A stretch of 64,000 nt of DNA from Natronosalvus rutilus. GTDB taxonomy: Archaea; Halobacteriota; Halobacteria; Halobacteriales; Natrialbaceae. Location of the stretch: assembly GCF_024204665.1 (NCBI RefSeq), contig NZ_CP100355.1, forward strand, positions 2,337,451-2,401,450. The letters are read 5' to 3'. Shown here piece by piece: positions 1 through 64,000 of this stretch (position 1 is its first letter; each line of letters starts with the position of its first letter). The notes below the pieces were generated by a model that had not been told where the DNA came from, did not search any database, and saw nothing but the letters and a program-made list of their open reading frames with translations. The position numbers were made by a program, and so were the translations under genes.

Positions 1-8
1 GAAGGCTG

Positions 9-1856
9 TCACCGTTCGTCACCACCCATCGGGATCGTGACGTCCGACTCGTGGGCTTCCTCGAGCGCCTCGTCGTAACCGGCGTCGGCGTGACGTACGA
101 CGCCCATGCCGGGGTCCGTGGTGAAGACGCGGCGGGCCTTCTCGGCGGCGAGGTCGCTCCCGTCGAGGACGACGTGGTTGTTCGCGTGGAGGGCGTTCCC
201 GATGCCGACGCCGCCGCCGTCGTGGACGCTAACGATGTCGGCACCGGCGGCGCAGTTCAGCAGGGCGTTCAGGATCGGCCAGTCGGCGACCGCGTCGGTG
301 CCGTCGGCCATCGCCTCGGTCTCCCGGTTCGGGCTGGCGACCGACCCGGCGTCGAGGTGGTCGCGCGTGACGACGATCGGGGCCGAAATCTCGCCGTCGG
401 CGACGAGGTCGTTGATCCGGAGGGCGAACCGGGCGCGCTCGGTGAGGCCATCCTCGTCGCGGCTGAACCCGAGCCAGCAGACGCGGGAGGGGAGCCCCTG
501 GAACTCGACGTGTTCCTGGGCGAGGTCGATCCACCGGGCGAGGTGTTCCTTCTCGGGGAACAGTTCGCGGACCGCGTCGTCAGTGCGGTGGATGTCGGCG
601 GGGTCGCCCGAAAGCGCTGCCCAGCGGAAGGGCCCCTTCCCCTCGCAGAACAGCGGCCTGACGTAGGCGGGGACGAAGCCAGGGAAGTCGAACGGCTGCC
701 GGTCGCTCGAGTCGGCGCCCGAGAGGGGCCACGGTTTTTCGCTCTCGCCGCCGTCGCCCGCGCCACCACCGCCGTTCGCGCCACGTCGATAGTCCTGGAC
801 CTGCCCTCGAATGTTGTTCCCGTACTCGAAGGCGATGGCGCCCCGCTCCTGTAACTCGAGAATGCCGTCGACGTGGCGCTCCATCGTCGCGAGGCTCTCC
901 TCGACGTACGTCTCGGGGTCTCGCTCCCGCAGGGCGTCGGCCTCCTCGACCGAGTAGCCGGCGGGGTAGTATCCCTCGAGTTCGTCGTGGGCGCTCGTCT
1001 GGTCGGTGATCACGTCCGGGACGAAGCCGCGCTCGAGCATCGACTCGAGCATGTCGGCGGCGTTCAGGTGGACGGCGACGCTGTAGGCCTCGCCAGCCTC
1101 GGTAGCGTCCTCTGCTCGCTCGATGGCCGTCTCGAGGTCGGGCACGCACTCCTGACAGTAGCCGGTCTCGAGGCGGCGCTCGATCCGCGTTTCGTCGACG
1201 TCGGCGGCGATGCAGACGCCGTGGTTCATCGTCACGGCCAGCGGCTGGGCGCCGCCCATCCCGCCGAGACCGGCGGTGACGACGATTCGTCCCTCGAGGC
1301 CATCGCGTTCGGGGAAGTGCTGTCGGCCGAGTTCGGCCAGCGTCTCGTAGGTGCCCTGGATGATCCCCTGGGTCCCGATGTAGGCCCACGATCCGGCGGT
1401 CATCTGCCCGTACATGATCTTCCCGCGGGCCTCGAGTTCGTGGAAGTGCTCCCAGTCGTCCCACTTGCCGACCAGGTTCGAGTTCGCGATGAGCACCCGC
1501 GGGGCGCGCTCGTGGGTCGTGAACCGGCCGACGGGTTTCCCGCTCTGGACGAGTAACGTCTCGTCGTCGCCGAGGTCGCGCAACTGGTCACAGATCGAAT
1601 CGTAGGCGTCCCACGACCGGGCCGCCCGGCCAGTGCCGCCGTAGACGACGAGCGACTCAGCGTCCTCGGCTACCTCGGGGTCGAGGTTGTTGTTGAGCAT
1701 CCGGAACGCGGCCTCCTGGCGCCAGCCGCGACACTCGAGGTCGGTGCCGGTCGGCGCGCCCCGGTAGGATCGCCATTGCTCGCTCGGTTCGCCGATTCCC
1801 TCCCATTCGGTCGTCCCATCCTGGTCGCGTTCGATGTTCGAAGACGAGTCTGCCAT
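9..1856 (-). CDS. hutU: urocanate hydratase
   Basis: Second enzyme of histidine degradation: converts urocanate to imidazolone propionate with NAD as electrophile; cytosolic. Seen: the NAD-binding stretch [16 protein letters not shown], the FEYGNNIR motif and [19 protein letters not shown], whose Cys matches the family active-site Cys. The ATG at 1856 (615 aa) is preferred; a TTG lies 9 codons upstream at 1883. The protein is longer than the usual ~555 aa because a Gly-rich insertion ([17 protein letters not shown] region) separates YGNNIR from FDFPGF. The stop may overlap a GTG start of the next gene, which would lie outside the window, probably other hut genes (inference). A divergent HTH-10 regulator lies upstream. 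Confidence 0.95.
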
Positions 1857-1907
1857 ACGTACGCACACGTTCTGGGCCGGCAAGTGTTTCGAGTAGCCAC
1901 ACGCCGG

Positions 1908-1919
1908 GTATTATATATG
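1908..1919. promoter_or_regulatory. shared TATA region between hutU and the HTH-10 regulator
   Basis: The 83-bp gap between the divergent genes has one AT-rich core, TATTATATAT. It lies 22-29 nt before the GTG at 1940, the right spacing for a leaderless transcript, and about 55-60 nt before the hutU ATG at 1856. No second TATA box is visible, so the two promoters probably overlap. Confidence 0.55.
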
Positions 1920-1939
1920 TAGCCAACCTCGGGCCGTCC

Positions 1940-2620
1940 GTGCACGAAGCGACGTTCCGCCTCGCCAGCTCCGGATCGGGGGCCGAGTTCGGCTCCTATG
2001 ATGCAATCACCGCGGCGTTCGACGCGCGACTCTCCCTGTGGTGTAACGACCACAGCGACCTGCTGCTCCTCGAGTGCGAGACCAGTCGTCTCGAGGCGGT
2101 CCTCGAGGCCGTCGATGAATTCGCCGGAATCGACGACGCCATCGTCGACGGGGCCGAGGCCGTGGCGGTCACCGGAAACTGCGTCAAGGCCCTCGATACG
2201 ACGGTCGTCGACGCCGTCCTGGACGACCACGGCTGTCTCCTGTTGCCGCCGATTCGATACGCAGACGGGGCACGGTCGATTCGCCTCCTGGCGCTCGAGT
2301 CCGCTCACCTCACCCGCTGTTATCACGACCTGCTCGAAGACTTCGACGTGAGCGTCGAGTCCAAGCGGGACCTCGCCTTCGACAGCCTCGACCGCGATCG
2401 GACACCGGATGGGATCGGCGAACCGTTGCCGGCACTCTCGCGCAGACAGCGCCAGGTGTTCGCGACGGCGTACGAGCGCGGGTACTACGAGATTCCTCGA
2501 GAGACGTCGATGGCGGCGGTCGCCGAGTCGGTGGGGATCGACCGTCGAACCGCCGACGAACACCGGCGACAGGCCGAGCGGAAAATTCTGGAATCGGTCG
2601 CGGGACGGTACCTCGAGTAG
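1940..2620 (+). CDS. HTH-10 (bacterio-opsin activator type) transcription regulator
   Basis: Predicted DNA-binding regulator of 226 aa. The C-terminal ~60 residues (LSRRQRQVFATAYERGYYE, then IPRETSMAAVAESVGI) form the helix-turn-helix of the Bat/HTH-10 family, very common in haloarchaea; the N-terminal ~150 residues are the less conserved sensory half. The start is GTG, 22-29 nt after a TATA box. It is divergent from hutU and shares its short intergenic region, so control of histidine catabolism is the simplest inference. No effector can be read from the sequence. Confidence 0.85.
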   Translation: MHEATFRLASSGSGAEFGSYDAITAAFDARLSLWCNDHSDLLLLECETSRLEAVLEAVDEFAGIDDAIVDGAEAVAVTGNCVKALDTTVVDAVLDDHGCLLLPPIRYADGARSIRLLALESAHLTRCYHDLLEDFDVSVESKRDLAFDSLDRDRTPDGIGEPLPALSRRQRQVFATAYERGYYEIPRETSMAAVAESVGIDRRTADEHRRQAERKILESVAGRYLE

Positions 2621-2710
2621 CCGTTTCGCCGATCGGTTCGCTTCTCGAGCGGTGGTTGTCTGATTCAGATACGACAGAGTCGACCGAACGAAGTAGCCGT
2701 ACCCTATCGC

Positions 2711-3781
2711 TCAGGACTGCTCGAGCCTGATCGGGTGCCCCTCATCACTCGAGCGGTAGATCGAATCGATGACCCGCTGTACCGCGAGCGCCTCCTCGAC
2801 GCTCGCGGCGACGTCGTCGTCCCCGCCCCCGATGGCCGCCAGGAACGCCCGTTGTTCGTCCGAGTGCGCGTCGTTCGCCGCCGGCTCGAGCGTCGAGTCC
2901 ACGAAGTGGTTCGCCCCGTCCGGACTCGCGGAGTGAATCGCCACCTGGTCTTCGAGCAAGTCGAACCGGGCCGCGGCCTCGGTCCCCTGGACGACGAATT
3001 CGTGAGTCGGCGGGCGGTTCGTCGCCCAGGCGACCTCGAGCGAGATAGTCCGATCGTCCGCACAGCGAACGAACGCGCTGGCGGAGTCGTCCACGTCGAA
3101 CCCCTCCGGCCCGGCGTCCTCGCCCCACATCTCGAGGTAGGCGTAGTCCTCGCGGGAGCCGAACTCGCTCCGGGTGACTCCCGAAACGTCGCTGATCTCG
3201 GGGTGGTCGAGCAGGTATAGCGCGAGGTCGATGGCGTGAACGCCGAGGTCGATCAACGCGCCGCCGCCAGCGATGTCTTGACGAGTAAACCAGGAGCCGC
3301 GGCCGGGAACGCCTCGCCGGCGGACGTAGTTCGCCTCGATGTGGGTTATCTCGCCCATATCGCCGCGTTCGATCCGGTCGGCGACGAGGCGGACGGCGTT
3401 TCGAAACCGGTTGTGGAAGCCGACCGTACAGGTGCCTGCGCTCTCGCTCGCCGCCGCCGCGATGCGCTCGGCGCTCTCGAGGGAGTGTGCCAGCGGCTTC
3501 TCGAGCAGGACGTGGAGGTCGTGCTCGAACGCGTCGACTGCGTACTCTTCGTGGAATCGGTTGGGCGTGGTGATCACGACCGCGTCGACCGCGTCGTAGA
3601 GCTCGTGGTGATCGTCGTAGGCATCGACGCCGTAGCGCTGGGCGAACCGCTCGCGTGCCTGCGCCGAGACGTCCATGCCCCCGACGAGGTCGACGCCAAG
3701 TTCCTGGAGGCGGTCGGCGTGGTACTGGCCGATGTTCCCGCAGCCGACGATTCCGGCTCGGATGGGTAGTTCGTCGGTCAT
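2711..3781 (-). CDS. Gfo/Idh/MocA family oxidoreductase
   Basis: NAD(P)-dependent sugar or polyol dehydrogenase family, 356 aa, cytosolic. The N-terminal Rossmann fold has GIVGCGNIGQYHADRLQEL, and the family EKPLAHS motif supplies the usual catalytic/cofactor Lys. The rest is the alpha/beta dimerisation domain, with GALIDLGVHAIDL. It is the last gene of the sugar ABC transporter operon, 4 nt after the 70-aa gene, so it probably oxidises the imported sugar or a derivative. The substrate (glucose-like, inositol-like or other) cannot be assigned from sequence alone. Confidence 0.88.
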   Translation of the reverse strand: MTDELPIRAGIVGCGNIGQYHADRLQELGVDLVGGMDVSAQARERFAQRYGVDAYDDHHELYDAVDAVVITTPNRFHEEYAVDAFEHDLHVLLEKPLAHSLESAERIAAAASESAGTCTVGFHNRFRNAVRLVADRIERGDMGEITHIEANYVRRRGVPGRGSWFTRQDIAGGGALIDLGVHAIDLALYLLDHPEISDVSGVTRSEFGSREDYAYLEMWGEDAGPEGFDVDDSASAFVRCADDRTISLEVAWATNRPPTHEFVVQGTEAAARFDLLEDQVAIHSASPDGANHFVDSTLEPAANDAHSDEQRAFLAAIGGGDDDVAASVEEALAVQRVIDSIYRSSDEGHPIRLEQS

Positions 3782-3785
3782 CGAT

Positions 3786-3998
3786 TCAGTACAGTTGCTC
3801 CTCGCGTTCGGTACGCTCGCGATCCTGTTCTCGCTGCTGCTCGCGTTTGGCGCGCCCGCGGCGGTACTGGGCGATGCCCGGGATGATCCTGTTCTTGACG
3901 TCGAGGGCGAACGAGACGATTCCGTAGATCCAGAAGAAAAACAGGATCGTCAGCCCGCCGTAGTAGACCACTGGAATCAAGCTACTCACGTCGACCAC
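3786..3998 (-). CDS. small single-span membrane protein of the sugar operon
   Basis: 70 aa. One hydrophobic helix (about residues 8-32, LIPVVYYGGLTILFFFWIYG) is followed by a strongly charged Arg/Glu/Gln-rich C-terminal tail. The start lies inside the 3' end of the ATPase gene (17-nt overlap) and the stop is 4 nt before the oxidoreductase gene, which indicates translational coupling in the operon. I do not recognise a family. It could be an accessory subunit of the importer, but that rests only on position. Confidence 0.75.
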   Translation of the reverse strand: MVDVSSLIPVVYYGGLTILFFFWIYGIVSFALDVKNRIIPGIAQYRRGRAKREQQREQDRERTEREEQLY

Positions 3999-5211
3999 CC
4001 GATTCGGAGTCGGCTCGAGCGACGTCGGCCGTCTCGGCCCCGGCTTCGGTTTCAGGTGTGGCGTGAGACAGCGACTCGACCCCGTGGGCGATCGCGTTCC
4101 CCGTTCCGGGATCGAACAGATGCACCTTCGACCGATCGAGGACGACCGAAATCGACTGATCCTCGTCGATGTCCGTGTCCGGGTCGACGCTCATCAGGAG
4201 CTGGTTCGAGGCCGCCGACGCCTCGTCGCTCGTCATCATCTCGGCGCTCGTCTCGTCGAGCGACAGGTAGACGAATATCTGATCGCCCATCGGCTCAAGG
4301 ACGTCCGTCCGGGCCTCGACGACCTCGGAAGCGCTGGTCGCCGAGTCGACGTTTTTGGTCAGGTAGATGTCCTCGGGCCGGACCCCCATCGTGATCGCCT
4401 CGCCCGACGGGACGTCGATCGCGCTGGCGTCGAACTCGAGGTCGAAGTGCTCGGTCGAGAGTCCCCCGGCGGTGAGCTCTCCCTCGACGAAGTTCATCGA
4501 CGGTGAGCCGATGAAGCCGGCGACGAACCGGTTGGCGGGTTCGTTGTAACAGACTAACGGTGGGTCGATCTGCTGGAGTTCGCCGGCGTTGATGACGGCG
4601 ATGCGATCGGACATCGTCATCGCCTCGGCCTGGTCGTGAGTGACGTAGATGATCGTTGTCTCGAGCTGTTTGTGCAACCGTTGTAACTCGGTCCGCATGT
4701 GGACTCTGAGCTTGGCGTCGAGGTTCGCCAGCGGTTCGTCCATCAGGAAGACGTCCGGTTCGCGGACGATCGCCCGCGCGATGGCGACCCGCTGTTGCTG
4801 TCCGCCCGAGAGCTCGTTCGGCTCGCGCTCGAGCATCCCCTCGAGCTGGACGATGTCGGCGGCCTGGTCGACCCGGCGGTCGATCTCGTCCTTGTCGTAC
4901 TTCCGGAGTCGAAGGCCGAACGAGATGTTCTCGTAGACGTTCATGTGCGGGAACAGCGCGATGTTCTGGAAGACCATCGACACCCCGCGATCCTTCGGCG
5001 GGAGTTTCGTGACGTCCCGGTCCCCGATGTGAATCGTCCCCTCCGTGGGCTTCGTGAGGCCGGCGATCGTTTCCATCGTCGTCGACTTTCCACACCCCGA
5101 GGGACCGACGAGACAGACGAACTCCCCGTCCTCGATTTCGAGGTTCATGTCGTCGACCGCGGTGACGTCTTCGTAGCGTTTCGTGACGTGTTCGAGTGTT
5201 ACGCGTGCCAT
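3982..5211 (-). CDS. sugar ABC transporter ATP-binding protein (MalK/UgpC type)
   Basis: ATPase of a carbohydrate importer, 409 aa, membrane-associated. Seen: Walker A GPSGCGKST, Q-loop region VFQNIALFPHMNVYENI, signature LSGGQQQR, Walker B VFLMDEPL, and the switch His in TIIYVTHDQAEAMT. The C-terminal ~170 residues form the OB-fold (TOBE) regulatory domain typical of MalK/UgpC (GVRPEDIYL). The extreme C-terminus is a low-complexity acidic tail. It lies between the second permease and the 70-aa gene in one leftward operon. Confidence 0.96.
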   Translation of the reverse strand: MARVTLEHVTKRYEDVTAVDDMNLEIEDGEFVCLVGPSGCGKSTTMETIAGLTKPTEGTIHIGDRDVTKLPPKDRGVSMVFQNIALFPHMNVYENISFGLRLRKYDKDEIDRRVDQAADIVQLEGMLEREPNELSGGQQQRVAIARAIVREPDVFLMDEPLANLDAKLRVHMRTELQRLHKQLETTIIYVTHDQAEAMTMSDRIAVINAGELQQIDPPLVCYNEPANRFVAGFIGSPSMNFVEGELTAGGLSTEHFDLEFDASAIDVPSGEAITMGVRPEDIYLTKNVDSATSASEVVEARTDVLEPMGDQIFVYLSLDETSAEMMTSDEASAASNQLLMSVDPDTDIDEDQSISVVLDRSKVHLFDPGTGNAIAHGVESLSHATPETEAGAETADVARADSESGGRRE

Positions 5212-5239
5212 TGGTAGTGATAGTGGGTGCTGCGTGTAG

Positions 5240-6268
5240 TCATTCTTTGAGCGCGCCGGCGGTCAATCCGCTGACGATACGCTCCTGGGCGACGATAACG
5301 AGGACCACGACAGGGAGGACCCCGACGATGCTCGCCGCCGCCATCAGGTTGAAGTCGGTCGTGTACTGGGTCTGGTAGCTCAGGATGCCGCCGACCAGCG
5401 GCGACCAGTTCTGGGGCTGGTTTTCCAGCGCCATGATCGAACTGAAGAAGTACTCGTTGTAGACCGAGATGAACGTCAACACGGCCGCGGTCGCGATTCC
5501 GGGGGCCGACAGCGGCATGATCACCCTGAACAGCGCCCCCAGCCGGGTCGTCCCCTCGACGCGCGCGGCATCCTCGAGCCCGTCGGGAATCTGGGCGTAG
5601 AACGTCGTCAGGATAAAGATCGCCAGCGGTAAGAACAGCGCGCTGAACGGCATGATCATCGACCCCGGTGTGTTCACGAGCCGCGGCGACTGGAACAGTT
5701 CGACGCCCAGGAACGGGATCACGACGGCGTTGCCGAGGAATGCGTCGAACAGCGGAATCAGGAACGCCGCCGGCGGGAAGTACGAGATCACCAGCACTGC
5801 GAGCATGAGCGCCCCGCGGCCGGGGAACTCGAGACGCCCGAAGACGTAGCCAGCGAGCGTCGCGACGGCGAGGACGATGATCGTGGTCGTCGTCGCCAGC
5901 ACGAAGCTGTTGAAGACGAAGAGGTGGAAGGGCACCTCCTGGAACACCTCGACGAACGCAGTGACGTTGAACCCCTGCGGGTGCGGGAACTCGAGGCCGA
6001 TCACTGGAAGGGACCAGTCGCCCGTGAGGATCTGGCTGTTCGGCGTCAGCGCGAGCACGAGCAGCCAGTAGAAGGGAAACAGCGTCGTCACGAGGAAGAA
6101 CGCGCAGGCGGTCCAGAACAGCGCCCGGTAGAGGCGCTGACGTTTCGCCTCTTCCTCAAGGACGCCGCGCGTCCAGCGGCCGAGTGGCCCCTGCTTGCGT
6201 TCGCGATCGTCGGCAGCGTCCGTCGCGTCTGGTTCCACTTCCGGTTCCGTCGTGGATGGCGTCGCCAT
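5240..6268 (-). CDS. sugar ABC transporter permease (MalG type)
   Basis: Inner permease subunit, about 342 aa with six predicted helices. The cytoplasmic EAA loop reads EDAARVEGTTRLGALFRVIMPLSAPG. The ATG at 6268 is chosen because it follows the stop of the first permease gene by one base; another start 14 codons upstream would overlap that gene. The N-terminal ~45 residues are charged and cytoplasmic. It pairs with the MalF-type subunit upstream and the ATPase downstream. Confidence 0.94.
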   Translation of the reverse strand: MATPSTTEPEVEPDATDAADDRERKQGPLGRWTRGVLEEEAKRQRLYRALFWTACAFFLVTTLFPFYWLLVLALTPNSQILTGDWSLPVIGLEFPHPQGFNVTAFVEVFQEVPFHLFVFNSFVLATTTTIIVLAVATLAGYVFGRLEFPGRGALMLAVLVISYFPPAAFLIPLFDAFLGNAVVIPFLGVELFQSPRLVNTPGSMIMPFSALFLPLAIFILTTFYAQIPDGLEDAARVEGTTRLGALFRVIMPLSAPGIATAAVLTFISVYNEYFFSSIMALENQPQNWSPLVGGILSYQTQYTTDFNLMAAASIVGVLPVVVLVIVAQERIVSGLTAGALKE

Positions 6269-6269
6269 G

Positions 6270-7292
6270 TCAGATCCCACCCTCCTTGTACTGCTGGTAG
6301 ATGACTCCAATTACGGCCACGCCGATGATGCCAGCGGTCACGAACGCGACCGCGGAGGCGAGCCCTCGACTCGAGTAGAACGTCTCGACGACCATGCACG
6401 ACAGCGAGGGGACTGTCGTACAGCTCGAGACGGAGTCGATCAGGCCGTAGACGCGCATGGCGTCGATCGTCCGGAAGAGGACGGCGATGCCGAGCGCCGG
6501 GAGGACGAGCGGGAACGTGATGAGCTTGAACTGCTGCCACCGCGTGGCGCCCGACACCTTCGCGACGTCGTAGAGGCTCCGGTCGATGCTCTGGAGCCCC
6601 GCGAGGATGAGCAGGGCCATGAACGCCGTCGTCTTCCAGATGTCGGCCACGGTGACGATCAGGAACGCGCTCGAGGGATCGTTGAGGGTGTTCGTCGGGG
6701 CGACGATGCCGATCGACGAGAGGTACTGGGTCAGGAAACCGGTGCTCGGGTGGAACATCAGGTAGAAGATCATCCCCTGGATGACGAGCGGAATCGCCCA
6801 CGGGATGATGATCGCCGCGCGGACCCACCGGCGGCCCCGGAAGTCCTTGTCCAGGACGAGCGCCTGGCCGAATCCGATGATCGTCTCGAAGAAGACGCTG
6901 ATGGCGGCGAAGAGTATCGTCACGACGAGTGTGCTGCGTGCCCAGCCCTCGACGTGAACGAACGGGAAGTTCCCGCTCGTAGTTACATCGGGGAGGAAGG
7001 TCACTGAGCCGGGGAGTTTCGGGTTCGCGTCGCCGCTGAACAGGTCGACGTAGTGCTGGAGGCCGACGAACTCCGCCTCGCCGTCGCCCAGAATGCCCGT
7101 GTACATCGACAGCTCGAACGTTCGCAACAGGGGGTAGAGTGCGATCGTCCCAAGCAGGACGAATACGGGGGTCAACAGGAGGTACGCGAACGCAGTCTCC
7201 CCGAGGTTCTCGAGCCACCGCGTGGCCGCGACGAGCGGCCCCGATCGCCGCGATTCTCGAGCGGTCCCGGCCGCCTCACCTTCGGTGCTCAT
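6270..7292 (-). CDS. sugar ABC transporter permease (MalF type)
   Basis: First permease subunit, 340 aa, with six or more predicted helices and an EAA loop (YDVAKVSGATRWQQFKLITF). Its ATG overlaps the stop of the binding-protein gene (ATGA), so the two are translationally coupled. A periplasm-facing loop between the first helices (about residues 70-125) resembles the extended loop of MalF-like subunits. Substrate specificity is set by the binding protein and is not known. Confidence 0.94.
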   Translation of the reverse strand: MSTEGEAAGTARESRRSGPLVAATRWLENLGETAFAYLLLTPVFVLLGTIALYPLLRTFELSMYTGILGDGEAEFVGLQHYVDLFSGDANPKLPGSVTFLPDVTTSGNFPFVHVEGWARSTLVVTILFAAISVFFETIIGFGQALVLDKDFRGRRWVRAAIIIPWAIPLVIQGMIFYLMFHPSTGFLTQYLSSIGIVAPTNTLNDPSSAFLIVTVADIWKTTAFMALLILAGLQSIDRSLYDVAKVSGATRWQQFKLITFPLVLPALGIAVLFRTIDAMRVYGLIDSVSSCTTVPSLSCMVVETFYSSRGLASAVAFVTAGIIGVAVIGVIYQQYKEGGI

Positions 7293-8776
7293 TGTGAGGA
7301 TTCGATGTCCTCGATGGAGGTCTGGAGTTCGGCGGCGGCCTCCTCGGGGCTCTTCTGGCCAGCGACGGCCTGGTTAGCCTGTTCCGCGATCGCGTTTGCC
7401 TGGGAAGGCCACTCCGTGGTGACCGGGCGGGGCATCGCTCCCTCGCCAGCGACCTGAAGCGTGTTCATGTAGTGGGCCACGACGCCAACGGCGTCGGGGT
7501 CGGTCGCCTCCTCGGACTCGAAAAGGTTGGGCTTCGGTGGTAGCCACGCGATGGCCTCGAGCATCCCGAGGTTGAAGTCGTCCTCGGTCATGGCGGTGAG
7601 CACCTCCAGTGCCTGCTCCTTTCGCTCGGCATTGGGATTCATGCAGATGTGCCAACCGCCCTGGGCCGAGGTCGAGCCACCCGTACCCGGGTAGGCACCC
7701 TCGCCGTCCTCGACGGCGTAAGGGAGTGGCATCACGCCGAGGTCGTCCTGCCCTTCGAAGTCGTAGTCGCCGCTGAGGGTCTCGACGATCGAGTACGGCC
7801 AGTTGCGATGGAACGCCGCTTTGCCCTCCGTGAACGGGGAGAGTGCGGGGTTCTCTTTCCACTGGGTGATGTCCGGCGACGCCACACCGACCGGATAGTC
7901 GTCGAGCGTGTACTCGTCTTCCTCCTGGGCGGCGAGGGTGTACATCATGCTGAGCGCCTCGATGAACTCCGGTTCGTCGATGGTGACCGGGCGGTCGCCA
8001 ACCGGTCCGCCCAGGTTCTCCTCGCCGCCGAAGTACGCGCCGCCGAAGGAGGTCATGACCTCGTTGAACGTGCAGCAGGCGGTCCCCTCGTAGATGTCCC
8101 ACTGGGTCGAGAAGCCGAACTCGGCGTTCGACGCCTCGGTGACCTCCTGGGCCGTCTCGGCCCACTCCTGCCAGGTCATCGGCTCGGTCTCCCACTGTTC
8201 GAAGTCCTCGTCGGAGTACCCGGCTTCGCGTGCGTATCCCTTGTTGTACAGCATGACCGCGTAGTCCGGGAACAGCGGAACGCCGTAGAGGTCGCCGCTC
8301 TCGGTGTCGCGAACCGTGTTGGTGAACGCCTCGAAGTAGTCGCTGTCGATCCGGTCAAGGGTATCGTCGTCGAGTTCCTCCGACAGGTTGGCGATGTAGC
8401 CCTGTTCGATGAACACGTTCGCCCACCCCGTGTCCATCATGAACAGGTCGGGGCTGGACTCCTCGGCCTCGAGCAGCGATATATACTGGTCTCGCTGCGC
8501 GCCGGAGTCGTCCTCCTGGGAACTGAAGTCGATTTCGACGTCGTCGCTCAGCCCGTTTTCGTGGAGCAGGTCCGGGAGGTTGTCCTCGATGTCCGAGATG
8601 GTCGTCGATCCCATCGCGATCGTTATGGTGTCCCCGGAGCCGCCATCGCCTTCGTCGCCGTAGATACACCCCGCGAGACTCACCGCGGCCCCGCTCGCCC
8701 CCGCTGCTTTCACGAACGTCCGACGCGAGACGCTCGAGTCGATTCCGTCGCTCCCCTGTGAGTTTCTCTCACTCAT
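7289..8776 (-). CDS. sugar ABC transporter substrate-binding lipoprotein
   Basis: Family 1 extracellular solute-binding protein, 495 aa. The N-terminus has a twin-arginine signal (SRRTFVKAAGASGAAVSLAG) with a lipobox ending in Cys, so it is exported by Tat and anchored by lipid. The mature part keeps family features such as MTWQEWAETAQ and AFHRNWPYSIVETL. The ATG at 8776 is preferred over a start at 8791 because a TATA box lies 25-32 nt upstream of it. First gene of the leftward sugar operon, with a 16-bp palindrome just upstream of its TATA box. Confidence 0.94.
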   Translation of the reverse strand: MSERNSQGSDGIDSSVSRRTFVKAAGASGAAVSLAGCIYGDEGDGGSGDTITIAMGSTTISDIEDNLPDLLHENGLSDDVEIDFSSQEDDSGAQRDQYISLLEAEESSPDLFMMDTGWANVFIEQGYIANLSEELDDDTLDRIDSDYFEAFTNTVRDTESGDLYGVPLFPDYAVMLYNKGYAREAGYSDEDFEQWETEPMTWQEWAETAQEVTEASNAEFGFSTQWDIYEGTACCTFNEVMTSFGGAYFGGEENLGGPVGDRPVTIDEPEFIEALSMMYTLAAQEEDEYTLDDYPVGVASPDITQWKENPALSPFTEGKAAFHRNWPYSIVETLSGDYDFEGQDDLGVMPLPYAVEDGEGAYPGTGGSTSAQGGWHICMNPNAERKEQALEVLTAMTEDDFNLGMLEAIAWLPPKPNLFESEEATDPDAVGVVAHYMNTLQVAGEGAMPRPVTTEWPSQANAIAEQANQAVAGQKSPEEAAAELQTSIEDIESSQ

Positions 8777-8800
8777 AGCCGGAGATAACAATGTCGTTCG

Positions 8801-8808
8801 TATTTATA
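8801..8808 (-). promoter_or_regulatory. TATA box of the sugar transporter operon
   Basis: TATAAATA on the minus strand, 25-32 nt before the ATG at 8776, as expected for a leaderless haloarchaeal transcript. It decides the start codon of the binding-protein gene. Confidence 0.7.
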
Positions 8809-8822
8809 ACTACTGGATCAGG

Positions 8823-8838
8823 TACAACAGGTGTTGTA
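8823..8838. promoter_or_regulatory. 16-bp palindromic operator, copy 1 (sugar operon)
   Basis: TACAACAGGTGTTGTA, with perfectly complementary 7-bp arms around a GG centre. It lies about 15 bp upstream of the operon TATA box. The same sequence, 15 of 16 positions in the opposite orientation, occurs in front of the adjacent TrmB-type regulator gene. The position upstream of the TATA box suggests activation; the assignment to that regulator is inference. Confidence 0.65.
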
Positions 8839-8999
8839 AATGAAGCGAAGACAGTCGTCGAGCGGTATGTGTTCTGGAGAAGACATCGTCTGCGGTACGT
8901 TCACCGAACCGAGACGGCGGATTCGATGCGACGACGTTACTCAACAATAGCACCCGAACGTAGTAACCATTCATGAAGAGGTAATACTTCACTAATTCC

Positions 9000-10076
9000 T
9001 CAAGCGCTCGAATTGATCGTGATGCGAGTCGCCTCGAGGTCCTCGAGCATCGCGCCCCAGCCACCGACGGTAACGGGTCCGTCTGTGGTCTCGAGGGTGA
9101 TCGACGCCTCGCCCGCAAGCTGGGACAGCGGGGCCGGGTGATCGGCTTCCGTCGCGACGCCTGCGTAGGTGGCGTCCGTCACCGTCCCAGACTGCGTGAC
9201 CTCCAGTCCCGAATCCGTCTCGATTCCCTCGACCGTGGCCTCGATGGGCACCCCGTCCTCGAGCAGAGGGATGACGTCACGGAGGCAGTGTCGGAGGTCG
9301 ACGTAGGTGACGGGGAACTCGTCGTTCCGAGCCGAGTAGATCGTCTCGTGGACCTCCCAGAGGCTGGTCAGGAAGTACCAGTGGAAGACGAAAGTGTGTG
9401 TCCGGTCGTTGACGATGACGCCGTACTCGTTCGTCGAGTACCCGTGCGGGGAGAAACACGTCCAGGACCGATCGACGAGCGCGACGAACGGCGAGGGGAT
9501 CGGCCGACGTCGGGCCTCCGTACAGGTACGCGCCAGCGACTCCGTCGACGGGAGGTCCATCTCCCCGTCGACCGCGGGAAACAGACACACCTTCACGTCG
9601 GTGCCCCGCTCGAGGGCCGCCGCGAGTGCGTCCTCGAGTTCGTAGTACTGCTCGACCGTCAGACCGACCTGCACCTGCGTCGTCGCTTCCCGGATCAACT
9701 CGTCGGCCTGTGTCAGCACCGTGTCGAGCCGTTTGACGATGCTGACTTTGTGGTCCTCGATATCGGGCCGGTTCCAGCGCTCTTCTATCTCGGCGGCGGC
9801 CGTCTCGAAGCGACTCGCCCGCGAGCGAAGGTCGGCGAGAACCTCGCCCGGGTCGTGGGCGCGGGCGTGCAGGCTGTCCTGTTCGTAGAGTTCGATGTAT
9901 CCATCGTCCTCGAGGCCGCGCAGGACGTCGTAGATCCGCGGGTCGGGGACGGAACTGGCTTGGGCGACGTCGGTTGCCGACGCAGCGCCCAGTTCGAGCA
10001 GCGTCACGAATGCGTCGGCCTGGTACGGCGAGAGGCCCGCGTCTTCGAGCGTCGCGACCAGTTCGTCACCGTCCAT
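9000..10076 (-). CDS. TrmB-family transcription regulator of the sugar operon
   Basis: Sugar-responsive archaeal regulator, 358 aa. Residues 1-75 form a winged helix (LSPYQADAFVTLLELGAASATDVAQ, VPDPRIYDVLRGLEDDGYI), followed by a short coiled coil (about 80-115) and the C-terminal TrmB effector-binding domain. It is encoded directly upstream of the sugar ABC operon in the same orientation, separated by 223 bp. A 16-bp palindrome near its own promoter matches the one before the operon, so it probably regulates both itself and the transporter. The effector sugar is unknown. Confidence 0.88.
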   Translation of the reverse strand: MDGDELVATLEDAGLSPYQADAFVTLLELGAASATDVAQASSVPDPRIYDVLRGLEDDGYIELYEQDSLHARAHDPGEVLADLRSRASRFETAAAEIEERWNRPDIEDHKVSIVKRLDTVLTQADELIREATTQVQVGLTVEQYYELEDALAAALERGTDVKVCLFPAVDGEMDLPSTESLARTCTEARRRPIPSPFVALVDRSWTCFSPHGYSTNEYGVIVNDRTHTFVFHWYFLTSLWEVHETIYSARNDEFPVTYVDLRHCLRDVIPLLEDGVPIEATVEGIETDSGLEVTQSGTVTDATYAGVATEADHPAPLSQLAGEASITLETTDGPVTVGGWGAMLEDLEATRITINSSA

Positions 10077-10130
10077 GTCGAACCACCGGCCCGCTGGACT
10101 GTAGAGGGCGCACGTTCATTCCAGTCGACG

Positions 10131-10146
10131 TATAACACCTGTTGTA
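10131..10146. promoter_or_regulatory. 16-bp palindromic operator, copy 2 (trmB-type gene)
   Basis: TATAACACCTGTTGTA, the reverse complement of the site at 8823-8838 with one difference. On the minus strand its end forms GTTATA, so the operator appears to overlap a TATA-like box 55-60 nt before the regulator's ATG. Overlap with the promoter suggests autorepression. It is also 55 nt upstream of the rightward gene at 10200. Confidence 0.6.
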
Positions 10147-10199
10147 AAAAGCCTGTCTCCAGCGCCACACTCAAGCCGTCCCACCAGAAATTGCCCCGT

Positions 10200-11093
10200 A
10201 TGGCTACACCGCTCGAGCGCGTTCGGCGCCCGGAGTACACCGGGGAGAATCGCTGCTGGCCGTGTACGGTGACCAACGTCGTGCTACTCGTCGCGGCGGT
10301 CGGCGTCCTCGCTCTCAGGGGGCGGCGGCGGACCGCGGTGGGGGTCGCAACTGCTGGCGTCGCCGGGATCGGCCTCCGGGGCTACCTCGTCCCGTACACG
10401 CCCCGCCTGGCGCCGAAGCTCTTCGCCAGGCTGCCGGTCGATCCGTTCGGTCACGAGAGGGGGTCGACGACCGGATCGCTGGCCGACGCCACCGGGTCCG
10501 GAGTCACCGACGAGACCGCAGAGACCCGGCCCGCGTCGACGGCGAGTTCGACCGCATCCACGGACACGTCTTCGGACCCGAGCGACGACACCCCACCGGA
10601 CGGGGAAGTCGTCCTCACTACGCTGCTCGAGGCCGGCGTCGTCGACCTCGAGGCCGAGGACGTGGTGCTCGACCCGGGCTTCCACGAAGATTGGCGTCGT
10701 GAGATGGCATCGCTTCGCTACCTGGACCTCGAGGCGCTGGCCGACGTGGCCGACGAGGTGACGCCGCCGAACGTTGATACGCGTACCCGCCAGCAGTGGG
10801 GTCGCCCCGTCGTCATCCTGGACCCGGCCGAGGGCGCACCCGTGACACTCCACCAGGGAGTCGCCATCGCCGAACTCGCCGCGGCTCGCGCGCTCGAGGA
10901 GCGGGTCGACGACGCGGTCGCTCGCGCTGCGGGGCGCCCCCTTCGGTCGCTCCTCGAGGAGTGCCCGCTCTGTGGCGGCGAGGTGACGATCACGCGTGCG
11001 AGTTGCTGTGGCGAAGCGACGCCGGTCGGCAAGACGCCGCAGGAAAAACTTGTCTGCCCGTCCTGTAACGTCCGCTTTTTCACCTACGAGTGA
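10200..11093 (+). CDS. conserved membrane protein with C-terminal zinc-ribbon-like module
   Basis: 297 aa, function unknown. The N-terminus has one or two membrane segments (about residues 24-60), followed by a Ser/Thr/Asp-rich linker and a folded C-terminal domain. That domain ends in a cysteine cluster (CPLCGGEVTI, SCCGEATP, CPSCNVRFFTYE) that looks metal-binding. The ATG at 10200 is chosen because the reading frame further left is antisense to the TrmB-type gene. It is divergent from that gene and might share the operator at 10131, but I infer no functional link. Confidence 0.75.
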   Translation: MATPLERVRRPEYTGENRCWPCTVTNVVLLVAAVGVLALRGRRRTAVGVATAGVAGIGLRGYLVPYTPRLAPKLFARLPVDPFGHERGSTTGSLADATGSGVTDETAETRPASTASSTASTDTSSDPSDDTPPDGEVVLTTLLEAGVVDLEAEDVVLDPGFHEDWRREMASLRYLDLEALADVADEVTPPNVDTRTRQQWGRPVVILDPAEGAPVTLHQGVAIAELAAARALEERVDDAVARAAGRPLRSLLEECPLCGGEVTITRASCCGEATPVGKTPQEKLVCPSCNVRFFTYE

Positions 11094-11138
11094 GCGGCCA
11101 GGTCGCGGTACTCGCCCCGCGACTGAAAGGGACGGTTC

Positions 11139-11747
11139 CTACCCGGCAATCCCGTACGTCTCGCGCATCTTCTCCTCGAGTAACCCGTCCGGATCGAGGA
11201 CGATGGTCACGAGCACGAACGGCTCGTTTACGTCGAGCACCCAGACTGAAAACGGTGGCTCGGTCGACTCGGCGGCGCGCTCGAGCAGGGGCTCGAGGGG
11301 CTTCTCGCCGTCGCGAAACTCGGCGTAGAGGTCGCGCTGTCCCGGCTGATCCGCGAACGTGTAGACGACGCCGTTGGGGCGACCGTCGGTGTCGTGAATC
11401 ACGCGGGCGTTCATCGCCTCGCCCGCTCGTCGGGCCTCCTCGAAGCAGTGCTGGGCGGCCTGGAAGACGGGAGCGTCCGTCCGACGGAAGCGAAATCGCG
11501 TCGACTCGAGAACCGTCCAGGAAGTGAGTCTGGGTTCGCCGTCGTCCCAGTCGAGCGTTGCCTCGATCCGGTTACCGTGGTCGAGTCCAGGGTCGTTTCG
11601 ATCCGCGTCGTCGTCCGAATCGGGGTCGCCGTCCGGGTCGGGTCGCTCGACGTACGTTGGATCGGCCGTATCGACCTCGAGGAGGAGCCACTCGCCTGCG
11701 GTCCGGCCCGGGAGGACGCGGACAGTGGTCTCCGTGGTCTGGTTCAT
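11139..11747 (-). CDS. conserved haloarchaeal hypothetical protein
   Basis: 202 aa from the ATG at 11747 (MNQTTETTVRVLPGRTAGEW). No signal peptide, membrane helix or recognisable catalytic motif. Around residue 40 there is a Pro/Asp-rich acidic loop (DPDGDPDSDDDADRNDPG), and the rest has alternating beta/alpha character ending in VLVTIVLDPDGLLEEKMRETYGI. It converges on the gene at 10200 with a 45-bp gap. I cannot assign a function. Confidence 0.75.
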   Translation of the reverse strand: MNQTTETTVRVLPGRTAGEWLLLEVDTADPTYVERPDPDGDPDSDDDADRNDPGLDHGNRIEATLDWDDGEPRLTSWTVLESTRFRFRRTDAPVFQAAQHCFEEARRAGEAMNARVIHDTDGRPNGVVYTFADQPGQRDLYAEFRDGEKPLEPLLERAAESTEPPFSVWVLDVNEPFVLVTIVLDPDGLLEEKMRETYGIAG

Positions 11748-11869
11748 ACGTGATACTCGCGGATGGAGGGCGAAATACTCACCGTCTCGAGGGTGGAAAG
11801 ACGTTCTCGACACGCCTCGGCCGGGCTGCCTGACGCATCGTTTTTGCCCCTCGAGCCGATACTTCGAGT

Positions 11870-12199
11870 ATGCAGTTCTGCGACGATTGCGGTTCGATGA
11901 TGAAAGCCAACGGGGACCACATGGTCTGCACCAACGACGACTGCGGCGCGTCGACGGCTCGAGACCGGGAGCAAGAGGCCTCGTTCGTCACGACCGAATC
12001 CCAGACGTTCGACGACGTGATCGAGTCCGACGCGGACGCGAACTTCGAGGGAAAGCCAATCGCGAACGACGTCCGCTGTGACAAGTGTGACACCGAGGAA
12101 GCCTGGTACACGATCAAGCAGACGGCCTCCGCCGACGAGCCGCCGACGCGGTTTTTCAAGTGTACCGAGTGTGGCTATCGCTGGCGCGAGTACAACTGA
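11870..12199 (+). CDS. tfs: transcription factor S (TFIIS-like RNA polymerase cleavage factor)
   Basis: 109 aa. It stimulates transcript cleavage by backtracked RNA polymerase. The N-terminal zinc ribbon starts MQFCDDCGSMM with a second pair CTNDDCG; the C-terminal ribbon has CDKCDTEEAWYTIKQT and CTECGYRW. In TFS/TFIIS the acidic pair in the C-terminal hairpin is DE; here the loop reads ADEPPTRFFKC, which preserves it. A TATA-like TTTTTG lies about 28 nt before the ATG, and a terminator hairpin follows. Confidence 0.93.
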   Translation: MQFCDDCGSMMKANGDHMVCTNDDCGASTARDREQEASFVTTESQTFDDVIESDADANFEGKPIANDVRCDKCDTEEAWYTIKQTASADEPPTRFFKCTECGYRWREYN

Positions 12200-12214
12200 G
12201 GTAGTGAGGGTGTC

Positions 12215-12247
12215 TCGAGGGTACCGTTGAACTCACGATACCCTCGA
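12215..12247 (+). terminator. hairpin terminator after tfs
   Basis: Perfect 9-bp inverted repeat TCGAGGGTA / TACCCTCGA with a 15-nt loop, 16 nt after the tfs stop and followed by AAAATAG. The convergent gene at 12332 might use it in the other direction. Confidence 0.5.
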
Positions 12248-12331
12248 AAATAGACGTCGAATTGCTGTGCTGTTAGGTGAACGCAGTGAATTCGCCGACG
12301 CTACCGACGAACGAAAAACAGAGTGGGGGAC

Positions 12332-12850
12332 TCATTCCACGCTGAGAGTCGATGCGCGGATGCTGAGCAAGGCCAGCACGGCGCCGATGACGAACACGAC
12401 CGCCGCGAGGTAGATCGGGCCGAGATGGGTCACCCAGTCGTGGGCGAACCCGCCAGTGTAGTGCATTGGGAGGGCGATCACCAGTCCGAGAACGGCCGCC
12501 GTGACCGCCGTCGCCCACGCCCACAGCTGTCCGCTGCGGACGCCGTACCACGCCAACGCCGTGATGGCGATCCCCGTCGTTAGAATGAATCCGGCGAGGG
12601 CGACGTGAGCGTGGGTGATGTAGTACGCCACTTCGGGGTAGGTTGCGGCCAATTCCACCCGGGTGACCCCATCGAGGGTCGCCACGCCGAGTTCGAATCC
12701 GGTTCCCGTCAGTGCCCGAACGAGGAAGACGATGCCGTAGCCGACGAATCCCAATCCGGCGAGCGCCATCAGGAGTGAACCATTTCGCAAGCGAGCGTCA
12801 GTTTCGATCTGCGCTTCGTGTACGGTCGATTGTTCTGTTGCCATATTCAT
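12332..12850 (-). CDS. four-helix membrane protein, function unknown
   Basis: About 172 aa with four predicted membrane helices (around residues 25-47, 72-98, 103-125, 140-163). A His-containing helix pair (YYITHAHVALAGFIL; MHYTGGFAHDWVTHLGPIYL) could bind heme or metal, but I cannot name a family. The ATG at 12850 is chosen; 12844 is an alternative in-frame ATG. A TATA-like GGTATATGG lies 30-38 nt upstream. Neighbouring genes give no functional hint. Confidence 0.7.
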   Translation of the reverse strand: MNMATEQSTVHEAQIETDARLRNGSLLMALAGLGFVGYGIVFLVRALTGTGFELGVATLDGVTRVELAATYPEVAYYITHAHVALAGFILTTGIAITALAWYGVRSGQLWAWATAVTAAVLGLVIALPMHYTGGFAHDWVTHLGPIYLAAVVFVIGAVLALLSIRASTLSVE

Positions 12851-13181
12851 CACCAATTATAATGCACTACTCGAGAAGCCATATACCATTCTTCTAATAA
12901 ATTGGTCACTCTCTCGAGGAGGGGTGTGGCCCTGGGTGCAGATTCAGGAATTGCAGAAAACAAATCTATACTGATATGATAGGGGGAGGCTTCGACTCCG
13001 CCAAGAAGGGCTCGAGCGGGTCCAACGGAACCGGATCGAGGACTACCGGCGAACAGGCCAGGCTCACGGATGCGGTCGCTTCATTAGTTCCCGGAACCCA
13101 CAACCTTCACGAAAGACGATTCACGTGGCAAACTTTCGCGCTGTACGGAGTTTTTAGCAATAGGGCCCGTAGAGTGTTGGT
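12851..13181. other. intergenic region with ppc promoter
   Basis: 331 bp between divergent genes. The left third is AT-rich and holds the promoter of the leftward membrane gene. On the right, TTTTTA at 13151-13156 is 26-31 nt before the ppc ATG, consistent with a leaderless transcript. The middle contains no convincing gene or hairpin. Confidence 0.5.
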
Positions 13182-15872
13182 ATGCGACTGCACAACAGGG
13201 AAGTCCGACAGGACGTTCGTGAACTCGGGGCCCTCCTGGGTGACGTCCTCGAGGACCAGACGTCGCGTCGTGCGTTCGACACCGTCGAATCCTGTCGAAC
13301 GGCCGCCATCGACTACCGCGCGGGAGACATCGAGTCCCGGGAGCCGCTGGCTACCGAACTCGAAGGACTATCGCCACACCAGCAACGCGTGGTCGCCCGT
13401 GCGTTCACGACCTACTTCGAACTGATCAACCTCGCCGAGGAGCGCGAACGCGTCCGGTCGATCCGTCAGGACTCCCAGGACGGAACGCTCGACGACAGCC
13501 TCGAGACGGCCGCCGAGGAACTCTCGGAGGCCGACCTCGAGACCGTCGCAGGCATCCTCGACGACGTGCTCATTGAACCGACGTTCACCGCCCACCCGAC
13601 GGAAGCCCGTCGGAAGACGGTCAAATCCAAGCTCCGAACGGTAGCGACCCACCTCGAGACGCTAGACGAGCGGTTGCTGACCGACAAGGAGCGCGAGCAG
13701 GTCTGGCGGGACGTCGACGCCGAGGTGACAAGCCTCTGGCAGACGCCGCAGGTTCGCAAGCGCCAGCCCGAACCCGAAGACGAGGCCCGGAACGTCCAGT
13801 GGTACCTCGAGAACACGCTCTTCGACGTCGTCGGCGAGGTGTACGACGAACTGGCCGACGCGCTGGACGACGAACTCGACGGGGCCATCGACGTCCCCAA
13901 ACTCTTCGAGTTCCGCTCGTGGGCCGGAAGCGACCGCGACGGCAACCCCTACGTTACGCCCGAGGTGACGGCCAACACCCTCGAACGGCAACGCGAGGTC
14001 GTGATCGACCGCTATCGCGAGCAACTCAAGCGGCTCTCGGGCGTGCTCAGCCAGGACGGCAGTCGGATCACCACCGGCAACACGTTCGACGCTTCCCTCG
14101 AGGCCGACCGGGAGCGACTACCGGGCAGTGCGAAAACGGCGAAGGAACGCTACCCTGGCGAGCCCTACCGCCAGAAGCTCAAGTTGATGCGCGAGCGCCT
14201 CGAGCGCGTCGGCGACGTGCGCCCCGGCGGCTACGATGACGCCGACGAACTCGTGGAGGACCTCGAAATCATCGCCGACAGCCTCCGGGAGAACAGCGGG
14301 GAAACCGTGGTCGAGGCTCACGTCGACCCCCTGCGTAGACAGGTCGCCACGTTCGGCCTCTCGCTGGCCAGCCTCGACCTGCGCGATCACCGCCAGAACC
14401 ACACGGACGCCATCGACGAGGTCCTCTCGCGGGAAGGCATCGAGTACAAGTCCCTCTCGGAGGACGAACGCGTCGAGTTGCTCACCGACGCCGTCCTCCA
14501 GGATCAGCCGATCGTCGACCTCTCCCGGACGGAGGACCTCTCGGACACCTCGAGCCGCGTCGTCACCCTCTTCGACAGCCTCGCCGACTGGCAGGCCGAG
14601 TACGGCAACGAGGCCATCGACACCTACTGCATCTCGATGAACAATGAGCCCTCTCACGTTCTCGAGGTGCTGTTCCTGGCCGACCAGGCCGGTATCGTCT
14701 CCCTGCCGGAACACTGCGGCATCGACATCGTGCCACTGCTCGAGACGGAGTACGCCCTCTCGGGCGCTCGACGCATCATGGGGACGCTGTTCGACAACGA
14801 GGCCTACTCGCAGGTGCTCGAGGCCCGCGGGCGCACCCAGGAGATCATGCTGGGGTACTCCGACTCGAACAAGGAGAACGGGTTCCTGGCGGCGAACTGG
14901 TCGCTGTACAAGAACCAGCGCCGACTCGGTCAGATCTGTGACGACTACGACGTGACGATGCGCCTGTTCCACGGCCGCGGGGGGTCCATCTCCCGCGGCG
15001 GGGGCCCGATGGGAGAGGCCCTGCTGGCCCTGCCGAACAGCACCGTCACCGGCCAGGTCAAGTTCACCGAGCAGGGGGAGGCAATCGCCGAGAAGTACGG
15101 CAACCCTCGCATCGCCGAGCGTAACATCGAACAGATGCTCAACGCCCAGTTGCGAGCGCGAAAACAGGCGATCGAGCAACCCGAGGAGCGCATCGAAGAG
15201 GAGTGGGTCGAGGCGATGGACACCATGGCCGATGCGGCCCGCCAGGAGTACCGCGACCTGCTCGAAACCGACGGCTTCGTCCAGTACTTCGAACAGGCGA
15301 CGCCCATCACCGTCATCGAGGACCTCGACCTGGGCTCGCGGCCGGCCTCCCGGAGCGGCGAACGGACGGTCGAGGACCTGCGGGCGATCCCGTGGGTCTT
15401 CTCCTGGACGCAGGCCCGGTGCATCCTGCCGGGCTGGTACGCCGTCGCCGACGGCATCGACGCCTACCTCGAGAACGGTGGCGACGTCGAGACCCTGCAG
15501 ACGATGTACGAGGAGTGGCCGTTCTTCCGCACGACGCTCGACAACGCGGCGCTCTCGCTCTCGCGAACGGAACTCGAGATCGCCGAACAGTACGCCGACC
15601 TGGCGACCGAGGACTTGCGAGAGCGGTTCTTCCCGCGAGTGACCGAGGAGTACGAGCGCGCGGTCGACCTGGTCAAGACGATCGGCCAGCGCGAGACTCT
15701 GCACACGCGCGACTGGATGGGCGAGAACCTCGAGCGACGGAACCCCTACGTCGATCCGCTCAACTTCCTCCAGACACACCTTCTGGGGCGAACCCACCGA
15801 ACCGACGTCGAAGAGAGAACGCTCAGGCTGACGGTCAAGGGGGTCGCTGCCGGGATGAAGAACACAGGGTAA
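13182..15872 (+). CDS. ppc: phosphoenolpyruvate carboxylase
   Basis: Carboxylates PEP with bicarbonate to oxaloacetate, replenishing the TCA cycle; cytosolic tetramer in the family. 896 aa, the usual length of the bacterial-type enzyme. Active-site signatures are intact: TAHPTEARRKTV (catalytic His), WAGSDRDGNPYVT, GYSDSNKENG and FHGRGGSISRGGGP (substrate Arg residues), and a C-terminus ending KGVAAGMKNTG, the regulatory-site tail. The leaderless start is supported by a TATA box at 13151. Confidence 0.97.
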   Translation: MRLHNREVRQDVRELGALLGDVLEDQTSRRAFDTVESCRTAAIDYRAGDIESREPLATELEGLSPHQQRVVARAFTTYFELINLAEERERVRSIRQDSQDGTLDDSLETAAEELSEADLETVAGILDDVLIEPTFTAHPTEARRKTVKSKLRTVATHLETLDERLLTDKEREQVWRDVDAEVTSLWQTPQVRKRQPEPEDEARNVQWYLENTLFDVVGEVYDELADALDDELDGAIDVPKLFEFRSWAGSDRDGNPYVTPEVTANTLERQREVVIDRYREQLKRLSGVLSQDGSRITTGNTFDASLEADRERLPGSAKTAKERYPGEPYRQKLKLMRERLERVGDVRPGGYDDADELVEDLEIIADSLRENSGETVVEAHVDPLRRQVATFGLSLASLDLRDHRQNHTDAIDEVLSREGIEYKSLSEDERVELLTDAVLQDQPIVDLSRTEDLSDTSSRVVTLFDSLADWQAEYGNEAIDTYCISMNNEPSHVLEVLFLADQAGIVSLPEHCGIDIVPLLETEYALSGARRIMGTLFDNEAYSQVLEARGRTQEIMLGYSDSNKENGFLAANWSLYKNQRRLGQICDDYDVTMRLFHGRGGSISRGGGPMGEALLALPNSTVTGQVKFTEQGEAIAEKYGNPRIAERNIEQMLNAQLRARKQAIEQPEERIEEEWVEAMDTMADAARQEYRDLLETDGFVQYFEQATPITVIEDLDLGSRPASRSGERTVEDLRAIPWVFSWTQARCILPGWYAVADGIDAYLENGGDVETLQTMYEEWPFFRTTLDNAALSLSRTELEIAEQYADLATEDLRERFFPRVTEEYERAVDLVKTIGQRETLHTRDWMGENLERRNPYVDPLNFLQTHLLGRTHRTDVEERTLRLTVKGVAAGMKNTG

Positions 15873-16005
15873 CGGCCCCCGACGTCGCGTCGCCGAGCAT
15901 AGCCTTATTACCTCAGCGTACCTATATTAGGCGAGTCAGCCGTCGTCGTACCCGATTCCTTCGAGAGGTAAGTGCGTGATTCGAGTTGACACATAGATGA
16001 TATAG

Positions 16006-16461
16006 ATGCCCACGTTCGAGCACACGATCGAAATCGAAGCGCCCGTAGACCGCGTCTTTCAGCTCGGGATCGACCCCGAGAACTGGCGCCGCACCATGCC
16101 CAGCCTGACTGACGTCGAGACCGTCGAGGAGGCCGACGACGGCCTCCGGATGAATGCCACCTACAAGATGCTGGGTACCTCGATGGACGGTAAAATGGAG
16201 ATGCGGATCGTCGAACCGAACGAACACACGATCACCACGTTCGAGAGCCCCGGTATGACCGGGGAGCTACACTACTACTACTCGGAGACCGATTCCGGGA
16301 CGAGGGTCGTCCAGCGGGCCGATTACGAGTTCGGCGACTCGCTGTTCGAGCGCGTGCTCGAACCCGTCGCGAAGCGGTACAACAAGCGCCAATTCAGAAA
16401 CTCGCTCCGGACGTCCAAAGAGCTCGTTGAAGACGAGGTAACGCCGGAAATCGAAGCCTGA
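16006..16461 (+). CDS. SRPBCC (START-like) family protein
   Basis: 151 aa with the SRPBCC helix-grip pattern: an N-terminal strand and helix (HTIEIEAPVDRVFQLGIDPENW), a central seven-strand sheet and a long C-terminal helix with KRYNKRQFRNSLRTSKELVE. Such proteins bind hydrophobic ligands or act as polyketide cyclases/toxin-like lipid binders; the ligand cannot be inferred. Monocistronic and convergent with the MoxR gene. Confidence 0.8.
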   Translation: MPTFEHTIEIEAPVDRVFQLGIDPENWRRTMPSLTDVETVEEADDGLRMNATYKMLGTSMDGKMEMRIVEPNEHTITTFESPGMTGELHYYYSETDSGTRVVQRADYEFGDSLFERVLEPVAKRYNKRQFRNSLRTSKELVEDEVTPEIEA

Positions 16462-16613
16462 GCCGACACTGTTAGGTCTTTTTTAGCGATATCGAGAGCC
16501 GGGACGGGGTCGTGTCGAGGTGTTCCAACCGCTCTCGATAGCGTTTTCCGTGAAGCGAGGTATTCCGATGTCTCGCGATAACGTTCGTCCGAGTCTCGAG
16601 TCCGTCGTTCCCG

Positions 16614-17591
16614 TCACTCGAGCGTCGGTACCGGCACCGAATCCAGCACGGCGTCGACGATCTGGGACTTCGAGACCTCGTTGACCGTCGCGTCGGGCGT
16701 GAGCACGAGGCGGTGGGCCATCACCGGGTGGGCGACGCGCTTGATGTCGTCCGGGGTGACGTACTCCCGGCCCGCGATGGTCGCGCAGGCGCGAGCGGCC
16801 TCGAACAGGCGCTGGGTCCCGCGGGGAGAGACGCCGACCTCGACGCGGCCATCGGTCCGGGTCTGTCGAGCGAGGGCGACGACGTACTCGAGGAGGTCCT
16901 GGTCAACCGTCACGGTCTCGGGAACCTGCCGGAGGGCGGTGACGTGCTCGGGTTCGAACACCGTCTCGATGGAGGGACTCATCTCGTCGCGGCTCGCTCG
17001 CCGCTGGAGGAGTTCGATCTCTCCACCTTCGTCGGGATACCCCATCGAGGTCTTCACGAGGAAGCGGTCGACCTGCGCCTCGGGGAGCGGGAACGTCCCC
17101 TCCTGTTCGACGGGGTTCTGGGTCGCGATGACGAAGAACGGCTGTGGCAGCTGGCGGGTCTCGCCGTCGGTCGTCACCTGCCCTTCCTCCATCGCCTCGA
17201 GCAGCGCGGCCTGGGTTTTCGGCGGCGCACGGTTGATCTCGTCGGCGAGGACGATGTTCGCGAAGATGGGACCTTCGTTGAACTCGAACTCCCGGTCCTG
17301 CTCGTTGAAGACGTGGGTGCCGGTCACGTCGGATGGGAGGAGGTCCGGGGTGAACTGGATGCGCGAGAACGACAGTCCGAGGGCGGTCGCGACGCTGCGG
17401 GCTGTGAGGGTCTTTCCCGTGCCGGGGACGTCCTCGAGCAGGACGTGCCCGCGTCCAACGACGCCGAGGAGGACGGTCTCGAGAAATTCACGGTCGCAGA
17501 TGACGGCCTTGCCGATCGCGTCGAGTACCGTATTGCACTCTTCGCTGGCCTGAGTGACGTCCATGACGTCGGACTCGAGGGGGTCGCCCAT
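16614..17591 (-). CDS. MoxR-type AAA+ ATPase
   Basis: 325 aa chaperone-like ATPase. Seen: Walker A EDVPGTGKT, Walker B IVLADEINRAPP, sensor FVIATQNPVEQEGTFPLPEAQ with the arginine-finger region DRFLVK, and the C-terminal lid domain (SPRGTQRLFEAARACA). MoxR proteins usually sit in an operon with DUF58 and VWA-domain proteins that they assemble or activate. None follow here: the next gene downstream is a convergent SRPBCC gene, so the ATPase is an orphan at this site. Confidence 0.93.
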   Translation of the reverse strand: MGDPLESDVMDVTQASEECNTVLDAIGKAVICDREFLETVLLGVVGRGHVLLEDVPGTGKTLTARSVATALGLSFSRIQFTPDLLPSDVTGTHVFNEQDREFEFNEGPIFANIVLADEINRAPPKTQAALLEAMEEGQVTTDGETRQLPQPFFVIATQNPVEQEGTFPLPEAQVDRFLVKTSMGYPDEGGEIELLQRRASRDEMSPSIETVFEPEHVTALRQVPETVTVDQDLLEYVVALARQTRTDGRVEVGVSPRGTQRLFEAARACATIAGREYVTPDDIKRVAHPVMAHRLVLTPDATVNEVSKSQIVDAVLDSVPVPTLE

Positions 17592-17812
17592 ATTTCTTCT
17601 GTTATTGTCACGTTCGGGGTGGTGGTGAGCAGGTGGTGTGATTGGGGTAGCGGCAGCTCGAGTAGATGGTGCTCGAGTCGGTGACGACTCAAGGCGATGG
17701 TTTCGATGCTGGTTCCGGTTCTAATATCGGGCCGGTCGCGACCGTGGTAACTGACCCCGCGCCTGCGAGAAACCGAAACGGCTAAAATCACCACCCGGCT
17801 ACGTACGAGTGA

Positions 17813-17897
17813 GCCGAGATAGCCTAGCCCGGCCAAGGCGGCAGATTCGAAATCTGCTGTCCCCACGGACACGGGAGTTCAAATCTCCCTCTCGGCG
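17813..17897 (+). tRNA. tRNA-Ser (anticodon CGA)
   Basis: Full cloverleaf of 85 nt. Acceptor stem GCCGAGA/TCTCGGC, anticodon arm GCAGA-TTCGAAA-TCTGC with anticodon CGA, a long class II variable arm (TGTCCCCACGGACA) as required for tRNA-Ser, T arm GGGAGTTCAAATCTCCC and discriminator G. No intron. A TATA-like GCTAAAATC lies about 25-32 nt upstream. Reads UCG codons. Confidence 0.95.
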
Positions 17898-17945
17898 TTT
17901 TCACGATCCAACTCGCGAGCGTAGCGAGCGTCCGGATCGTGAAAA
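17898..17945 (+). terminator. long hairpin immediately after tRNA-Ser
   Basis: Perfect 12-bp inverted repeat TTTTCACGATCC / GGATCGTGAAAA, starting one base after the tRNA. A second, smaller inverted repeat (CTCGC / GCGAG) sits inside the 24-nt loop. It could terminate or help process the tRNA transcript. Confidence 0.5.
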
Positions 17946-18000
17946 ACCAGATCATGGCGTTTGAATCAAGGGGTAAACCGAACGCAGTGAGAGTCGACCG

Positions 18001-18023
18001 TGGTCCAAATCACCCTCTCGGCG
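18001..18023 (+). repeat. degenerate copy of the tRNA-Ser 3' end (possible att remnant)
   Basis: 19 of 23 positions match the tRNA 3' end at 17875-17897; the core CAAATC-CCCTCTCGGCG differs at a single position. Direct duplication of a tRNA 3' end is the usual mark of an integrase attachment site. Only about 100 bp separate the two copies and there is no integrase, so this would be a relic. Confidence 0.45.
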
Positions 18024-18262
18024 ATGACAGTCAGGAATCCACTATTGTTTCTATACCAAAAGACTTCGAAACCCATAGTATTGATCTCTGGAGATCAGTC
18101 TCGAGCACCCGCCCAAACCCGTCTCCCACCGTTCGACGGTAGATTCTCCCCGATACGAAGGAGGGCAGAAGAACGGTCGGACACGTCGCTGAGCACAAGC
18201 CCGCCCGAATGTGTGCGTGGCTAAACGGGACCTTGAAGTACGCCTCGAGGCCATACTCGAGT

Positions 18263-18478
18263 ATGAACCATCGTCAGCGGACGATCACCGCCGTCCTGTG
18301 GATCAGCGTCGCGGGCGTGATGGCGATTACACTCGAGCCGTCGGTTCCCACGGATCTTGCGGAGGCCGCCCGCCTGTTCGTCGTCGTTCTGGCGCTCGGT
18401 CTCGCGGGCGTGTACCTCTTCGATCCCTGGGGGCTGATTAGCCGAACGCACCAGATCGGGAAATCGGGCGAGCCTTAG
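18263..18478 (+). CDS. small two-helix membrane protein
   Basis: 71 aa from the ATG at 18263 (MNHRQRTITAVLWISVAGVM). Two hydrophobic helices, about residues 7-24 and 33-53, and a short soluble tail. No family recognised. It is followed 22 nt later by an acetyltransferase gene in the same direction, so the two may be co-transcribed. Together with the hairpin and tRNA fragment, the preceding 365 bp (17898-18262) hold nothing else that I can support. Confidence 0.65.
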   Translation: MNHRQRTITAVLWISVAGVMAITLEPSVPTDLAEAARLFVVVLALGLAGVYLFDPWGLISRTHQIGKSGEP

Positions 18479-18500
18479 CCCCTCGCGACCATCGGCGGGT

Positions 18501-19046
18501 ATGGACACGACCGTCGAGCCGACGATCCGACCGTACAGCCCGACGACCGACGCGGACGACCTCTGGGCGCTCAAACAAGCGTTCGAACTGGGACTTGGCG
18601 AGGGAACGGGCGACGACGGGAAATCCGAGCGGTACGAATCGAAGCTCACCGACGCCTACCGCGAGGGCTACCTCGAGTGGGTCGAACGCTGTCGGGACGA
18701 GGAGCCAGAGGCGGTGACGGTCGCCGCCGTCGAGCCGGAATCGGTCGAGGAGAGAAATGAGCGGAAATCGACGCTCGTCGGCTATGTCTTCGTCCTTCCG
18801 GAGTCGCTCGCGTACATCTGGGACGCGGCTATTCTCAACGAAATCTACGTCACTCCCGACGCGCGCGGGACCGGCGTCGCCGACGCGCTGATGGAGCGAG
18901 CGCTCGCGGTCGCCCGTGCCCAGGATCTGCCGCTCGAGCGACTCGTACTCGACGTCGACCGGGAAAACGACCGGGCGCAGGCGTTCTACGAGCGCCACGG
19001 GTTCGCCCACTGGGGCGAGATGGTCGCTCGAGAGCTTGGAGAATAA
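18501..19046 (+). CDS. GNAT family N-acetyltransferase
   Basis: 181 aa acetyl-CoA-dependent acyltransferase. The C-terminal half has the GNAT motif A region (NEIYVTPDARGTGVADALM, with the acetyl-CoA pyrophosphate loop RGTGVA) and motif B (NDRAQAFYERHGFAHWGEM), as in the RimI-like branch. The N-terminal half has a charged loop with ESVEERNERKS. The acceptor substrate (protein N-terminus or small molecule) is not evident. Confidence 0.88.
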   Translation: MDTTVEPTIRPYSPTTDADDLWALKQAFELGLGEGTGDDGKSERYESKLTDAYREGYLEWVERCRDEEPEAVTVAAVEPESVEERNERKSTLVGYVFVLPESLAYIWDAAILNEIYVTPDARGTGVADALMERALAVARAQDLPLERLVLDVDRENDRAQAFYERHGFAHWGEMVARELGE

Positions 19047-19052
19047 CGGCGG

Positions 19053-19733
19053 TCACGAAGCTCGAACGCCACCGCTAGCGCGGAGCCGAACGAGGGCGAC
19101 GGCGCCGAGCGCACCGAAGACGATTGGATAGCCGATGCCGGCGACGAGTATCGACTCGAGCGGCGAAGGCCGGATTACCGCACCCTCGATCGCGACCGTC
19201 GAGAGGAGCACGGCGACGATCGTGACGGCGAGGTAGCCGATGGCGACCATTGCGCCGTCGATCGCTGCCTCGGTGATCGACTCGAGACGCTCGAGTTGAT
19301 CGTATGCGCAGTACGCGCCGGCCAGCGCGATGACGAGCGGTGGAATCAGCAGGAGGAGCCACTCGGCGCCGCTTCCGTCGAGGACGACGTTCTGTTCCGG
19401 CGGCAAGAGTCTGAAGAGCCCGCGCCGCGGCACCTCGGTCGCCACCCCGTGGGCGTTGAGGTAGGTCCAGGCGACCAGTTCGGCGGTGAGCGTCTCGCCC
19501 GCAGCGGACTCGAGGACGTCGGTTCGGAGGTCGGCGCGAATCGACTCGCGAGCCAGCCCGTAAGTGACCGCGTAGCCGGCGACCCAGGCGAGGGCGCCGG
19601 CGACCACGCCCAGAAACAATGGGCGAAGGTCCCCCGCTGCGTCCGGCTCGTCCGTACTCGTTCCGGTCCCGTCGCTGGCCGCGTCGTTTTCGCTCGACGC
19701 CTCGACGCTCGAGTCCGGTATCGCGTTCGTCAT
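19053..19733 (-). CDS. conserved multi-pass membrane protein
   Basis: 226 aa. A Ser/Asp-rich disordered N-terminus of about 35 residues is followed by roughly four membrane helices (LFLGVVAGALAWVAGYAVTY; WLLLLIPPLVIALAGAYCAY; and two near residues 165-215). The region between helices 1 and 2 is extracellular and polar. No catalytic motif and no family I can name; seems haloarchaea-specific. Convergent with the acetyltransferase gene, 6 bp away. Confidence 0.72.
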   Translation of the reverse strand: MTNAIPDSSVEASSENDAASDGTGTSTDEPDAAGDLRPLFLGVVAGALAWVAGYAVTYGLARESIRADLRTDVLESAAGETLTAELVAWTYLNAHGVATEVPRRGLFRLLPPEQNVVLDGSGAEWLLLLIPPLVIALAGAYCAYDQLERLESITEAAIDGAMVAIGYLAVTIVAVLLSTVAIEGAVIRPSPLESILVAGIGYPIVFGALGAVALVRLRASGGVRAS

Positions 19734-19882
19734 CTCGAGTTCCCTGAGCGTACTGTTTGTGGGAGCGACCTAAACTTTCTTCATCCTTCGTCGACTATCT
19801 CGGTCGTCCTGGCTGGTGCCTTCGACGTCGCTCACTCGGTCATCGTCACTCACCGAGCAACGACGTTCACTCGAGTACCACC

Positions 19883-20497
19883 TCACTCACGAACCGTATA
19901 CGCCGTTTCGGGACGATTCGTCTCCCATGCCTCGGCGGTGATCGTGTACCGGTGCAGGTCGCGGATCTCGCCATCGAGTGGCACCCAGTTTCGCAACACC
20001 CCGTCGTACGTCCCCCCGTACCGCTCGACGTACTTCTCGATCGCCCGCTCCGACTTTGCGTTGCCTTTCAGGTAGCCCACGGAGACCACCTCGAGGTCGA
20101 GGCGGTCGAACGCGATAGCCATGGTCGCCGCAGCGCGCTCGCTCGAGTAGCCGCGTCCCCAGAACGGTTTGCGGAGCCAGAGGCCGAGTCGGGCGGTGCG
20201 CTTCTCCCAGAGCGGGATGAGGCTAGCGACGCCGGCGAACTCCCCGGCGGCGGGTTCGCCCTTGAGTGGATAGATCGCCCAGTTCGCTCGCGTATCATCG
20301 TTCCACCCCTCTTCGGACTCGAGGAGGTACTCGCGAGCATCGTTCGGCGTCTCGTGGACGTCGGTCGTGAGGTGCGTGGCGACCGCCCCGAAGTCAGTGG
20401 CCGGGTTCGTGTACTCGTACAGCTCGAGGGGCGCGATCGTGTCGGTCGTCAAGGGCTCGAACCGAAGTCGATCGGTTTCGAACGTCTCGGGGAACAT
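19883..20497 (-). CDS. RimJ/RimL-type GNAT acetyltransferase
   Basis: 204 aa. The N-terminus ETFETDRLRFEPLT is typical of the RimJ/RimL branch, which acetylates ribosomal protein or peptide alpha-amino groups or antibiotics. The acetyl-CoA site is in LWLRKPFWGRGYSSERAAAT, followed by VSVGYLKGNAKSERAIEKYV. The C-terminal strand pattern is complete. It is monocistronic, and nothing nearby identifies the acceptor. Confidence 0.88.
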   Translation of the reverse strand: MFPETFETDRLRFEPLTTDTIAPLELYEYTNPATDFGAVATHLTTDVHETPNDAREYLLESEEGWNDDTRANWAIYPLKGEPAAGEFAGVASLIPLWEKRTARLGLWLRKPFWGRGYSSERAAATMAIAFDRLDLEVVSVGYLKGNAKSERAIEKYVERYGGTYDGVLRNWVPLDGEIRDLHRYTITAEAWETNRPETAYTVRE

Positions 20498-20639
20498 TCG
20501 GCGAGACGTTCCGCGACGAGGACCGTCACTCTTTGGGCGTTATGTGAGTACGTGACGTTCCCGGATAGGGATTGCGCGACGTTCCAAAACAGCGGCTGTG
20601 CATTCCAGCTGACAGGTCCGTACGTCCCAGCGGACGGGA

Positions 20640-22307
20640 CTACTGCTCCGAGTTGTTCGCGGGTAATCGACGGCGGAGCCACTCGAGGACGAGTCCCCCG
20701 CTAACGAGTCCGGTACCGACGGTGAACCCGGGTGTGCCGTCTTCCTCGTCGTTAGACGAGCCGTTCTCGATGTCCGTCTTTTGGTGGGTATCGTCGAATG
20801 CGGCGCCGTCGGTGTCGTCCTCGCGCGTCCCATCGTCGGTTTCGGTAGCGTTCGACGAATGGTCGGCGTCCGTAGTGTCGCTGTCGCCGCTTTCGTCCGA
20901 CGCGACACCCTCGTTCGGCCTCGATTCGTGTTCATCGTCGGTGTCGCTCGCCTCGTCGCCGTCCATAGTGTCGACACCGGCCGCGTCGTCTTCGTCCCCG
21001 CCGAATTGGTCCGCGCCGACCTCCGTCGCTGGCTCGAGCGCGACGAGGCTCCCGTGCCCCGAGAGGTACACCGTTCCGTCACTGATCGCGTACGTGAGGT
21101 CGGGCCACCTCGCCTCGTGAGGGTCCTCGAGTCCGACGGCTGCTAACGGTAACGACCACTGCTCGAGGCCGGTCTCGATGTCGACTCCGAAGATGGCGGG
21201 GTCCCCGTCGGCAGGGTGGTACGGAACGACGACCGTGCGGCCACCGATTGACGGTCGTCCCCACGCGTCCATCGACCCGCCGACGGTCCAGCTGTGGTCG
21301 GTCTCGTAGTTGTACGCGTAGACGCCGTGTCGCTCGGCACTGACTCTGACGGTGTCAGTCGCCGCGAGTGGGAACCGCAACTCGACTCGCTCGAGGACCG
21401 CTCCGTCGTTGGCATCGAGGACCAGGCACACTTCTTCCTCCCCCTCGTCGCTGTCACCGTCGACGCCCTCGTCGTCACCGTCGTCGACGTCACTATCGCC
21501 GCCGTCGCCGAGCCACGCCACGTAGAGGCGGTCTTCAGTCGCCACGATTGAGGGAAGTCCCTCGCCTCTCGAGGGAGTCTCCTCCTGGACGACCCACACC
21601 GGCTCCCCCGACTCGGCGTCGAGCGCGACGAAACCGGCGTCGCCAACGGCGGCATACACGAGATCGTTCGCGACGGCGACTGGAATCGAAACGAACGACG
21701 CAACGTCGGCATCCTGTCGCTCGAGGTCGACCCCACTCCGTCGCCACTGGGGACTCCCGTCGTCGGCGTCGAGCGAGCGAAGAGCGCCGTCGACAACCAC
21801 GTAGATCGATCCGTCGACGACGGTCGGACTTGGGATCTTGCCGTTCGTTCGGAACGACATCGACCAGATGGTATCGCCGCTGTCGGCATCGAGCGCCGTC
21901 ACTCGGTCGCCAGCGACGTAGACGGTGTCGTCGACGACGGCAGGGGTTCCGTCGGCGCCGACGTCCTCTCGTACCCACTGGATGGACCCATCGCTGGCGG
22001 AGAGGGCGTGGACACCAGCCCCCGTCCGGAGGTAGACCGTACCATCGGCGACGACGACGTCGCCATCCTGCTCGTATTCCCAGGCGACCGTCTCGGGCGC
22101 TGGAAATCGACTCGAGTCCGAGAGGGCGGCGGTGTTTCCAGGGGTGCCGTGGTAGGACGTCCAGTGATCGGCGTCCGCAGACGTCACCGCCATCGGGACC
22201 GTCGACTTCGCATGGGCCCCGCCGCTCGTTTTAGCCGCACCGAGGAAACTGCCGATGACGAGCGAGGCACCGAGAGCCATCACGGTCCGCCTGGGCCAGA
22301 GGGACAT
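20640..22307 (-). CDS. exported PQQ-type beta-propeller protein
   Basis: 555 aa. An N-terminal hydrophobic signal (RRTVMALGASLVIGSFLGAA) precedes about seven propeller blades of the PQQ-binding-like repeat (ALSASDGSIQWVRE, ALDADSGDTIWSM, SLDADDGSPQWRR, ALDAESGEPVWVV and others). The C-terminal third is a Ser/Asp/Glu/Thr-rich linker followed by a membrane helix (VGTGLVSGGLVLEWLRRRL), an archaeal cell-surface anchor pattern. Likely cell-surface binding or BamB-like assembly role; no enzyme residues are visible. Two acidic stretches interrupt blades. Confidence 0.82.
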   Translation of the reverse strand: MSLWPRRTVMALGASLVIGSFLGAAKTSGGAHAKSTVPMAVTSADADHWTSYHGTPGNTAALSDSSRFPAPETVAWEYEQDGDVVVADGTVYLRTGAGVHALSASDGSIQWVREDVGADGTPAVVDDTVYVAGDRVTALDADSGDTIWSMSFRTNGKIPSPTVVDGSIYVVVDGALRSLDADDGSPQWRRSGVDLERQDADVASFVSIPVAVANDLVYAAVGDAGFVALDAESGEPVWVVQEETPSRGEGLPSIVATEDRLYVAWLGDGGDSDVDDGDDEGVDGDSDEGEEEVCLVLDANDGAVLERVELRFPLAATDTVRVSAERHGVYAYNYETDHSWTVGGSMDAWGRPSIGGRTVVVPYHPADGDPAIFGVDIETGLEQWSLPLAAVGLEDPHEARWPDLTYAISDGTVYLSGHGSLVALEPATEVGADQFGGDEDDAAGVDTMDGDEASDTDDEHESRPNEGVASDESGDSDTTDADHSSNATETDDGTREDDTDGAAFDDTHQKTDIENGSSNDEEDGTPGFTVGTGLVSGGLVLEWLRRRLPANNSEQ

Positions 22308-22664
22308 AGTACCCTCGGCACCACCGGACCTCTTGCTTATTCTGCGTGTAAGTTCAGTTTCGGCGATGAAACGATGGTAATCGCTCCCTAGAGCACTCGA
22401 GAGACTGTTTCCTGTACCGTCCAGGCGTTCGTCCGAGATTCGGAGCGTTCGCCGGTCGAGGTGCCGTAACGTGCGGTTTCGAGCGGACGAGAACTCGGTT
22501 CGACAGTCGCACCACCTGCAAATATCGCCATCCGTCCGAACGAGCGTCGCCTCGAGTCTCGAGTGCCGTGGGTAGAGAGAAGGTGACGTCTCGCCTCGGC
22601 TGGAGACGGTCGTCGAGGGTGACGCTCCGCAACCACTAAACGCGACTCGTCCCTACCCTCGACA
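22308..22664. other. intergenic region between divergent genes
   Basis: 357 bp. ACTAAA at 22634-22639 is about 26-31 nt before the rfcL start and can serve as its TATA box. An AATAAGC on the minus strand about 28 nt before 22307 may serve the propeller gene. Short reading frames here lack codon bias and are not supported. Confidence 0.45.
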
Positions 22665-24281
22665 ATGAGCGACTGGACGGAAACGTACCGCCCGACGACG
22701 CTGTCGGAGGTACGGGGAAACGACAAGGCCCGCAACAAACTCGAGGAGTGGGCGAAGACGTGGGACGAGCACCGAAAGCCCGTCATCGTCCACGGCAGTC
22801 CGGGTATCGGGAAGACCTCGGCCGCCCACGCGCTGGCCAACGACATAGGCTGGCCGGTGATGGAACTCAACGCCAGCGACGACCGCCAGGCCGACGTCAT
22901 CAAGCGCGTCGCCGGCGAGGCCTCGAAGAGCGGCACGCTGACCGGCGGCAGCGGCGGTCGCCGCCTCGTCATCCTCGACGAGGCTGACAACTTCCACGGC
23001 AACGCCGACTACGGCGGTTCTCGAGAGGTCACGCGGGTAGTTAAGTCGGCCAGCCAGCCGATCGTCCTCGTGGCAAACGAGTTCTACGACATGAGCAACT
23101 CGCTGCGAAACTACTGTCAGACCATCGAGTTCCGCGACGTCTCGGCGCGCTCGATCGTCCCCGTCCTCCGGGACATCTGTCGACGCGAGGGCATCGAGTT
23201 CGAGGACGACGCCCTCCGCAAGATCGCCGACGCGACGAGCGGCGACCTTCGGTCCGCGGTCAACGACCTGCAGGCGGTCGCGGAGGGGAGCGAGCGTCTG
23301 ACAGTCGACGACGTCGTGACCGGCGAGCGCGACAGCACGGAAGGCATCTTTGACTTCCTCGACGCGCTCATCAAGGAGAAGGACGCCCACGGCGCCCTGT
23401 TGGCTGCCTACGACACCGACGAGACGCCCGACGACCTGTTGAACTGGGTCGAGGACAACGTCCCGAAGGACTACTCGGGTGGCGAACTCGCCGACGCCTA
23501 CGAGTTCATGAGCAACGCCGACCGCTGGCTGGGCCGGGTGCGCTCGACCCAGGACTACTCGTACTGGCGCTACGCGACCGACAACATCGCCGCCGGCGTC
23601 GCCGCCTCGAGGCGCGAGCCCAAAGGCGGGTGGACCCGGTACGGCCCGCCGAGTTACTGGTCGAAGCTCGGACGGACCCGCGGCACCCGGGACCGGCGCG
23701 ACGCCATCGCCCAGCGGATCGCCGACCGGGAGGGCGCGAGCATCGGCACCGTCCGCCGGGAGATCATGCCGTTCCTCTCGAGCATGACCCACCTCTGTCG
23801 AAATCGGGAGTTGACCGTCGCGATGGCGGCCGCCTACGACCTCGACGAGAAGGAGGTTTCGTTTATTACCGGGAGCGGCGCCGACACCAACAAGGTCGAG
23901 TCGATCGTCGAGGACGCCGCCGAACGCCAGGCCGAGGAGACGGTCTCGCACTCCGGATCCGCGTTTTTCGGTAGCGCGGACGCCGAGGACTCGAGCGACC
24001 TGGACGCCATGAGTGGGGAGGACGCCAGGAGCGACGACGGTTCGAGTGACGAGGTGGACTCGAGCGACGAATCTACGGATTCGGCGAACGCGTCGCTTCT
24101 CGACGTGGGGTCCTCGGCTTCGGACGCCGACGACGAGGCGACTTCGAGGAAGGGCACGAGTGGCGACTCGAGCGCAGCGGCCGACGATGGTGCGTCGGAT
24201 GCCGACGAGAGCGACGAGAGCGACGAGAACAAAGACGACGAAGACGACGATGGACAGTCGGGCCTATCAGACTTTTTCTAG
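22665..24281 (+). CDS. rfcL: replication factor C large subunit (clamp loader)
   Basis: Loads the PCNA clamp at primer-template junctions with RfcS. 538 aa. Walker A GSPGIGKTSAA, Walker B LVILDEADNF and the sensor regions of clamp-loader AAA+ ATPases are intact; a C-terminal collar domain follows. The last ~110 residues are a highly acidic disordered tail ending GQSGLSDFF, a canonical PCNA-interacting box (QxxLxxFF). No intein. Leaderless start supported by a TATA-like box. Confidence 0.96.
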   Translation: MSDWTETYRPTTLSEVRGNDKARNKLEEWAKTWDEHRKPVIVHGSPGIGKTSAAHALANDIGWPVMELNASDDRQADVIKRVAGEASKSGTLTGGSGGRRLVILDEADNFHGNADYGGSREVTRVVKSASQPIVLVANEFYDMSNSLRNYCQTIEFRDVSARSIVPVLRDICRREGIEFEDDALRKIADATSGDLRSAVNDLQAVAEGSERLTVDDVVTGERDSTEGIFDFLDALIKEKDAHGALLAAYDTDETPDDLLNWVEDNVPKDYSGGELADAYEFMSNADRWLGRVRSTQDYSYWRYATDNIAAGVAASRREPKGGWTRYGPPSYWSKLGRTRGTRDRRDAIAQRIADREGASIGTVRREIMPFLSSMTHLCRNRELTVAMAAAYDLDEKEVSFITGSGADTNKVESIVEDAAERQAEETVSHSGSAFFGSADAEDSSDLDAMSGEDARSDDGSSDEVDSSDESTDSANASLLDVGSSASDADDEATSRKGTSGDSSAAADDGASDADESDESDENKDDEDDDGQSGLSDFF

Positions 24282-24366
24282 CCGCTAAACCGCTCGGGTG
24301 TGCGGTTCTCGAGGGATAGTGCGAGCCTCGAGGACGAAAGTGAACCTCGAGGACGATACGATTCGT

Positions 24367-25713
24367 CTACAGGAGGTCGAGGGCTTCGCCCGCGTCCTGG
24401 AACGCCTCGAGGCAGGCGACGAGATCATCGCGGGTATGGGCGGCCGTCGGGAGCGCGTAGACGTACCCCTCCCGAACTTCGTTCCTGGACGCGTGTCCTC
24501 CAGACCTCGTACGAACGGGGGCGGAAACGATCACGCCCCGGTCGCGAAGGTCGTTCGCCAGGGCTCGGGCCACGTCCCGCGTCTCGACGTAGACCGGTAG
24601 GATCTGTGAATCGCCGTCGACCTCGTAGCCCATCGTCAGCAGGCCGTCGCGGAGACGCGTGACGTTCTCCCAGAGGGATTCGCGGTGGTCGCCGTGTTTC
24701 GAGAGGTGGAGCGCCTCGCTCGCCGCCGCGGCCGCCATTGGGGTGAGACCCGTCGACTCGACGAATGGCGGCGCACGAGCGGCCAGCCACTCGATTAACG
24801 CGTCGTCGCCCGCGACGTAGCCGCCCTGGCTGGCGAGCGCCGTCGAGAGCGCCCCCATCTGGATGTCGACGCGGTCGGCGAGACCCTCGGCTTGGACGAT
24901 CCCACCACCGCGGACGTAGAGGCCGGTCGCGTGACTCTCGTCGACCATGATCCAGGCGCCGACCGAGTCGGCGACGTCGCAGAGTTCCTCGAGTGGAGCG
25001 ACCCACCCGTCCTGGCTGAAGACCGAATCGGTGACGACGAGCCAGGATTCGTCGCCAGTGTCTGCGTCGGCGTTGGCGTTGGCCTTGGTGTCGGCGTCGG
25101 CATCAGTGTCGTCGCCGGCGTTGGTGTCAACGTCGACATCGGCGTTGGCGTCGGTATTCGATCTGGCCTCAGCGATAGCACGCCGCTCGAGAGCATCGTC
25201 CACCGCCTCGCGGAGAGCGTCGGGATCGCAGTGGCCGTACGGAACGACCTCGGTCCCGGCGAGCCGACAGCCGTCGAACGCGCTGACGTGGGTGTACTCG
25301 TCGACGAAGACGACGTCGGGCTCGAGGGCGGTGATCGTCCCGACGTTCGCAGCGTAGCCCGAGGAGAACGCGAGCGCGCGATCCGTCTCGAAGGTTTCGG
25401 CGAGCAGTCGCTCGAGGTCGTGGTGGACCATCGTGTCGCCCGTCGTGAGTCGGCTTCCCCCGGATCCGGTCCCGACGGTGGCGGCGGCCTGTCGCGCGGC
25501 GTTCTGGACTCGCTGGTTCGCGGTCAACCCCAGGTAGTTGTTCGAGCCGAACACGAGCAATTCGTCGGCCTCGAGGACCGGAAGGCCGCCTCTCGGTGGT
25601 TCGGAAACGTAGCCGCGGGAATCGATTCGGTCGGCCGGCGCGAGCGAGCACCGCCGGTCGGCGTCGGCCTGAAACGTCAATTGCTCCTCGAGATCGAACC
25701 CACGGTCTGCCAT
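24367..25713 (-). CDS. 8-amino-7-oxononanoate synthase-like protein, PLP lysine replaced
   Basis: 448 aa member of the alpha-oxoamine synthase family (BioF, biotin synthesis from pimeloyl thioester and Ala). Family motifs present: FGSNNYLGLT, GTGSGGSRLTTG, SSGYAANVG and MVDESHATG. However, where the family has TLSKALASQGGY with the PLP-binding Lys, this protein reads GALSTALASQGGY: Thr291 replaces Lys (an ACG codon; AAG would differ by one base). An in-frame acidic low-complexity insertion (about 25051-25158, Asp/Ala/Asn repeats) lies before the PLP domain. The start at 25713 follows a TATA-like GTAAAAT. It may therefore be non-catalytic, or the sequence may carry an error. Confidence 0.8.
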   Translation of the reverse strand: MADRGFDLEEQLTFQADADRRCSLAPADRIDSRGYVSEPPRGGLPVLEADELLVFGSNNYLGLTANQRVQNAARQAAATVGTGSGGSRLTTGDTMVHHDLERLLAETFETDRALAFSSGYAANVGTITALEPDVVFVDEYTHVSAFDGCRLAGTEVVPYGHCDPDALREAVDDALERRAIAEARSNTDANADVDVDTNAGDDTDADADTKANANADADTGDESWLVVTDSVFSQDGWVAPLEELCDVADSVGAWIMVDESHATGLYVRGGGIVQAEGLADRVDIQMGALSTALASQGGYVAGDDALIEWLAARAPPFVESTGLTPMAAAAASEALHLSKHGDHRESLWENVTRLRDGLLTMGYEVDGDSQILPVYVETRDVARALANDLRDRGVIVSAPVRTRSGGHASRNEVREGYVYALPTAAHTRDDLVACLEAFQDAGEALDLL

Positions 25714-25952
25714 CTGCCTGAACCGTGACGACCACCGGATTTTACTCTCACGATTCCCGATTTGGCCCGTCGAGTGCGCCAACCGCGTTGCGTACCTTGA
25801 TTTCCCATCCGTTTTCGCATCTCGTGTATCGATACGTATACTTCAGAAATCGACCGCTGACGTTCGAAACGAGGATCGAATATCACACTTCAGTGACTGT
25901 TAATATTCCAAAGTTTAATGCCGATTGATAATCTATTCGGACAGAAGAGCAC

Positions 25953-26906
25953 ATGACCGATAGTACGACCGATGAAAAATCGAGGGAGGGGGATTTCGAT
26001 ATCGGTCCGAGCATGGACGAGCTCTTCGGGGAAATCGAAGACGACTCGGCCGACGAGGAGCCGGTTGACCCCGACGAGACGGCCCACGGTGACGGCGTCG
26101 AAGACGTGACTGCCGCCGACCTCTTCAGTCAGCTTCGCGACGAGGCCGCCGCCGACCCCGGGATGGACGAGGTTCTCGAGGACGAGAGCCCCGAGGAGAT
26201 CATCGCGAGCGCCGACGAGGACGACGAGCCGGATCACGACGTCGACGACGAGCTGGTCGACGAGGGCGCGCTCGACGACCTGTTGCTCACCGGTCGGACG
26301 CGATCCGACGAGTTCCTCTGGATCGACAGCGGTGACGACTCGTCTTCCGTGGACGACGGCGATTCGGGAGCGACGGAAACGGAATCGATCCAGGGAACAG
26401 ATGGGGCCGAGGACGATTCCGAGTCCGTGTCCGAACCTGAATCCGAGTTGGAATCTGGATCCGAGCCCGAACCTGAAACTGAATCCGGGTTCGTGGTCGA
26501 GGACGAGGGTGAGGGCGAGGGCGCGGACATGGGCGAAGCCGATGTCGATGTCGACGATAACGTCGAACACGAGGACGATTCCGCCTCCGGATTCGAGGCA
26601 GAGTCCAAACCCGAAGCCGAGCGGGCCGAGTCAGTCGACGAACCGGACAGCGTCAGTGACGTTGGCGACGCCGACGACGATGACGAGAGCGCTCCCGAAC
26701 CAGACACCACCCCTCGAGCCGGGCGCGTCGACTACTCCCTCGAGTCGACCGCGTCAGACGAGGAGTCGACATCAGGCGAGGAGTCCGCACTCGTCGTCTC
26801 TGACGCCGAATCGACGGAAACGGACCTCGTTCCGACGGACGACGGAGACGAGGACGAGGACTCGAGCGGCTTCCTGGGCTGGCTCCGTTCGAAACTTCCG
26901 TTCTGA
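25953..26906 (+). CDS. highly acidic, mostly disordered protein with conserved C-terminal peptide
   Basis: 317 aa, function unknown. Residues 15-130 are acidic but partly ordered (FDIGPSMDELFGEIED; ADLFSQLRDEAA; LDDLLLTGRTRSDEFLWID), the middle ~170 residues are Ser/Asp/Glu/Pro repeats, and the last residues are SSGFLGWLRSKLPF, an amphipathic, basic-aromatic tail unlike the rest. That arrangement suggests a tethered peptide that binds membrane or a partner. The next gene, thioredoxin, follows 63 bp later in the same direction. Confidence 0.7.
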   Translation: MTDSTTDEKSREGDFDIGPSMDELFGEIEDDSADEEPVDPDETAHGDGVEDVTAADLFSQLRDEAAADPGMDEVLEDESPEEIIASADEDDEPDHDVDDELVDEGALDDLLLTGRTRSDEFLWIDSGDDSSSVDDGDSGATETESIQGTDGAEDDSESVSEPESELESGSEPEPETESGFVVEDEGEGEGADMGEADVDVDDNVEHEDDSASGFEAESKPEAERAESVDEPDSVSDVGDADDDDESAPEPDTTPRAGRVDYSLESTASDEESTSGEESALVVSDAESTETDLVPTDDGDEDEDSSGFLGWLRSKLPF

Positions 26907-26969
26907 CGGACGCTTCGAGCAGCTCGAGCACAGCGAAATCGTTTTTGACGCGGCGAACGAGCGAGACGT

Positions 26970-27395
26970 ATGAGCACCGACGACGAGACGAATCCGGAAG
27001 GAGACGACGAACTCGAGCGCATACGCGAACGCAAGATCGAGGAACTGAAGGCGAAAGCCGAACAGGACCACCAGCACGCATCGAGTCCGGACCAGCCGAT
27101 CGCCGTCGAGAGCCAGTCGCACTTCGAGCAGGTGCTACAGGAACACGGTCGCGTGCTCGTCGACTTCTACGCCGACTGGTGTGGTCCCTGTCAGATGCTC
27201 GCGCCCGTCCTCGACCGACTCGCCGCCGAAACGTCGGGAACGATCGCGAAAGTTGACACCGAGGCGCTCCCGGGGGTCGCCCAGCAGTACGGCGTCCGCG
27301 GGCTCCCGACGTTGATCCTCTTCGAGAACGGCCAGCCCGCCAAACAGCTGGTGGGGATGCAGGAGGAATCGACGTTGCGCGGGCTGCTCGAGTAG
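26970..27395 (+). CDS. thioredoxin
   Basis: 141 aa thiol-disulfide oxidoreductase. Active site WCGPCQ with the buried Asp before it (LVDFYADWCGPC) and cis-Pro loop RGLPTLILF are intact. An extra N-terminal ~45 residues, charged and probably coiled coil (DDELERIRERKIEELKAKAEQ), precedes the fold. TTTTTG about 24-31 nt before the ATG fits a leaderless promoter. The substrate protein is not indicated by neighbours. Confidence 0.93.
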   Translation: MSTDDETNPEGDDELERIRERKIEELKAKAEQDHQHASSPDQPIAVESQSHFEQVLQEHGRVLVDFYADWCGPCQMLAPVLDRLAAETSGTIAKVDTEALPGVAQQYGVRGLPTLILFENGQPAKQLVGMQEESTLRGLLE

Positions 27396-27446
27396 CTCTG
27401 GTCGGGTTCAAGGACTCCCGCTCCAGGCGGACGGCAGACTCGGCGA

Positions 27447-27872
27447 CTATCGAACGACCGTCACCGGAACGTTCGCTCGCTTGACGACGATTTCGGCCGT
27501 ACTCCCCATCTGTAGACCGGCCGCGCCACCGCGTCCGCGGCTGCCCATGACGATCTGGTCGGCGTCCGCGTCCTCGGCGTGGGCCACGATCGACTGGGCT
27601 GGCGACCCGACAGCGGTGGCGGTCTCGATTGACGCGTCGCCACCCTCGAGCGACGCCTTCGCTTCGGCGAAGAGATCGGCGGCCTCCGACTCCTGGTCGG
27701 CGAGCCAGGCGTTAGTCAGGGGCGAAAGCTGTTCCTCGGTCGGGGTCACCTCGAACGGATCGATCGCGTGAAACAGGACGATCGAGGCGTCCGGAAACGT
27801 TTCGAGAGCGTACTCGAGGGCCGCCTGTGCGTGCGAGGATCCGTCGTGCGGGACGAGAATCGAGCGTGCCAT
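27447..27872 (-). CDS. universal stress protein (UspA family)
   Basis: 141 aa from the ATG at 27872 (MARSILVPHDGSSHAQAAL), which has a TATA-like CTTTACGG 23-30 nt upstream. The ATP-binding signature near the C-terminus is complete: MGSRGRGGAAGLQMGSTAE. Single Usp domain, of the nucleotide-binding type; precise role unknown. It is divergent from the AI-2E gene and convergent with thioredoxin. Confidence 0.92.
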   Translation of the reverse strand: MARSILVPHDGSSHAQAALEYALETFPDASIVLFHAIDPFEVTPTEEQLSPLTNAWLADQESEAADLFAEAKASLEGGDASIETATAVGSPAQSIVAHAEDADADQIVMGSRGRGGAAGLQMGSTAEIVVKRANVPVTVVR

Positions 27873-28003
27873 ACTGTTCGGTTCGACGGGCGGAACCGTA
27901 AAGCCACCACGGGGGTTCGGCGGTGGAGTCTCGCGTCCGATCAGTGAGCAGTCAGCGTTACCTGCCAGTGGAGTGAAATACTCGTCCGTCGTAGTATGAG
28001 ACA

Positions 28004-29209
28004 ATGGAACGCGATCGTGAGTTCGGCCGTCGGATCGCCGTCGGATCGATCGTCGCTGCCCTGTTTCTGTTGGTCGCCCACGTTGCTCTCTCGTTTCTCG
28101 GCGTTCTCGTCTTCGCGGTCTTCCTCTACTACGCCGTTCGCCCGATCTATCGAGCCCTCGACCGGTTCAACGTTCCGAGACGGCCACGGGCGATCCTCGC
28201 GCTCGTCCTGTTCGGCGTGCCGTTCCTCGTGCTCATCACCTACACGATCGCGATCATCGTCATCGAGACCCAGGCGTTGCTCGAGGCCTACAACGTGCAG
28301 GATCAGTTTCTCGACGAGGTGATTACGGACATCGACGTGACCGGCCTCGACCTCGACGAGATTCGACGCATCGTCACGGACCTCTCCTCGCAGGCATCCC
28401 TCGGCGTCGTGGTATTGAGCCTCGGAGGAACGGTGAGCCTCGTCAGCGGCGCAGTCGTCCAGTTGATCATCATGGTCACGCTGGTGTACTACATGCTCAT
28501 CGACGGCCCGCGATTCGTCTCGTGGGCACTCGAGACCTACGACGAGTCGGGCGTCATGCGCGCTTACGCTCGCGCCGTGGACCCCGAACTCTCGATGACG
28601 CTCTTTGGCAACATCGTCAACGTGTTCGTCACGGCCATCGTCGGCGTCGTGACGTTCTACACGTACAATTTCTTTGCCCCCGCTGCGGTCGACGTTCCGT
28701 TTCCGGCGCTGATCGGCGCGCTGACCGGTATCGGGAGCCTCATCCCGGTCGTCGGCATCAAACTCGTTTACGTCCCCGTCATCGTCCTCCTCGCGGCGAA
28801 CGCGTGGGCGGCCGGCGACCTCTCGCTCCTCGTGCCAGTTGGCGCACTGGCGGCCGTCAGCGCGGTCCTCGTCGACTTCATCCCCGACTTCTTCATTCGG
28901 GCCCACATCAGCGGCAAGCAAACCCACACGGGCATGCTCCTGGTCTCCTACATCGTCGGCCCTCTCGTCTTCGGCTTCTACGGACTGTTCCTCGCCCCAA
29001 TTTTGCTGATCCTCGTGATCAACGCGGTCTATATCCTCCTTCCCTACGTCCTCACCGGCCAGCCGTCGGGGGTTCGACAGGCCCGGCTCACGGAGTACCG
29101 TGACGGACGGCCCGAGGTCTCGAGCGTTGAAGGAACCGAGGCACCTGGGGCCGAACGAACCGAGGCCGAACCAGCCGTCTCGAGCGAAGGGCCATCCGAT
29201 CACCGATAA
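28004..29209 (+). CDS. AI-2E family (PerM-like) membrane transporter
   Basis: 401 aa with about eight membrane helices in the family arrangement: two or three at the N-terminus, a soluble loop (about residues 85-135), then a cluster of helices with the family signature GALTGIGSLIPVVGIKLVYV. Members export small molecules or ions; the substrate is unknown, and the AI-2 name is historical. The C-terminal ~40 residues are a disordered Glu/Ser tail. GTGAAATAC lies 23-30 nt before the ATG. Confidence 0.9.
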   Translation: MERDREFGRRIAVGSIVAALFLLVAHVALSFLGVLVFAVFLYYAVRPIYRALDRFNVPRRPRAILALVLFGVPFLVLITYTIAIIVIETQALLEAYNVQDQFLDEVITDIDVTGLDLDEIRRIVTDLSSQASLGVVVLSLGGTVSLVSGAVVQLIIMVTLVYYMLIDGPRFVSWALETYDESGVMRAYARAVDPELSMTLFGNIVNVFVTAIVGVVTFYTYNFFAPAAVDVPFPALIGALTGIGSLIPVVGIKLVYVPVIVLLAANAWAAGDLSLLVPVGALAAVSAVLVDFIPDFFIRAHISGKQTHTGMLLVSYIVGPLVFGFYGLFLAPILLILVINAVYILLPYVLTGQPSGVRQARLTEYRDGRPEVSSVEGTEAPGAERTEAEPAVSSEGPSDHR

Positions 29210-29412
29210 CTACCCGGTCGATCGGTCAGGAGTCGAAACGCGAGACACTCACACGAACCGACTGGCTGCTAGCTACTTGGGCCTGGCTCGAGTGTATTCC
29301 CTATTGCTCGAATACGGCGTCGCTCGAGCACAACGAGCGCGGCGTCGCGCGAACCCAGCGAACGCGGCACCGTTCGAATCCAGCGAACACGACACCGCGT
29401 TCGAGCCAGCAG

Positions 29413-30288
29413 GTGATCCACATCACGTCGACACCGCCGCCACACGCTCGATCAGACCCCCCAAACACGCCAGACACCTCCGGTGACGGCGACGGGGACG
29501 ATCATGCCCACCACCGAAGCGGCTGGCCCATCGTGAGCGCCGCAGGCGCAGCCGTGCTGTACGTCGGATTCGCGCTTCTCGCCCTGGCGTTCGGCGTCGA
29601 GACCGTCCCGGCTTTCCTCGGTTTCGCGGTCGCGCTTCTCGGCGGCGGACTCCTGCTAACCGGACTGTTCGGCTGGCTCCGACAGGCGTTCCTCCGTCAC
29701 CAGGACCGTTCCGTAGCCGACCCGGAGGCGCGACGCACCTACGTCACGACGATGATCCTCTTTCTCGCGACCGACCTCGGCACCTTCGGTGCCGGCTTCA
29801 TATACTACGTATTCGTCCGCGTCGGAACGTGGCCCCCCGCCGACCTCCCGCCGCTGCTCGGTTCCCTCGTCGCAATCAACACCGCGCTCCTGCTCGTCAG
29901 CAGCGTCACGTTCCACTTCGCCCACGACTTCCTCGAGCGCGGACGCGACCGGGCGTTCCTCGGCCTTCTCGGCCTGACCGTCCTCCTGGGCGTCGTCTTC
30001 CTCGCCGGCCAGGCCCTCGAGTACTACGAGTTCGTCGTCCACGAGGGGTTCTCGATCACCGACGGGGTGTTCGCCAGCGCGTTCTACGGGTTGACGGGGC
30101 TTCACGGTCTCCACGTCGCCCTCGGCGTGGTGTTGCTCTCGATCGTCCTCGTTCGCGGTGCGCGCGGCCAGTACGCCCCCGAGCGAGACACGTCCGTCGC
30201 GACCGTGGGGCTGTACTGGCACTTCGTCGACGCGGTCTGGCTCTTCCTCGTGGCCACGCTGTACGTCGGAGCGGTCGTTTCGGTCTGA
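29413..30288 (+). CDS. coxC: cytochrome c oxidase subunit III (heme-copper oxidase)
   Basis: Third subunit of the terminal oxidase, 291 aa with seven predicted helices. Seen: TYVTTMILFLATDLGTFGAG, HFAHDFLERGRDRAFLGL, and the C-terminal FYGLTGLHGLHVALGV and YWHFVDAVWLFLV, which are subunit III hallmarks. The start is a GTG at 29413, giving a His/Asp-rich N-terminus; a second GTG at 29533 is possible. The upstream 203 bp contains a near-tandem 25-27 bp duplication (about 29352-29402). Subunits I and II lie 0.7-3 kb downstream, so the oxidase genes are close but not in one operon. Confidence 0.9.
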   Translation: MIHITSTPPPHARSDPPNTPDTSGDGDGDDHAHHRSGWPIVSAAGAAVLYVGFALLALAFGVETVPAFLGFAVALLGGGLLLTGLFGWLRQAFLRHQDRSVADPEARRTYVTTMILFLATDLGTFGAGFIYYVFVRVGTWPPADLPPLLGSLVAINTALLLVSSVTFHFAHDFLERGRDRAFLGLLGLTVLLGVVFLAGQALEYYEFVVHEGFSITDGVFASAFYGLTGLHGLHVALGVVLLSIVLVRGARGQYAPERDTSVATVGLYWHFVDAVWLFLVATLYVGAVVSV

Positions 30289-30289
30289 G

Positions 30290-31024
30290 TCAGCGCTCGC
30301 GACGGTCCCAACGTCGCTCGTCGGCGTCTCGGCTCACCTCGCTATCGTTCCGACCGCGGTCGTCTTTGTCGTCTTCGCGATCTTCGCTGTCTTTGCGGCC
30401 TTCGCCGTCATCGCCGTCTTCACCGTCTCGGGACCGCCCGCCCTCCCGCAATCGTTCTCGAGCGGGCGACCACCGGAATTCCCACGGATAGTTCTCGACG
30501 CCGACGAGCGTGAACGCGCCGACGCCGACGAGCAACGAGATGAGCCCCAGCGGGAGCGCGACTGGATCGACGCCGAGACACCGACTCTCGGAGCGGAGGG
30601 TCGCGTACCGCGCTTCGCCAACCTCGCCGCCGCTGATCACGACGCCGCGGTTGAACGCCTTACGGTGGTCGAACGATCCCTCGACGGTTCCCTCCTGGTG
30701 GGGATCCTCGATCGCCTCGAGAACGGCGCGTCGTTCGGCCTCGGAGAGCGACTCGAACTCGAGCGTCTCGACGACTGGACCGACGTCCGAGAGTCGCTGC
30801 TCGGTTTCCTCGGGCGTCGATACGCCGATGACGGGATCCGCACAGCCCCCAATTGCGGGTTGCACGATCGACCAGCCGCCGAGGACAGTTCCCGCGATCC
30901 CCAGCGCGAGAAAGAGCGCGGCGAGAAACGGGAGCGCGTACGAGAAGAGTCGGGACTCATCGTCCCGTCCCCCTCCGTTTTCGGCGTTCGTTTCGCGCGG
31001 TCGTCGGTCGTCTCGAGCCGTCAT
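30290..31024 (-). CDS. membrane protein of the terminal oxidase cluster
   Basis: 244 aa. Two membrane helices (about residues 29-52 LFSYALPFLAALFLALGI and 167-187 PLGLISLLVGVGAFTLVG) flank an extracellular domain of about 110 residues with two Cys (GGCADPV and SRCLGVDP) that could pair. The C-terminus is a long hydrophilic Arg/Asp/Gly repeat tail. It starts 4 nt after the subunit I stop codon on the same strand, so the two are almost certainly co-transcribed. No known oxidase assembly family recognised. Confidence 0.75.
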   Translation of the reverse strand: MTARDDRRPRETNAENGGGRDDESRLFSYALPFLAALFLALGIAGTVLGGWSIVQPAIGGCADPVIGVSTPEETEQRLSDVGPVVETLEFESLSEAERRAVLEAIEDPHQEGTVEGSFDHRKAFNRGVVISGGEVGEARYATLRSESRCLGVDPVALPLGLISLLVGVGAFTLVGVENYPWEFRWSPARERLREGGRSRDGEDGDDGEGRKDSEDREDDKDDRGRNDSEVSRDADERRWDRRER

Positions 31025-31027
31025 CGA

Positions 31028-33475
31028 TCAAACCTCCACGTCCCATCTGTACGAGGCGTAGTCGAGCGCGGCACCCAGGCCGACGCCGTAGGCCCAGTGG
31101 GCGAGTATCGAGAGGCCGACGTAGCCGACGAGGGCGAGCCCAGCCTGGTCGGTGTAAAACGCGAGCAGGAATCCCGAAGTGACGATGGTCGCGAACGAGA
31201 GACCGCGAGCGATGGGCGTCCGACCGGGGAGGTAGCGAGCGATGGTGAGGAACAACAGCGGCCAGACGGTCGACCCGGCCAGGACGAACAGCGCGTACCC
31301 GACGGACGCGCGCTCGGGGGCGCCGATCAGGCCCGCCAGTTCCGTGAACGCCTGGAGGTGAAAGACGCCGATGGCGACGCCCACGGCCAGCACGACGGTC
31401 ATCAGGAGGGTCCCGACCAGTCCCGCGACGGCCCCGACGAACACGTTCTCGGTGACCGATCCCACCAGCGGACGGATTTGCCTCGAGATCGACGGACTCC
31501 CGATTGTGGGGTCGGTGGTCGACGCCGGCCTCGTGGTCGCCGGTTCGCTCGGTTCGATGCCGTACTCGTCCTCGAGGCGGCGCTCGAACCACTGCCACTC
31601 GCGGGTGAACTGCTCGGATTTCTTGAGGTCCCAGACGTCGGCGTCGTCGACCGGCGGGCCAGCCCAGTACGACCAGAGCATGTTGTAGAGCCACAGCAGG
31701 ACGCTGATGCCGATCAGGTAGGCGCCGATCGTGGCAATTTGCTGGAGGGGGGCGTACGCCGGCGGGTAGTCGGCGTAGCGACGGGGCAGTTCGAGCACGC
31801 CGAGGATCACGAGGACGGTGAAGGTGGTCGTCGAACCGACCACGAGCAGGGCCGCCTGGAAACGGGCCAGCCGGCGGTCGAACAGCCGGCCGGTGATGAT
31901 AGGGTACCAGTAGTAGCTCGCGGCGAACATCATGAACGGGATGATCCCCATCACGATCAGGTGGAAGTGGCCGACGACGTAGTAGGTCCCGTGGTAGGTG
32001 ACGTTGATGGGAACCACGGCGAGGAAAATCCCCGTGACGCCGGCGATGACGAAGGTGAGGATGGAGGCGACACAGAGAATCATCGGCGCCGTCAGGCGGA
32101 CGGTGCCGTCCCAGATGGTCGTCATCCAGTTGAACACCTTGATCGCGCTCGGGACGGCGATGGCGATGGTCGTGACCATGAACCCGGCGCGGAGGCGGGG
32201 ATCCATCCCCGTGACGAACATGTGGTGGGCCCACACGCCGAAGCTGAGGACGCCGATGGCCAGCGTCGAGTAGACGACGAACTGGTAGCCAAAGAGCGTC
32301 CGTCCGCAGAACTTCGGCAAGATGAGGCTCATCAGCCCTGCCGCCGGGAGGAAGATAATGTACACCTCGGGGTGACCGAAGAACCAGAAGAGGTGCTGCC
32401 ACAGCAACGGTCCGCCGCCCTCAATTGCGTAGAAGGTCGTCCCGACGTTCCGGTCGAGCAACAACAGGACGATGGCGCTCCCCAGGAGCGGGAACGCGAA
32501 GACGACGAGCGCACTGGTCGTGAGGATCGTCCACGAGAAGATGTCCAGGCGCGCCCAGGTGACGTCCGCAGCGCGTTCGTAGAAGATGGTGACGATGAAG
32601 TTAATCGCCGCGAGCGTCGTCGCGATGCCACTCAGGTGGAGCCCCAGGAGGAGGAGGTCGATCTGCGGATTCGCCGTCTGGACCGACAGCGGCACGTACA
32701 ACGTCCACCCTACCCCGGGTTCGCTCAGCGCCCCGAAGAAGTCGACGAGCGCGTTCTCGCCGAACAGCAATCCGAGGAACTTCGCCGTTACCTCCGAGAC
32801 GAGCCCCGCTCGAGCCAGCAGGAGGGCCGGCGGGAGCATCCAGAACCCGATGGCGTTGAGTCGGGGGAACGCCATGTCGTCGGCTCCCAGCAAGAGCGGC
32901 AGGAAGTAGTTCCCGATGCCGAAGAAGATGGGCGTCACGAAGAAGAAGAGCATCGTGATGCCGTGGGACGTGAACAGTTCGTTGTACGTCGGTTCGTTCC
33001 AGACCGAGGCAGCGGGGACGAGCAACTCCGTCCGCATCATCATCCCGTCGATGCCGCCCCAGATGCCGGCGAGGGTGCCGAACGCAATGTACAGCAGGCC
33101 GATCTCGCGATGGTTAGTGGTCGTCGTCCAGCGCTCGAGTCCGGCCCGAACGCTGGCGACGTCGACCGTCAGGTCGCGACTGACGTGGGTCCCGCCGTCC
33201 GGACGAGCGCCGTGTCGGGTCGCGCGGTGAGCGATGACGAGACAGCCGAGCAAAATCGCGACGAAGAGCCCGATACGCAGGAGGGCGGGATCGGGCATCA
33301 CGGCAGGGACCTCCCGAGCGGTGCCACCCTCGCGACGGAACTCGAGCGGTCGCTCCTCGAGGTCCACCATCTCTGACTCGAGGGCCTCCGTTCCGCCGCT
33401 CGCCGGCCGCTCGAGCGCGGAACGCAGACCCGGGCCTCGACTGTCGGTCGATTCCTCATGCGTCGATCTCACCAC
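31028..33475 (-). CDS. coxA: cytochrome c oxidase subunit I fused to a C-terminal membrane domain
   Basis: Catalytic subunit of a heme-copper oxygen reductase. 815 aa, against about 550-600 for the family. Conserved: GHPEVYI (CuB/Tyr site with the proton-channel Glu), VWAHHMFVTGMDP (CuB His pair), GHFHLIVMG (heme ligands), GADDMAFPRLNAIGFW. The Glu in HPEV suggests A-type. After about residue 655 comes a Pro/Ser linker and then four more helices (GSVTENVFVGAVAGLVGTLL to the C-terminus), an extra domain fused here. The start is uncertain: ATGs at 33475, 33370 and 33298. Divergent from subunit II. Confidence 0.92.
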   Translation of the reverse strand: MVRSTHEESTDSRGPGLRSALERPASGGTEALESEMVDLEERPLEFRREGGTAREVPAVMPDPALLRIGLFVAILLGCLVIAHRATRHGARPDGGTHVSRDLTVDVASVRAGLERWTTTTNHREIGLLYIAFGTLAGIWGGIDGMMMRTELLVPAASVWNEPTYNELFTSHGITMLFFFVTPIFFGIGNYFLPLLLGADDMAFPRLNAIGFWMLPPALLLARAGLVSEVTAKFLGLLFGENALVDFFGALSEPGVGWTLYVPLSVQTANPQIDLLLLGLHLSGIATTLAAINFIVTIFYERAADVTWARLDIFSWTILTTSALVVFAFPLLGSAIVLLLLDRNVGTTFYAIEGGGPLLWQHLFWFFGHPEVYIIFLPAAGLMSLILPKFCGRTLFGYQFVVYSTLAIGVLSFGVWAHHMFVTGMDPRLRAGFMVTTIAIAVPSAIKVFNWMTTIWDGTVRLTAPMILCVASILTFVIAGVTGIFLAVVPINVTYHGTYYVVGHFHLIVMGIIPFMMFAASYYWYPIITGRLFDRRLARFQAALLVVGSTTTFTVLVILGVLELPRRYADYPPAYAPLQQIATIGAYLIGISVLLWLYNMLWSYWAGPPVDDADVWDLKKSEQFTREWQWFERRLEDEYGIEPSEPATTRPASTTDPTIGSPSISRQIRPLVGSVTENVFVGAVAGLVGTLLMTVVLAVGVAIGVFHLQAFTELAGLIGAPERASVGYALFVLAGSTVWPLLFLTIARYLPGRTPIARGLSFATIVTSGFLLAFYTDQAGLALVGYVGLSILAHWAYGVGLGAALDYASYRWDVEV

Positions 33476-33575
33476 GCTACCACGAACTCCATAATGAAAC
33501 CCTGCCGACGCAACCTCTCGCTACGCTGACGCCACCGTGGTGGTTATTTGGTCTCGAGCGTGGTCGATTGCCGGG

Positions 33576-34349
33576 ATGGAGGGGCGTTACGTCCGTCTCG
33601 TTCGGTGGCTGATCGTCGCGACCGTTGGATCGGTCGCCATGACGATGCCCGTCGCCGCCCAGTCGGCCAACCGCGACCTCATCGACGGCCTCTACGTCCA
33701 GTTGCTGTACGTCGCGCTCCCGCTGACGCTGTTCGTCCTGGTCATCCTTTCGTACGCCGTCGTCCGGTTTCGGGACAACGAGGATCCCCGCCCGACCACT
33801 GAGGATCCGGCCCTCGAGATTACCTGGACGGTCGCGACAGCGGTCATCCTGCTGTTCGTCGGCGTCTCCTCGTATGCGGTGCTCGCCAGTCCGTACCTGT
33901 CGCCGGGCGTCCTCTCTGACGAGGATCTGGCCGGGACCGGCGACAATCCGGTCGAGGTCGCGGAGGACGACATGGTCGTCGAAATCGTGGCGTACCAGTG
34001 GGGCTGGCAGGCCACCTATCCGGAAGCGAACGTGACGACCCAGGACGTGATCGTCGTGCCTGCGGATCGTGACGTCGCGTTCGTCATGACCTCGAGGGAC
34101 GTGATTCACAGCTTCGCCGTGCCCAGTCTGGGTCTTCGTCAGGACGTCTTCCCCGAACAGAAGAGCGCCATCCGAACGAACGTCTACGAACCCGGCACCT
34201 ACCAGGTCCAGTGCACGGAGTTCTGTGGTGCCCAGCACGCTCACATGCGGGCGACGATCGTCGTCGTCGACGAAGAAACGTACCAGACGTGGCTCGTGAA
34301 CCACGAGGGAGAAGACGACGTGACCAACGCACCGGCCGTCGTAGACTAA
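33576..34349 (+). CDS. coxB: cytochrome c oxidase subunit II (CuA)
   Basis: 257 aa electron-entry subunit. A signal/membrane helix (WLIVATVGSVAMTMPVAAQ) and two more helices are followed by the cupredoxin domain. CuA ligands are complete: DVIHSFAVPSLG, CTEFCGAQHAHM. YQWGWQATYP is the electron-entry aromatic patch. ATG at 33576 preferred over a GTG at 33537. It shares a ~100-bp divergent promoter region with subunit I and overlaps the small convergent gene at 34346 by 4 bases. Confidence 0.94.
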   Translation: MEGRYVRLVRWLIVATVGSVAMTMPVAAQSANRDLIDGLYVQLLYVALPLTLFVLVILSYAVVRFRDNEDPRPTTEDPALEITWTVATAVILLFVGVSSYAVLASPYLSPGVLSDEDLAGTGDNPVEVAEDDMVVEIVAYQWGWQATYPEANVTTQDVIVVPADRDVAFVMTSRDVIHSFAVPSLGLRQDVFPEQKSAIRTNVYEPGTYQVQCTEFCGAQHAHMRATIVVVDEETYQTWLVNHEGEDDVTNAPAVVD

Positions 34350-34558
34350 CTCGAGGACGCGGGTCGAGACCGGAAGGCGATCCAGGCGAGCGCGATGAAA
34401 AACGAGACGGGAAGCGCGACGACGAACCCCCAGAGGTAGTTCGCCCCCCATAGCACCACCAGCAGAATCGCAAAGAGACCGACGGCTACCAGCGGAGCGA
34501 CGGCGATAGCGGCCTGCCGTCGGTCGATATCCTCGGACGGTCGCCCGGGGTGACCCAT
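34346..34558 (-). CDS. small two-helix membrane protein in the oxidase cluster
   Basis: 70 aa (MGHPGRPSEDIDRRQAAIA). Two adjacent hydrophobic helices, about residues 18-38 and 41-61, end in a short basic/Ser tail. Its 3' end overlaps the end of subunit II by 4 nt. A second ATG lies two codons upstream at 34564. No function known; possible assembly factor or small subunit, from position only. Confidence 0.7.
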   Translation of the reverse strand: MGHPGRPSEDIDRRQAAIAVAPLVAVGLFAILLVVLWGANYLWGFVVALPVSFFIALAWIAFRSRPASSS

Positions 34559-34724
34559 GAACATTGCTGACGCGCTCGAGCGTCAAATACCCCGGACCAG
34601 TCCAGTCGGTCGTGTTCCGTTGACGCACCCGTCGCCGGTCGCTGGCCCGTTCGTCGGTCGTCGGTCGTCGGTCGCCGGTACGCCCCCTCCATTTATCGCC
34701 GTGGTCGGTGTGACTAAGCAGGCT

Positions 34725-34955
34725 ATGGCAGTGCTCGGCCTCTCCAGGGAGTCGATCCGGGACATCTCCGGCAACCTCGTCCCCCTCGGCGTCCTGCTGT
34801 TCTTCGCTGGATGGCTGCTTCTCGAGCGCCCGTGGGGGTGGGATGCGTTCTCGCTGATCGTCGTCTACGGCCTCATCCTGTCCCTGGTCGCCATCCTGTT
34901 TCTGGTCACCTACGTTGCCGCAGTGCGGTTTCAGGAGACGGCTACCGAACGCTGA
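34725..34955 (+). CDS. small two-helix membrane protein in the oxidase cluster
   Basis: 76 aa (MAVLGLSRESIRDISGNLVP). Two helices: about residues 20-38 (VPLGVLLFFAGWLLLERP) and 45-68 (LIVVYGLILSLVAILFLVTYVA). Divergent from the 70-aa gene, and 7 nt before the next gene, so it heads a small rightward operon. The 160-bp upstream region contains a short CGTCGGTCGTCGGTCGTCGG tract. Function unknown. Confidence 0.72.
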   Translation: MAVLGLSRESIRDISGNLVPLGVLLFFAGWLLLERPWGWDAFSLIVVYGLILSLVAILFLVTYVAAVRFQETATER

Positions 34956-34962
34956 CACCAGT

Positions 34963-35328
34963 ATGATCGACGATTTCGACCTCGAGACGGCAGAGAACGA
35001 CGACGGGGGCCTCGAGAAACGAGGCCGTCGAGTGACTCGGTCAGAAACTGGGAACGCGACTCGATCCGATCTGACCCAAACCTGGAGGGAACCGGCGGTC
35101 TCAACCCCGCGCTGCTCCGATTGTGGCCGTCCGTTCAGTACGGAGGAGCGTCGCCTGCTCCACCGGGGCCTCGAGCATCCGGATCGACTCACCGATCACG
35201 AGCGCGAAGCGTACGCGACGGTCGCAACGGCGGAACGCGGCGCACACAGGCGCTACGTGTTAGGTGCACTGATCGTACTCGCGGTGACGTACTTCGGATT
35301 CCTGTTCGCGTACGCGATCGTCGCGTGA
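34963..35328 (+). CDS. zinc-knuckle-like protein with C-terminal membrane anchor
   Basis: 121 aa. A disordered acidic N-terminus, then a single CxxC pair with conserved-looking context (PRCSDCGRPFSTEERRLLHRG, LTDHEREAY), then a C-terminal membrane helix (YVLGALIVLAVTYFGFLFAY). The His/Cys-containing part could bind one metal ion. Second gene of the small operon beside subunit II; a role in copper delivery or oxidase assembly is speculative. Confidence 0.72.
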   Translation: MIDDFDLETAENDDGGLEKRGRRVTRSETGNATRSDLTQTWREPAVSTPRCSDCGRPFSTEERRLLHRGLEHPDRLTDHEREAYATVATAERGAHRRYVLGALIVLAVTYFGFLFAYAIVA

Positions 35329-35354
35329 GCGAGGTTGCGCGGCGGACACCGCCC

Positions 35355-35441
35355 TCAGAACGTGATGAGGACGATGCCCGTCACAAATAGCAAGACGACG
35401 ACGACGCCGAGAAACAACCCGAAGAGTGCTTTTTCGGACAT
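35355..35441 (-). CDS. 28-residue single-helix membrane microprotein
   Basis: Open frame too short for routine calling: MSEKALFGLFLGVVVVLLFV, then TGIVLITF and a TGA stop. A four-residue polar N-terminus and one full-length membrane helix with no charge in it make a chance frame unlikely. It lies at the edge of the oxidase cluster, convergent with the gene at 34963. The insertion element ends about 25 nt upstream of its ATG, just where a leaderless TATA box should sit. Confidence 0.6.
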   Translation of the reverse strand: MSEKALFGLFLGVVVVLLFVTGIVLITF

Positions 35442-35476
35442 GGGACGTTCGTCATCGAGCGAGGTGTTGAATGTTA

Positions 35477-35498
35477 CCCCGCGCACGGTGGCGCGGGG
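35477..35498 (-). repeat. tnpB-side subterminal hairpin
   Basis: Perfect 8-bp stem CCCCGCGC / GCGCGGGG around ACGGTG, 11 nt beyond the tnpB stop. In this family the transcript of this end becomes the guide RNA scaffold; the guide would be copied from the flanking DNA starting near 35466 and running leftward. Confidence 0.6.
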
Positions 35499-35508
35499 AA
35501 TCCTGTTC

Positions 35509-36750
35509 TCACGAGGACAGGCTTCCTGTTTCTACGACGTGATTTGCAGACACACGCTGGAAATCAGTGGTGTCCGTAGCGGTCACAGTCTCCACAGGCA
35601 TTGATTCGGGCCATCCCAGCCCTAATTCAGAAAAGCCGCGTTGGAGGACGTTCATCGCCGCGTTCGCGTCCCTGTCCGTCTCGAACCCACAGCTCGGGCA
35701 GGAGTGTTCCCTGACCCAGATGGGCTTCGCTGTCTCCACACCACATCGAGCACACTCCTTCGTCGTCCCCTCTGGTTCGACCTGCACGACGTGACAACCA
35801 TATAGGTCGGCTTTGTATTCGAGGAGGGAGATGAATTGTCGCCACGCTGCGTCCTGCTTGTTGCGGGCGTTATGCGACTGTTCGAGCATCCCCTTCACGT
35901 TCAAGTCTTCCACGAATACACCGTCGTACTCACGAACAAGCCACGTCGTAATCTTGTGCTGGTAATCCAGTACTTTTCGTCGGATGTGACGCTTGACCTT
36001 CGCCACTTTCCGGCGTTGCTTCTCGTAACTACTCGACCCTTTCTCCTTACGAGACAACTTGCGCTGTTCGCGGCGGAGTCGTTCGTACTCGTCTTCAAAG
36101 TCGAGCCAGTCAACAGTCTTGCCGTCGCTGGTGTGGATGTAGTTCAGGATACCAAGGTCGATTCCCACGCTATTGCTCGCATCAAGCGTGTCCAGCGCGG
36201 GCTTCTCGGGAACGTGTTCCTCATCGGTTTCGAGACTGAACGAGACGAACCACTCGCCGGTCGTCTCTTTCTTGAACGTGACTTCTTTGATGGTGGCATG
36301 GTCCGGAATCGGACGAGAGTATCGGATTTTGACCCACCCGATTTTACTGAAGCGGACGTAGGCGTACTTGTCGTGACCCCTCTTTTCATCGCGGTCGAAA
36401 CCAGACTGGTTGTACGTCACGCTCCGGTACTCGGTGGGTGCTTGGCGCTTGAGCCGACCAACCTTGTATCCCTTCTCTTTCTTCTCACGAAGGTTTGAGA
36501 GATTGCGGTGGAAGCGCGCGACGGTGGCTTGGGCGGCTTTCGAGTGTAGCTCGCTGAACACCAGCCATTTTCGTTTCCACTCGGGGAGTTTGTTATTCTG
36601 GTCGTACTCACTCGGCTTATCGTCCTCTGGACTGTTCTCGTAGTCCCAGCGGACGTGGTTGTAGAGTTGGCGATGAACATCCAGATGGTGTTCCAGTCGT
36701 TCTGCTACCTCTTGTGTCGGGTAGGCACGGTAGCGGTGACTGTATTCCAT
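35509..36750 (-). CDS. tnpB: TnpB RNA-guided nuclease (IS200/IS605 family)
   Basis: 413 aa. RuvC catalytic residues are all present: D in SVGIDLGILNY, E in VFVEDLNVKG, D in TDRDANAAMN. The zinc finger CARCG...CPSCG is intact. N-terminal HTH-like region YRAYPTQEVAERLEHHLDVH. Known TnpB proteins cut DNA guided by an RNA from the element's 3' end. The gene is full length and probably functional. Confidence 0.93.
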   Translation of the reverse strand: MEYSHRYRAYPTQEVAERLEHHLDVHRQLYNHVRWDYENSPEDDKPSEYDQNNKLPEWKRKWLVFSELHSKAAQATVARFHRNLSNLREKKEKGYKVGRLKRQAPTEYRSVTYNQSGFDRDEKRGHDKYAYVRFSKIGWVKIRYSRPIPDHATIKEVTFKKETTGEWFVSFSLETDEEHVPEKPALDTLDASNSVGIDLGILNYIHTSDGKTVDWLDFEDEYERLRREQRKLSRKEKGSSSYEKQRRKVAKVKRHIRRKVLDYQHKITTWLVREYDGVFVEDLNVKGMLEQSHNARNKQDAAWRQFISLLEYKADLYGCHVVQVEPEGTTKECARCGVETAKPIWVREHSCPSCGFETDRDANAAMNVLQRGFSELGLGWPESMPVETVTATDTTDFQRVSANHVVETGSLSS

Positions 36751-37069
36751 CGCTGTCTCTTAATTAGTCGTATTGTCACTTAACGGTTTGAATCACGAGT
36801 TGTCGGCTTCATCCCCGATCACGGTGGGTTGGGGTATTCGCCTCGATGACCAGTATAAAACACGTGTCGAGTGAATTCAGGTTCAGGTGTGTATGTGCAC
36901 GCGACGGTCGTACATTCGGACACCCGCATCGGAGACGCCAGGGCCAGTGCGCCGGTCAAAACCGTACGGAAGGTCGACCGTAACTCGTTTCGATCGGAGA
37001 ATTTTACGTCAAACGGGCTACAACTTACCACCGCGCAACTTATGCTCGTTCGAAATCTCCATTCGGTCA

Positions 37070-37399
37070 ATGGTAACGGTTGACAATGTGCTGGGTCTTC
37101 TCAACGAGAAGCGCCGCCGATACGCGCTGTACTATCTCAACGAACAGGATGGCGCAGTGCCAGTCGAGGAGGTAGTGGATGCGGTGGCGGACATGGAAAC
37201 GGACGAGGGGTCCTCTCCCCGTCCGGGCGAGAAGTGGAACAACGTCGAACTCTCGCTTCATCACAACCACCTCCAGAAAGCCGACGAGTACGACTTCATC
37301 CACTACGATTCGGAAGCGGGCGTCGTCGAACTCGTCGAATCCCCCACCGAACTCGATATCATCCTCACCGTGGCGAACGTGCTCGAGCGGACGAACTGA
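37070..37399 (+). CDS. winged-helix protein, haloarchaeal DUF7344-like type
   Basis: 109 aa (MVTVDNVLGLLNEKRRRYAL). The pattern LLNEKRRRYALYYLNEQDGAV then VELSLHHNHLQKADEYDFIHYD is a compact winged helix common in haloarchaea as a putative regulator. ACTTATGC about 30 nt before the ATG is a plausible TATA box. The preceding 319 bp hold the element end, a TATA-like GTATAAAAC near 36851 whose product is not clear, and no convincing gene. Confidence 0.8.
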   Translation: MVTVDNVLGLLNEKRRRYALYYLNEQDGAVPVEEVVDAVADMETDEGSSPRPGEKWNNVELSLHHNHLQKADEYDFIHYDSEAGVVELVESPTELDIILTVANVLERTN

Positions 37400-37531
37400 G
37401 TCGCACCTGATAGCCGTGCGATTTCGTCGCAAAACAGTGCCCGAAAGTGTCCTCGAGCAATCCACCTCCGTATCTGCCAGCAGTCGCACCATCCGGGTCC
37501 TCGAGGGTTCACATTCCCCTCCCCAAACCCG

Positions 37532-38854
37532 CTACTCGTCCTCGACGAGACAGTAAGCGTGTCCGGGTGTCTCGAAGATCGCCTCCTCGGTGTCGCTCCA
37601 GTAGTTCGAGATTCTGGCTCGTTCGGCGTAGTAGATCCGGCCGTCGCGCGGAATCGGTTCGCTGGTCACGTGACCGCGGTTCATCACTTTCCAACGAACG
37701 TCTCCGGTGTCCTTCTCGAGTGCGTAGAGGTGGCCATCATAGGAGCCCACCAGCACCGCGTCGGCGGTCACCGTCAGCGATCCCAGCACGTTGCCCTCGA
37801 CGTGGGTCGACCACAGTTCCTCGCCCGTGTCGGCGTCCAGCGCGTAGACGTTCCAGTCGTCGCCGCCCGTGTAGACGACGTTCGTCTCCGGGTCGATTCC
37901 CGGATTCGACATGACCACCTCGCCGATCTCGAACGACCACTCCTCGCTCCCATCCTCGAGATTGAGGCGGTAGAAGTAGCCGTCCCAGGAACCGACGAAC
38001 GCGCCGCCGTCGTAAGTCGGGATCGTCCCTTTGACGTGGTGGCCGGTCTCGAATTGCCAGGCGAACTCGAGGGAGGGAAACTCCCAGGCGTAGACGACGC
38101 CGTCGTTCGACCCGGTGACCATCCGCTCGGTTTCCGGGTCGATAGCCGTCGAGGGGTGGGGCATCCCCCACAGGCGGTCGTCCTTCCACAGTGGCTCGCC
38201 GGTGCCGGCGTCGAGGGCCCACATCGTCCCCGCGTTCGGGTTCGCGTACTCGGTGACGACGTAGATCACGCCGTCCCAGTAGGCCGGGCTCGAGCCGATT
38301 GCGATGGAGCCGTCGAGTTGACCGCCCGTCGTGTGCCAGATCTCGTCTCCGGTTTTGGGATCGAAGGCGTACATGTCGCCGTCGTAGCCCCCGAGGTAGG
38401 CCACGTCGCCGATGACTGTTGGCGTCCCATGAAAGCCCAGGGATCGCGAAGCGCCCGTCATCCGCGTCCACCTGTGCTCGCCGTGCGGGGTTACCGCGTG
38501 GATACGGCCGGTGTCGGACGGGATCAAGATCGTCTCGCCGTCGGGCGTCGGCAGGGGACTCGACTTCGCCGCGGTGTGGCCGATGTAGTTGACCGGGAGC
38601 GACCAGTTGACCGCCACCGACTCCGGCACGGTCTCGTCCGGGTAGTATCCGAGTCGGCGGAGCCCGCGGCGAAACATCGCCGCGTCGTCGCGGTCCGGGT
38701 ACGTTTCGTCGTAAGGCAGGATCTCGGGGTCGAACGAGTCCTGATCCCGCGAGTAGGTGCCGTACCCGGGGAGCGCACAGCCGGCGAGTCCTGCCAGGGC
38801 CAGGCTCCCCCCGGCGAGGACCTGTCGTCTCGAGACGTGCGGTGGACGGGTCAT
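37532..38854 (-). CDS. Tat-exported PQQ-type beta-propeller lipoprotein
   Basis: 440 aa. Twin-arginine signal with lipobox (SRRQVLAGGSLALAGLAGC) marks Tat export and lipid anchoring. The mature protein has repeated PQQ-like blades (YAFDPKTGDEIWHT, WALDAGTGEPLWK, YALDADTGEELWST, YALEKDTGDVRWKV). No enzyme residues seen; probably a ligand- or protein-binding surface propeller. ATG at 38854 chosen because it starts the Tat signal. Confidence 0.88.
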   Translation of the reverse strand: MTRPPHVSRRQVLAGGSLALAGLAGCALPGYGTYSRDQDSFDPEILPYDETYPDRDDAAMFRRGLRRLGYYPDETVPESVAVNWSLPVNYIGHTAAKSSPLPTPDGETILIPSDTGRIHAVTPHGEHRWTRMTGASRSLGFHGTPTVIGDVAYLGGYDGDMYAFDPKTGDEIWHTTGGQLDGSIAIGSSPAYWDGVIYVVTEYANPNAGTMWALDAGTGEPLWKDDRLWGMPHPSTAIDPETERMVTGSNDGVVYAWEFPSLEFAWQFETGHHVKGTIPTYDGGAFVGSWDGYFYRLNLEDGSEEWSFEIGEVVMSNPGIDPETNVVYTGGDDWNVYALDADTGEELWSTHVEGNVLGSLTVTADAVLVGSYDGHLYALEKDTGDVRWKVMNRGHVTSEPIPRDGRIYYAERARISNYWSDTEEAIFETPGHAYCLVEDE

Positions 38855-38931
38855 CTGTCGTCGAGCCAATTGGAAGGGTTCCGGTATAGTTCCGCCGGTT
38901 CGGTAGGTCACGTCGCCGACGTCTCGAATAG

Positions 38932-39051
38932 GATTCACGACGTCAGGCTACGGAGTTCGTTGTCAGGCACAGGGAGTCGTTGCTAGACCCAAGGATTCGT
39001 TGTCGAGTCGAGGGACTCGTGTCGGATCGAGGGATTCGACGGTCGAATTCG
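38932..39051. repeat. six degenerate tandem repeats of about 20 bp
   Basis: Units begin near 38932, 38952, 38973, 38993, 39013 and 39032, each starting GGA(T/G/C)TC and containing TCGTTGTC- or TCGAGTCGA-like cores. Between a lipoprotein gene and a small zinc protein gene; the rest of 38855-39230 is AT-rich toward the right (several TATA-like runs near 39150-39210) with no gene. Confidence 0.6.
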
Positions 39052-39230
39052 GGTCGCTCGAGCCAACGGCTCACATCGAGTAGGCTCTTGCTACGATTCG
39101 GTACACGGACGATGACAGACTCCTCGCTATGAAGACGATTAGATAGGATATATATGGACCTTATTCTCGTAATAGGTGTTTTATACGTAAGTGGAATAGA
39201 ACTATATACAGATTTGTGGACGATCAGTAT

Positions 39231-39410
39231 ATGTCAACGCACGCAACACACTGGAACGACACCGCGACCTGCCCGTTCTGCGGCGGCGAACTGAGCGACC
39301 CGGGCGCCGGATTCGTGGACCACATCGGCGTCAACCCCGAGTGTGAGATCGAGTTCGACAACTGGCGCTACAACGTCGCCGACGACCTCGGCGGCACCTG
39401 GAGCGGGTAG
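39231..39410 (+). CDS. small zinc-finger protein
   Basis: 59 aa (MSTHATHWNDTATCPFCGGE). One CPFCGGEL pair plus the later HIGVNPECEIEFDNW gives a likely CxxC...H...C metal site; the C-terminus ends GGTWSG. Many haloarchaea carry such single-domain zinc proteins, probably binding nucleic acid or protein. The intergenic region before it is unusually AT-rich, which suggests an efficient promoter. Confidence 0.78.
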   Translation: MSTHATHWNDTATCPFCGGELSDPGAGFVDHIGVNPECEIEFDNWRYNVADDLGGTWSG

Positions 39411-39459
39411 TCGATAGTCGAGGTGGACCGTCGACCAATCTCGAGCGGCCCTTTGGTCC

Positions 39460-41124
39460 CTAGAACCCGACTGCCTGCCCGTCTTTTCGCGGTTCTGTTG
39501 CCCCGGTGAGTACGTCGCCAGTGTGGCGAACGAGCTGTGCACCGCCGAACATCACGGGCGGGAACACCTGGACGTCGTGGCCCTTGCGCACCAGCCCGGT
39601 CTGGTTCGGGAACCGCTCCTCGACACCGAGGGACCCCTCCTCGCGATACCGCCAGCGCGGCGCGTCGAGTGCTTCCTGGGCGCCCATCCCGTAGTCGACC
39701 AGGTTCGAAACGACCTGGACGTGGCCCTGGGGTTGCATGTATCCCCCCATCACGCCGAAGGCCGCCCAGTCGTCCTCGTCGAACTTCGCGATGGCCGGCA
39801 CGAGGGTGTGGAAGGGGCGTTTGCCGGGCTCGAGGCGGTTCGGATGCTCGGGATCGAGCGAGAACGAGGCGCCGCGGTTCTGGAGGGCAATGCCGGTGTC
39901 GCCGGCGACCAGGCCGCTCCCGAAGCCGGCGAAGCGGGAGTTGATGTAGGAGACGAGGTTGCCTTCCGCGTCGCCGACAGTCAGGAGCACGGTGTCGGCG
40001 TCCTCGGCGGCCTTCGTCGGTACGCCCACCGCGGGGTCCTGGATCGCCCGCTCGCCGATCGCCGCGGCGCGCTCGCGGGCGTAGTCCTTCGATGCCAGCG
40101 GCGGCACCGTCTCGTAGTCGGGGTCAGTGATGTAGTGATGCCCGTCGATGAACGCGAGTTTCGTCGCCTCTGCGAACGCGTGCACCCGCTCGGGGGAGTC
40201 GTACGCGTGATCGCCCGCACCGATTTCCTCCGCGATGTTCAGCGCCTCGAGCGCGATCAGCCCCTGGTTGTTCGGCGGCAGTTCGAAAATCTCCGCGCCG
40301 TTGTAGGAGGTGCTCACAGGCTCGATGAACTCGGGTTCGAAGGCGGCGAGGTCCGAAATTGTGAGAAAACCGCCCTTCGACTGCACCTCGTCGGCGATGG
40401 CTTCGCCGATCTCCCCCTCGTAGACCACGTCCGCGCCCTCCTCGGCGATCGTTCGCATCGACTCGCCCAGGCGCTCGAGCGTAACGACCTGACCTGGATC
40501 GGGCGCTTCGCCGTCGAACAGGTAGGCCTCGCGGGCATGGTCGTCGGTAAAGAGGCGGGGTGCACCCTGCCAGTAATAGGAGATGACCTCCGAGACGGGG
40601 TACCCCTCGAGGGCGTAGTGGATAGCCGGCTCGAGGACGTCAGCGAGCGTCAGCGTCCCCAGTTCTTCGACGGTGGCCTCCCAGCCGCGGGCCGTCCCCG
40701 GAACTGTGACCGCGTGCGGGCCTAAGAACGGCATCTCGAGGTCGTCGCTCGTGGTGTCGTCAACGGCGTAGCCCCTGGATTCGGGGTACCAGTCGGCGGC
40801 GTTCTCACGTTCCTGGACGGAGCGCGTCACATTCTCGATGGTCGCCTCGGCGGGGGCGCTACCGCAGGCGCGCATGGCGCCGACCTCACCGTCGGCGGTT
40901 CGGTAAAGGGCGAAGACGTCGCCACCGAGGCCGGTCGAGGTGGGTTCAACGACGTTCAGCGCGGCCGCGGTGGCGACGGCCGCGTCGAAGGCGTTCCCAC
41001 CGTCCTCGAGGATCGAGAGGCCAGCCTGGGCTGCCAGCGGCTGGCTCGTGGCGACCATCCCGCCGGTGGCGTGGACCGAGGAGCGTCTCGAGTCGAATCG
41101 ATCGAGGTCGTAGTCGGTGCTCAT
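39460..41124 (-). CDS. ggt: gamma-glutamyltransferase
   Basis: 554 aa Ntn hydrolase. Cleaves gamma-glutamyl bonds; the family matures by self-cleavage before a Thr. That Thr is conserved here: Thr378 in DADTVLLTVGDAEGN. The substrate-binding GGxx region is in MGGYMQPQGHVQVV and the oxyanion segment near NRGASFSLDPEHPN. Haloarchaea use gamma-glutamylcysteine rather than glutathione, so that is a plausible substrate. No signal peptide is visible, so it is probably cytosolic. Confidence 0.93.
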   Translation of the reverse strand: MSTDYDLDRFDSRRSSVHATGGMVATSQPLAAQAGLSILEDGGNAFDAAVATAAALNVVEPTSTGLGGDVFALYRTADGEVGAMRACGSAPAEATIENVTRSVQERENAADWYPESRGYAVDDTTSDDLEMPFLGPHAVTVPGTARGWEATVEELGTLTLADVLEPAIHYALEGYPVSEVISYYWQGAPRLFTDDHAREAYLFDGEAPDPGQVVTLERLGESMRTIAEEGADVVYEGEIGEAIADEVQSKGGFLTISDLAAFEPEFIEPVSTSYNGAEIFELPPNNQGLIALEALNIAEEIGAGDHAYDSPERVHAFAEATKLAFIDGHHYITDPDYETVPPLASKDYARERAAAIGERAIQDPAVGVPTKAAEDADTVLLTVGDAEGNLVSYINSRFAGFGSGLVAGDTGIALQNRGASFSLDPEHPNRLEPGKRPFHTLVPAIAKFDEDDWAAFGVMGGYMQPQGHVQVVSNLVDYGMGAQEALDAPRWRYREEGSLGVEERFPNQTGLVRKGHDVQVFPPVMFGGAQLVRHTGDVLTGATEPRKDGQAVGF

Positions 41125-41245
41125 GTCAGGGGCTTTCGCTCGGGGATCAAAAGTGCGGGCGTACCGGCAGACCGTGACGAGGGCCTGGTGGGAACGGCTG
41201 GCGTCTCGATAGTACTATAGATACTATAGCATGTCCACCACGAGC

Positions 41246-42772
41246 ATGTCCACCACGAACACGAACCCGCGGGCGGAACCTTCACGGCCTCCGAGTCGAA
41301 ATCTCAGCGAGAACGCGTCCGAATTCCCCCAGCCCATGGCCAACGAACCGTACCTCCCCGGCGTCGACCGCTCCGACGAGAGCGAGGACCGCATCGTCCT
41401 CCACGTCGACGCCGACTGCTTCTACGCCGCCTGCGAGCGCCTCCGCGAACCCGACCTCGAGGACGAACCGGTCGTCGTCGGCATGGGCTACGAACCCGGT
41501 GACTCAGTGGGGGCCGTCGCCACCGCCAGCTACGAGGCCCGCGCGTTCGGCGTCGAGAGCGCCCAGGCCATCTCGACGGCGCTCGAGGCGCTGCCCCGGC
41601 GGATCGACATCGAAGACGACCCCGACTTAGACCTTGCCGTCGAGGAAACCGGCCACTACCGTCCGGTCGACATGGACTACTACCAGTCGGTCGCCGCCGA
41701 GGTGAAGGACATCCTCCACGACTGTGCCGACGTCGTCCGGGAGGTGAGCGTCGACGAGGCCTACCTGGACGTGACCGAGCGCACCGCCTGGTCGGTCGTC
41801 GACGGCTTCGCCCGCCACGTCAAAGACCGCATTCGTCGCGAGGTCGGCATCACCGTCAGCGTCGGCGTCGCACCCTCGATGAGCGCGGCCAAAATCGCCA
41901 GCGACTTCGACAAACCCGACGGCCTGACCGTCGTTCGTCCGGGTGAGGTTTGGGAGTTCCTGGCACCGCTCGAGGTCGACTTGCTCCACGGCGTCGGCCC
42001 CGTGACGGCCCGCGAACTGCGGTCGATGGAGCTCGAGACGGCGGCGGACGTCGCTGCCACCGATCCGGAGCCCCTCGTCGACCGATTCGGCGAGCGCGGC
42101 CGCGAACTCTACGAGCGCGCACGAGGAGACGACGACCGCCGCGTCGAACCGAAGGGGCTTCCCAAGAGCTTCTCGCGGGAGTCGGCGTTTGACGGCCCTG
42201 TCGAGGAGCGCGAGCCGAAATTCGAGCTGGTGGAGACGCTCGCGGCGGCCGTCGCTGACCGAGCCCGACGGGAGGGCGCATTGTACCGAACCGTGGGCGT
42301 GAAGGCCGTTCGTCCGCCCTACGAGGTCAACACGCGCGAGCGCTCGTTGCCCGGACCGGTCGACGAACCCGACCTCGTCCGGGAGATTGCCCTGGACCTG
42401 TTCGCCGAATTCGAGTCCGATCCCGTGCGTAAACTCGGCGTCAGGGTGGCGAACCTCGAGTTCAGCGAGGCTGACCAGGCGAGCCTAGATAGTGTCGACT
42501 GGGGGGATCGAGCGGGATCGAACGAGGCGGACTCGAGTACCGACGACGGCAATGACGACGAGAACGACACGCTTGGCGGGGCGGACTCGAGTTCACCCAC
42601 CGAAAGGGTGACCGACGCCGTAGAGCAACTCGACCTCGAAACCGCTCTCGCGTCGGATTCGGGCGGTCAGGACGGGGATCAACGGTCTACCGACGATGAC
42701 GGCGAAAAACGAGCGAACCGCGAGACGTCGGTTCGGGGCTCCGGACAGGCCTCCCTCGACGAGTTCGAGTAG
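41246..42772 (+). CDS. dinB: DNA polymerase IV (Y-family translesion polymerase)
   Basis: 508 aa. Metal-binding motifs LHVDADCFYAACERLREP and VSVDEAYLDVT are intact; palm, fingers, thumb (VGPVTAREL HhH) and little finger follow. The C-terminal ~90 residues are disordered and end GQASLDEFE, a PCNA-interacting box. Start choice: ATG 41246 lies 27 nt after the centre of a TATA-like ACTATAGATACTATAG, fitting a leaderless transcript; 41231 and 41336 are alternatives, and 41336 matches typical homologue length best. Confidence 0.93.
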   Translation: MSTTNTNPRAEPSRPPSRNLSENASEFPQPMANEPYLPGVDRSDESEDRIVLHVDADCFYAACERLREPDLEDEPVVVGMGYEPGDSVGAVATASYEARAFGVESAQAISTALEALPRRIDIEDDPDLDLAVEETGHYRPVDMDYYQSVAAEVKDILHDCADVVREVSVDEAYLDVTERTAWSVVDGFARHVKDRIRREVGITVSVGVAPSMSAAKIASDFDKPDGLTVVRPGEVWEFLAPLEVDLLHGVGPVTARELRSMELETAADVAATDPEPLVDRFGERGRELYERARGDDDRRVEPKGLPKSFSRESAFDGPVEEREPKFELVETLAAAVADRARREGALYRTVGVKAVRPPYEVNTRERSLPGPVDEPDLVREIALDLFAEFESDPVRKLGVRVANLEFSEADQASLDSVDWGDRAGSNEADSSTDDGNDDENDTLGGADSSSPTERVTDAVEQLDLETALASDSGGQDGDQRSTDDDGEKRANRETSVRGSGQASLDEFE

Positions 42773-42936
42773 CGGTTGCCGAGAGCGGCGAAGACGCCGT
42801 CGGCCGAAATGCCCATGCCAGTTCGTTCACGATAGCCAGATACGCCACGGAGACCATCAGCGATATTGAAAGTATAAGTTGTCGCAGGAATACGGTCTAA
42901 CAGACCAGTCCCGAGGCCACAGACGACCGATCTTCC

Positions 42937-44313
42937 ATGACCGACGATATCGACTTCTACGACCTTCTCGACATTTCATCTGACGCCTCTCAGGACGACG
43001 TGAAGCAGGCGTTTCGCGAACAGGTCCGGGTCTACCACCCGGATCTGAACGACGACGCCCGGGCACAGGCACAATTTACGGCACTCAAGAAGGCCTACGA
43101 CATTCTGGGAGATCCGGTCGAACGCCAGGCCTACGACCGCCTCGGGCACGAAGATTACGTCGCCAAGCGAACGTCGGGGCTCCCCTCGCCTGACCTCTGG
43201 AAGTCGGCCAGGGACGCAGACAAGGATACAGACGCAGATGCGGACGCGGACGAGAGCGAGGACGACTCCTCGAGGTCGAAATCGGATTCGGATTCAGATT
43301 CGAAATCGGGATCGAGGTCGCGTTCGTCGACGACCCGTACCTCGAATGCGACCTCGAGCGCGACGTCGGCAGGCGGGACGACGGGTTCGCGAACCTCGAG
43401 TGAGAGTGCGAGCGCCGGCGCGGGATCGGCCAGTGCGTCCACCTCGAGTACGAGCACTGGCACCGAAACAGGGGCCAGCACCGGGACGAACACCCGATCG
43501 AAGGCGACCGCCTCGAGTGCCAGCGCGGGCGGGACGACGACCGGCACCGCCGACTCGACGGGTTCCCGGACCGGGTCGTCCCCTCGCTCTCACTCTCACA
43601 CTGGCTCTCACTCGAGACCAGGTCGACTGACCAACAACGCGCTCGTCCGGTGGTGGCGCAACCAGAACTTCGCCTGGCCGCTCATCTGGACGTCGATCCT
43701 CGTGTATCTCGTCGGGCTCGTCCACTTCGGACTCGAGCACGAGAACGCACTCTCGACCCTGGCGATGGAACTGCAGTCGATCGGCGCCGAGCCGAACGCC
43801 CTCTGGACGTCCCTCTCGACCAGTCGGCACGACATTTCGACCCCGTTCGCGTTCGTCTCGAGCGTCGAGCTGATCGCCCCTCCCTCGCCGCTCGAGCCGA
43901 TCCAGTGGTACGGTGTCCTGGCTGGGGTCGTCGGCCTCTCGTTGCTCCTCGTGCTCGCCGCACGAATCGCCTGGCGCGATGAGACCTGGGGGCCGGTTTC
44001 GATCGACGAGACCATCGTCGTCGGAGTCGCGCTCACCGCAGCAACGATGGCTGTCGGCGGGCCCCTGCTCGTGGGAAGCGTCCTCATGCCGCTGTTGATC
44101 GGCGTCGTCGTTCACCGGACCCACCAGCTTCCCGGGTGGTCGCCCTCGTACCTGTACGTCCTGGGCGTCCTGGCGCCCCTCGTCGGGTTCGCCGTCGCCG
44201 CCGCCGGCTACGCGACGCTTCCGGCCGATCTGGCGCTGTTCGTCGTCGTTCCACTCCTCGGCGCGCTGGGGCTTCCGCTCCGCGTGAGCGTTCGAAAACG
44301 GTTCGGGCGGTAG
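42937..44313 (+). CDS. membrane-bound DnaJ-domain protein
   Basis: 458 aa. Residues 5-70 are a J domain (DDIDFYDLLDISSDASQDDV, HPD tripeptide in VYHPDLNDD), which activates a DnaK-type ATPase. Then follows a ~140-residue Ser/Thr/Gly/Ala-rich linker and a C-terminal half with about six membrane helices. A J domain tethered to a membrane domain suggests recruitment of DnaK to membrane or exported substrates. No DnaK gene lies nearby. Confidence 0.85.
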   Translation: MTDDIDFYDLLDISSDASQDDVKQAFREQVRVYHPDLNDDARAQAQFTALKKAYDILGDPVERQAYDRLGHEDYVAKRTSGLPSPDLWKSARDADKDTDADADADESEDDSSRSKSDSDSDSKSGSRSRSSTTRTSNATSSATSAGGTTGSRTSSESASAGAGSASASTSSTSTGTETGASTGTNTRSKATASSASAGGTTTGTADSTGSRTGSSPRSHSHTGSHSRPGRLTNNALVRWWRNQNFAWPLIWTSILVYLVGLVHFGLEHENALSTLAMELQSIGAEPNALWTSLSTSRHDISTPFAFVSSVELIAPPSPLEPIQWYGVLAGVVGLSLLLVLAARIAWRDETWGPVSIDETIVVGVALTAATMAVGGPLLVGSVLMPLLIGVVVHRTHQLPGWSPSYLYVLGVLAPLVGFAVAAAGYATLPADLALFVVVPLLGALGLPLRVSVRKRFGR

Positions 44314-44358
44314 GTACCTATTGTGGCTATTGTCGCCGTCGTGGCGACCGAATCGTGC

Positions 44359-44991
44359 TCACCCAATCCGCGTCGCCACACCCTTCGTCTGCCGATAGTC
44401 CGAATCGAGAATCGCCTCGAGTCGCTCGAGCAACCGCTCTCGATCCCCGGGTTCCCACTCGGCCGGGTCGAGAATCGGGACGACCATGAACCCGCGTCCG
44501 CGGATCTCTGTCGCGTGGAGGGCGGGCATCTCGAGGTCGATTCGTCGTCGCTGGGTCGTGTACTCCTGGAGGACGTGATCGGTCGCCCTGGCGCCGACTG
44601 GCAGAAGGATGTGGGCGTTGATTGCGCGCAATTCGGCATCGAAGTAGCGCTCGAGTTCGTCGTACTCGTCCGCGGTCGGCGGCCGGCCCCCGGGGAGAGT
44701 ACACATGTGGAGGTAGTCGGCGAAGAAATTCGAAAAGACCGGCTCACTGGCGGGGTCGCTGACGAATCCGACGGCGCGGAAGACGTCCAGGAGGCGCTCG
44801 CTTGCCTCGCGCTCGGTGAACGGGATGCCGGTGGTCTCGCCGCCGTGGACGCCGGGGTGGTCCCCGATCAGGTGAAAGTCTGCGTTGGCGTCGCCGTAGC
44901 CGAACACGGCCGGGACGTTTCCGGGATCGTGCTTCTGGAAGGGCGGTCGCATGCCGAAGGGGTTGCTCGTTCGGTCGGTGACGTTCTCCAC
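44359..44991 (-). CDS. uracil-DNA glycosylase superfamily protein
   Basis: 210 aa. The N-terminal motif HLIGDHPGVHGGETTGIPF corresponds to the GEAPG...G.PF water-activating motif of family 4-like glycosylases, and LPVGARATDHVLQE to the second motif. The four Cys of the family 4 iron-sulfur site are not evident; only CTLPGG is seen. It may remove uracil from DNA, but the family assignment beyond the superfamily is uncertain. Confidence 0.8.
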   Translation of the reverse strand: MENVTDRTSNPFGMRPPFQKHDPGNVPAVFGYGDANADFHLIGDHPGVHGGETTGIPFTEREASERLLDVFRAVGFVSDPASEPVFSNFFADYLHMCTLPGGRPPTADEYDELERYFDAELRAINAHILLPVGARATDHVLQEYTTQRRRIDLEMPALHATEIRGRGFMVVPILDPAEWEPGDRERLLERLEAILDSDYRQTKGVATRIG

Positions 44992-45281
44992 GAGGGTACG
45001 GAGGCATCGAAGCGAAATAACGGCATTGAACCGTTCCGACGAAGGATTCGGATCGGCGTCGCTCGAGTCGACCGTTCACAGGAGCGGTGGCTCGCAGCGT
45101 GAAGGACCCGACGAATTGCTCGTCGTTGGGGGCGATAACTGAGAGCGAAGAGGCGATGACTGTGGGCGAAGGGGCGACGAGTCGATCTCGAAATGCACGA
45201 ACGTGAATAATATATTCGTCTCGAGAGAAAAGATGGGCACGAACCCGAGCATTGAATAGGCTCGCGGTGTCCGGTTCCGGT

Positions 45282-46175
45282 ATGACGACGATCATCGACG
45301 GGAAGGCGGTCGCGAGCGAGATACGAGCCGATCTGACTGGAGCGATCGAAACGCTTGCGGACGCCGGCGCCCGTCCAGGACTGGCGACCGTCCTGATGGG
45401 TGACGACCCGGCGAGCCAGACGTACGTGAACATGAAACAGCGCGACTGCGAGGAGGTCGGCATCGAGCCCCACCACGTCGACGTCCCCGGAGACGCTGCC
45501 CCCGAGGACCTGTACGAGGTCATCGCGGAACTCAACGACGACCCCGACGTTCACGGCTACCTCGTTCAGTCGCCGGTCCCCGACCACGTCGACTACCGGG
45601 ACGTGATCCGGCGAATCGACCCCATGAAGGACGTCGACGGCTTTCACCCCGAGAACGTCGGGCGACTGGTCGCCGGCGACGCTCGGTTCCGGCCCTGCAC
45701 CCCCCACGGCGTCCAGAAACTGCTCGAGGCCGCAGGAGTCGACACCGAGGGGGCGGACGTGACCATCGTCGGACGCTCGGACATTGTCGGCAAACCCCTC
45801 GCGAACCTGCTAATCCAGAAGGCCGACGACGGCAACGCGACGGTGACCGTCTGTCACTCCCGGACCGACGACCTCGCGGCCAAGACGCGCACGGCGGACG
45901 TCGTCGTTGCGGCTGTCGGCATCCCCGAACTGATCGACGGCTCGATGATCGCCGAGGGCGCGACCGTTATCGACGTCGGGGTCAACCGCGTGGACGCGGA
46001 CACCGAGAAGGGATACGAACTCGTCGGCGACGTCGACTTCGAGAGTGCGAAGGAGCGAGCCGGTGCGATCACCCCCGTCCCCGGCGGTGTCGGCCCCATG
46101 ACGCGCGCGATGTTGCTCTACAACACGGTTAAAGCCGCCAGCTTACAGGAGGGTGTCGACGTCGAGTTGCCCTGA
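45282..46175 (+). CDS. folD: bifunctional methylenetetrahydrofolate dehydrogenase/cyclohydrolase
   Basis: 297 aa. Interconverts 5,10-methylene-, methenyl- and 10-formyl-tetrahydrofolate. Catalytic Tyr/Lys pair in ASQTYVNMKQRDCEEVGI, the substrate loop in YLVQSPVPDHVD, and the NADP-binding VTIVGRSDIVGKPLANLL and PVPGGVGPMTRAMLL are intact. The ATG at 45282 is preferred over a TTG 10 codons upstream. Monocistronic. The preceding 290 bp contain short GCGATGACTG-like near-repeats but no gene. Confidence 0.95.
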   Translation: MTTIIDGKAVASEIRADLTGAIETLADAGARPGLATVLMGDDPASQTYVNMKQRDCEEVGIEPHHVDVPGDAAPEDLYEVIAELNDDPDVHGYLVQSPVPDHVDYRDVIRRIDPMKDVDGFHPENVGRLVAGDARFRPCTPHGVQKLLEAAGVDTEGADVTIVGRSDIVGKPLANLLIQKADDGNATVTVCHSRTDDLAAKTRTADVVVAAVGIPELIDGSMIAEGATVIDVGVNRVDADTEKGYELVGDVDFESAKERAGAITPVPGGVGPMTRAMLLYNTVKAASLQEGVDVELP

Positions 46176-46222
46176 TTCTAACCCTGACTCCTCCCTCTCT
46201 CTGACTTCGTCGAACGCGGTCG

Positions 46223-46957
46223 CTACAGCGTCTCCGCCAGCGACTCGAGTCCCTCCCGCGCGGCCTCGAGTTCGGCCACGTCCCCCTGGACGCCGTTCGC
46301 CAGGTGCCGAGTCGTCTCGAGCAGTCGTTCCGCGATCGCCGGTTCGACGTCGCCCTCGAGCATGCGCAGGCGCGTTTCGTGATCGATCAGGCTCTCGAGC
46401 GTGCTCTGGGCGTCCTCGAGTTCGAGTTCGAGTTCCCGATCCGTCTCCTCGACCCAGAGGCGGAGATCGCGCCGATAGGTGCGCACGGCGTCGGCGACGG
46501 CGAGGCCTCGAGCCTCGTGGAAGGACGGCGGGACCGTCTCCGGGCCGGGGCGCGTGCCATCGTCGGCATCGCGCAACAGCGAGAGGAAGTACAGCTCTTC
46601 GTCTTCGGTCAGTCGGGAGGTCCGGGCGACGATGTCGGCGGCGTGGCGGAGTTCCATCGCGGCGAGGTACGTGTCGTCGAGCGGGCGAAGGTCCCCGTCG
46701 GCGACGAATCCGCGGTTCCGAACGTACTCGCGACAGATCCCTCTGGCGCGGTCGGCGAGTTCGTCGTTGGTCGCCTCGTCGACGGCTCCGCGGACGCTCG
46801 TGAGGTCGAACGACGCGGGTCGGTCGGTGGTCGCCGTGCGCTCGCCGGTGCCGACGCTCTTGAGGCTCCCGCAGGCCGGACAGCCGACGCTCCCCGTCTC
46901 GGCATACGACCAGCGGGTCCCACAGGCCGTACACTCGCGTTCGCCACGGACGTTCAT
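46223..46957 (-). CDS. zinc-ribbon protein with helical C-terminal domain
   Basis: 244 aa. N-terminal zinc ribbon (CTACGTRWSYAETGSVGCPACG) followed by an all-alpha region with repeated heptad-like helices (RDADDGTRPGPETVPP; DRELELELEDAQSTLESLID; EAAREGLESLAETL). No enzymatic motif. Haloarchaea-wide family whose role I do not know; a transcription or ribosome-associated factor would fit the ribbon. Convergent with folD. Confidence 0.78.
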   Translation of the reverse strand: MNVRGERECTACGTRWSYAETGSVGCPACGSLKSVGTGERTATTDRPASFDLTSVRGAVDEATNDELADRARGICREYVRNRGFVADGDLRPLDDTYLAAMELRHAADIVARTSRLTEDEELYFLSLLRDADDGTRPGPETVPPSFHEARGLAVADAVRTYRRDLRLWVEETDRELELELEDAQSTLESLIDHETRLRMLEGDVEPAIAERLLETTRHLANGVQGDVAELEAAREGLESLAETL

Positions 46958-47147
46958 CGCCGTTCGCTACGCGTGCGAGCCCAAAAGTCCCGTCGATGCA
47001 CGACACCGGCGACCTCGAATCGATCGACCGACTCGATGGTTCTATCACACATGTAAACAGTCAGTCAAATGATTACCTACCGGGGAATGAAGAGACGGCA
47101 ATTGCAATGCGTATCATCAGAACCTCGAGCAAAATACCCAGATTCGC

Positions 47148-47486
47148 ATGTCCCGAGATAGATTCAGTCGACGAAAGTTCGTCGTTGCAGTTGGTGCCGC
47201 GGGTACGGCCGCCCTCGCAGGGTGTACCGACGACGGCAACGGGAACGGAGACGAGCCAGGCGGCAACGGGAACGGGGACGACAACGAGACTGACGACGAA
47301 ATCGGCAACGGCGATGATGAGAACGAGACGGATATCGGCGACGACAACGAAACCGACGACAACGAGACGGATATCGGCGACGACAACGAAACCGACGACA
47401 ACGAAACCGACATCGGTGACGACAACGAGACGAACGTCGGCGACGATAACGAAACCGACAACGAGACCGAGGACGAAGACGTATAA
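47148..47486 (+). CDS. Tat lipoprotein made of NET sequon repeats
   Basis: 112 aa. Tat signal and lipobox (SRRKFVVAVGAAGTAALAGC) are followed by about 86 mature residues of Gly/Asn/Asp/Glu/Thr only. A 13-residue (39-bp) unit, NETDIGDDNETDD, is repeated about three times. Nine NET triplets, each a potential N-glycosylation site, occupy the mature part. Nothing enzymatic; most simply a heavily glycosylated surface tether or spacer. Confidence 0.75.
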   Translation: MSRDRFSRRKFVVAVGAAGTAALAGCTDDGNGNGDEPGGNGNGDDNETDDEIGNGDDENETDIGDDNETDDNETDIGDDNETDDNETDIGDDNETNVGDDNETDNETEDEDV

Positions 47487-47619
47487 CGAGACGCTCGTAG
47501 CTCATCTCGCCCACTCTTCGAACAGCGTCACACACGCGGCGAATCGACAGCCGGTCGAGATCCGACGCCGTAGTACCGCCCAAACGGTTTTATTTCGAGC
47601 CCGAGAACTAACGGACACG

Positions 47620-48070
47620 ATGACACGGAGTACCCACGCTCCTGGTCGAGAAATTCGTCGATAGCGACGACACGCAGGTACGAACGACCGACGACGGCGT
47701 CGTCCTCGAGGTCGGTTCCGCCACCTACGCGTTGACCAGTACCGACGCAGCACAGCTTCGCGACCAGCTCGCCGACGCCCTCTCGCGGACGCGAACGTTC
47801 ACTCACACGGAGGCAACGCATCGTCCCGACGGATCCTACGTCGTCGCCCGTCGCGGGGCGACCTCTAGCGGCCACCGAAAGGTCTTCGACTCCTTCGAGG
47901 CGGTAATCGACCTCTTCGAGGCGCTCCCGACGACGTTCACGGCTGACGACGTCGGGCGCACGGGGCTCTCCGGCAGTCGGCGACACATACTCGTCTGGCA
48001 CGTTCTGGAGCATCCGGAGTTCCCCTGTGAGTTGCGCCGTCGACAGCCGTTGACTGCGCGGAAAGTCTGA
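47620..48070 (+). pseudogene. small conserved protein with a 5' frameshift
   Basis: The ATG at 47620 has a TATA-like TTTTATTT 25-32 nt upstream, but its frame stops after MTRSTHAPGREIRR. The downstream frame (+1) is coding-like from about 47640 (LLVEKFVDSDDTQVRTTDDG...) to the stop at 48070, yet lacks an ATG or GTG at its head; the first usable start is a TTG at 47732. A single extra base between 47624 and 47661 reconciles the two frames. Either a genuine frameshift mutation, a sequencing error or recoding. Confidence 0.6.
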
Positions 48071-48178
48071 CCTGGACCCGTCGGTAGGCGAGGACCGAGA
48101 GCAGCTATACGCCACCCGACAGGTCGCGAATCGAATTCCGGGCCCCCACTTTTTACCGTGGGGATACGAGACAGAGCC

Positions 48179-48325
48179 ATGCGTGAAGAAGACGAAATCC
48201 GCGAGCAGTACGAGTTTCTCGTCGAGCAACTCGAGAGCGACGAGATGCGCCACGAGGGCGTCAGACAGATGTTCACGTACTACCGCCGGGCGCTGGGCTG
48301 GGTCCTCGAGGAGGAACACATGTGA
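48179..48325 (+). CDS. 48-residue conserved small protein
   Basis: Short gene read from the ATG at 48179: MREEDEIREQYEFLVEQLES and onward, ending VLEEEHM. It is predicted all-alpha with amphipathic helices (heptads with Glu/Arg), no Cys, no membrane segment. A TTTTTA about 25-30 nt upstream gives a good leaderless promoter. Codon use and acidic composition match neighbours, so it is likely real; function unknown. Confidence 0.7.
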   Translation: MREEDEIREQYEFLVEQLESDEMRHEGVRQMFTYYRRALGWVLEEEHM

Positions 48326-48415
48326 TCGTCGAACCCGAACATATTCCGAAACGGACCAGTCACGTCTCGAGGCAGTGTCGGTACCTTTAAGTTTCTCCGG
48401 TGAATTCTACCAATT

Positions 48416-48525
48416 GACGCTTCGCTTTGGAGGGCCGAAGCGTCAGCGGGGACCAATTCAGGGCGGCAAGCAATCACGCGGCCCTTTTCACGCCGCGTGG
48501 TTTGCTTTCCTGTTTACAATGCTTT
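48416..48525 (+). ncRNA. candidate structured small RNA
   Basis: A TATA-like TTTAAG (48386-48391) lies about 28 nt before a perfect 9-bp hairpin GACGCTTCG / CGAAGCGTC (48416-48424 and 48436-48444). Next comes a linker and a second hairpin CACGCGGC / GCCGCGTG (48475-48482 and 48492-48499) that can be extended by GCAAGCAAT with GTTTGCTTTC. A T-rich stretch follows. No reading frame fits. No known RNA family recognised. Confidence 0.45.
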
Positions 48526-48551
48526 TGAGTGTAGAGTACTGAGACCCTGCC

Positions 48552-48614
48552 GTCCACTACCGGTTTCGTGTCGCCCACCGTCGGTTTTGTGTCATTCTCT
48601 CCCAGTTTCGTATC
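48552..48614 (+). repeat. three tandem 21-bp repeats
   Basis: Units 48552-48572, 48573-48593 and 48594-48614, each ending GTTTCGTGTC or a close variant. On the opposite strand they would read as DTKPxxx heptads in a 74-codon frame, but that frame lacks other signs of coding. The surrounding intergenic region (48326-48873) otherwise contains the candidate RNA and the padR promoter. Confidence 0.55.
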
Positions 48615-48873
48615 GGCGTGTACGACGGCCGACGACGGTCGATAGAATCGAGGATCGACGACCATCGCGCAGGGCACAATTAATTCTAAACGGAACACAA
48701 TTCATCGTAGACATGAGGACATCGTTATGCGTCACGCCTCGCTTACTGGTCGAAGCCCTTACGTTTCGAAAGCCCTGTCAATCGCGTGTTCGGCGGAATA
48801 CTTCGTCCATGCGTCGCCTGCAACCCGATATATTTATTAAAATTCGACAAGAAGAACGAGTGGTACGTTCCCA

Positions 48874-49149
48874 ATGTACGACTTGACAGGATTTCAGCGC
48901 GACCTCCTATACGTGATCGCCGGCGAAGAAGAGCCACACGGCCTCGCGATCAAGGAGGAACTCGAGCAGTACTACGAGAAGGAGATCCACCACGGACGGC
49001 TCTACCCCAACCTCGACACGCTCGTCGACAAGGGACTCGTCGAGAAGGGGAGTCGCGACCGACGGACCAACTTCTACACGCTCACTCGACGCGGTCGACG
49101 TGAACTCGAGGCTCGTCGGGACTGGGAGGGCCAGTACGTCGACCTCTGA
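48874..49149 (+). CDS. PadR family transcription regulator
   Basis: 91 aa, single winged helix: LTGFQRDLLYVIAGEEEPHG, IKEELEQYYEKEIHHGRLYPNL, then DKGLVEKGSRDRRTNFYTLT and RRGRREL. It matches the minimal PadR form without the C-terminal coiled-coil dimerisation helix. An AT-rich TATATTTATTA about 36-46 nt upstream is the likely promoter. Phenolic acid response is the founding function; the effector here is unknown. Same direction as the MgtC gene, 62 bp away. Confidence 0.9.
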   Translation: MYDLTGFQRDLLYVIAGEEEPHGLAIKEELEQYYEKEIHHGRLYPNLDTLVDKGLVEKGSRDRRTNFYTLTRRGRRELEARRDWEGQYVDL

Positions 49150-49211
49150 GACGCGTTCTCGATCCAGATATCGCACTCGATTAGATCGAAATCCGCTTCG
49201 CATACGACCCA

Positions 49212-50513
49212 ATGCTACCCGATGCTCCCCTGCAGATACAGATACTCGAAGCCCCCCTCGACGAGGCAGTCGTTCGGATCGCCCTCGCCGGCGCACTCGG
49301 GATGTTCCTGGGGCTCGAGCGCGAGTGGTCACAGAAGTCCGCCGGAATCCGAACGTTCTCGCTGATCAGCCTACTTGCCGCCGTCTTCACGATCCTTGTC
49401 CTCGAGGCCGACGTCGGCGAGAGCCTGTTGCTCCTCGGCGGTCTGCTCGTCATCGTCCAGGGTGTGTTGCTCGCTGTGCAGGGGTTAATGAGCGAGGAAG
49501 ACACTGGCCTCTCGCTGACGACGTCCGTCTCGATGCTGGTCGCTTACGGCGTCGGCTCGCTCGTAGCGGCGGGATTCGCTATCGAGGGCGTGACCGTCGC
49601 CGTCCTCTCCTCACTCCTGCTCGTGCTCAAGCGTGAACTCCACGAATTCGCGTGGGGACTCTCGCGCGAGGAGATGCGGTCGACGACGGAGTTCGCCATC
49701 CTGGCGTTCGTCATCTACCCCATCCTGCCGGCCGAGTACGATCTTCCGCTCGGTTCGGTCACGGTCCCGCTCGAGCCTCAGGTCATCTGGCTCATGGTCG
49801 TCGCCGTCGCCGGAATCGGGATCGTCAACTACGCCATCGTCTCGACGTACGGCGGTCGCGGCATCGCCGTCACCGGGTTCTTCGGTGGCCTGGCGTCCTC
49901 GACAGCCGTCGTCGGGACGATGCTCGACCACGTTCGACAGCGCCCGGAGGCGGCCTCGTACGCGGTCGCTGCGATCTTGCTCGCAAACGCGGCGATGGCG
50001 GTGCGGAATCTCGCGATTGCCGTCGCGTTCACCGCGGGAAGTGCCGTCGCGCCGCTCTTCCAGGCCGTCGTTCCGCTCGGCACGGTCATCGTCCTCGCGT
50101 TCGTCATCGCGTTCCTCATGGCCGACTGGTCTGAATCCACGGAGATGGACCTCGAGAACCCGTTCTCACTGAAGAACGCCCTCGCGTTCGGGGCCGTCTT
50201 CTTCGCGGTCCTCGTCTTCGGTTCGCTGGCGGAGACCTGGTTCGGCACGCTTGGCTTTTACGCCACTGCCGTCGCGAGCGGACTTGTCTCGAGCGCCGGG
50301 GCGACCACGTCCGCCGTCGTTCTCTATCGCGGCGGGACGCTCACTGCCCCCGAGGCCACGATTGCCATCTTGCTGGCGACGGTCTCGAGCATCGTCGTCA
50401 AGGCGTTGCTCGCGGCGACGTCCTCGGACGGGGAGTTCAAACGCAAGGTCGCGGTTTCCAGCGGTGCGCTCCTGGCCGGCGGCGCCGTCGCCACCGCCCT
50501 CATCGTCGTCTGA
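49212..50513 (+). CDS. MgtC/SapB N-terminal plus DUF4010 membrane protein
   Basis: 433 aa with about 12 helices. The N-terminus has the MgtC-type motif ALAGALGMFLGLEREWSQKSAGIRTF; the rest is the DUF4010 half with VNYAIVSTYGGRGIAVTGFFGGLASSTAVV and a matching GLVSSAGATTSAVVLY. The internal similarity of these two segments suggests an inverted duplication. Proposed as a transporter or Mg-related membrane protein; substrate unknown. A TATA-like GATTAGA lies about 30 nt upstream. Confidence 0.9.
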   Translation: MLPDAPLQIQILEAPLDEAVVRIALAGALGMFLGLEREWSQKSAGIRTFSLISLLAAVFTILVLEADVGESLLLLGGLLVIVQGVLLAVQGLMSEEDTGLSLTTSVSMLVAYGVGSLVAAGFAIEGVTVAVLSSLLLVLKRELHEFAWGLSREEMRSTTEFAILAFVIYPILPAEYDLPLGSVTVPLEPQVIWLMVVAVAGIGIVNYAIVSTYGGRGIAVTGFFGGLASSTAVVGTMLDHVRQRPEAASYAVAAILLANAAMAVRNLAIAVAFTAGSAVAPLFQAVVPLGTVIVLAFVIAFLMADWSESTEMDLENPFSLKNALAFGAVFFAVLVFGSLAETWFGTLGFYATAVASGLVSSAGATTSAVVLYRGGTLTAPEATIAILLATVSSIVVKALLAATSSDGEFKRKVAVSSGALLAGGAVATALIVV

Positions 50514-50567
50514 GTATTGCCCGAACCACAACGAATATTTTTAATCAACGGCCGGCGCAACTCGGGT

Positions 50568-51920
50568 ATGGACCGAGATACGGTCGAGCCGCGAGTCGAG
50601 ACGATGCCGGGCAAACGAGCGACCGAGTGGGCTGAGTACCACCACCAGTTCGCCGCCCCGAGCACCTACGTCTACGACTTCGTCTGGGATACGCAGGCAG
50701 ACGCTATCGGGCCGTTCTGTACCGACGTCGACGGCAACGTCCTCATGGACTTCACGAGCCACGTCGCCGCGGCCCCGCTCGGGTACAACAACCCGGCGGT
50801 GAAAGAGAAGCTCGAGGCGTTCGACCTCGTCGATCCGACGAAAATCGCCGGCCAGGACTTCTACGTGAGTGGCGGTGGCTCCCCCTCGAACCCGGACTTT
50901 CCCGGACCCTCTCAGCTGATGGATCGACTGATCGACCTCACGGATCACTACGACATGGACCGGGTGTTCCTCTCGAACTCCGGCGCCGAAGCGGTCGAAA
51001 ACGCGATCAAGATCTGTTACGCCAGCGGTGGCCACCGCGCAATCACGTTCGACGGCGCGTTCCACGGGCGCACCCTGGGCGCACTCTCGCTGAACCGGTC
51101 GAAGGCCGTCCACCGGAAGGGGTATCCCGAGGTGCCCGGCGTTATCAGCGTCCCCTATCCCTCGAGCCAGGAGCACTACGAGAACGACTGGCTCACGGAC
51201 GGACCTGGCGGAAACGTCGTCGCCGACAAACTCGACCCCGACCGTGGCGTCGTCGATGCCGACGAGGTCGCCTTCCTCATCCTCGAGCCGGTCCAGGGCG
51301 AAGGCGGCTACCGCGTTCCCCACCCCGAGTTCGCTCGCGACGTCGAGGCGCTCCGGGACCGGTTCGGCCTGCGGGTCATCGCCGACGAGATCCAGTCTGG
51401 ACTCGGCCGGAGCGGCGAGATGTGGGCGATCGACCACCTGGATCTCACCCCGGACGTCATCACCAGTGCGAAGGGACTGCGCGTCGGTGCGACCATCTCC
51501 CGATCCGATATCTTCCCCGAGGAGACGGGCCGCATCTCCTCGACGTGGGGCGCCGGCGACGTCCTCGCGTCGCTCCAGGGCGTGCTCACCATCGACGCGA
51601 TTCGCGAGCAAAATCTGCTCGAGAACGTGCGCGAACGCGGCGAGCAGTTCCGCTCGATCCTCGCCGAACGCGACGTCGAGGGCGTCACCGACGTGCGCGG
51701 CCGGGGCCTGATGCTCGCGCTCGAGTTCGACACCAAGGATCGCCGCGAGGCCGTCGTCGAGGCGGCGATGAAGCGCGGGCTGCTCACGCTCGGCTGTGGA
51801 CACAAGACCCTGCGAATCCTGCCACCGCTCAACGTCACCGAACGCGAGATCGACCTCGGCTCGCGGCTCCTGCTTGAGGCGATCGACGACGTCGCGACGC
51901 AGACGGCGACGACCGCCTGA
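50568..51920 (+). CDS. class III PLP aminotransferase (aspartate aminotransferase family, GabT-like)
   Basis: 450 aa. PLP-binding Lys in VITSAKGLRVGATI, cofactor Asp in VIADEIQSGLGRSGEMWAID, phosphate-binding SNSGAEAVENAIKI and the family ending HKTLRILPPLNV are intact. Substrates in the family include ornithine, 4-aminobutyrate and acetylornithine; the N-terminal ~30 residues do not settle which. ATG at 50568 follows the TATA-like AATATTTTTAAT by about 25-30 nt. Proteasome genes follow after a 72-bp gap that carries a palindrome. Confidence 0.93.
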   Translation: MDRDTVEPRVETMPGKRATEWAEYHHQFAAPSTYVYDFVWDTQADAIGPFCTDVDGNVLMDFTSHVAAAPLGYNNPAVKEKLEAFDLVDPTKIAGQDFYVSGGGSPSNPDFPGPSQLMDRLIDLTDHYDMDRVFLSNSGAEAVENAIKICYASGGHRAITFDGAFHGRTLGALSLNRSKAVHRKGYPEVPGVISVPYPSSQEHYENDWLTDGPGGNVVADKLDPDRGVVDADEVAFLILEPVQGEGGYRVPHPEFARDVEALRDRFGLRVIADEIQSGLGRSGEMWAIDHLDLTPDVITSAKGLRVGATISRSDIFPEETGRISSTWGAGDVLASLQGVLTIDAIREQNLLENVRERGEQFRSILAERDVEGVTDVRGRGLMLALEFDTKDRREAVVEAAMKRGLLTLGCGHKTLRILPPLNVTEREIDLGSRLLLEAIDDVATQTATTA

Positions 51921-51936
51921 CGGCCTGCGACTCGAC

Positions 51937-51958
51937 TAGCTAAAATATATTTTAGCTA
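51937..51958. promoter_or_regulatory. perfect 22-bp palindrome before the proteasome genes
   Basis: TA-flanked palindrome; its central 20 bases are AGCTAAAATATATTTTAGCT. It lies 17 bp after the aminotransferase stop and just upstream of a TATA box (CATATATTT, 51960-51968, 25-33 nt before the ATG at 51993). Might be an operator, the terminator of the preceding gene, or both. Confidence 0.6.
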
Positions 51959-51992
51959 ACATATATTTCGCTGGGTCGCCTCCACTCGAGTG

Positions 51993-52769
51993 ATGACGCG
52001 ATACCACAGCAAACACGACTCGCGGCCGGGCAGCGACTCACGACCGGACAGCGATTCGCAGACGGCCAACGACTCGCAACCGGGACTCGAGTTTGGCGAG
52101 CGATTCTCGACCCTGGGCTCCCGGACCAAACCGTTCGCACAGCACGCGCCAGCGACCGGAGGCGGCGACACGCACGAACTCGAGTTCTCGACGGGAACGA
52201 CCATCGTCGGCATCCGGGCGACGGACGGCGTCGTCATGGCTGCTGACCAGCGAATGAGCCTTGGGGGCCGCTTCACCGCCAACAAGGACGTCCGAAAGAT
52301 TTCGGCGGTCCACCCGACCGCAGCGATGGCGATTTCGGGATCCGTCGGCCCGGCACAAGAGGTCATCAGGCGGTTACGCGCCGAAGCCAGTCTCTACGAA
52401 TCCCGCCGAGGCGAACCGATGAGCCTGCCCGCGCTCGCGCGGACAGCGGGAGCCCTCGTCCGCGGTTTGCCCGTCGCACCGCTCCTCTGTGGCGTCGACG
52501 AGACGGGCGGCCACGTCTACGAACTCGACGGTGGCGGGAGCGTCGTGGAAGACCACTACGCGGCCGGCGGGAGCGGCATGCAGGTCGCCTACGGCGTGCT
52601 CGAGGGGCGGCTCGAGGACGACCCGGCGCCCGAACTCGAGACGGCGACGGACGCGGCGGTCGCCGCCGTCGAGGCCGCGAGCGAGCGCGACACCGCGAGC
52701 GGTGACGGGGTGACCACCGCGACGATCACGGCCGATGGCGTGACCGTCGACCAGCGGAGGGCGAGCTAA
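51993..52769 (+). CDS. proteasome beta subunit with long propeptide
   Basis: 258 aa proteolytic subunit of the 20S proteasome. Catalytic Thr follows a Gly (HELEFSTG|TTIVGIRATDG), at residue 69, so about 68 residues of propeptide are removed. The Asp and Lys of the active site are found in AADQRMS and NKDVRKISAV, with one extra residue between them relative to typical sequences. The propeptide is disordered and Ser/Asp-rich with short SDSRPD-like repeats. Overlaps the alpha gene (TAATG). Confidence 0.93.
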   Translation: MTRYHSKHDSRPGSDSRPDSDSQTANDSQPGLEFGERFSTLGSRTKPFAQHAPATGGGDTHELEFSTGTTIVGIRATDGVVMAADQRMSLGGRFTANKDVRKISAVHPTAAMAISGSVGPAQEVIRRLRAEASLYESRRGEPMSLPALARTAGALVRGLPVAPLLCGVDETGGHVYELDGGGSVVEDHYAAGGSGMQVAYGVLEGRLEDDPAPELETATDAAVAAVEAASERDTASGDGVTTATITADGVTVDQRRAS

Positions 52770-53482
52770 TGCAGTCGAATCAGCAGGCCTACGACCGCGG
52801 GACGTCGATCTTCTCGCCGGACGGCCGGCTCTACCAGGTCGAGTACGCACGCGAGGCCGTCGCTCGAGGGAGCCCCGTCGTTGGCGTGGAAACGACCGAC
52901 GGCGTCGTATTCGTCGCCGACAGTCGAACGCCCTCGCCCTTGCTCGCGAACGACAGCGTCGAGAAACTCCACGACCTCGACGGCCGACTGGCCGCCGCGA
53001 GCGCGGGCCACGTCGCTGATGCACGCCGCCTCGTGGATTACGCTCGCCGGTACGCTCAGGAGGAGCGACTCCGGTACGGGGAGGCGCCGGGCGTCGAACC
53101 GGTCGCCACGGCCGTGGCCGACCACGTCCAGGAGACGACCCAGTCGGGCGGCACCCGACCGTTCGGGACCGCGCTCCTGCTCGGCGGGGTCGACCCGGAG
53201 CCGCGGCTCTACGAACTCGACCCCTCCGGGTTGACCCGGCGCTGGCGAGCGACGGCGATCGGCGGCGACAGCGAGGCGATTCGGGCGACGCTTGAGGCGA
53301 GCTACGAAACAGGCCTCGAAGCGACGGAAGGACTGACCGTCGCGCTACGGGCGCTTGACGACGGACGCGAGGCCGAATGGGACGGAGCGTCCGTCGACGT
53401 CGCCGTGGTCGACTCGAGTGGAATCGATCGGTTCGATTCCCAGCGGTGTGCACAGGCGCTGGTGGACGCCGAGCTCACCTAA
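52769..53482 (+). CDS. proteasome alpha subunit
   Basis: 237 aa non-catalytic ring subunit. The gate and ring signature is complete: QAYDRGTSIFSPDGRLYQVEYAREAV, with YDR. The rest follows the alpha fold (DARRLVDYARRYAQEERLRYG, GTALLLGGVDPE). The ATG overlaps the beta stop codon, so the two are translated together and could form one 20S core. It lacks the long acidic C-terminal tail seen in many haloarchaeal alpha subunits. Likely a paralogous set rather than the main one. Confidence 0.92.
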   Translation: MQSNQQAYDRGTSIFSPDGRLYQVEYAREAVARGSPVVGVETTDGVVFVADSRTPSPLLANDSVEKLHDLDGRLAAASAGHVADARRLVDYARRYAQEERLRYGEAPGVEPVATAVADHVQETTQSGGTRPFGTALLLGGVDPEPRLYELDPSGLTRRWRATAIGGDSEAIRATLEASYETGLEATEGLTVALRALDDGREAEWDGASVDVAVVDSSGIDRFDSQRCAQALVDAELT

Positions 53483-53626
53483 GTCGGTCACACGCCCTCA
53501 GGGTCACGGAGAGTGCTTGTTTAGTCCGAAACCAACCGGCACATACGGATGCGAACTGAGAGTGCGAGTAAAATGGCTGTTTGACCGTGGCGAAGGTATA
53601 TCATCAATAGTTGAATATATTTGCCT

Positions 53627-54118
53627 ATGAACCGTCGCCAAGCCCTCACGTTTACTGGTGTCGCCTTCGCATCCGCTTTTGCTGGTTGTTTGGGGAACAT
53701 TAGTGGAACAACTCCCGAAAACGAAGATGACGACAATAACTCGGCTAACTCCGGACACGATGCTGAGATGGAAGACAACCCATCCGGTTGTTCTTTCAAT
53801 GTTGAAATAGTCGAAGACCCCCCTGATGATGCTCTGCTCGTCATCGCCGAAGATGAAAATTTGAGGGAGATTGAGATTATAGACCGGATTTTTGAAGAGG
53901 CCACTAATTCAGAAAAACAGCACGGGACGGTGACGAGGGGAAGCGGGGAGTACGAACAATTCTCCGTGGTACCAGAATCAACCGACGAATTTGAAGAGGC
54001 AAAAGCGACGCTCAAATCGCTTCCCCAGTATGATAATCCCGTTTACCCATCGGGAGTCTACGTGAAATCCGAAAGTGATGAAATTGTGGTAGCAATCGTT
54101 GAGCAATGTCAAACATAA
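53627..54118 (+). CDS. lipoprotein of the low-GC island (1)
   Basis: 163 aa. Signal RRQALTFTGVAFASAFAGC with twin Arg and lipobox. The mature part begins with an Asp/Asn/Glu-rich tether and then a small domain (CSFNVEIVEDPPDDALLVIA, IEIIDRIFEEATNS, EFEEAKATLKSLPQYD, FVVxIVEQC-like end). Codon use is AT-richer than the core genes. Two Cys in the mature domain may pair. No family recognised; likely acquired. A fragment of the island repeat, TCCGAAACCAACCGGCACAT, lies upstream near 53525. Confidence 0.72.
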   Translation: MNRRQALTFTGVAFASAFAGCLGNISGTTPENEDDDNNSANSGHDAEMEDNPSGCSFNVEIVEDPPDDALLVIAEDENLREIEIIDRIFEEATNSEKQHGTVTRGSGEYEQFSVVPESTDEFEEAKATLKSLPQYDNPVYPSGVYVKSESDEIVVAIVEQCQT

Positions 54119-54144
54119 CGCCTTCGTGTGTTGTGTTTTACATG

Positions 54145-54279
54145 CACTGAACGATCATGGACTCTCGTAAATCGCCTCTCATCTCGTGCTACATTCGCGC
54201 TCTGTATGCAGCACCAACTCAGCAGACTATCGATTTCTGGCAGCTCGAGGCTGCTGCACACAGAGGATGGGTTCAGCAC
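54145..54279. repeat. compound repeat copy 1 (paired inverted 29-nt palindromes)
   Basis: Left arm 54145-54185 (CACTGAACGATCA...), 29-mer A at 54186-54214 (GTGCTACATTCGCGCTCTGT then ATGCAGCAC), a 36-nt spacer, and 29-mer B in inverted orientation at 54251-54279 (CTGCTGCACACAGAGGATGG then GTTCAGCAC). Between two lipoprotein genes; matches copy 2 in layout and spacing. Confidence 0.7.
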
Positions 54280-54338
54280 AGCGACTTCAGTTGTTTCACG
54301 ATGAAATCAGTGAACCATCCGCTTACTACACGTGTTGA

Positions 54339-55067
54339 TCAAAAGCATTCGAGGAGATTGCCGTCTTCGACTGGATCGGGCGGCTCTTTTATGACCGTTC
54401 TCTCATCGCCGAAATACCGTTCATGGAGGCGGACGACTCCGGTCTCATCGACCCCGTAGACTGCCTCGTCGCTAAAATTATCATCACCGACGAAATACCC
54501 GTCGTGCGTTCTGTACTCTACGGGTGGAGCAAAACTGATTCCAATCACCGTGATCTTGTCGTAGAGATCAAGAATTCGTGTCGGGTCTCCCCAATTGTCA
54601 AGGATCTCTGCTCCAGCGCTAATTGCTCGTTTCCCGTACTCCGACACGGCCTTATTTTGCTGGTAGGCGTCTTCGTACTCGTACACGTATTCTATCAGCG
54701 ATTCTTCGTCGAACGTACTCGGTGGCTCCGGATACGGCTTGATACCCACGCTGTGTAACTCGTCGATTTCACCGTTCGGCTTCTCTAACTCGAACGTCTC
54801 ACAAACATCCCCGGTAGGTTCGGGGCGACCAGCGTTCGCACAGTTACGACGACCGGCGACCGAGTCTGGACCGGGAAACGGGCCGTTAGTATGGTCATCT
54901 GCCCACTCCGCTTTCGACGTACAGTCCGGGACAACGTTCTCATCGGTGGAGTTTTTATCGTCCAAATTGGCTGAATTTTCACCCTGTGGATCGAGGTTGG
55001 CGATGCAGCCACCCGCCCCGAGGAGGACACTCACAGCACCCGCAGCGAGAAGTTCCCGACGATTCAT
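54339..55067 (-). CDS. lipoprotein of the low-GC island (2)
   Basis: 242 aa from ATG 55067 (MNRRELLAAGAVSVLLGAGGC), a Tat-type lipoprotein signal. After an Asn/Asp-rich tether the mature part has several Cys (VVPDCTSKAEW, GRRNCANAG, GDVCETFEL) and a C-terminal mixed alpha/beta domain (DLYDKITVIGISFAPPVEYR, YGVDETGVVRLHERYFG). Composition AT-rich for this genome. The gene faces the other lipoprotein convergently and is bracketed by repeat copies 1 and 2. Function unknown. Confidence 0.72.
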   Translation of the reverse strand: MNRRELLAAGAVSVLLGAGGCIANLDPQGENSANLDDKNSTDENVVPDCTSKAEWADDHTNGPFPGPDSVAGRRNCANAGRPEPTGDVCETFELEKPNGEIDELHSVGIKPYPEPPSTFDEESLIEYVYEYEDAYQQNKAVSEYGKRAISAGAEILDNWGDPTRILDLYDKITVIGISFAPPVEYRTHDGYFVGDDNFSDEAVYGVDETGVVRLHERYFGDERTVIKEPPDPVEDGNLLECF

Positions 55068-55163
55068 ACTGTATTGTATGTCAGTACGGTAAGGTGTCTT
55101 AAATAGATACTCCAACCTCAAGGAGTGATTTGAGCTACAGCCATTCGATATGTATCTCACCTA

Positions 55164-55298
55164 TACTGACCGTTCGCTACCCTCGCAGATCGGCCTTCGG
55201 CTCGTGCCACAGTCGCGCTCTCTATTCAGCAGATTGTGATTGAACTATTGGTGCGCTGACAAAAGCGGCGTGCTGAATACAGAGAATGGATGCAGCAC
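55164..55298. repeat. compound repeat copy 2
   Basis: Left arm from TACTGACCGTTC at 55164, 29-mer C at 55204-55232 (GTGCCACAGTCGCGCTCTCT then ATTCAGCAG), a 37-nt spacer, and inverted 29-mer D at 55270-55298 (GTGCTGAATACAGAGAATGG then ATGCAGCAC). A further shared tail, CGACCTCGTTTATTTCA, follows D and resembles the tail after B. Confidence 0.7.
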
Positions 55299-56228
55299 AT
55301 CGACCTCGTTTATTTCAATCACATTAGATGGAACTAACCGGTACGGATGGGTGGGAACTGAACATGCTCCCTAACGAATGGAGGAGTTCGCAGAGGGATG
55401 GGCGCTTCTATGATCGTATTGCCCAGATTACCTTGGTGATCATAACCGCGATAGTGGTCCGGAAGATGTGTGTAGAGGTGGCCTATGAACGAATCTAGGA
55501 TGAGGTTTCTGAGTGGGGTTATCGCTCGAGATGGCTTCTAGACAGAGGGAAGGCGTGAGCAGGAGAAAGAGAGTGGCCCGAAAAGAGGGAGAAACCACGC
55601 TCTCAAAAGTTCATAATCGGTTTCCCTCTTGCGCTTTCCGGGTTGGCGGTAACCAGGAAGAGAAACACTACGAAGAGAGCCTCAAGTCAATCTGACGAAA
55701 TCGGATTCGACGGTATAGAGCCTTCTCCGGAGGGATCACACTCACCCGCTCGAGTCGATCGTAGGCCCGGTCAGTACACGACTCGAAAGTTCATAATCGG
55801 TTCCCTGCTATCGGTTTTGAGTTCTAGACAGCACCAGAATTTCCGAAGAGACTGCGACCTCTCTCGAGAAGGCAAACACACTCGAGAGCACGTCTCGAAC
55901 CGGTTATGCACGTTTGACGCTTCGGGCCCTGCATCTACGAAGCGAGTACCGATCACGAAACGGACCTCGCTCACCCATCAGTCTCGGCAATTACCAGAAT
56001 ATACGTGAATAGCCCCTAATCGCCTCGTGAGGCCTCATACTCGACGATTGGGACACAAGCCTTGCTCTCGAGGAAGATCCTCATCATGCAATCATGCCTA
56101 GACTATCTTCATAATCGGTCCTCGAACAGAGACCAAACCCACTCTTCCGGATGTAGAACCCGATTATGAGGTATCTGAAACGCGATTAGGACGTTTTATT
56201 GTAATTCTCAGTAGATTATAAGAGTTGT
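55299..56228. other. gene-free low-GC stretch with short repeats
   Basis: No supported gene in about 930 bp. A motif containing TTCATAATCGGTT occurs at 55606-55627 and 55786-55806 (exactly 180 bp apart), partly at 56108-56121, and inverted at 56156-56170. Several CTAG tetramers occur here, unlike the rest of the window. It may be decayed coding or mobile DNA. Confidence 0.5.
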
Positions 56229-56257
56229 CTGCTGAATATAGAGGATGAGTTCAGCAC
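56229..56257. repeat. compound repeat copy 3 (single 29-mer)
   Basis: 29-mer E (CTGCTGAATATAGAGGATGA then GTTCAGCAC) with the tail CTCGTTTATT and then CCGAAACCAACCGACACATA, which also occurs near 53525. Only the right half of the compound unit is present. Confidence 0.6.
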
Positions 56258-56458
56258 GGTACTCTCGTTTATTCCTCACGTTTTGGCCGAAACCAACCGA
56301 CACATACAGCTCCGTACCGACCGAAGAGAGGTCACTATCAAGTCACTAGTTGTTACTCTGTTTGAGATTGTTCAGATGGTTGGATCTATAATCAGGACTG
56401 CAAAAACGCGTGATCATCGGAACAATAATCGTACCTCCGAGATGACTTTTTCTAGTTG

Positions 56459-57484
56459 ATGACTGGTCATAAGAACACCTTTGAGAAGTTTGCCACCGTC
56501 GAAGCACACGGTTCCTCACCCCTTTACGAAACGCTCTCGCTCAGCATCGCGGACGACGAAGAAATCCTCGCCCTTACTGGGGAAGTTCCTGCTGACCAAC
56601 CTGCGCCGAATCTACTTTTCGCCGCAGTACAGTATCTCCTCTTTGAGCGTCCCGATGAGGTTCTTGCAGACTACTTCCCAAATACTTCTGAATTGTCAAA
56701 GCTCCCGAGAGAAGGTGCGTATGAAGCGTTTCGGAATTTCTGTCTCTCTCATCGAGACGACATCATTTCGCTCCTGCAGTCGCGCCGTGTCCAAACAAAT
56801 GTGATTAGTCGGAGTTCCATTCTACTCCCCGTGTTTGAGTACCTCTCCCGCCGATGCAATCGGATTCCTCTCGGGGTGGTCGAAATCGGCCCGAGTGCGG
56901 GCCTGAATCTCCTGTTCGACAAGTATGGCTATCAGTACGGACGGTACGGGAAGTACGGCGACCCGAAGTCCCCTGTACAACTGTCGTGTGAAGTCCGTGG
57001 TGATGAGGAACCGCCACTGCCGAAAGAACTACCGCTATTGGGAAAGAGACTCGGAATCGACCTCAATACACTTGATGTCCGGAATGAAGACGACGTTCGC
57101 TGGCTTCGCGCTCTCATCTGGCCCGAACACGAGGAGCGGCGGAATCTCATTGAAGGTGCCGTTTCCGTGGCACGTGAGTCACCGCCAGAACTCATCGAAG
57201 GAAATGCGCTGACTGACCTAGAGAACGTTTGTAGCGAAGTTCCCGAGAATGAACAGCTGTGTATCTTCAACACGCACGTTCTCTATCAATTCACAGTTGA
57301 ACAGCAAGAGGAGTTCGCGGAGTTATTTGGCGAAATTGGCCAGTCCCGTGACCTATTCTGGGCGAACTGTGAGTGGCACGGAGACGAACCGGAAGTACGG
57401 TTCGTTGAATATGTCGATGGAACGAAATCCATCGACGTACTAGCACTCTACGATTCACACGGACGATGGATAGAGTGGTGTTGA
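56459..57484 (+). CDS. DUF2332 family protein
   Basis: 341 aa, start at ATG 56459 (a TTG precedes it by one codon). The DUF2332 pattern is clear: an N-terminal helical part, then PLGVVEIGPSAGLNLLFDKYGYQYG, and a C-terminal IFNTHVLYQFTVEQQEEF. The GPSAGLNL loop resembles a nucleotide- or SAM-binding turn, but the biochemical role of the family is not established to my knowledge. AT-richer composition and CTAG sites suggest acquisition together with the island. Confidence 0.88.
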   Translation: MTGHKNTFEKFATVEAHGSSPLYETLSLSIADDEEILALTGEVPADQPAPNLLFAAVQYLLFERPDEVLADYFPNTSELSKLPREGAYEAFRNFCLSHRDDIISLLQSRRVQTNVISRSSILLPVFEYLSRRCNRIPLGVVEIGPSAGLNLLFDKYGYQYGRYGKYGDPKSPVQLSCEVRGDEEPPLPKELPLLGKRLGIDLNTLDVRNEDDVRWLRALIWPEHEERRNLIEGAVSVARESPPELIEGNALTDLENVCSEVPENEQLCIFNTHVLYQFTVEQQEEFAELFGEIGQSRDLFWANCEWHGDEPEVRFVEYVDGTKSIDVLALYDSHGRWIEWC

Positions 57485-57659
57485 TAATACCGTCAAGGTA
57501 GAGAAACGTACTACCGACGCTGGTACGTAACGGCGCTTGTCTTTCACTGAGCGTCGCGGAAATACTCGATCTGTTGAGAGGGATGCGACTGGGCTTTAAA
57601 TGAACGTTCGTCTCCCTTGCTAAATTTGCACCACATACTTAGCGGCTAACCGGTGTGCG

Positions 57660-57797
57660 GCGATATACTCGCGCCCTGTACTGACCGATCACCGATCTTC
57701 GCAGATCACCCCTCAGACTGTGCCACATTCGCGCCCTGTACTGAGCGTTTGACCTTCCGCGTTGATCCCTCTCAGCCCGTGCAACATTCGCGCCCTG
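57660..57797. repeat. tandem 60-bp repeats, copy 4 of the compound repeat
   Basis: TCGCGCCCTGTACTGA occurs at 57669-57684 and again exactly 60 bp later at 57729-57744; a third unit begins at 57788 (TCGCGCCCTG) and is interrupted by the IS. Each unit resembles the left arm plus 29-mer of copies 1 and 2. Joining 57779-57797 to 58741-58750 restores a complete 29-mer. Confidence 0.65.
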
Positions 57798-58732
57798 GGC
57801 CTTGTTTAGACGCGTGAAATCAGCCGAGTTAGGTCGTGAGCGATTGTTCGATGTTTCTGACGGCAGCCTTTAGGACGAGTTCTCGGAACTGCCCAAACCA
57901 CGTTCTTGCCTTAAGTGTTGAACCGAAACGCTTGCGCAACGCAAAAAATATCGATTCTGCGATAGACCGTTGATGGTAGGTTTTATCATCAATCCGAGCA
58001 TTGTGTGCGGCGTCGAGCGAATAGAACTCACGATGCTTGATTACCGGTCTAATACCCTCACTTCGCAGCATCTGCCGAAGTTTATCCCAATCAAACCCTT
58101 TGTCAGCGACGACAGTTTCCACGGTACTGAGATTTCTTTTCAGGACTTGCCACGCAATTTGCGTGTCATGTGGTAGGTTCATCGAGCAGTGTATGTCGAG
58201 AATAGCTCGCGTAGAGCAGTCTACGAGAATAGTGGTTTTGACCGACTCAAACGTCCCTTTGACGCGTTTTGCGTAGTTATGACTCGACGAGCGATGAGCG
58301 ATGCTAGTCGAGTCGATCGCCTGGACCTCTCCGGTATCGAATAGTTCCGCCGACAGCTGCAACAACATCCGCCAGACTGGCATCTTGAGCTCTTGTTTTC
58401 GAGCACAAACAGTCGTGAAGTCCGGCAGCTCATCCGGTAAAAGGCCGAGTTTGGCGACGATATCGGGCATTTCCCGGAGTACATCGAGCAACTGTCGATA
58501 GGAGTGATCGAGGTATTCACGAAGGCCGTGAATCGCCACGATCACCCAATCAGCGTAGCCATCTTTTCCTTTGCTGAGGGGTTCTTTCTGATCACTTCCG
58601 ACAGCTTTTTGAGATAATTCGACGCATCGTTCGGTGAAGCGGGCCAGTCTGGAGTGCACATCCGACCGTGCTCGCTTCATTTCCTAGAAATCCCGACATA
58701 GAGGCAATATTACTAGCGCCTAAACACGGCCC
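57798..58732 (-). mobile_element. IS5-family insertion sequence
   Basis: About 935 bp. Terminal inverted repeats: left GGCCTTGTTTAGACGC, right (minus strand) GGGCCGTGTTTAGGCGC. An 8-bp target duplication GCGCCCTG flanks it (57790-57797 and 58733-58740). The single transposase gene is intact. The insertion interrupts a 29-nt palindromic repeat. Confidence 0.85.
57829..58680 (-). CDS. IS5-family transposase
   Basis: 283 aa DDE transposase. Asp in VQAIDSTSIAHRSS, Asp in VETVVADKGFDWDK, and Glu in RSIAESIFFALRKRFG give the complete DDE triad. The N-terminal third is the helical DNA-binding region. Full length with no frameshift, so the element is potentially active. Composition similar to the surrounding island. 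Confidence 0.93.
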   Translation of the reverse strand: MKRARSDVHSRLARFTERCVELSQKAVGSDQKEPLSKGKDGYADWVIVAIHGLREYLDHSYRQLLDVLREMPDIVAKLGLLPDELPDFTTVCARKQELKMPVWRMLLQLSAELFDTGEVQAIDSTSIAHRSSSHNYAKRVKGTFESVKTTILVDCSTRAILDIHCSMNLPHDTQIAWQVLKRNLSTVETVVADKGFDWDKLRQMLRSEGIRPVIKHREFYSLDAAHNARIDDKTYHQRSIAESIFFALRKRFGSTLKARTWFGQFRELVLKAAVRNIEQSLTT

Positions 58733-58814
58733 GCGCCCTGTATTCAGCACGGTCACAGAAACCTATCATTCTTCGAGGGTTTCAATGGCCGAAGAACGTA
58801 CTCTCGAGGGCCGA

Positions 58815-59816
58815 TCAGACAGTCGCGCTCTCGTCGCTCGAGTCCGTCTCGAGTGCGGGTTGCGTCTCGTCGTCCTCGGCCGTCGATGGTTCGTTCGCAT
58901 TCGCGTCGGACCCGGAATCGGACCTGGCGGCGTCGTCGGTACTCGGCCGTCGGCTGCTATCCACGACTGTCCCGTCCCCGATGACGTAGAGAAGCAACGT
59001 CTCGTCCTCGAGTCGTGTACTCACGAGGAGACACCACGGATCGCTCGAGATGACGCGCTCGCGCCACTCGCGACCGACGTTCCAGAGCGAGCGCTCCTGG
59101 ACGTCGTGGTCGTGTTCGTGGTAGAACGAGACGACCGCGGGGTGCTCGAGGATGGCGAGGGTGACCGGGCAGCGAAGCGATGCTCCGCAGGCCTCACAAT
59201 CGAAGGCCAGTTGGACGCGGTCTGGACCGTCGGCTTCGTCGTCGGCCGTTCCGGCTACGGGTTCGACATCCGCCGTCGTCGCGCCGCCACAATCGGGGCA
59301 GACGCCGTCGGCGAACGTCCGAATGCGGTGACGGTGATAGGAGTCGAGGGCCGCGGGTATCGAGTCCGGATCGCGGGTCACGTACCCGCTCGGCGGGAAC
59401 GACAGTTCCAGAATCGGCGCCTCGCACGCCTGGCACACCACTCGAGAGACGTTGTCGGAGACGGTCGCGACCAGTTCGGTCTCCTCGCAGAACGGGCAGG
59501 GCTCGGGGAGAGCGATCGACTCGTGATCCACGCTGTCGGTGTAGGTGCCCGCCCGGATCGCCCGGCCGACCTCGCGGCCGGCGTAGGTGAGTTCGTACCG
59601 ATCGTCCTCGCGCTGTCGGACGAACTCGCCGGTTAGCTGTCGGAGGTGGTAGGCGAACCCCGCCGACGTGTCGGTATCGCTCGCCTCAAATAGTTCGGAG
59701 AACGTGCACGGGCCGTCCGCGAGCAGGGTCCGGACGGTGCGCATCCGGATCTCGTTTCCGAGCGCCTGGAACGCGTCGCTGGGGGCTGGGCCGTCCTCAG
59801 CGGATCCGGTATCCAT
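58815..59816 (-). CDS. ArsR-like HTH regulator with zinc-binding domains
   Basis: 333 aa. N-terminal winged helix (DAFQALGNEIRMRTVRTLLA, FSELFEASDTDTSAGFAYHL) followed by two Cys clusters (CPFCEETELVATVSD with CQACEAP; CPDCGGATTADV with CEACGASLRCP) that form zinc-ribbon modules. The C-terminus is a Ser/Asp-rich disordered tail. This layout is common in haloarchaea as a putative regulator. ATG 59816 chosen (nine codons after an upstream alternative). Confidence 0.85.
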   Translation of the reverse strand: MDTGSAEDGPAPSDAFQALGNEIRMRTVRTLLADGPCTFSELFEASDTDTSAGFAYHLRQLTGEFVRQREDDRYELTYAGREVGRAIRAGTYTDSVDHESIALPEPCPFCEETELVATVSDNVSRVVCQACEAPILELSFPPSGYVTRDPDSIPAALDSYHRHRIRTFADGVCPDCGGATTADVEPVAGTADDEADGPDRVQLAFDCEACGASLRCPVTLAILEHPAVVSFYHEHDHDVQERSLWNVGREWRERVISSDPWCLLVSTRLEDETLLLYVIGDGTVVDSSRRPSTDDAARSDSGSDANANEPSTAEDDETQPALETDSSDESATV

Positions 59817-59873
59817 GTCACTGTTTGTGATACGAGCGGCCAAAACCCTGTCGGCGGCGGGGTGATCAGACGG

Positions 59874-60197
59874 TCAGAACTGGTAACGGCGTTCGTCGTC
59901 CAGTTGCGGGTAGTTGTTCGCGCCCGTCATCTCGTCGTAGGTCATCCCCGAAAGATACTCGTCGTAGGTCACGTCGTATCCCGACCGAAGCTGGAAGTCG
60001 AGCTTGCCCGTGTCGACCGTCGTCTGGAAGAGCATGTGAACCGCCCGGCGGAGGAGTTCGTCGGTCGATTCGGGCTCGAGCGCCGTCGCCAGCAATGCCA
60101 ACTCGTTGCGGGTCTCGCGGTCGAGGGCCACGGTGCACTCCTCGCCCAGGTCGGCGTAGGTCGCTTCGATCTCGTCGGTCAGCGCGTCGAGGCTCAT
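59874..60197 (-). CDS. conserved haloarchaeal small protein
   Basis: 107 aa (MSLDALTDEIEATYADLGEE). Predicted helix-rich, with a repeat of acidic helices (DRETRNELALLATALEPEST, DELLRRAVHMLFQTTV) and a Tyr-rich C-terminus (GYDVTYDEYLSGMTYDEM). No enzymatic motif. It shares a 96-bp divergent region with mutY, so a link to DNA repair is possible but unsupported by the sequence itself. Confidence 0.75.
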   Translation of the reverse strand: MSLDALTDEIEATYADLGEECTVALDRETRNELALLATALEPESTDELLRRAVHMLFQTTVDTGKLDFQLRSGYDVTYDEYLSGMTYDEMTGANNYPQLDDERRYQF

Positions 60198-60293
60198 GGC
60201 TTGCACAACTCGAGGACGGTGCATAGACCTTTCGCGCTCGCCGCGAGCGAGCGAATCGCTAGCCGTAAGGCCGTCCGTTGGCAATCCAGGACA

Positions 60294-61253
60294 ATGAGCG
60301 AGGACGCTGGATCGATCGACGCCGGAGACGGGCCCCTCGAGTCGACCACCCTCCCGACCGGAGACGACCTCGAGGACGTCCAGGAGGGACTGATCGCGTG
60401 GTACGAGGCCGATCACCGGGAGTACCCCTGGCGCGAGACCGACGATCCGTACGAGATTCACGTGAGCGAGGTGATGAGCCAGCAGACCCAGCTGGCTCGC
60501 GTCGTCGACGCCTGGGAGGCCTTTCTCGAGCGGTGGCCGACGACCGAAGCGCTCGCCGGGGCGGACCGCTCGGCCGTCGTCGGCTTCTGGTCGAGTCACA
60601 GCCTCGGCTACAACAACCGGGCGAAGTACCTCCACGAGGCCGCGACCCAGATCGAAGACGAGTTCGACGGCGCCTTCCCGGAGACGCCCGACGGCCTCCA
60701 AGAACTGATGGGCGTTGGCCCCTACACGGCCAACGCCGTCGCGAGTTTCGCGTTCAACGCCGGCGACGCCGTCGTCGACACGAACGTCAAGCGCGTCTGT
60801 TACCGCGCGTTCGACGTACCGGACGACGACGCGGCGTTCGAGACGGCGGCCAACCGGCTCATGCCCGAGGGTCGCTCGCGCGTCTGGAATAACGCAATCA
60901 TGGAACTCGGTGCAGTTGCCTGCACCCAGCGACCCAGGTGCGACGAGGCTGGCTGTCCCTGGCGCGAGCACTGCAGCGCCTACGCGACGGGGGACTTCTC
61001 GGCACCCGACGTGCCGACACAGTCTGCCTTCGAGGGGAGTCGCCGCCAGTTCCGCGGGCGCATCGTCCGCACGCTCCGGGAGTACGACGAACTGGCCCTC
61101 GACACGCTCGGGCCGCGAATTCGCGTCGACTACACTCCCGACGGCGAGCACGGGCGCGAGTGGCTCGAGGGACTGCTGTCGGATCTGGCCGACGACGGAC
61201 TCGTCGAACTAGCCGAAAGCGAGGAGGAGACGGTCGCCAGGCTGCGGGCGTAG
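60294..61253 (+). CDS. mutY: A/G-specific adenine glycosylase (MutY-like)
   Basis: 319 aa. Removes A opposite 8-oxoG. HhH LMGVGPYTANAV, catalytic Asp in VVDTNVKRVCYR, catalytic Glu in HVSEVMSQQTQ. The FeS cluster Cys have spacing C-x5-C-x4-C-x5-C (ACTQRPRCDEAGCPWREHC), different from the usual C-x6-C-x2-C-x5-C. The C-terminal domain is shorter than bacterial MutY and ends in a winged-helix-like part rather than a full NUDIX-like domain. Confidence 0.92.
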   Translation: MSEDAGSIDAGDGPLESTTLPTGDDLEDVQEGLIAWYEADHREYPWRETDDPYEIHVSEVMSQQTQLARVVDAWEAFLERWPTTEALAGADRSAVVGFWSSHSLGYNNRAKYLHEAATQIEDEFDGAFPETPDGLQELMGVGPYTANAVASFAFNAGDAVVDTNVKRVCYRAFDVPDDDAAFETAANRLMPEGRSRVWNNAIMELGAVACTQRPRCDEAGCPWREHCSAYATGDFSAPDVPTQSAFEGSRRQFRGRIVRTLREYDELALDTLGPRIRVDYTPDGEHGREWLEGLLSDLADDGLVELAESEEETVARLRA

Positions 61254-61373
61254 TTGGAGCGCGCGTAGTTGGAACGTGATCGCACGCAGGTCGAGTCGAC
61301 CTGTATGCAACCGGAACCGGATCGGCTACCTCTCGTTTCGCGTACGACCACATCGGCTACCCCTCGGTTCTCC

Positions 61374-62462
61374 TCACTCGAGCGGTGCGTGGGTCAGTCG
61401 ATACCCTACGTTATCAGCGTCGTCGCCAGTACCCGCATCGCTCCCATCGGAAAGCTGGACGTCGACCACCTCGTAGAGTCGAATCCCCGACTCCATTCGC
61501 GTGACGACGGGGGTCTCGTAGTGGTCGGCCTCGTAGTCGAGGCCTGGCCCGTCCGTCCGCTGGCGCTCGCGGTCGACGAACGCCCGGTGGCGCTCGAGTC
61601 GGCGCTCGCCGATCGAGCGGGACCGATCCTGGACCTTCCGCACGCGATCATCGAACGCCGAGACGAACGCCGCCTCGAGTTCGTAGCCGATTGAGTGACG
61701 GCCGGCACACATCGCCGCCAGCGACGTCGTCCCCGTGCCCCAGAAGGGGTCCAGGACGGTGTCGCCGTAGGTTGAGTACATGCAACACAGCCGATAGGGA
61801 ATCTCGAGGGGGTACGCCGCCGAGCGCTCGCGCAGGTCGTCGTCCGGCGAGTCGAGGGTCTGCAGTTCGCCGGTCACGTCCGACCAGAGGTCCGTGAACC
61901 AGCGGTTTCGCTCCTCCCAGAAGTAGGCTGCCTCGTAGCGGTCGTCGTCGCCCGGCGGGAACGACCGCCGGGAGTCCCCCTTCCGGAAGACGAGGATGTA
62001 CTCGTGTTCGAGGGTAACGTAGGCGTTCGGCGGAATCATCCCGCTGCCCATGAACTTCGCGGCGCTGTTGGCGGGCTTGCGCCAGAGGATATCGGGGAGG
62101 GGATCGAACCCGCGGGCCTCGAACGCCTCGAGCACGCGGGCGTGGTTCGAGTAGACCCGGAAGCTGTCGTCGAGCGTCCGCGTCGCGTCCCCGACGTTGA
62201 TACAGGCGATGCCGCCGTCGACGAGTACGCGCTCGAGTTCGTCCCACACCTGATCCAGCTGGACGTGCATCGCCTCGAACGCCTCGCGACCGTCCCCTCG
62301 CTCGAGGGCGTCGCCGACGGCCGGGTCGAGTTCAGCGAAGAGGTCGTCCCACATCTCGATCATCGGATAGGGCGGCGACGTCACGACGAGGTCGACCGAC
62401 TCGTCCGCGACAGCAGCGAGGTCGCGGGCGTCGCCGGTCACGACGCGGTGGGTCGTCTCCAT
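61374..62462 (-). CDS. orphan SPPY-type DNA methyltransferase, probably CTAG-specific
   Basis: 362 aa beta-class amino-methyltransferase. Catalytic motif TSPPYPM (N4-cytosine type), SAM motif DPFWGTGTTSLAA, and target-recognition region with LWRKPANSAAKFMGSGMIPPN. No restriction endonuclease gene lies adjacent. Haloarchaea widely carry an orphan methyltransferase of this type, reported for CTAG; that specificity is inference here. CTAG is rare in most of this window. Confidence 0.88.
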   Translation of the reverse strand: METTHRVVTGDARDLAAVADESVDLVVTSPPYPMIEMWDDLFAELDPAVGDALERGDGREAFEAMHVQLDQVWDELERVLVDGGIACINVGDATRTLDDSFRVYSNHARVLEAFEARGFDPLPDILWRKPANSAAKFMGSGMIPPNAYVTLEHEYILVFRKGDSRRSFPPGDDDRYEAAYFWEERNRWFTDLWSDVTGELQTLDSPDDDLRERSAAYPLEIPYRLCCMYSTYGDTVLDPFWGTGTTSLAAMCAGRHSIGYELEAAFVSAFDDRVRKVQDRSRSIGERRLERHRAFVDRERQRTDGPGLDYEADHYETPVVTRMESGIRLYEVVDVQLSDGSDAGTGDDADNVGYRLTHAPLE

Positions 62463-62827
62463 CGTGTGTCTGTGTCTCCGTCGCCCCCTTAGGTCTTCTC
62501 ACCCGTCGTCGGCGAGGGTAGCAGTCTCCACCCGTCAGCTACGAGGTGAAACACAGAGGACCGGAACGGTGAGGTCGGAATGGCGAGTTCGACTCGAGAC
62601 CATGACGCGGCGTGACTCGAGTTCCATCGGTGCACGGATCGGCGTTACGTGGTGACTCGAGTTCCAGCAGCGCGAGGTCCGGACACACAATACCTTTTGA
62701 AGTGAGAGAGGTGGAGGGGTACATCCTCCTCTACTCAGTATCCAGCTATGGACAGTTGCCACTCCAGGATTACGTATTGTCAGTTCAAAAACGACTCGAG
62801 AAGGCGACGGTGGTCGCCGTGGTTCGA
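62463..62827. other. intergenic region
   Basis: 365 bp. A 15-bp direct repeat GTGACTCGAGTTCCA occurs at 62612-62626 and 62652-62666, 40 bp apart. A TATA-like CCTTTTGA near 62693 has no convincing gene downstream on either strand. Nothing else is supported. Confidence 0.4.
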
Positions 62828-63385
62828 TTACTCTTCGTCTTCGTCTTCAGTTTCGCCTTCAGCTGTGGCTTCCGCTGCTTCTTCGTCTTCTCCCTCCTCG
62901 TCTTCGCCTTCCTCCGAGGCGTCCATCGACACCGCGTCGGTGGCCGGTTCGAACTCCTCAATCGGTTCCCACTCGTCTTCTGCGGCCCGGCGACGCCGCC
63001 AGGCCAGTGCCGCGACGACGGTCACGCCGAGTACCACGAGTTTCGAGAGCCAGCCACGGCCTCCAGACGATTCTGCGGCTTCCGATTCGTCCGCCTCCGT
63101 CTGCGGGTCCATCTCGGCGGCCGGGATGTCGATGTCGGAAAGCTCCTCTTTCACCTCGTCTCCCATCTCCGAATCGGGGAGTTCCGAGCGCCCGAACAAG
63201 TAGCCGATGGCCGCACCGGCGCCGAGCAAGAGTCCCGCCGCCGGAACCATCCGCTTCGACGACGAACCGCCTCCTTCGGCTTCATCGACTGCCTCGAGGA
63301 TCGGGTCTCGCAATGGCGAGTCCATGCCGACGCCGATCGCTTCTTTGACGACGCGCTCCGAGAGGGGCGTCTCTTTGTCTGGCAT
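62828..63385 (-). CDS. conserved two-helix membrane protein with acidic tail
   Basis: 185 aa (MPDKETPLSERVVKEAIGVG). A hydrophobic helix (about residues 47-68, MVPAAGLLLGAGAAIGYLFG) and a second one (about 113-131, WLSKLVVLGVTVVAALAWRRR). The N-terminal ~45 residues are amphipathic and look like a docking segment; the C-terminus is a low-complexity Glu/Asp/Ala tail. Haloarchaea-wide family with unknown role. Confidence 0.75.
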   Translation of the reverse strand: MPDKETPLSERVVKEAIGVGMDSPLRDPILEAVDEAEGGGSSSKRMVPAAGLLLGAGAAIGYLFGRSELPDSEMGDEVKEELSDIDIPAAEMDPQTEADESEAAESSGGRGWLSKLVVLGVTVVAALAWRRRRAAEDEWEPIEEFEPATDAVSMDASEEGEDEEGEDEEAAEATAEGETEDEDEE

Positions 63386-63565
63386 AGTTCGACCATCCAC
63401 ACCCCGATAAATAGTTCTGTGCAATGTTTCAATTTGGGCCGCCACTCAGACGGGTGGTAGGACGTCCCTACCGAACAGACTGACGCAAAATGCTCGCGCT
63501 GGACGTCCTCGACGGGCTCGAGCCCGCAACTCATTTATCCAGTAACCATTCGCGAGACGCACCCT

Positions 63566-64000
63566 TCAAAACGGGGTCGCAATACCGAGGGCCTCGAGCG
63601 CCCCGAATCCACCGAACCCGTACCCGAAGACGAGCGCCGCTGGAATCGTACCGGCGACGACGGCTCGGACGAACGAGGTTCGGTGGACGACCTGGAGGCC
63701 GATCCACAGGAGGACGGTGCCGTACGCACAGACTGCGAGCCTGATCGCGGGTGCGGGAAGTCCGGCGACGAGACACGGCGCCGTCGCGTACGCGATCACC
63801 TGCACGGTCTGGCTGATGCCGGCGCGGTCGTCGACGACCACCAGGAGTAAGAGCGTTTGGACGGCCGAGACCATGTGCAACCCGAATGGGGCGACGAACA
63901 ACACGAGCAGGCTAATCCAGAACAACCCCTCGAGGACGGGCGAGACGGGAATCGACGGGAAGTTGTCGGGGATCAGTAGATAGTGAGAAGTCGTGGCGAT
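63566..64000 (-). CDS. YIP1-like membrane protein (C-terminal part, truncated by window end)
   Basis: The frame is open from the right window edge down to the stop at 63566, about 145 codons. It contains IATTSHYLLIPDNFPSIPVS then a run of about four helices (FWISLLVLFVAPFGLHMVSA, VQTLLLLVVVDD, ISQTVQVIAYATAP, AVCAYGTVLLWIGLQVVHR). The YSQT-like AYATAP and the spacing of helices match the YIP1 family, which bends or traffics membranes. The start lies outside the window. Confidence 0.75.
   Translation of the reverse strand: MATTSHYLLIPDNFPSIPVSPVLEGLFWISLLVLFVAPFGLHMVSAVQTLLLLVVVDDRAGISQTVQVIAYATAPCLVAGLPAPAIRLAVCAYGTVLLWIGLQVVHRTSFVRAVVAGTIPAALVFGYGFGGFGALEALGIATPF

Follow-up and report, generated by a model that had tools for sequence, protein, structure and literature searches.

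The window analysed here, a 64,000-nt stretch of contig NZ_CP100355.1 of Natronosalvus rutilus, contains an island of low GC content (0.49-0.54 vs ~0.65) in which paired, inverted 29-nt palindromes recur at a conserved distance, raising the question of what this compound repeat is and what it does. A preliminary description of the same DNA had tentatively viewed it either as a mobile miniature element or as a regulatory RNA or hairpin serving the lipoprotein genes of the island.

Re-inspection of the sequence confirmed that the repeat is present in several copies. Two complete copies have the same layout (54,143-54,340, with a spacer of 36 nt, and 55,159-55,365, with a spacer of 37 nt), a lone right half was located at 56,229-56,325 and a tandem left unit of ~60 bp at 57,675-57,797, as had been described. 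The island lies between a proteasome-subunit gene, which ends at 53,482, and a regulator gene (58,815-59,843), and is composed of the following features, given in positions of the window:

53,518-58,790, + strand: the whole island, a low-GC cassette array, with the same flanks and other cassettes at the orthologous locus of genomes G228 and G238
53,519-53,561, + strand: remnant of tail A (repeat family D2), standing alone where the array begins on the left, with loss of the terminal repeat and of the first P2
53,627-54,118, + strand: cargo gene of cassette 1, lipoprotein-like, no Pfam match
54,143-54,185, + strand: left arm L of cassette 1, scoring 61 bits with the nhmmer profile LP
54,186-54,214, + strand: 29-mer P, right boundary of cassette 1
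54,215-54,250, + strand: spacer of the first compound site, 36 nt (37 nt elsewhere)
54,251-54,279, + strand: 29-mer P2, left boundary of cassette 2
54,280-54,340, + strand: tail A of cassette 2
54,339-55,067, - strand: cargo gene of cassette 2, lipoprotein-like, no Pfam match, on the strand opposite to the site; start codon picked by inspection
55,159-55,232, + strand: left arm L and 29-mer P (55,204-55,232) of cassette 2
55,233-55,269, + strand: spacer of the second compound site, 37 nt
55,270-55,365, + strand: 29-mer P2 (55,270-55,298) and tail A of cassette 3
55,366-56,228, + strand: cassette 3, non-coding, conserved in 9 aligned copies within the genus; the next P2 directly adjoins, without L-P
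56,229-56,325, + strand: 29-mer P2 (56,229-56,257) and tail A of cassette 4
56,456-57,484, + strand: cargo gene of cassette 4, a DUF2332 protein (Pfam PF10094, E 4.5e-102)
57,675-57,797, + strand: left arms in tandem, with the inner part of P present in each; the second of these P runs from 57,779 to 57,797, up to the insertion sequence (IS)
57,798-58,731, - strand: IS5-family IS, inserted into the middle of the last 29-mer and encoding a transposase at 57,829-58,680 (NCBIfam NF033579, 212 bits)
58,741-58,750, + strand: outer arm TATTCAGCAC of the last 29-mer P
58,751-58,790, + strand: terminal module B, right end of the array, with inverted repeat end GGGTTTCAATGGCC, assigned by aligning L264 and L265, the right ends at the orthologous locus

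What had been described as a compound repeat is the place where two adjoining cassettes meet. The last left unit of the window is interrupted by the IS, its 29-mer being split into 57,779-57,797 and 58,741-58,750, and the 9-nt core CGCGCCCTG is duplicated around the insertion (57,789-57,797 and 58,732-58,740). A near-identical copy of this IS lies inside another 29-mer, at locus L156.

The 29-mer exists in two forms, namely P, preceded by a left arm (consensus GTGCnACATTCGCGCtCTGTATkCAGCAC), and its inverted partner P2, followed by a tail (consensus GTGCTGAATACAGAGGATGnATkCAGCAC). When near-perfect palindromes were collected from 125 genomes with any gap of 0-28 nt allowed, all of them had a gap of exactly 9, and the 29-mer is therefore a dyad whose 9-nt core is flanked on each side by an arm of 10 nt. 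Within a cassette the order runs from P2 (core CAGAGGATG) through tail A, the gene and the left arm to P (core CGCGCTCTG), the units so bounded spanning ~0.2-2.3 kb and mostly holding one gene. Cassettes lie head to tail, neighbours being joined by P, 37 nt and P2, and their left arms and tails are repeats of 44-70 nt common to unrelated cassettes. Separate profiles for LP (left arm + P) and P2 (P2 + tail), derived from the same data set as the one analysed, were run on 40 array stretches and the window. Along the orientation of the sites, P2 was followed by LP 89 times and LP by P2 68 times, with 34 breaks in the succession (19 LP to LP, 15 P2 to P2), some cassettes being devoid of one of their boundaries; adjoining sites shared their orientation in 133 cases and opposed each other in 13, at a median gap of 660 bp. 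The preliminary description would have been abandoned had the spacing not been kept in other copies, and the spacing holds: from LP to P2 it is exactly 37 nt in 52/56 distinct compound sites, drawn from many genomes.

The cargo consists of accessory genes with no single function in common. Among 90 clean cassettes, 52 carry exactly one ORF of at least 90 aa and 20 carry none, and the cassette gene lies on the strand opposite to the site in 40 cases and on the same strand in 30. Pfam matches of cassette ORFs include DUF2332, HTH_10/BAT regulators, GNAT acetyltransferases, glyoxalase, MFS with TetR, TauE, response regulators, HAD hydrolase, subtilase, histidine kinase and membrane proteins, and NUDIX proteins are also part of the cargo; the DUF2332 family found in the window recurs as cassette cargo in genomes G232 and G094. 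Pfam scans detected no recombinase among the cassette ORFs, and transposition genes amount to one IS5-type and one TnpB gene only. In the non-coding cassette, the signal for a structured RNA was weak and inconsistent.

The genome of the window (G000) holds 31 matches to the 29-mer P with up to three mismatches, while a reversed control pattern gives 0, which places the repeat far above chance. A search of haloarchaeal genomes, as the preliminary description had suggested, found the 29-mer (up to two mismatches) in 28/195 genomes of the order, belonging to 18/66 genera. A scan of 84,980 species with the exact pattern returned 27 stretches, all haloarchaeal except two metagenome bins named Thermoplasmata and Rhodobacteraceae, which are probably misbinned; viral contigs gave no exact match. 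No empty palindromic target site appeared in the 195 and 125 genomes scanned, and excised cassette circles were looked for and none was seen.

The behaviour of the cassettes could be followed at three orthologous loci of species of the same genus, where flanks that are ~88-98% identical continue up to the outermost 29-mers and the genes between them are replaced. Flank homology extends into the 29-mers at these loci; at the left end of the window array, which lacks the first P2, homology to G228 and G238 stops at 53,517. At the window locus, both flanks are shared by G000, G228 and G238 at ~89-92%, and the interval between them measures 5.3 kb in G000 (four cassettes, with lipoprotein genes, the non-coding cassette and DUF2332), 0.96 kb in G228 (a NUDIX protein) and 1.56 kb in G238 (a response regulator). 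At L019, the single EamA cassette of G000 gives way to CNNM, or to a methyltransferase, DoxX and a third ORF, and at L011 (flanks ~95%) a small gene for a 92-aa protein is replaced by a lipoprotein, an AsnC-type regulator and HalOD1. The L158 and L220 loci have the left flank, the first cassette and the right flank in common and differ in between. The same cassettes, including those replaced at these loci, also recur at distinct places. A 488-bp cassette (L158 8277-8764, L160 8676-9163) is present at 98.8% identity on contigs C1 and C2 of G000, the chromosome and a plasmid-size contig, and most of the few differences fall in the outer parts of both 29-mers; the lipoprotein cassette of G228 (L268 1758-2931) is matched at 81.7% over 1,178 bp on contig C3 of G000 (L151 10112-8941), and the CNNM cassette (L266 1482-2247) at 96.2% at 1.32 Mb of G000 (L157 8975-9736).

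We then placed the limits of homology on the sites. Within arrays, 73 homologous blocks provided 146 ends, of which 46 lie inside a 29-mer in both copies, compared with a mean of 0.13 and a maximum of 2 in 2,000 permutations with random placement; the blocks are not independent, and without the most repeated cassette family 18/80 ends still fall in 29-mers. In some pairs the breakpoint cannot be placed, the 29-mer being too conserved. In well-resolved pairs, identity begins at CAGAG in P2 and ends at CCTG or nearby in P, with breakpoints between ATA and CAGAG or nearby, as in GTGACCGACT joined to CAGAGGATGAG in one copy vs ATGCAAGATA joined to CAGAGGATGAG in the other. These limits assign the core to the cassette and the outer arm to its surroundings. 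We conclude that the 29-mers probably delimit exchangeable gene cassettes and are the sites at which these recombine, with a recombinase acting in trans.

The ends of the arrays point to a different kind of mobility. Many arrays start with GGCTCTGTTGAAATCCTCA...GATAGGAATCGG ahead of P2, the reverse complement of which follows P at the other end, and some lie between inverted repeats GGCTCTGTTGAAA... that are flanked by target duplications of 8 bp, a feature for which the preliminary description had recommended a search. The duplications are perfect at six loci (L055 ATGAATTC, L019 GGCGACTC, L089 ACCGTGAC, L072 AAATCGTG, L082 TCAGGTTT and L079 AACTGCAC) and agree at 7/8 positions at L011 and L165, the L165 unit comprising three cassettes; the chance of such a duplication is ~0.0004 per pair. 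At L051, the same terminal repeat occurs with a partial IS5-type transposase beginning 52 bp farther in (L051 2081), and a terminal-repeat scan of IS6 transposase loci gave no match. Together, the terminal repeats, the duplications and the L051 fragment make the array ends look like those of a non-autonomous IS5-type transposon. Of the suggested mobile miniature element, mobility is thus retained for related units, whereas the unit is a gene cassette rather than a miniature element.

The same terminal repeats, duplications and L051 transposase fragment favour the reading in which each unit is a passenger transposon devoid of a transposase (a mobile insertion cassette) and is mobilized in trans by transposases of the IS5 family, with arrays arising by adjacent or nested insertions. 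Like the mobile insertion cassettes and MITEs of IS5-family transposons, these elements show target duplications, have terminal inverted repeats in common with an IS, and carry passenger genes but no transposase. Yet only the array ends behave in this way: repeats and duplications mark these ends and not each cassette, inner junctions have the fixed 37-nt spacer without duplications, the sites keep a single orientation, and the 29-mer-bounded inner cassettes are replaced singly while the ends and flanks stay, so that the moving unit is not what lies between the terminal repeats. We thus regard this reading as rather unlikely. Cassettes could also be shuffled by ordinary homologous recombination, or by gene conversion among dispersed repeats, the 29-mers remaining passive, since haloarchaea recombine efficiently and the arms and tails offer repeated substrate between unrelated cassettes. 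However, the breakpoints sit at the border of outer arm and core instead of being spread over arms and tails, 29 nt is short, cassettes move between diverged genomes, and neither the 10-9-10 nor the 37-nt geometry is explained, which leaves this alternative with little probability.

Derivation from IS200/IS605 transposons as palindrome-associated elements is hardly credible. The PATEs and SMRs of Haloquadratum walsbyi (PMC3119063) are likewise haloarchaeal and transposase-free, with palindromes, near-terminal in the PATEs, that are targeted by other elements, but they carry no cargo genes, form no arrays and cause no target duplications, which the present elements do. A scan of the flanks of 45 IS605-type loci led us to reject this origin, profile matches (E <0.001) occurring in 5/45 loci only and not being placed like IS ends. 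The partial complementarity of the two halves of the repeat speaks for a hairpin or regulatory RNA serving the lipoprotein genes, but this part of the preliminary description did not survive analysis and is now very improbable: three compound sites, folded as single strands in both orientations, gave z-scores of -0.25 to -1.76, no better than shuffled sequence, the two halves show weak base-pair covariation (p 0.016), no Rfam match rose above threshold, and the cassette genes lie on either strand and are of many kinds. Paired inverted palindromes that attract specific ISs are also typical of REP/BIME elements; the palindromes described here differ in that they delimit exchangeable genes.

The closest functional parallel is offered by integrons, including those reported in archaeal metagenome bins of nine phyla (PMC9668308), the main text of which contains none of the haloarchaeal terms sought. 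Both systems consist of arrays of small, mostly single-gene accessory cassettes, which here, too, are probably exchanged at short sites. Integron cassettes enter and leave by site-specific recombination, and such a process may underlie the cassette replacement observed between orthologous loci, where the breakpoints fall in the sites; the lack of a linked integrase is moreover CALIN-like. In contrast, the present sites are double-strand dyads at both cassette ends, 37 nt apart at junctions, the genes lack the mostly uniform orientation of integron cassettes (40 opposite, 30 same), and platforms bear IS5-like inverted repeats. The R boxes of attC sites (RYYYAAC ... GTTRRRY) were found in 0/56 compound sites (shuffled sequences average 0.7), the sites showed no significant single-strand fold, and no integron integrase adjoins the arrays among the 70 tyrosine-recombinase loci scanned. 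As attC boxes, a stable single-strand hairpin and an array-linked integrase were not found, we conclude that the arrays are not integrons.

Tyrosine recombinases as such are present in 7/7 genomes tested, and 10/70 of their loci hold a site. Five of the 70 integrase genes form one related family (39-58% identity, one pair being orthologous), most of them ending close to an array. This family, the commonest of those linked to arrays, is, however, far commoner than the repeat, occurring in 151/195 genomes, and for this reason is not a specific candidate; with a main family found almost throughout the order, co-occurrence of integrases and arrays is uninformative. A XerA-like gene (L306 2536-3471) located 325 bp from an array in G232, scoring below the IntI and XerA cut-offs, is a candidate recombinase, to be taken as a lead only.

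We infer that a dedicated site-specific recombinase, provided in trans, binds the 10-9-10 dyads of the 29-mers and carries out the exchange. For at least some arrays, a platform with the terminal inverted repeats GGCTCTGTTGAAA... would insert once in the manner of an IS5-type element, generating the 8-bp duplication, and cassettes would later be swapped in and out at the 29-mers. Strand exchange may take place close to where the outer 10-nt arm meets the 9-nt core, and the mobile form may be a circle carrying P-37-P2. The enzyme is most likely of the tyrosine type, a choice favoured by the position of the exchange point at the arm/core border. Whether these features define a haloarchaeal cassette capture and exchange system of its own, unrelated to integrons in its sites and probably in its enzyme, with paired 10-9-10 dyads, a 37-nt spacer and platforms spread by IS5-type transposition, is a proposition that we consider evenly balanced.

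Haloarchaea are known for intense gene exchange. In the open-licence papers searched, we found no description of haloarchaeal integrons or cassette arrays, nor of a haloarchaeal platform on which accessory genes are traded one at a time at fixed sites. If confirmed, the system described here would represent a second, independent solution to the task performed by integrons, would account for many of the small low-GC islands in haloarchaeal genomes, and would provide a practical route to listing mobile genes and to seeking a new recombinase.

The 9-nt core of the 29-mer that bounds the gene cassettes is in several places occupied by IS5-type insertion sequences (ISs) with ends GG(G)CCTTGTTTAGACG, both in the window and in stretches from other haloarchaeal loci (L numbers):

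IS5-type ISs in the 29-mer core
Window 57,798-58,731
L156 15,847-16,818
L009
L046
L219 4,405

The target duplicated by the window's IS is exactly the 9-nt core of the 29-mer, a sign that such ISs may be target-specific.

In L228 (G232:C1:849,000-863,000), two dense, oppositely oriented arrays meet head-on at about 4.4 kb, and a span of 13 kb there holds over 20 modules. Integrase genes end some 0-330 bp from an array end (L281, L304, L305, L300, L299 and L306), more commonly than expected as judged by eye, a closeness possibly due to shared islands. Haloarchaeal cassette elements are also present on contigs L089 and L098, binned as Thermoplasmata and Rhodobacteraceae and probably misbinned.

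One cassette, of about 880 nt, is non-coding and conserved within the genus, with 82-86% identity among nine aligned copies:

Copies of the non-coding cassette
Window 55,366-56,228
L157
L158
L218-L223

The cassette carries the TTCATAATCGG motif three times plus once inverted, and its end is directly abutted by P2, the left-boundary form of the 29-mer. This cassette and its copies might be an element resembling a leader, or else an RNA of unknown type.
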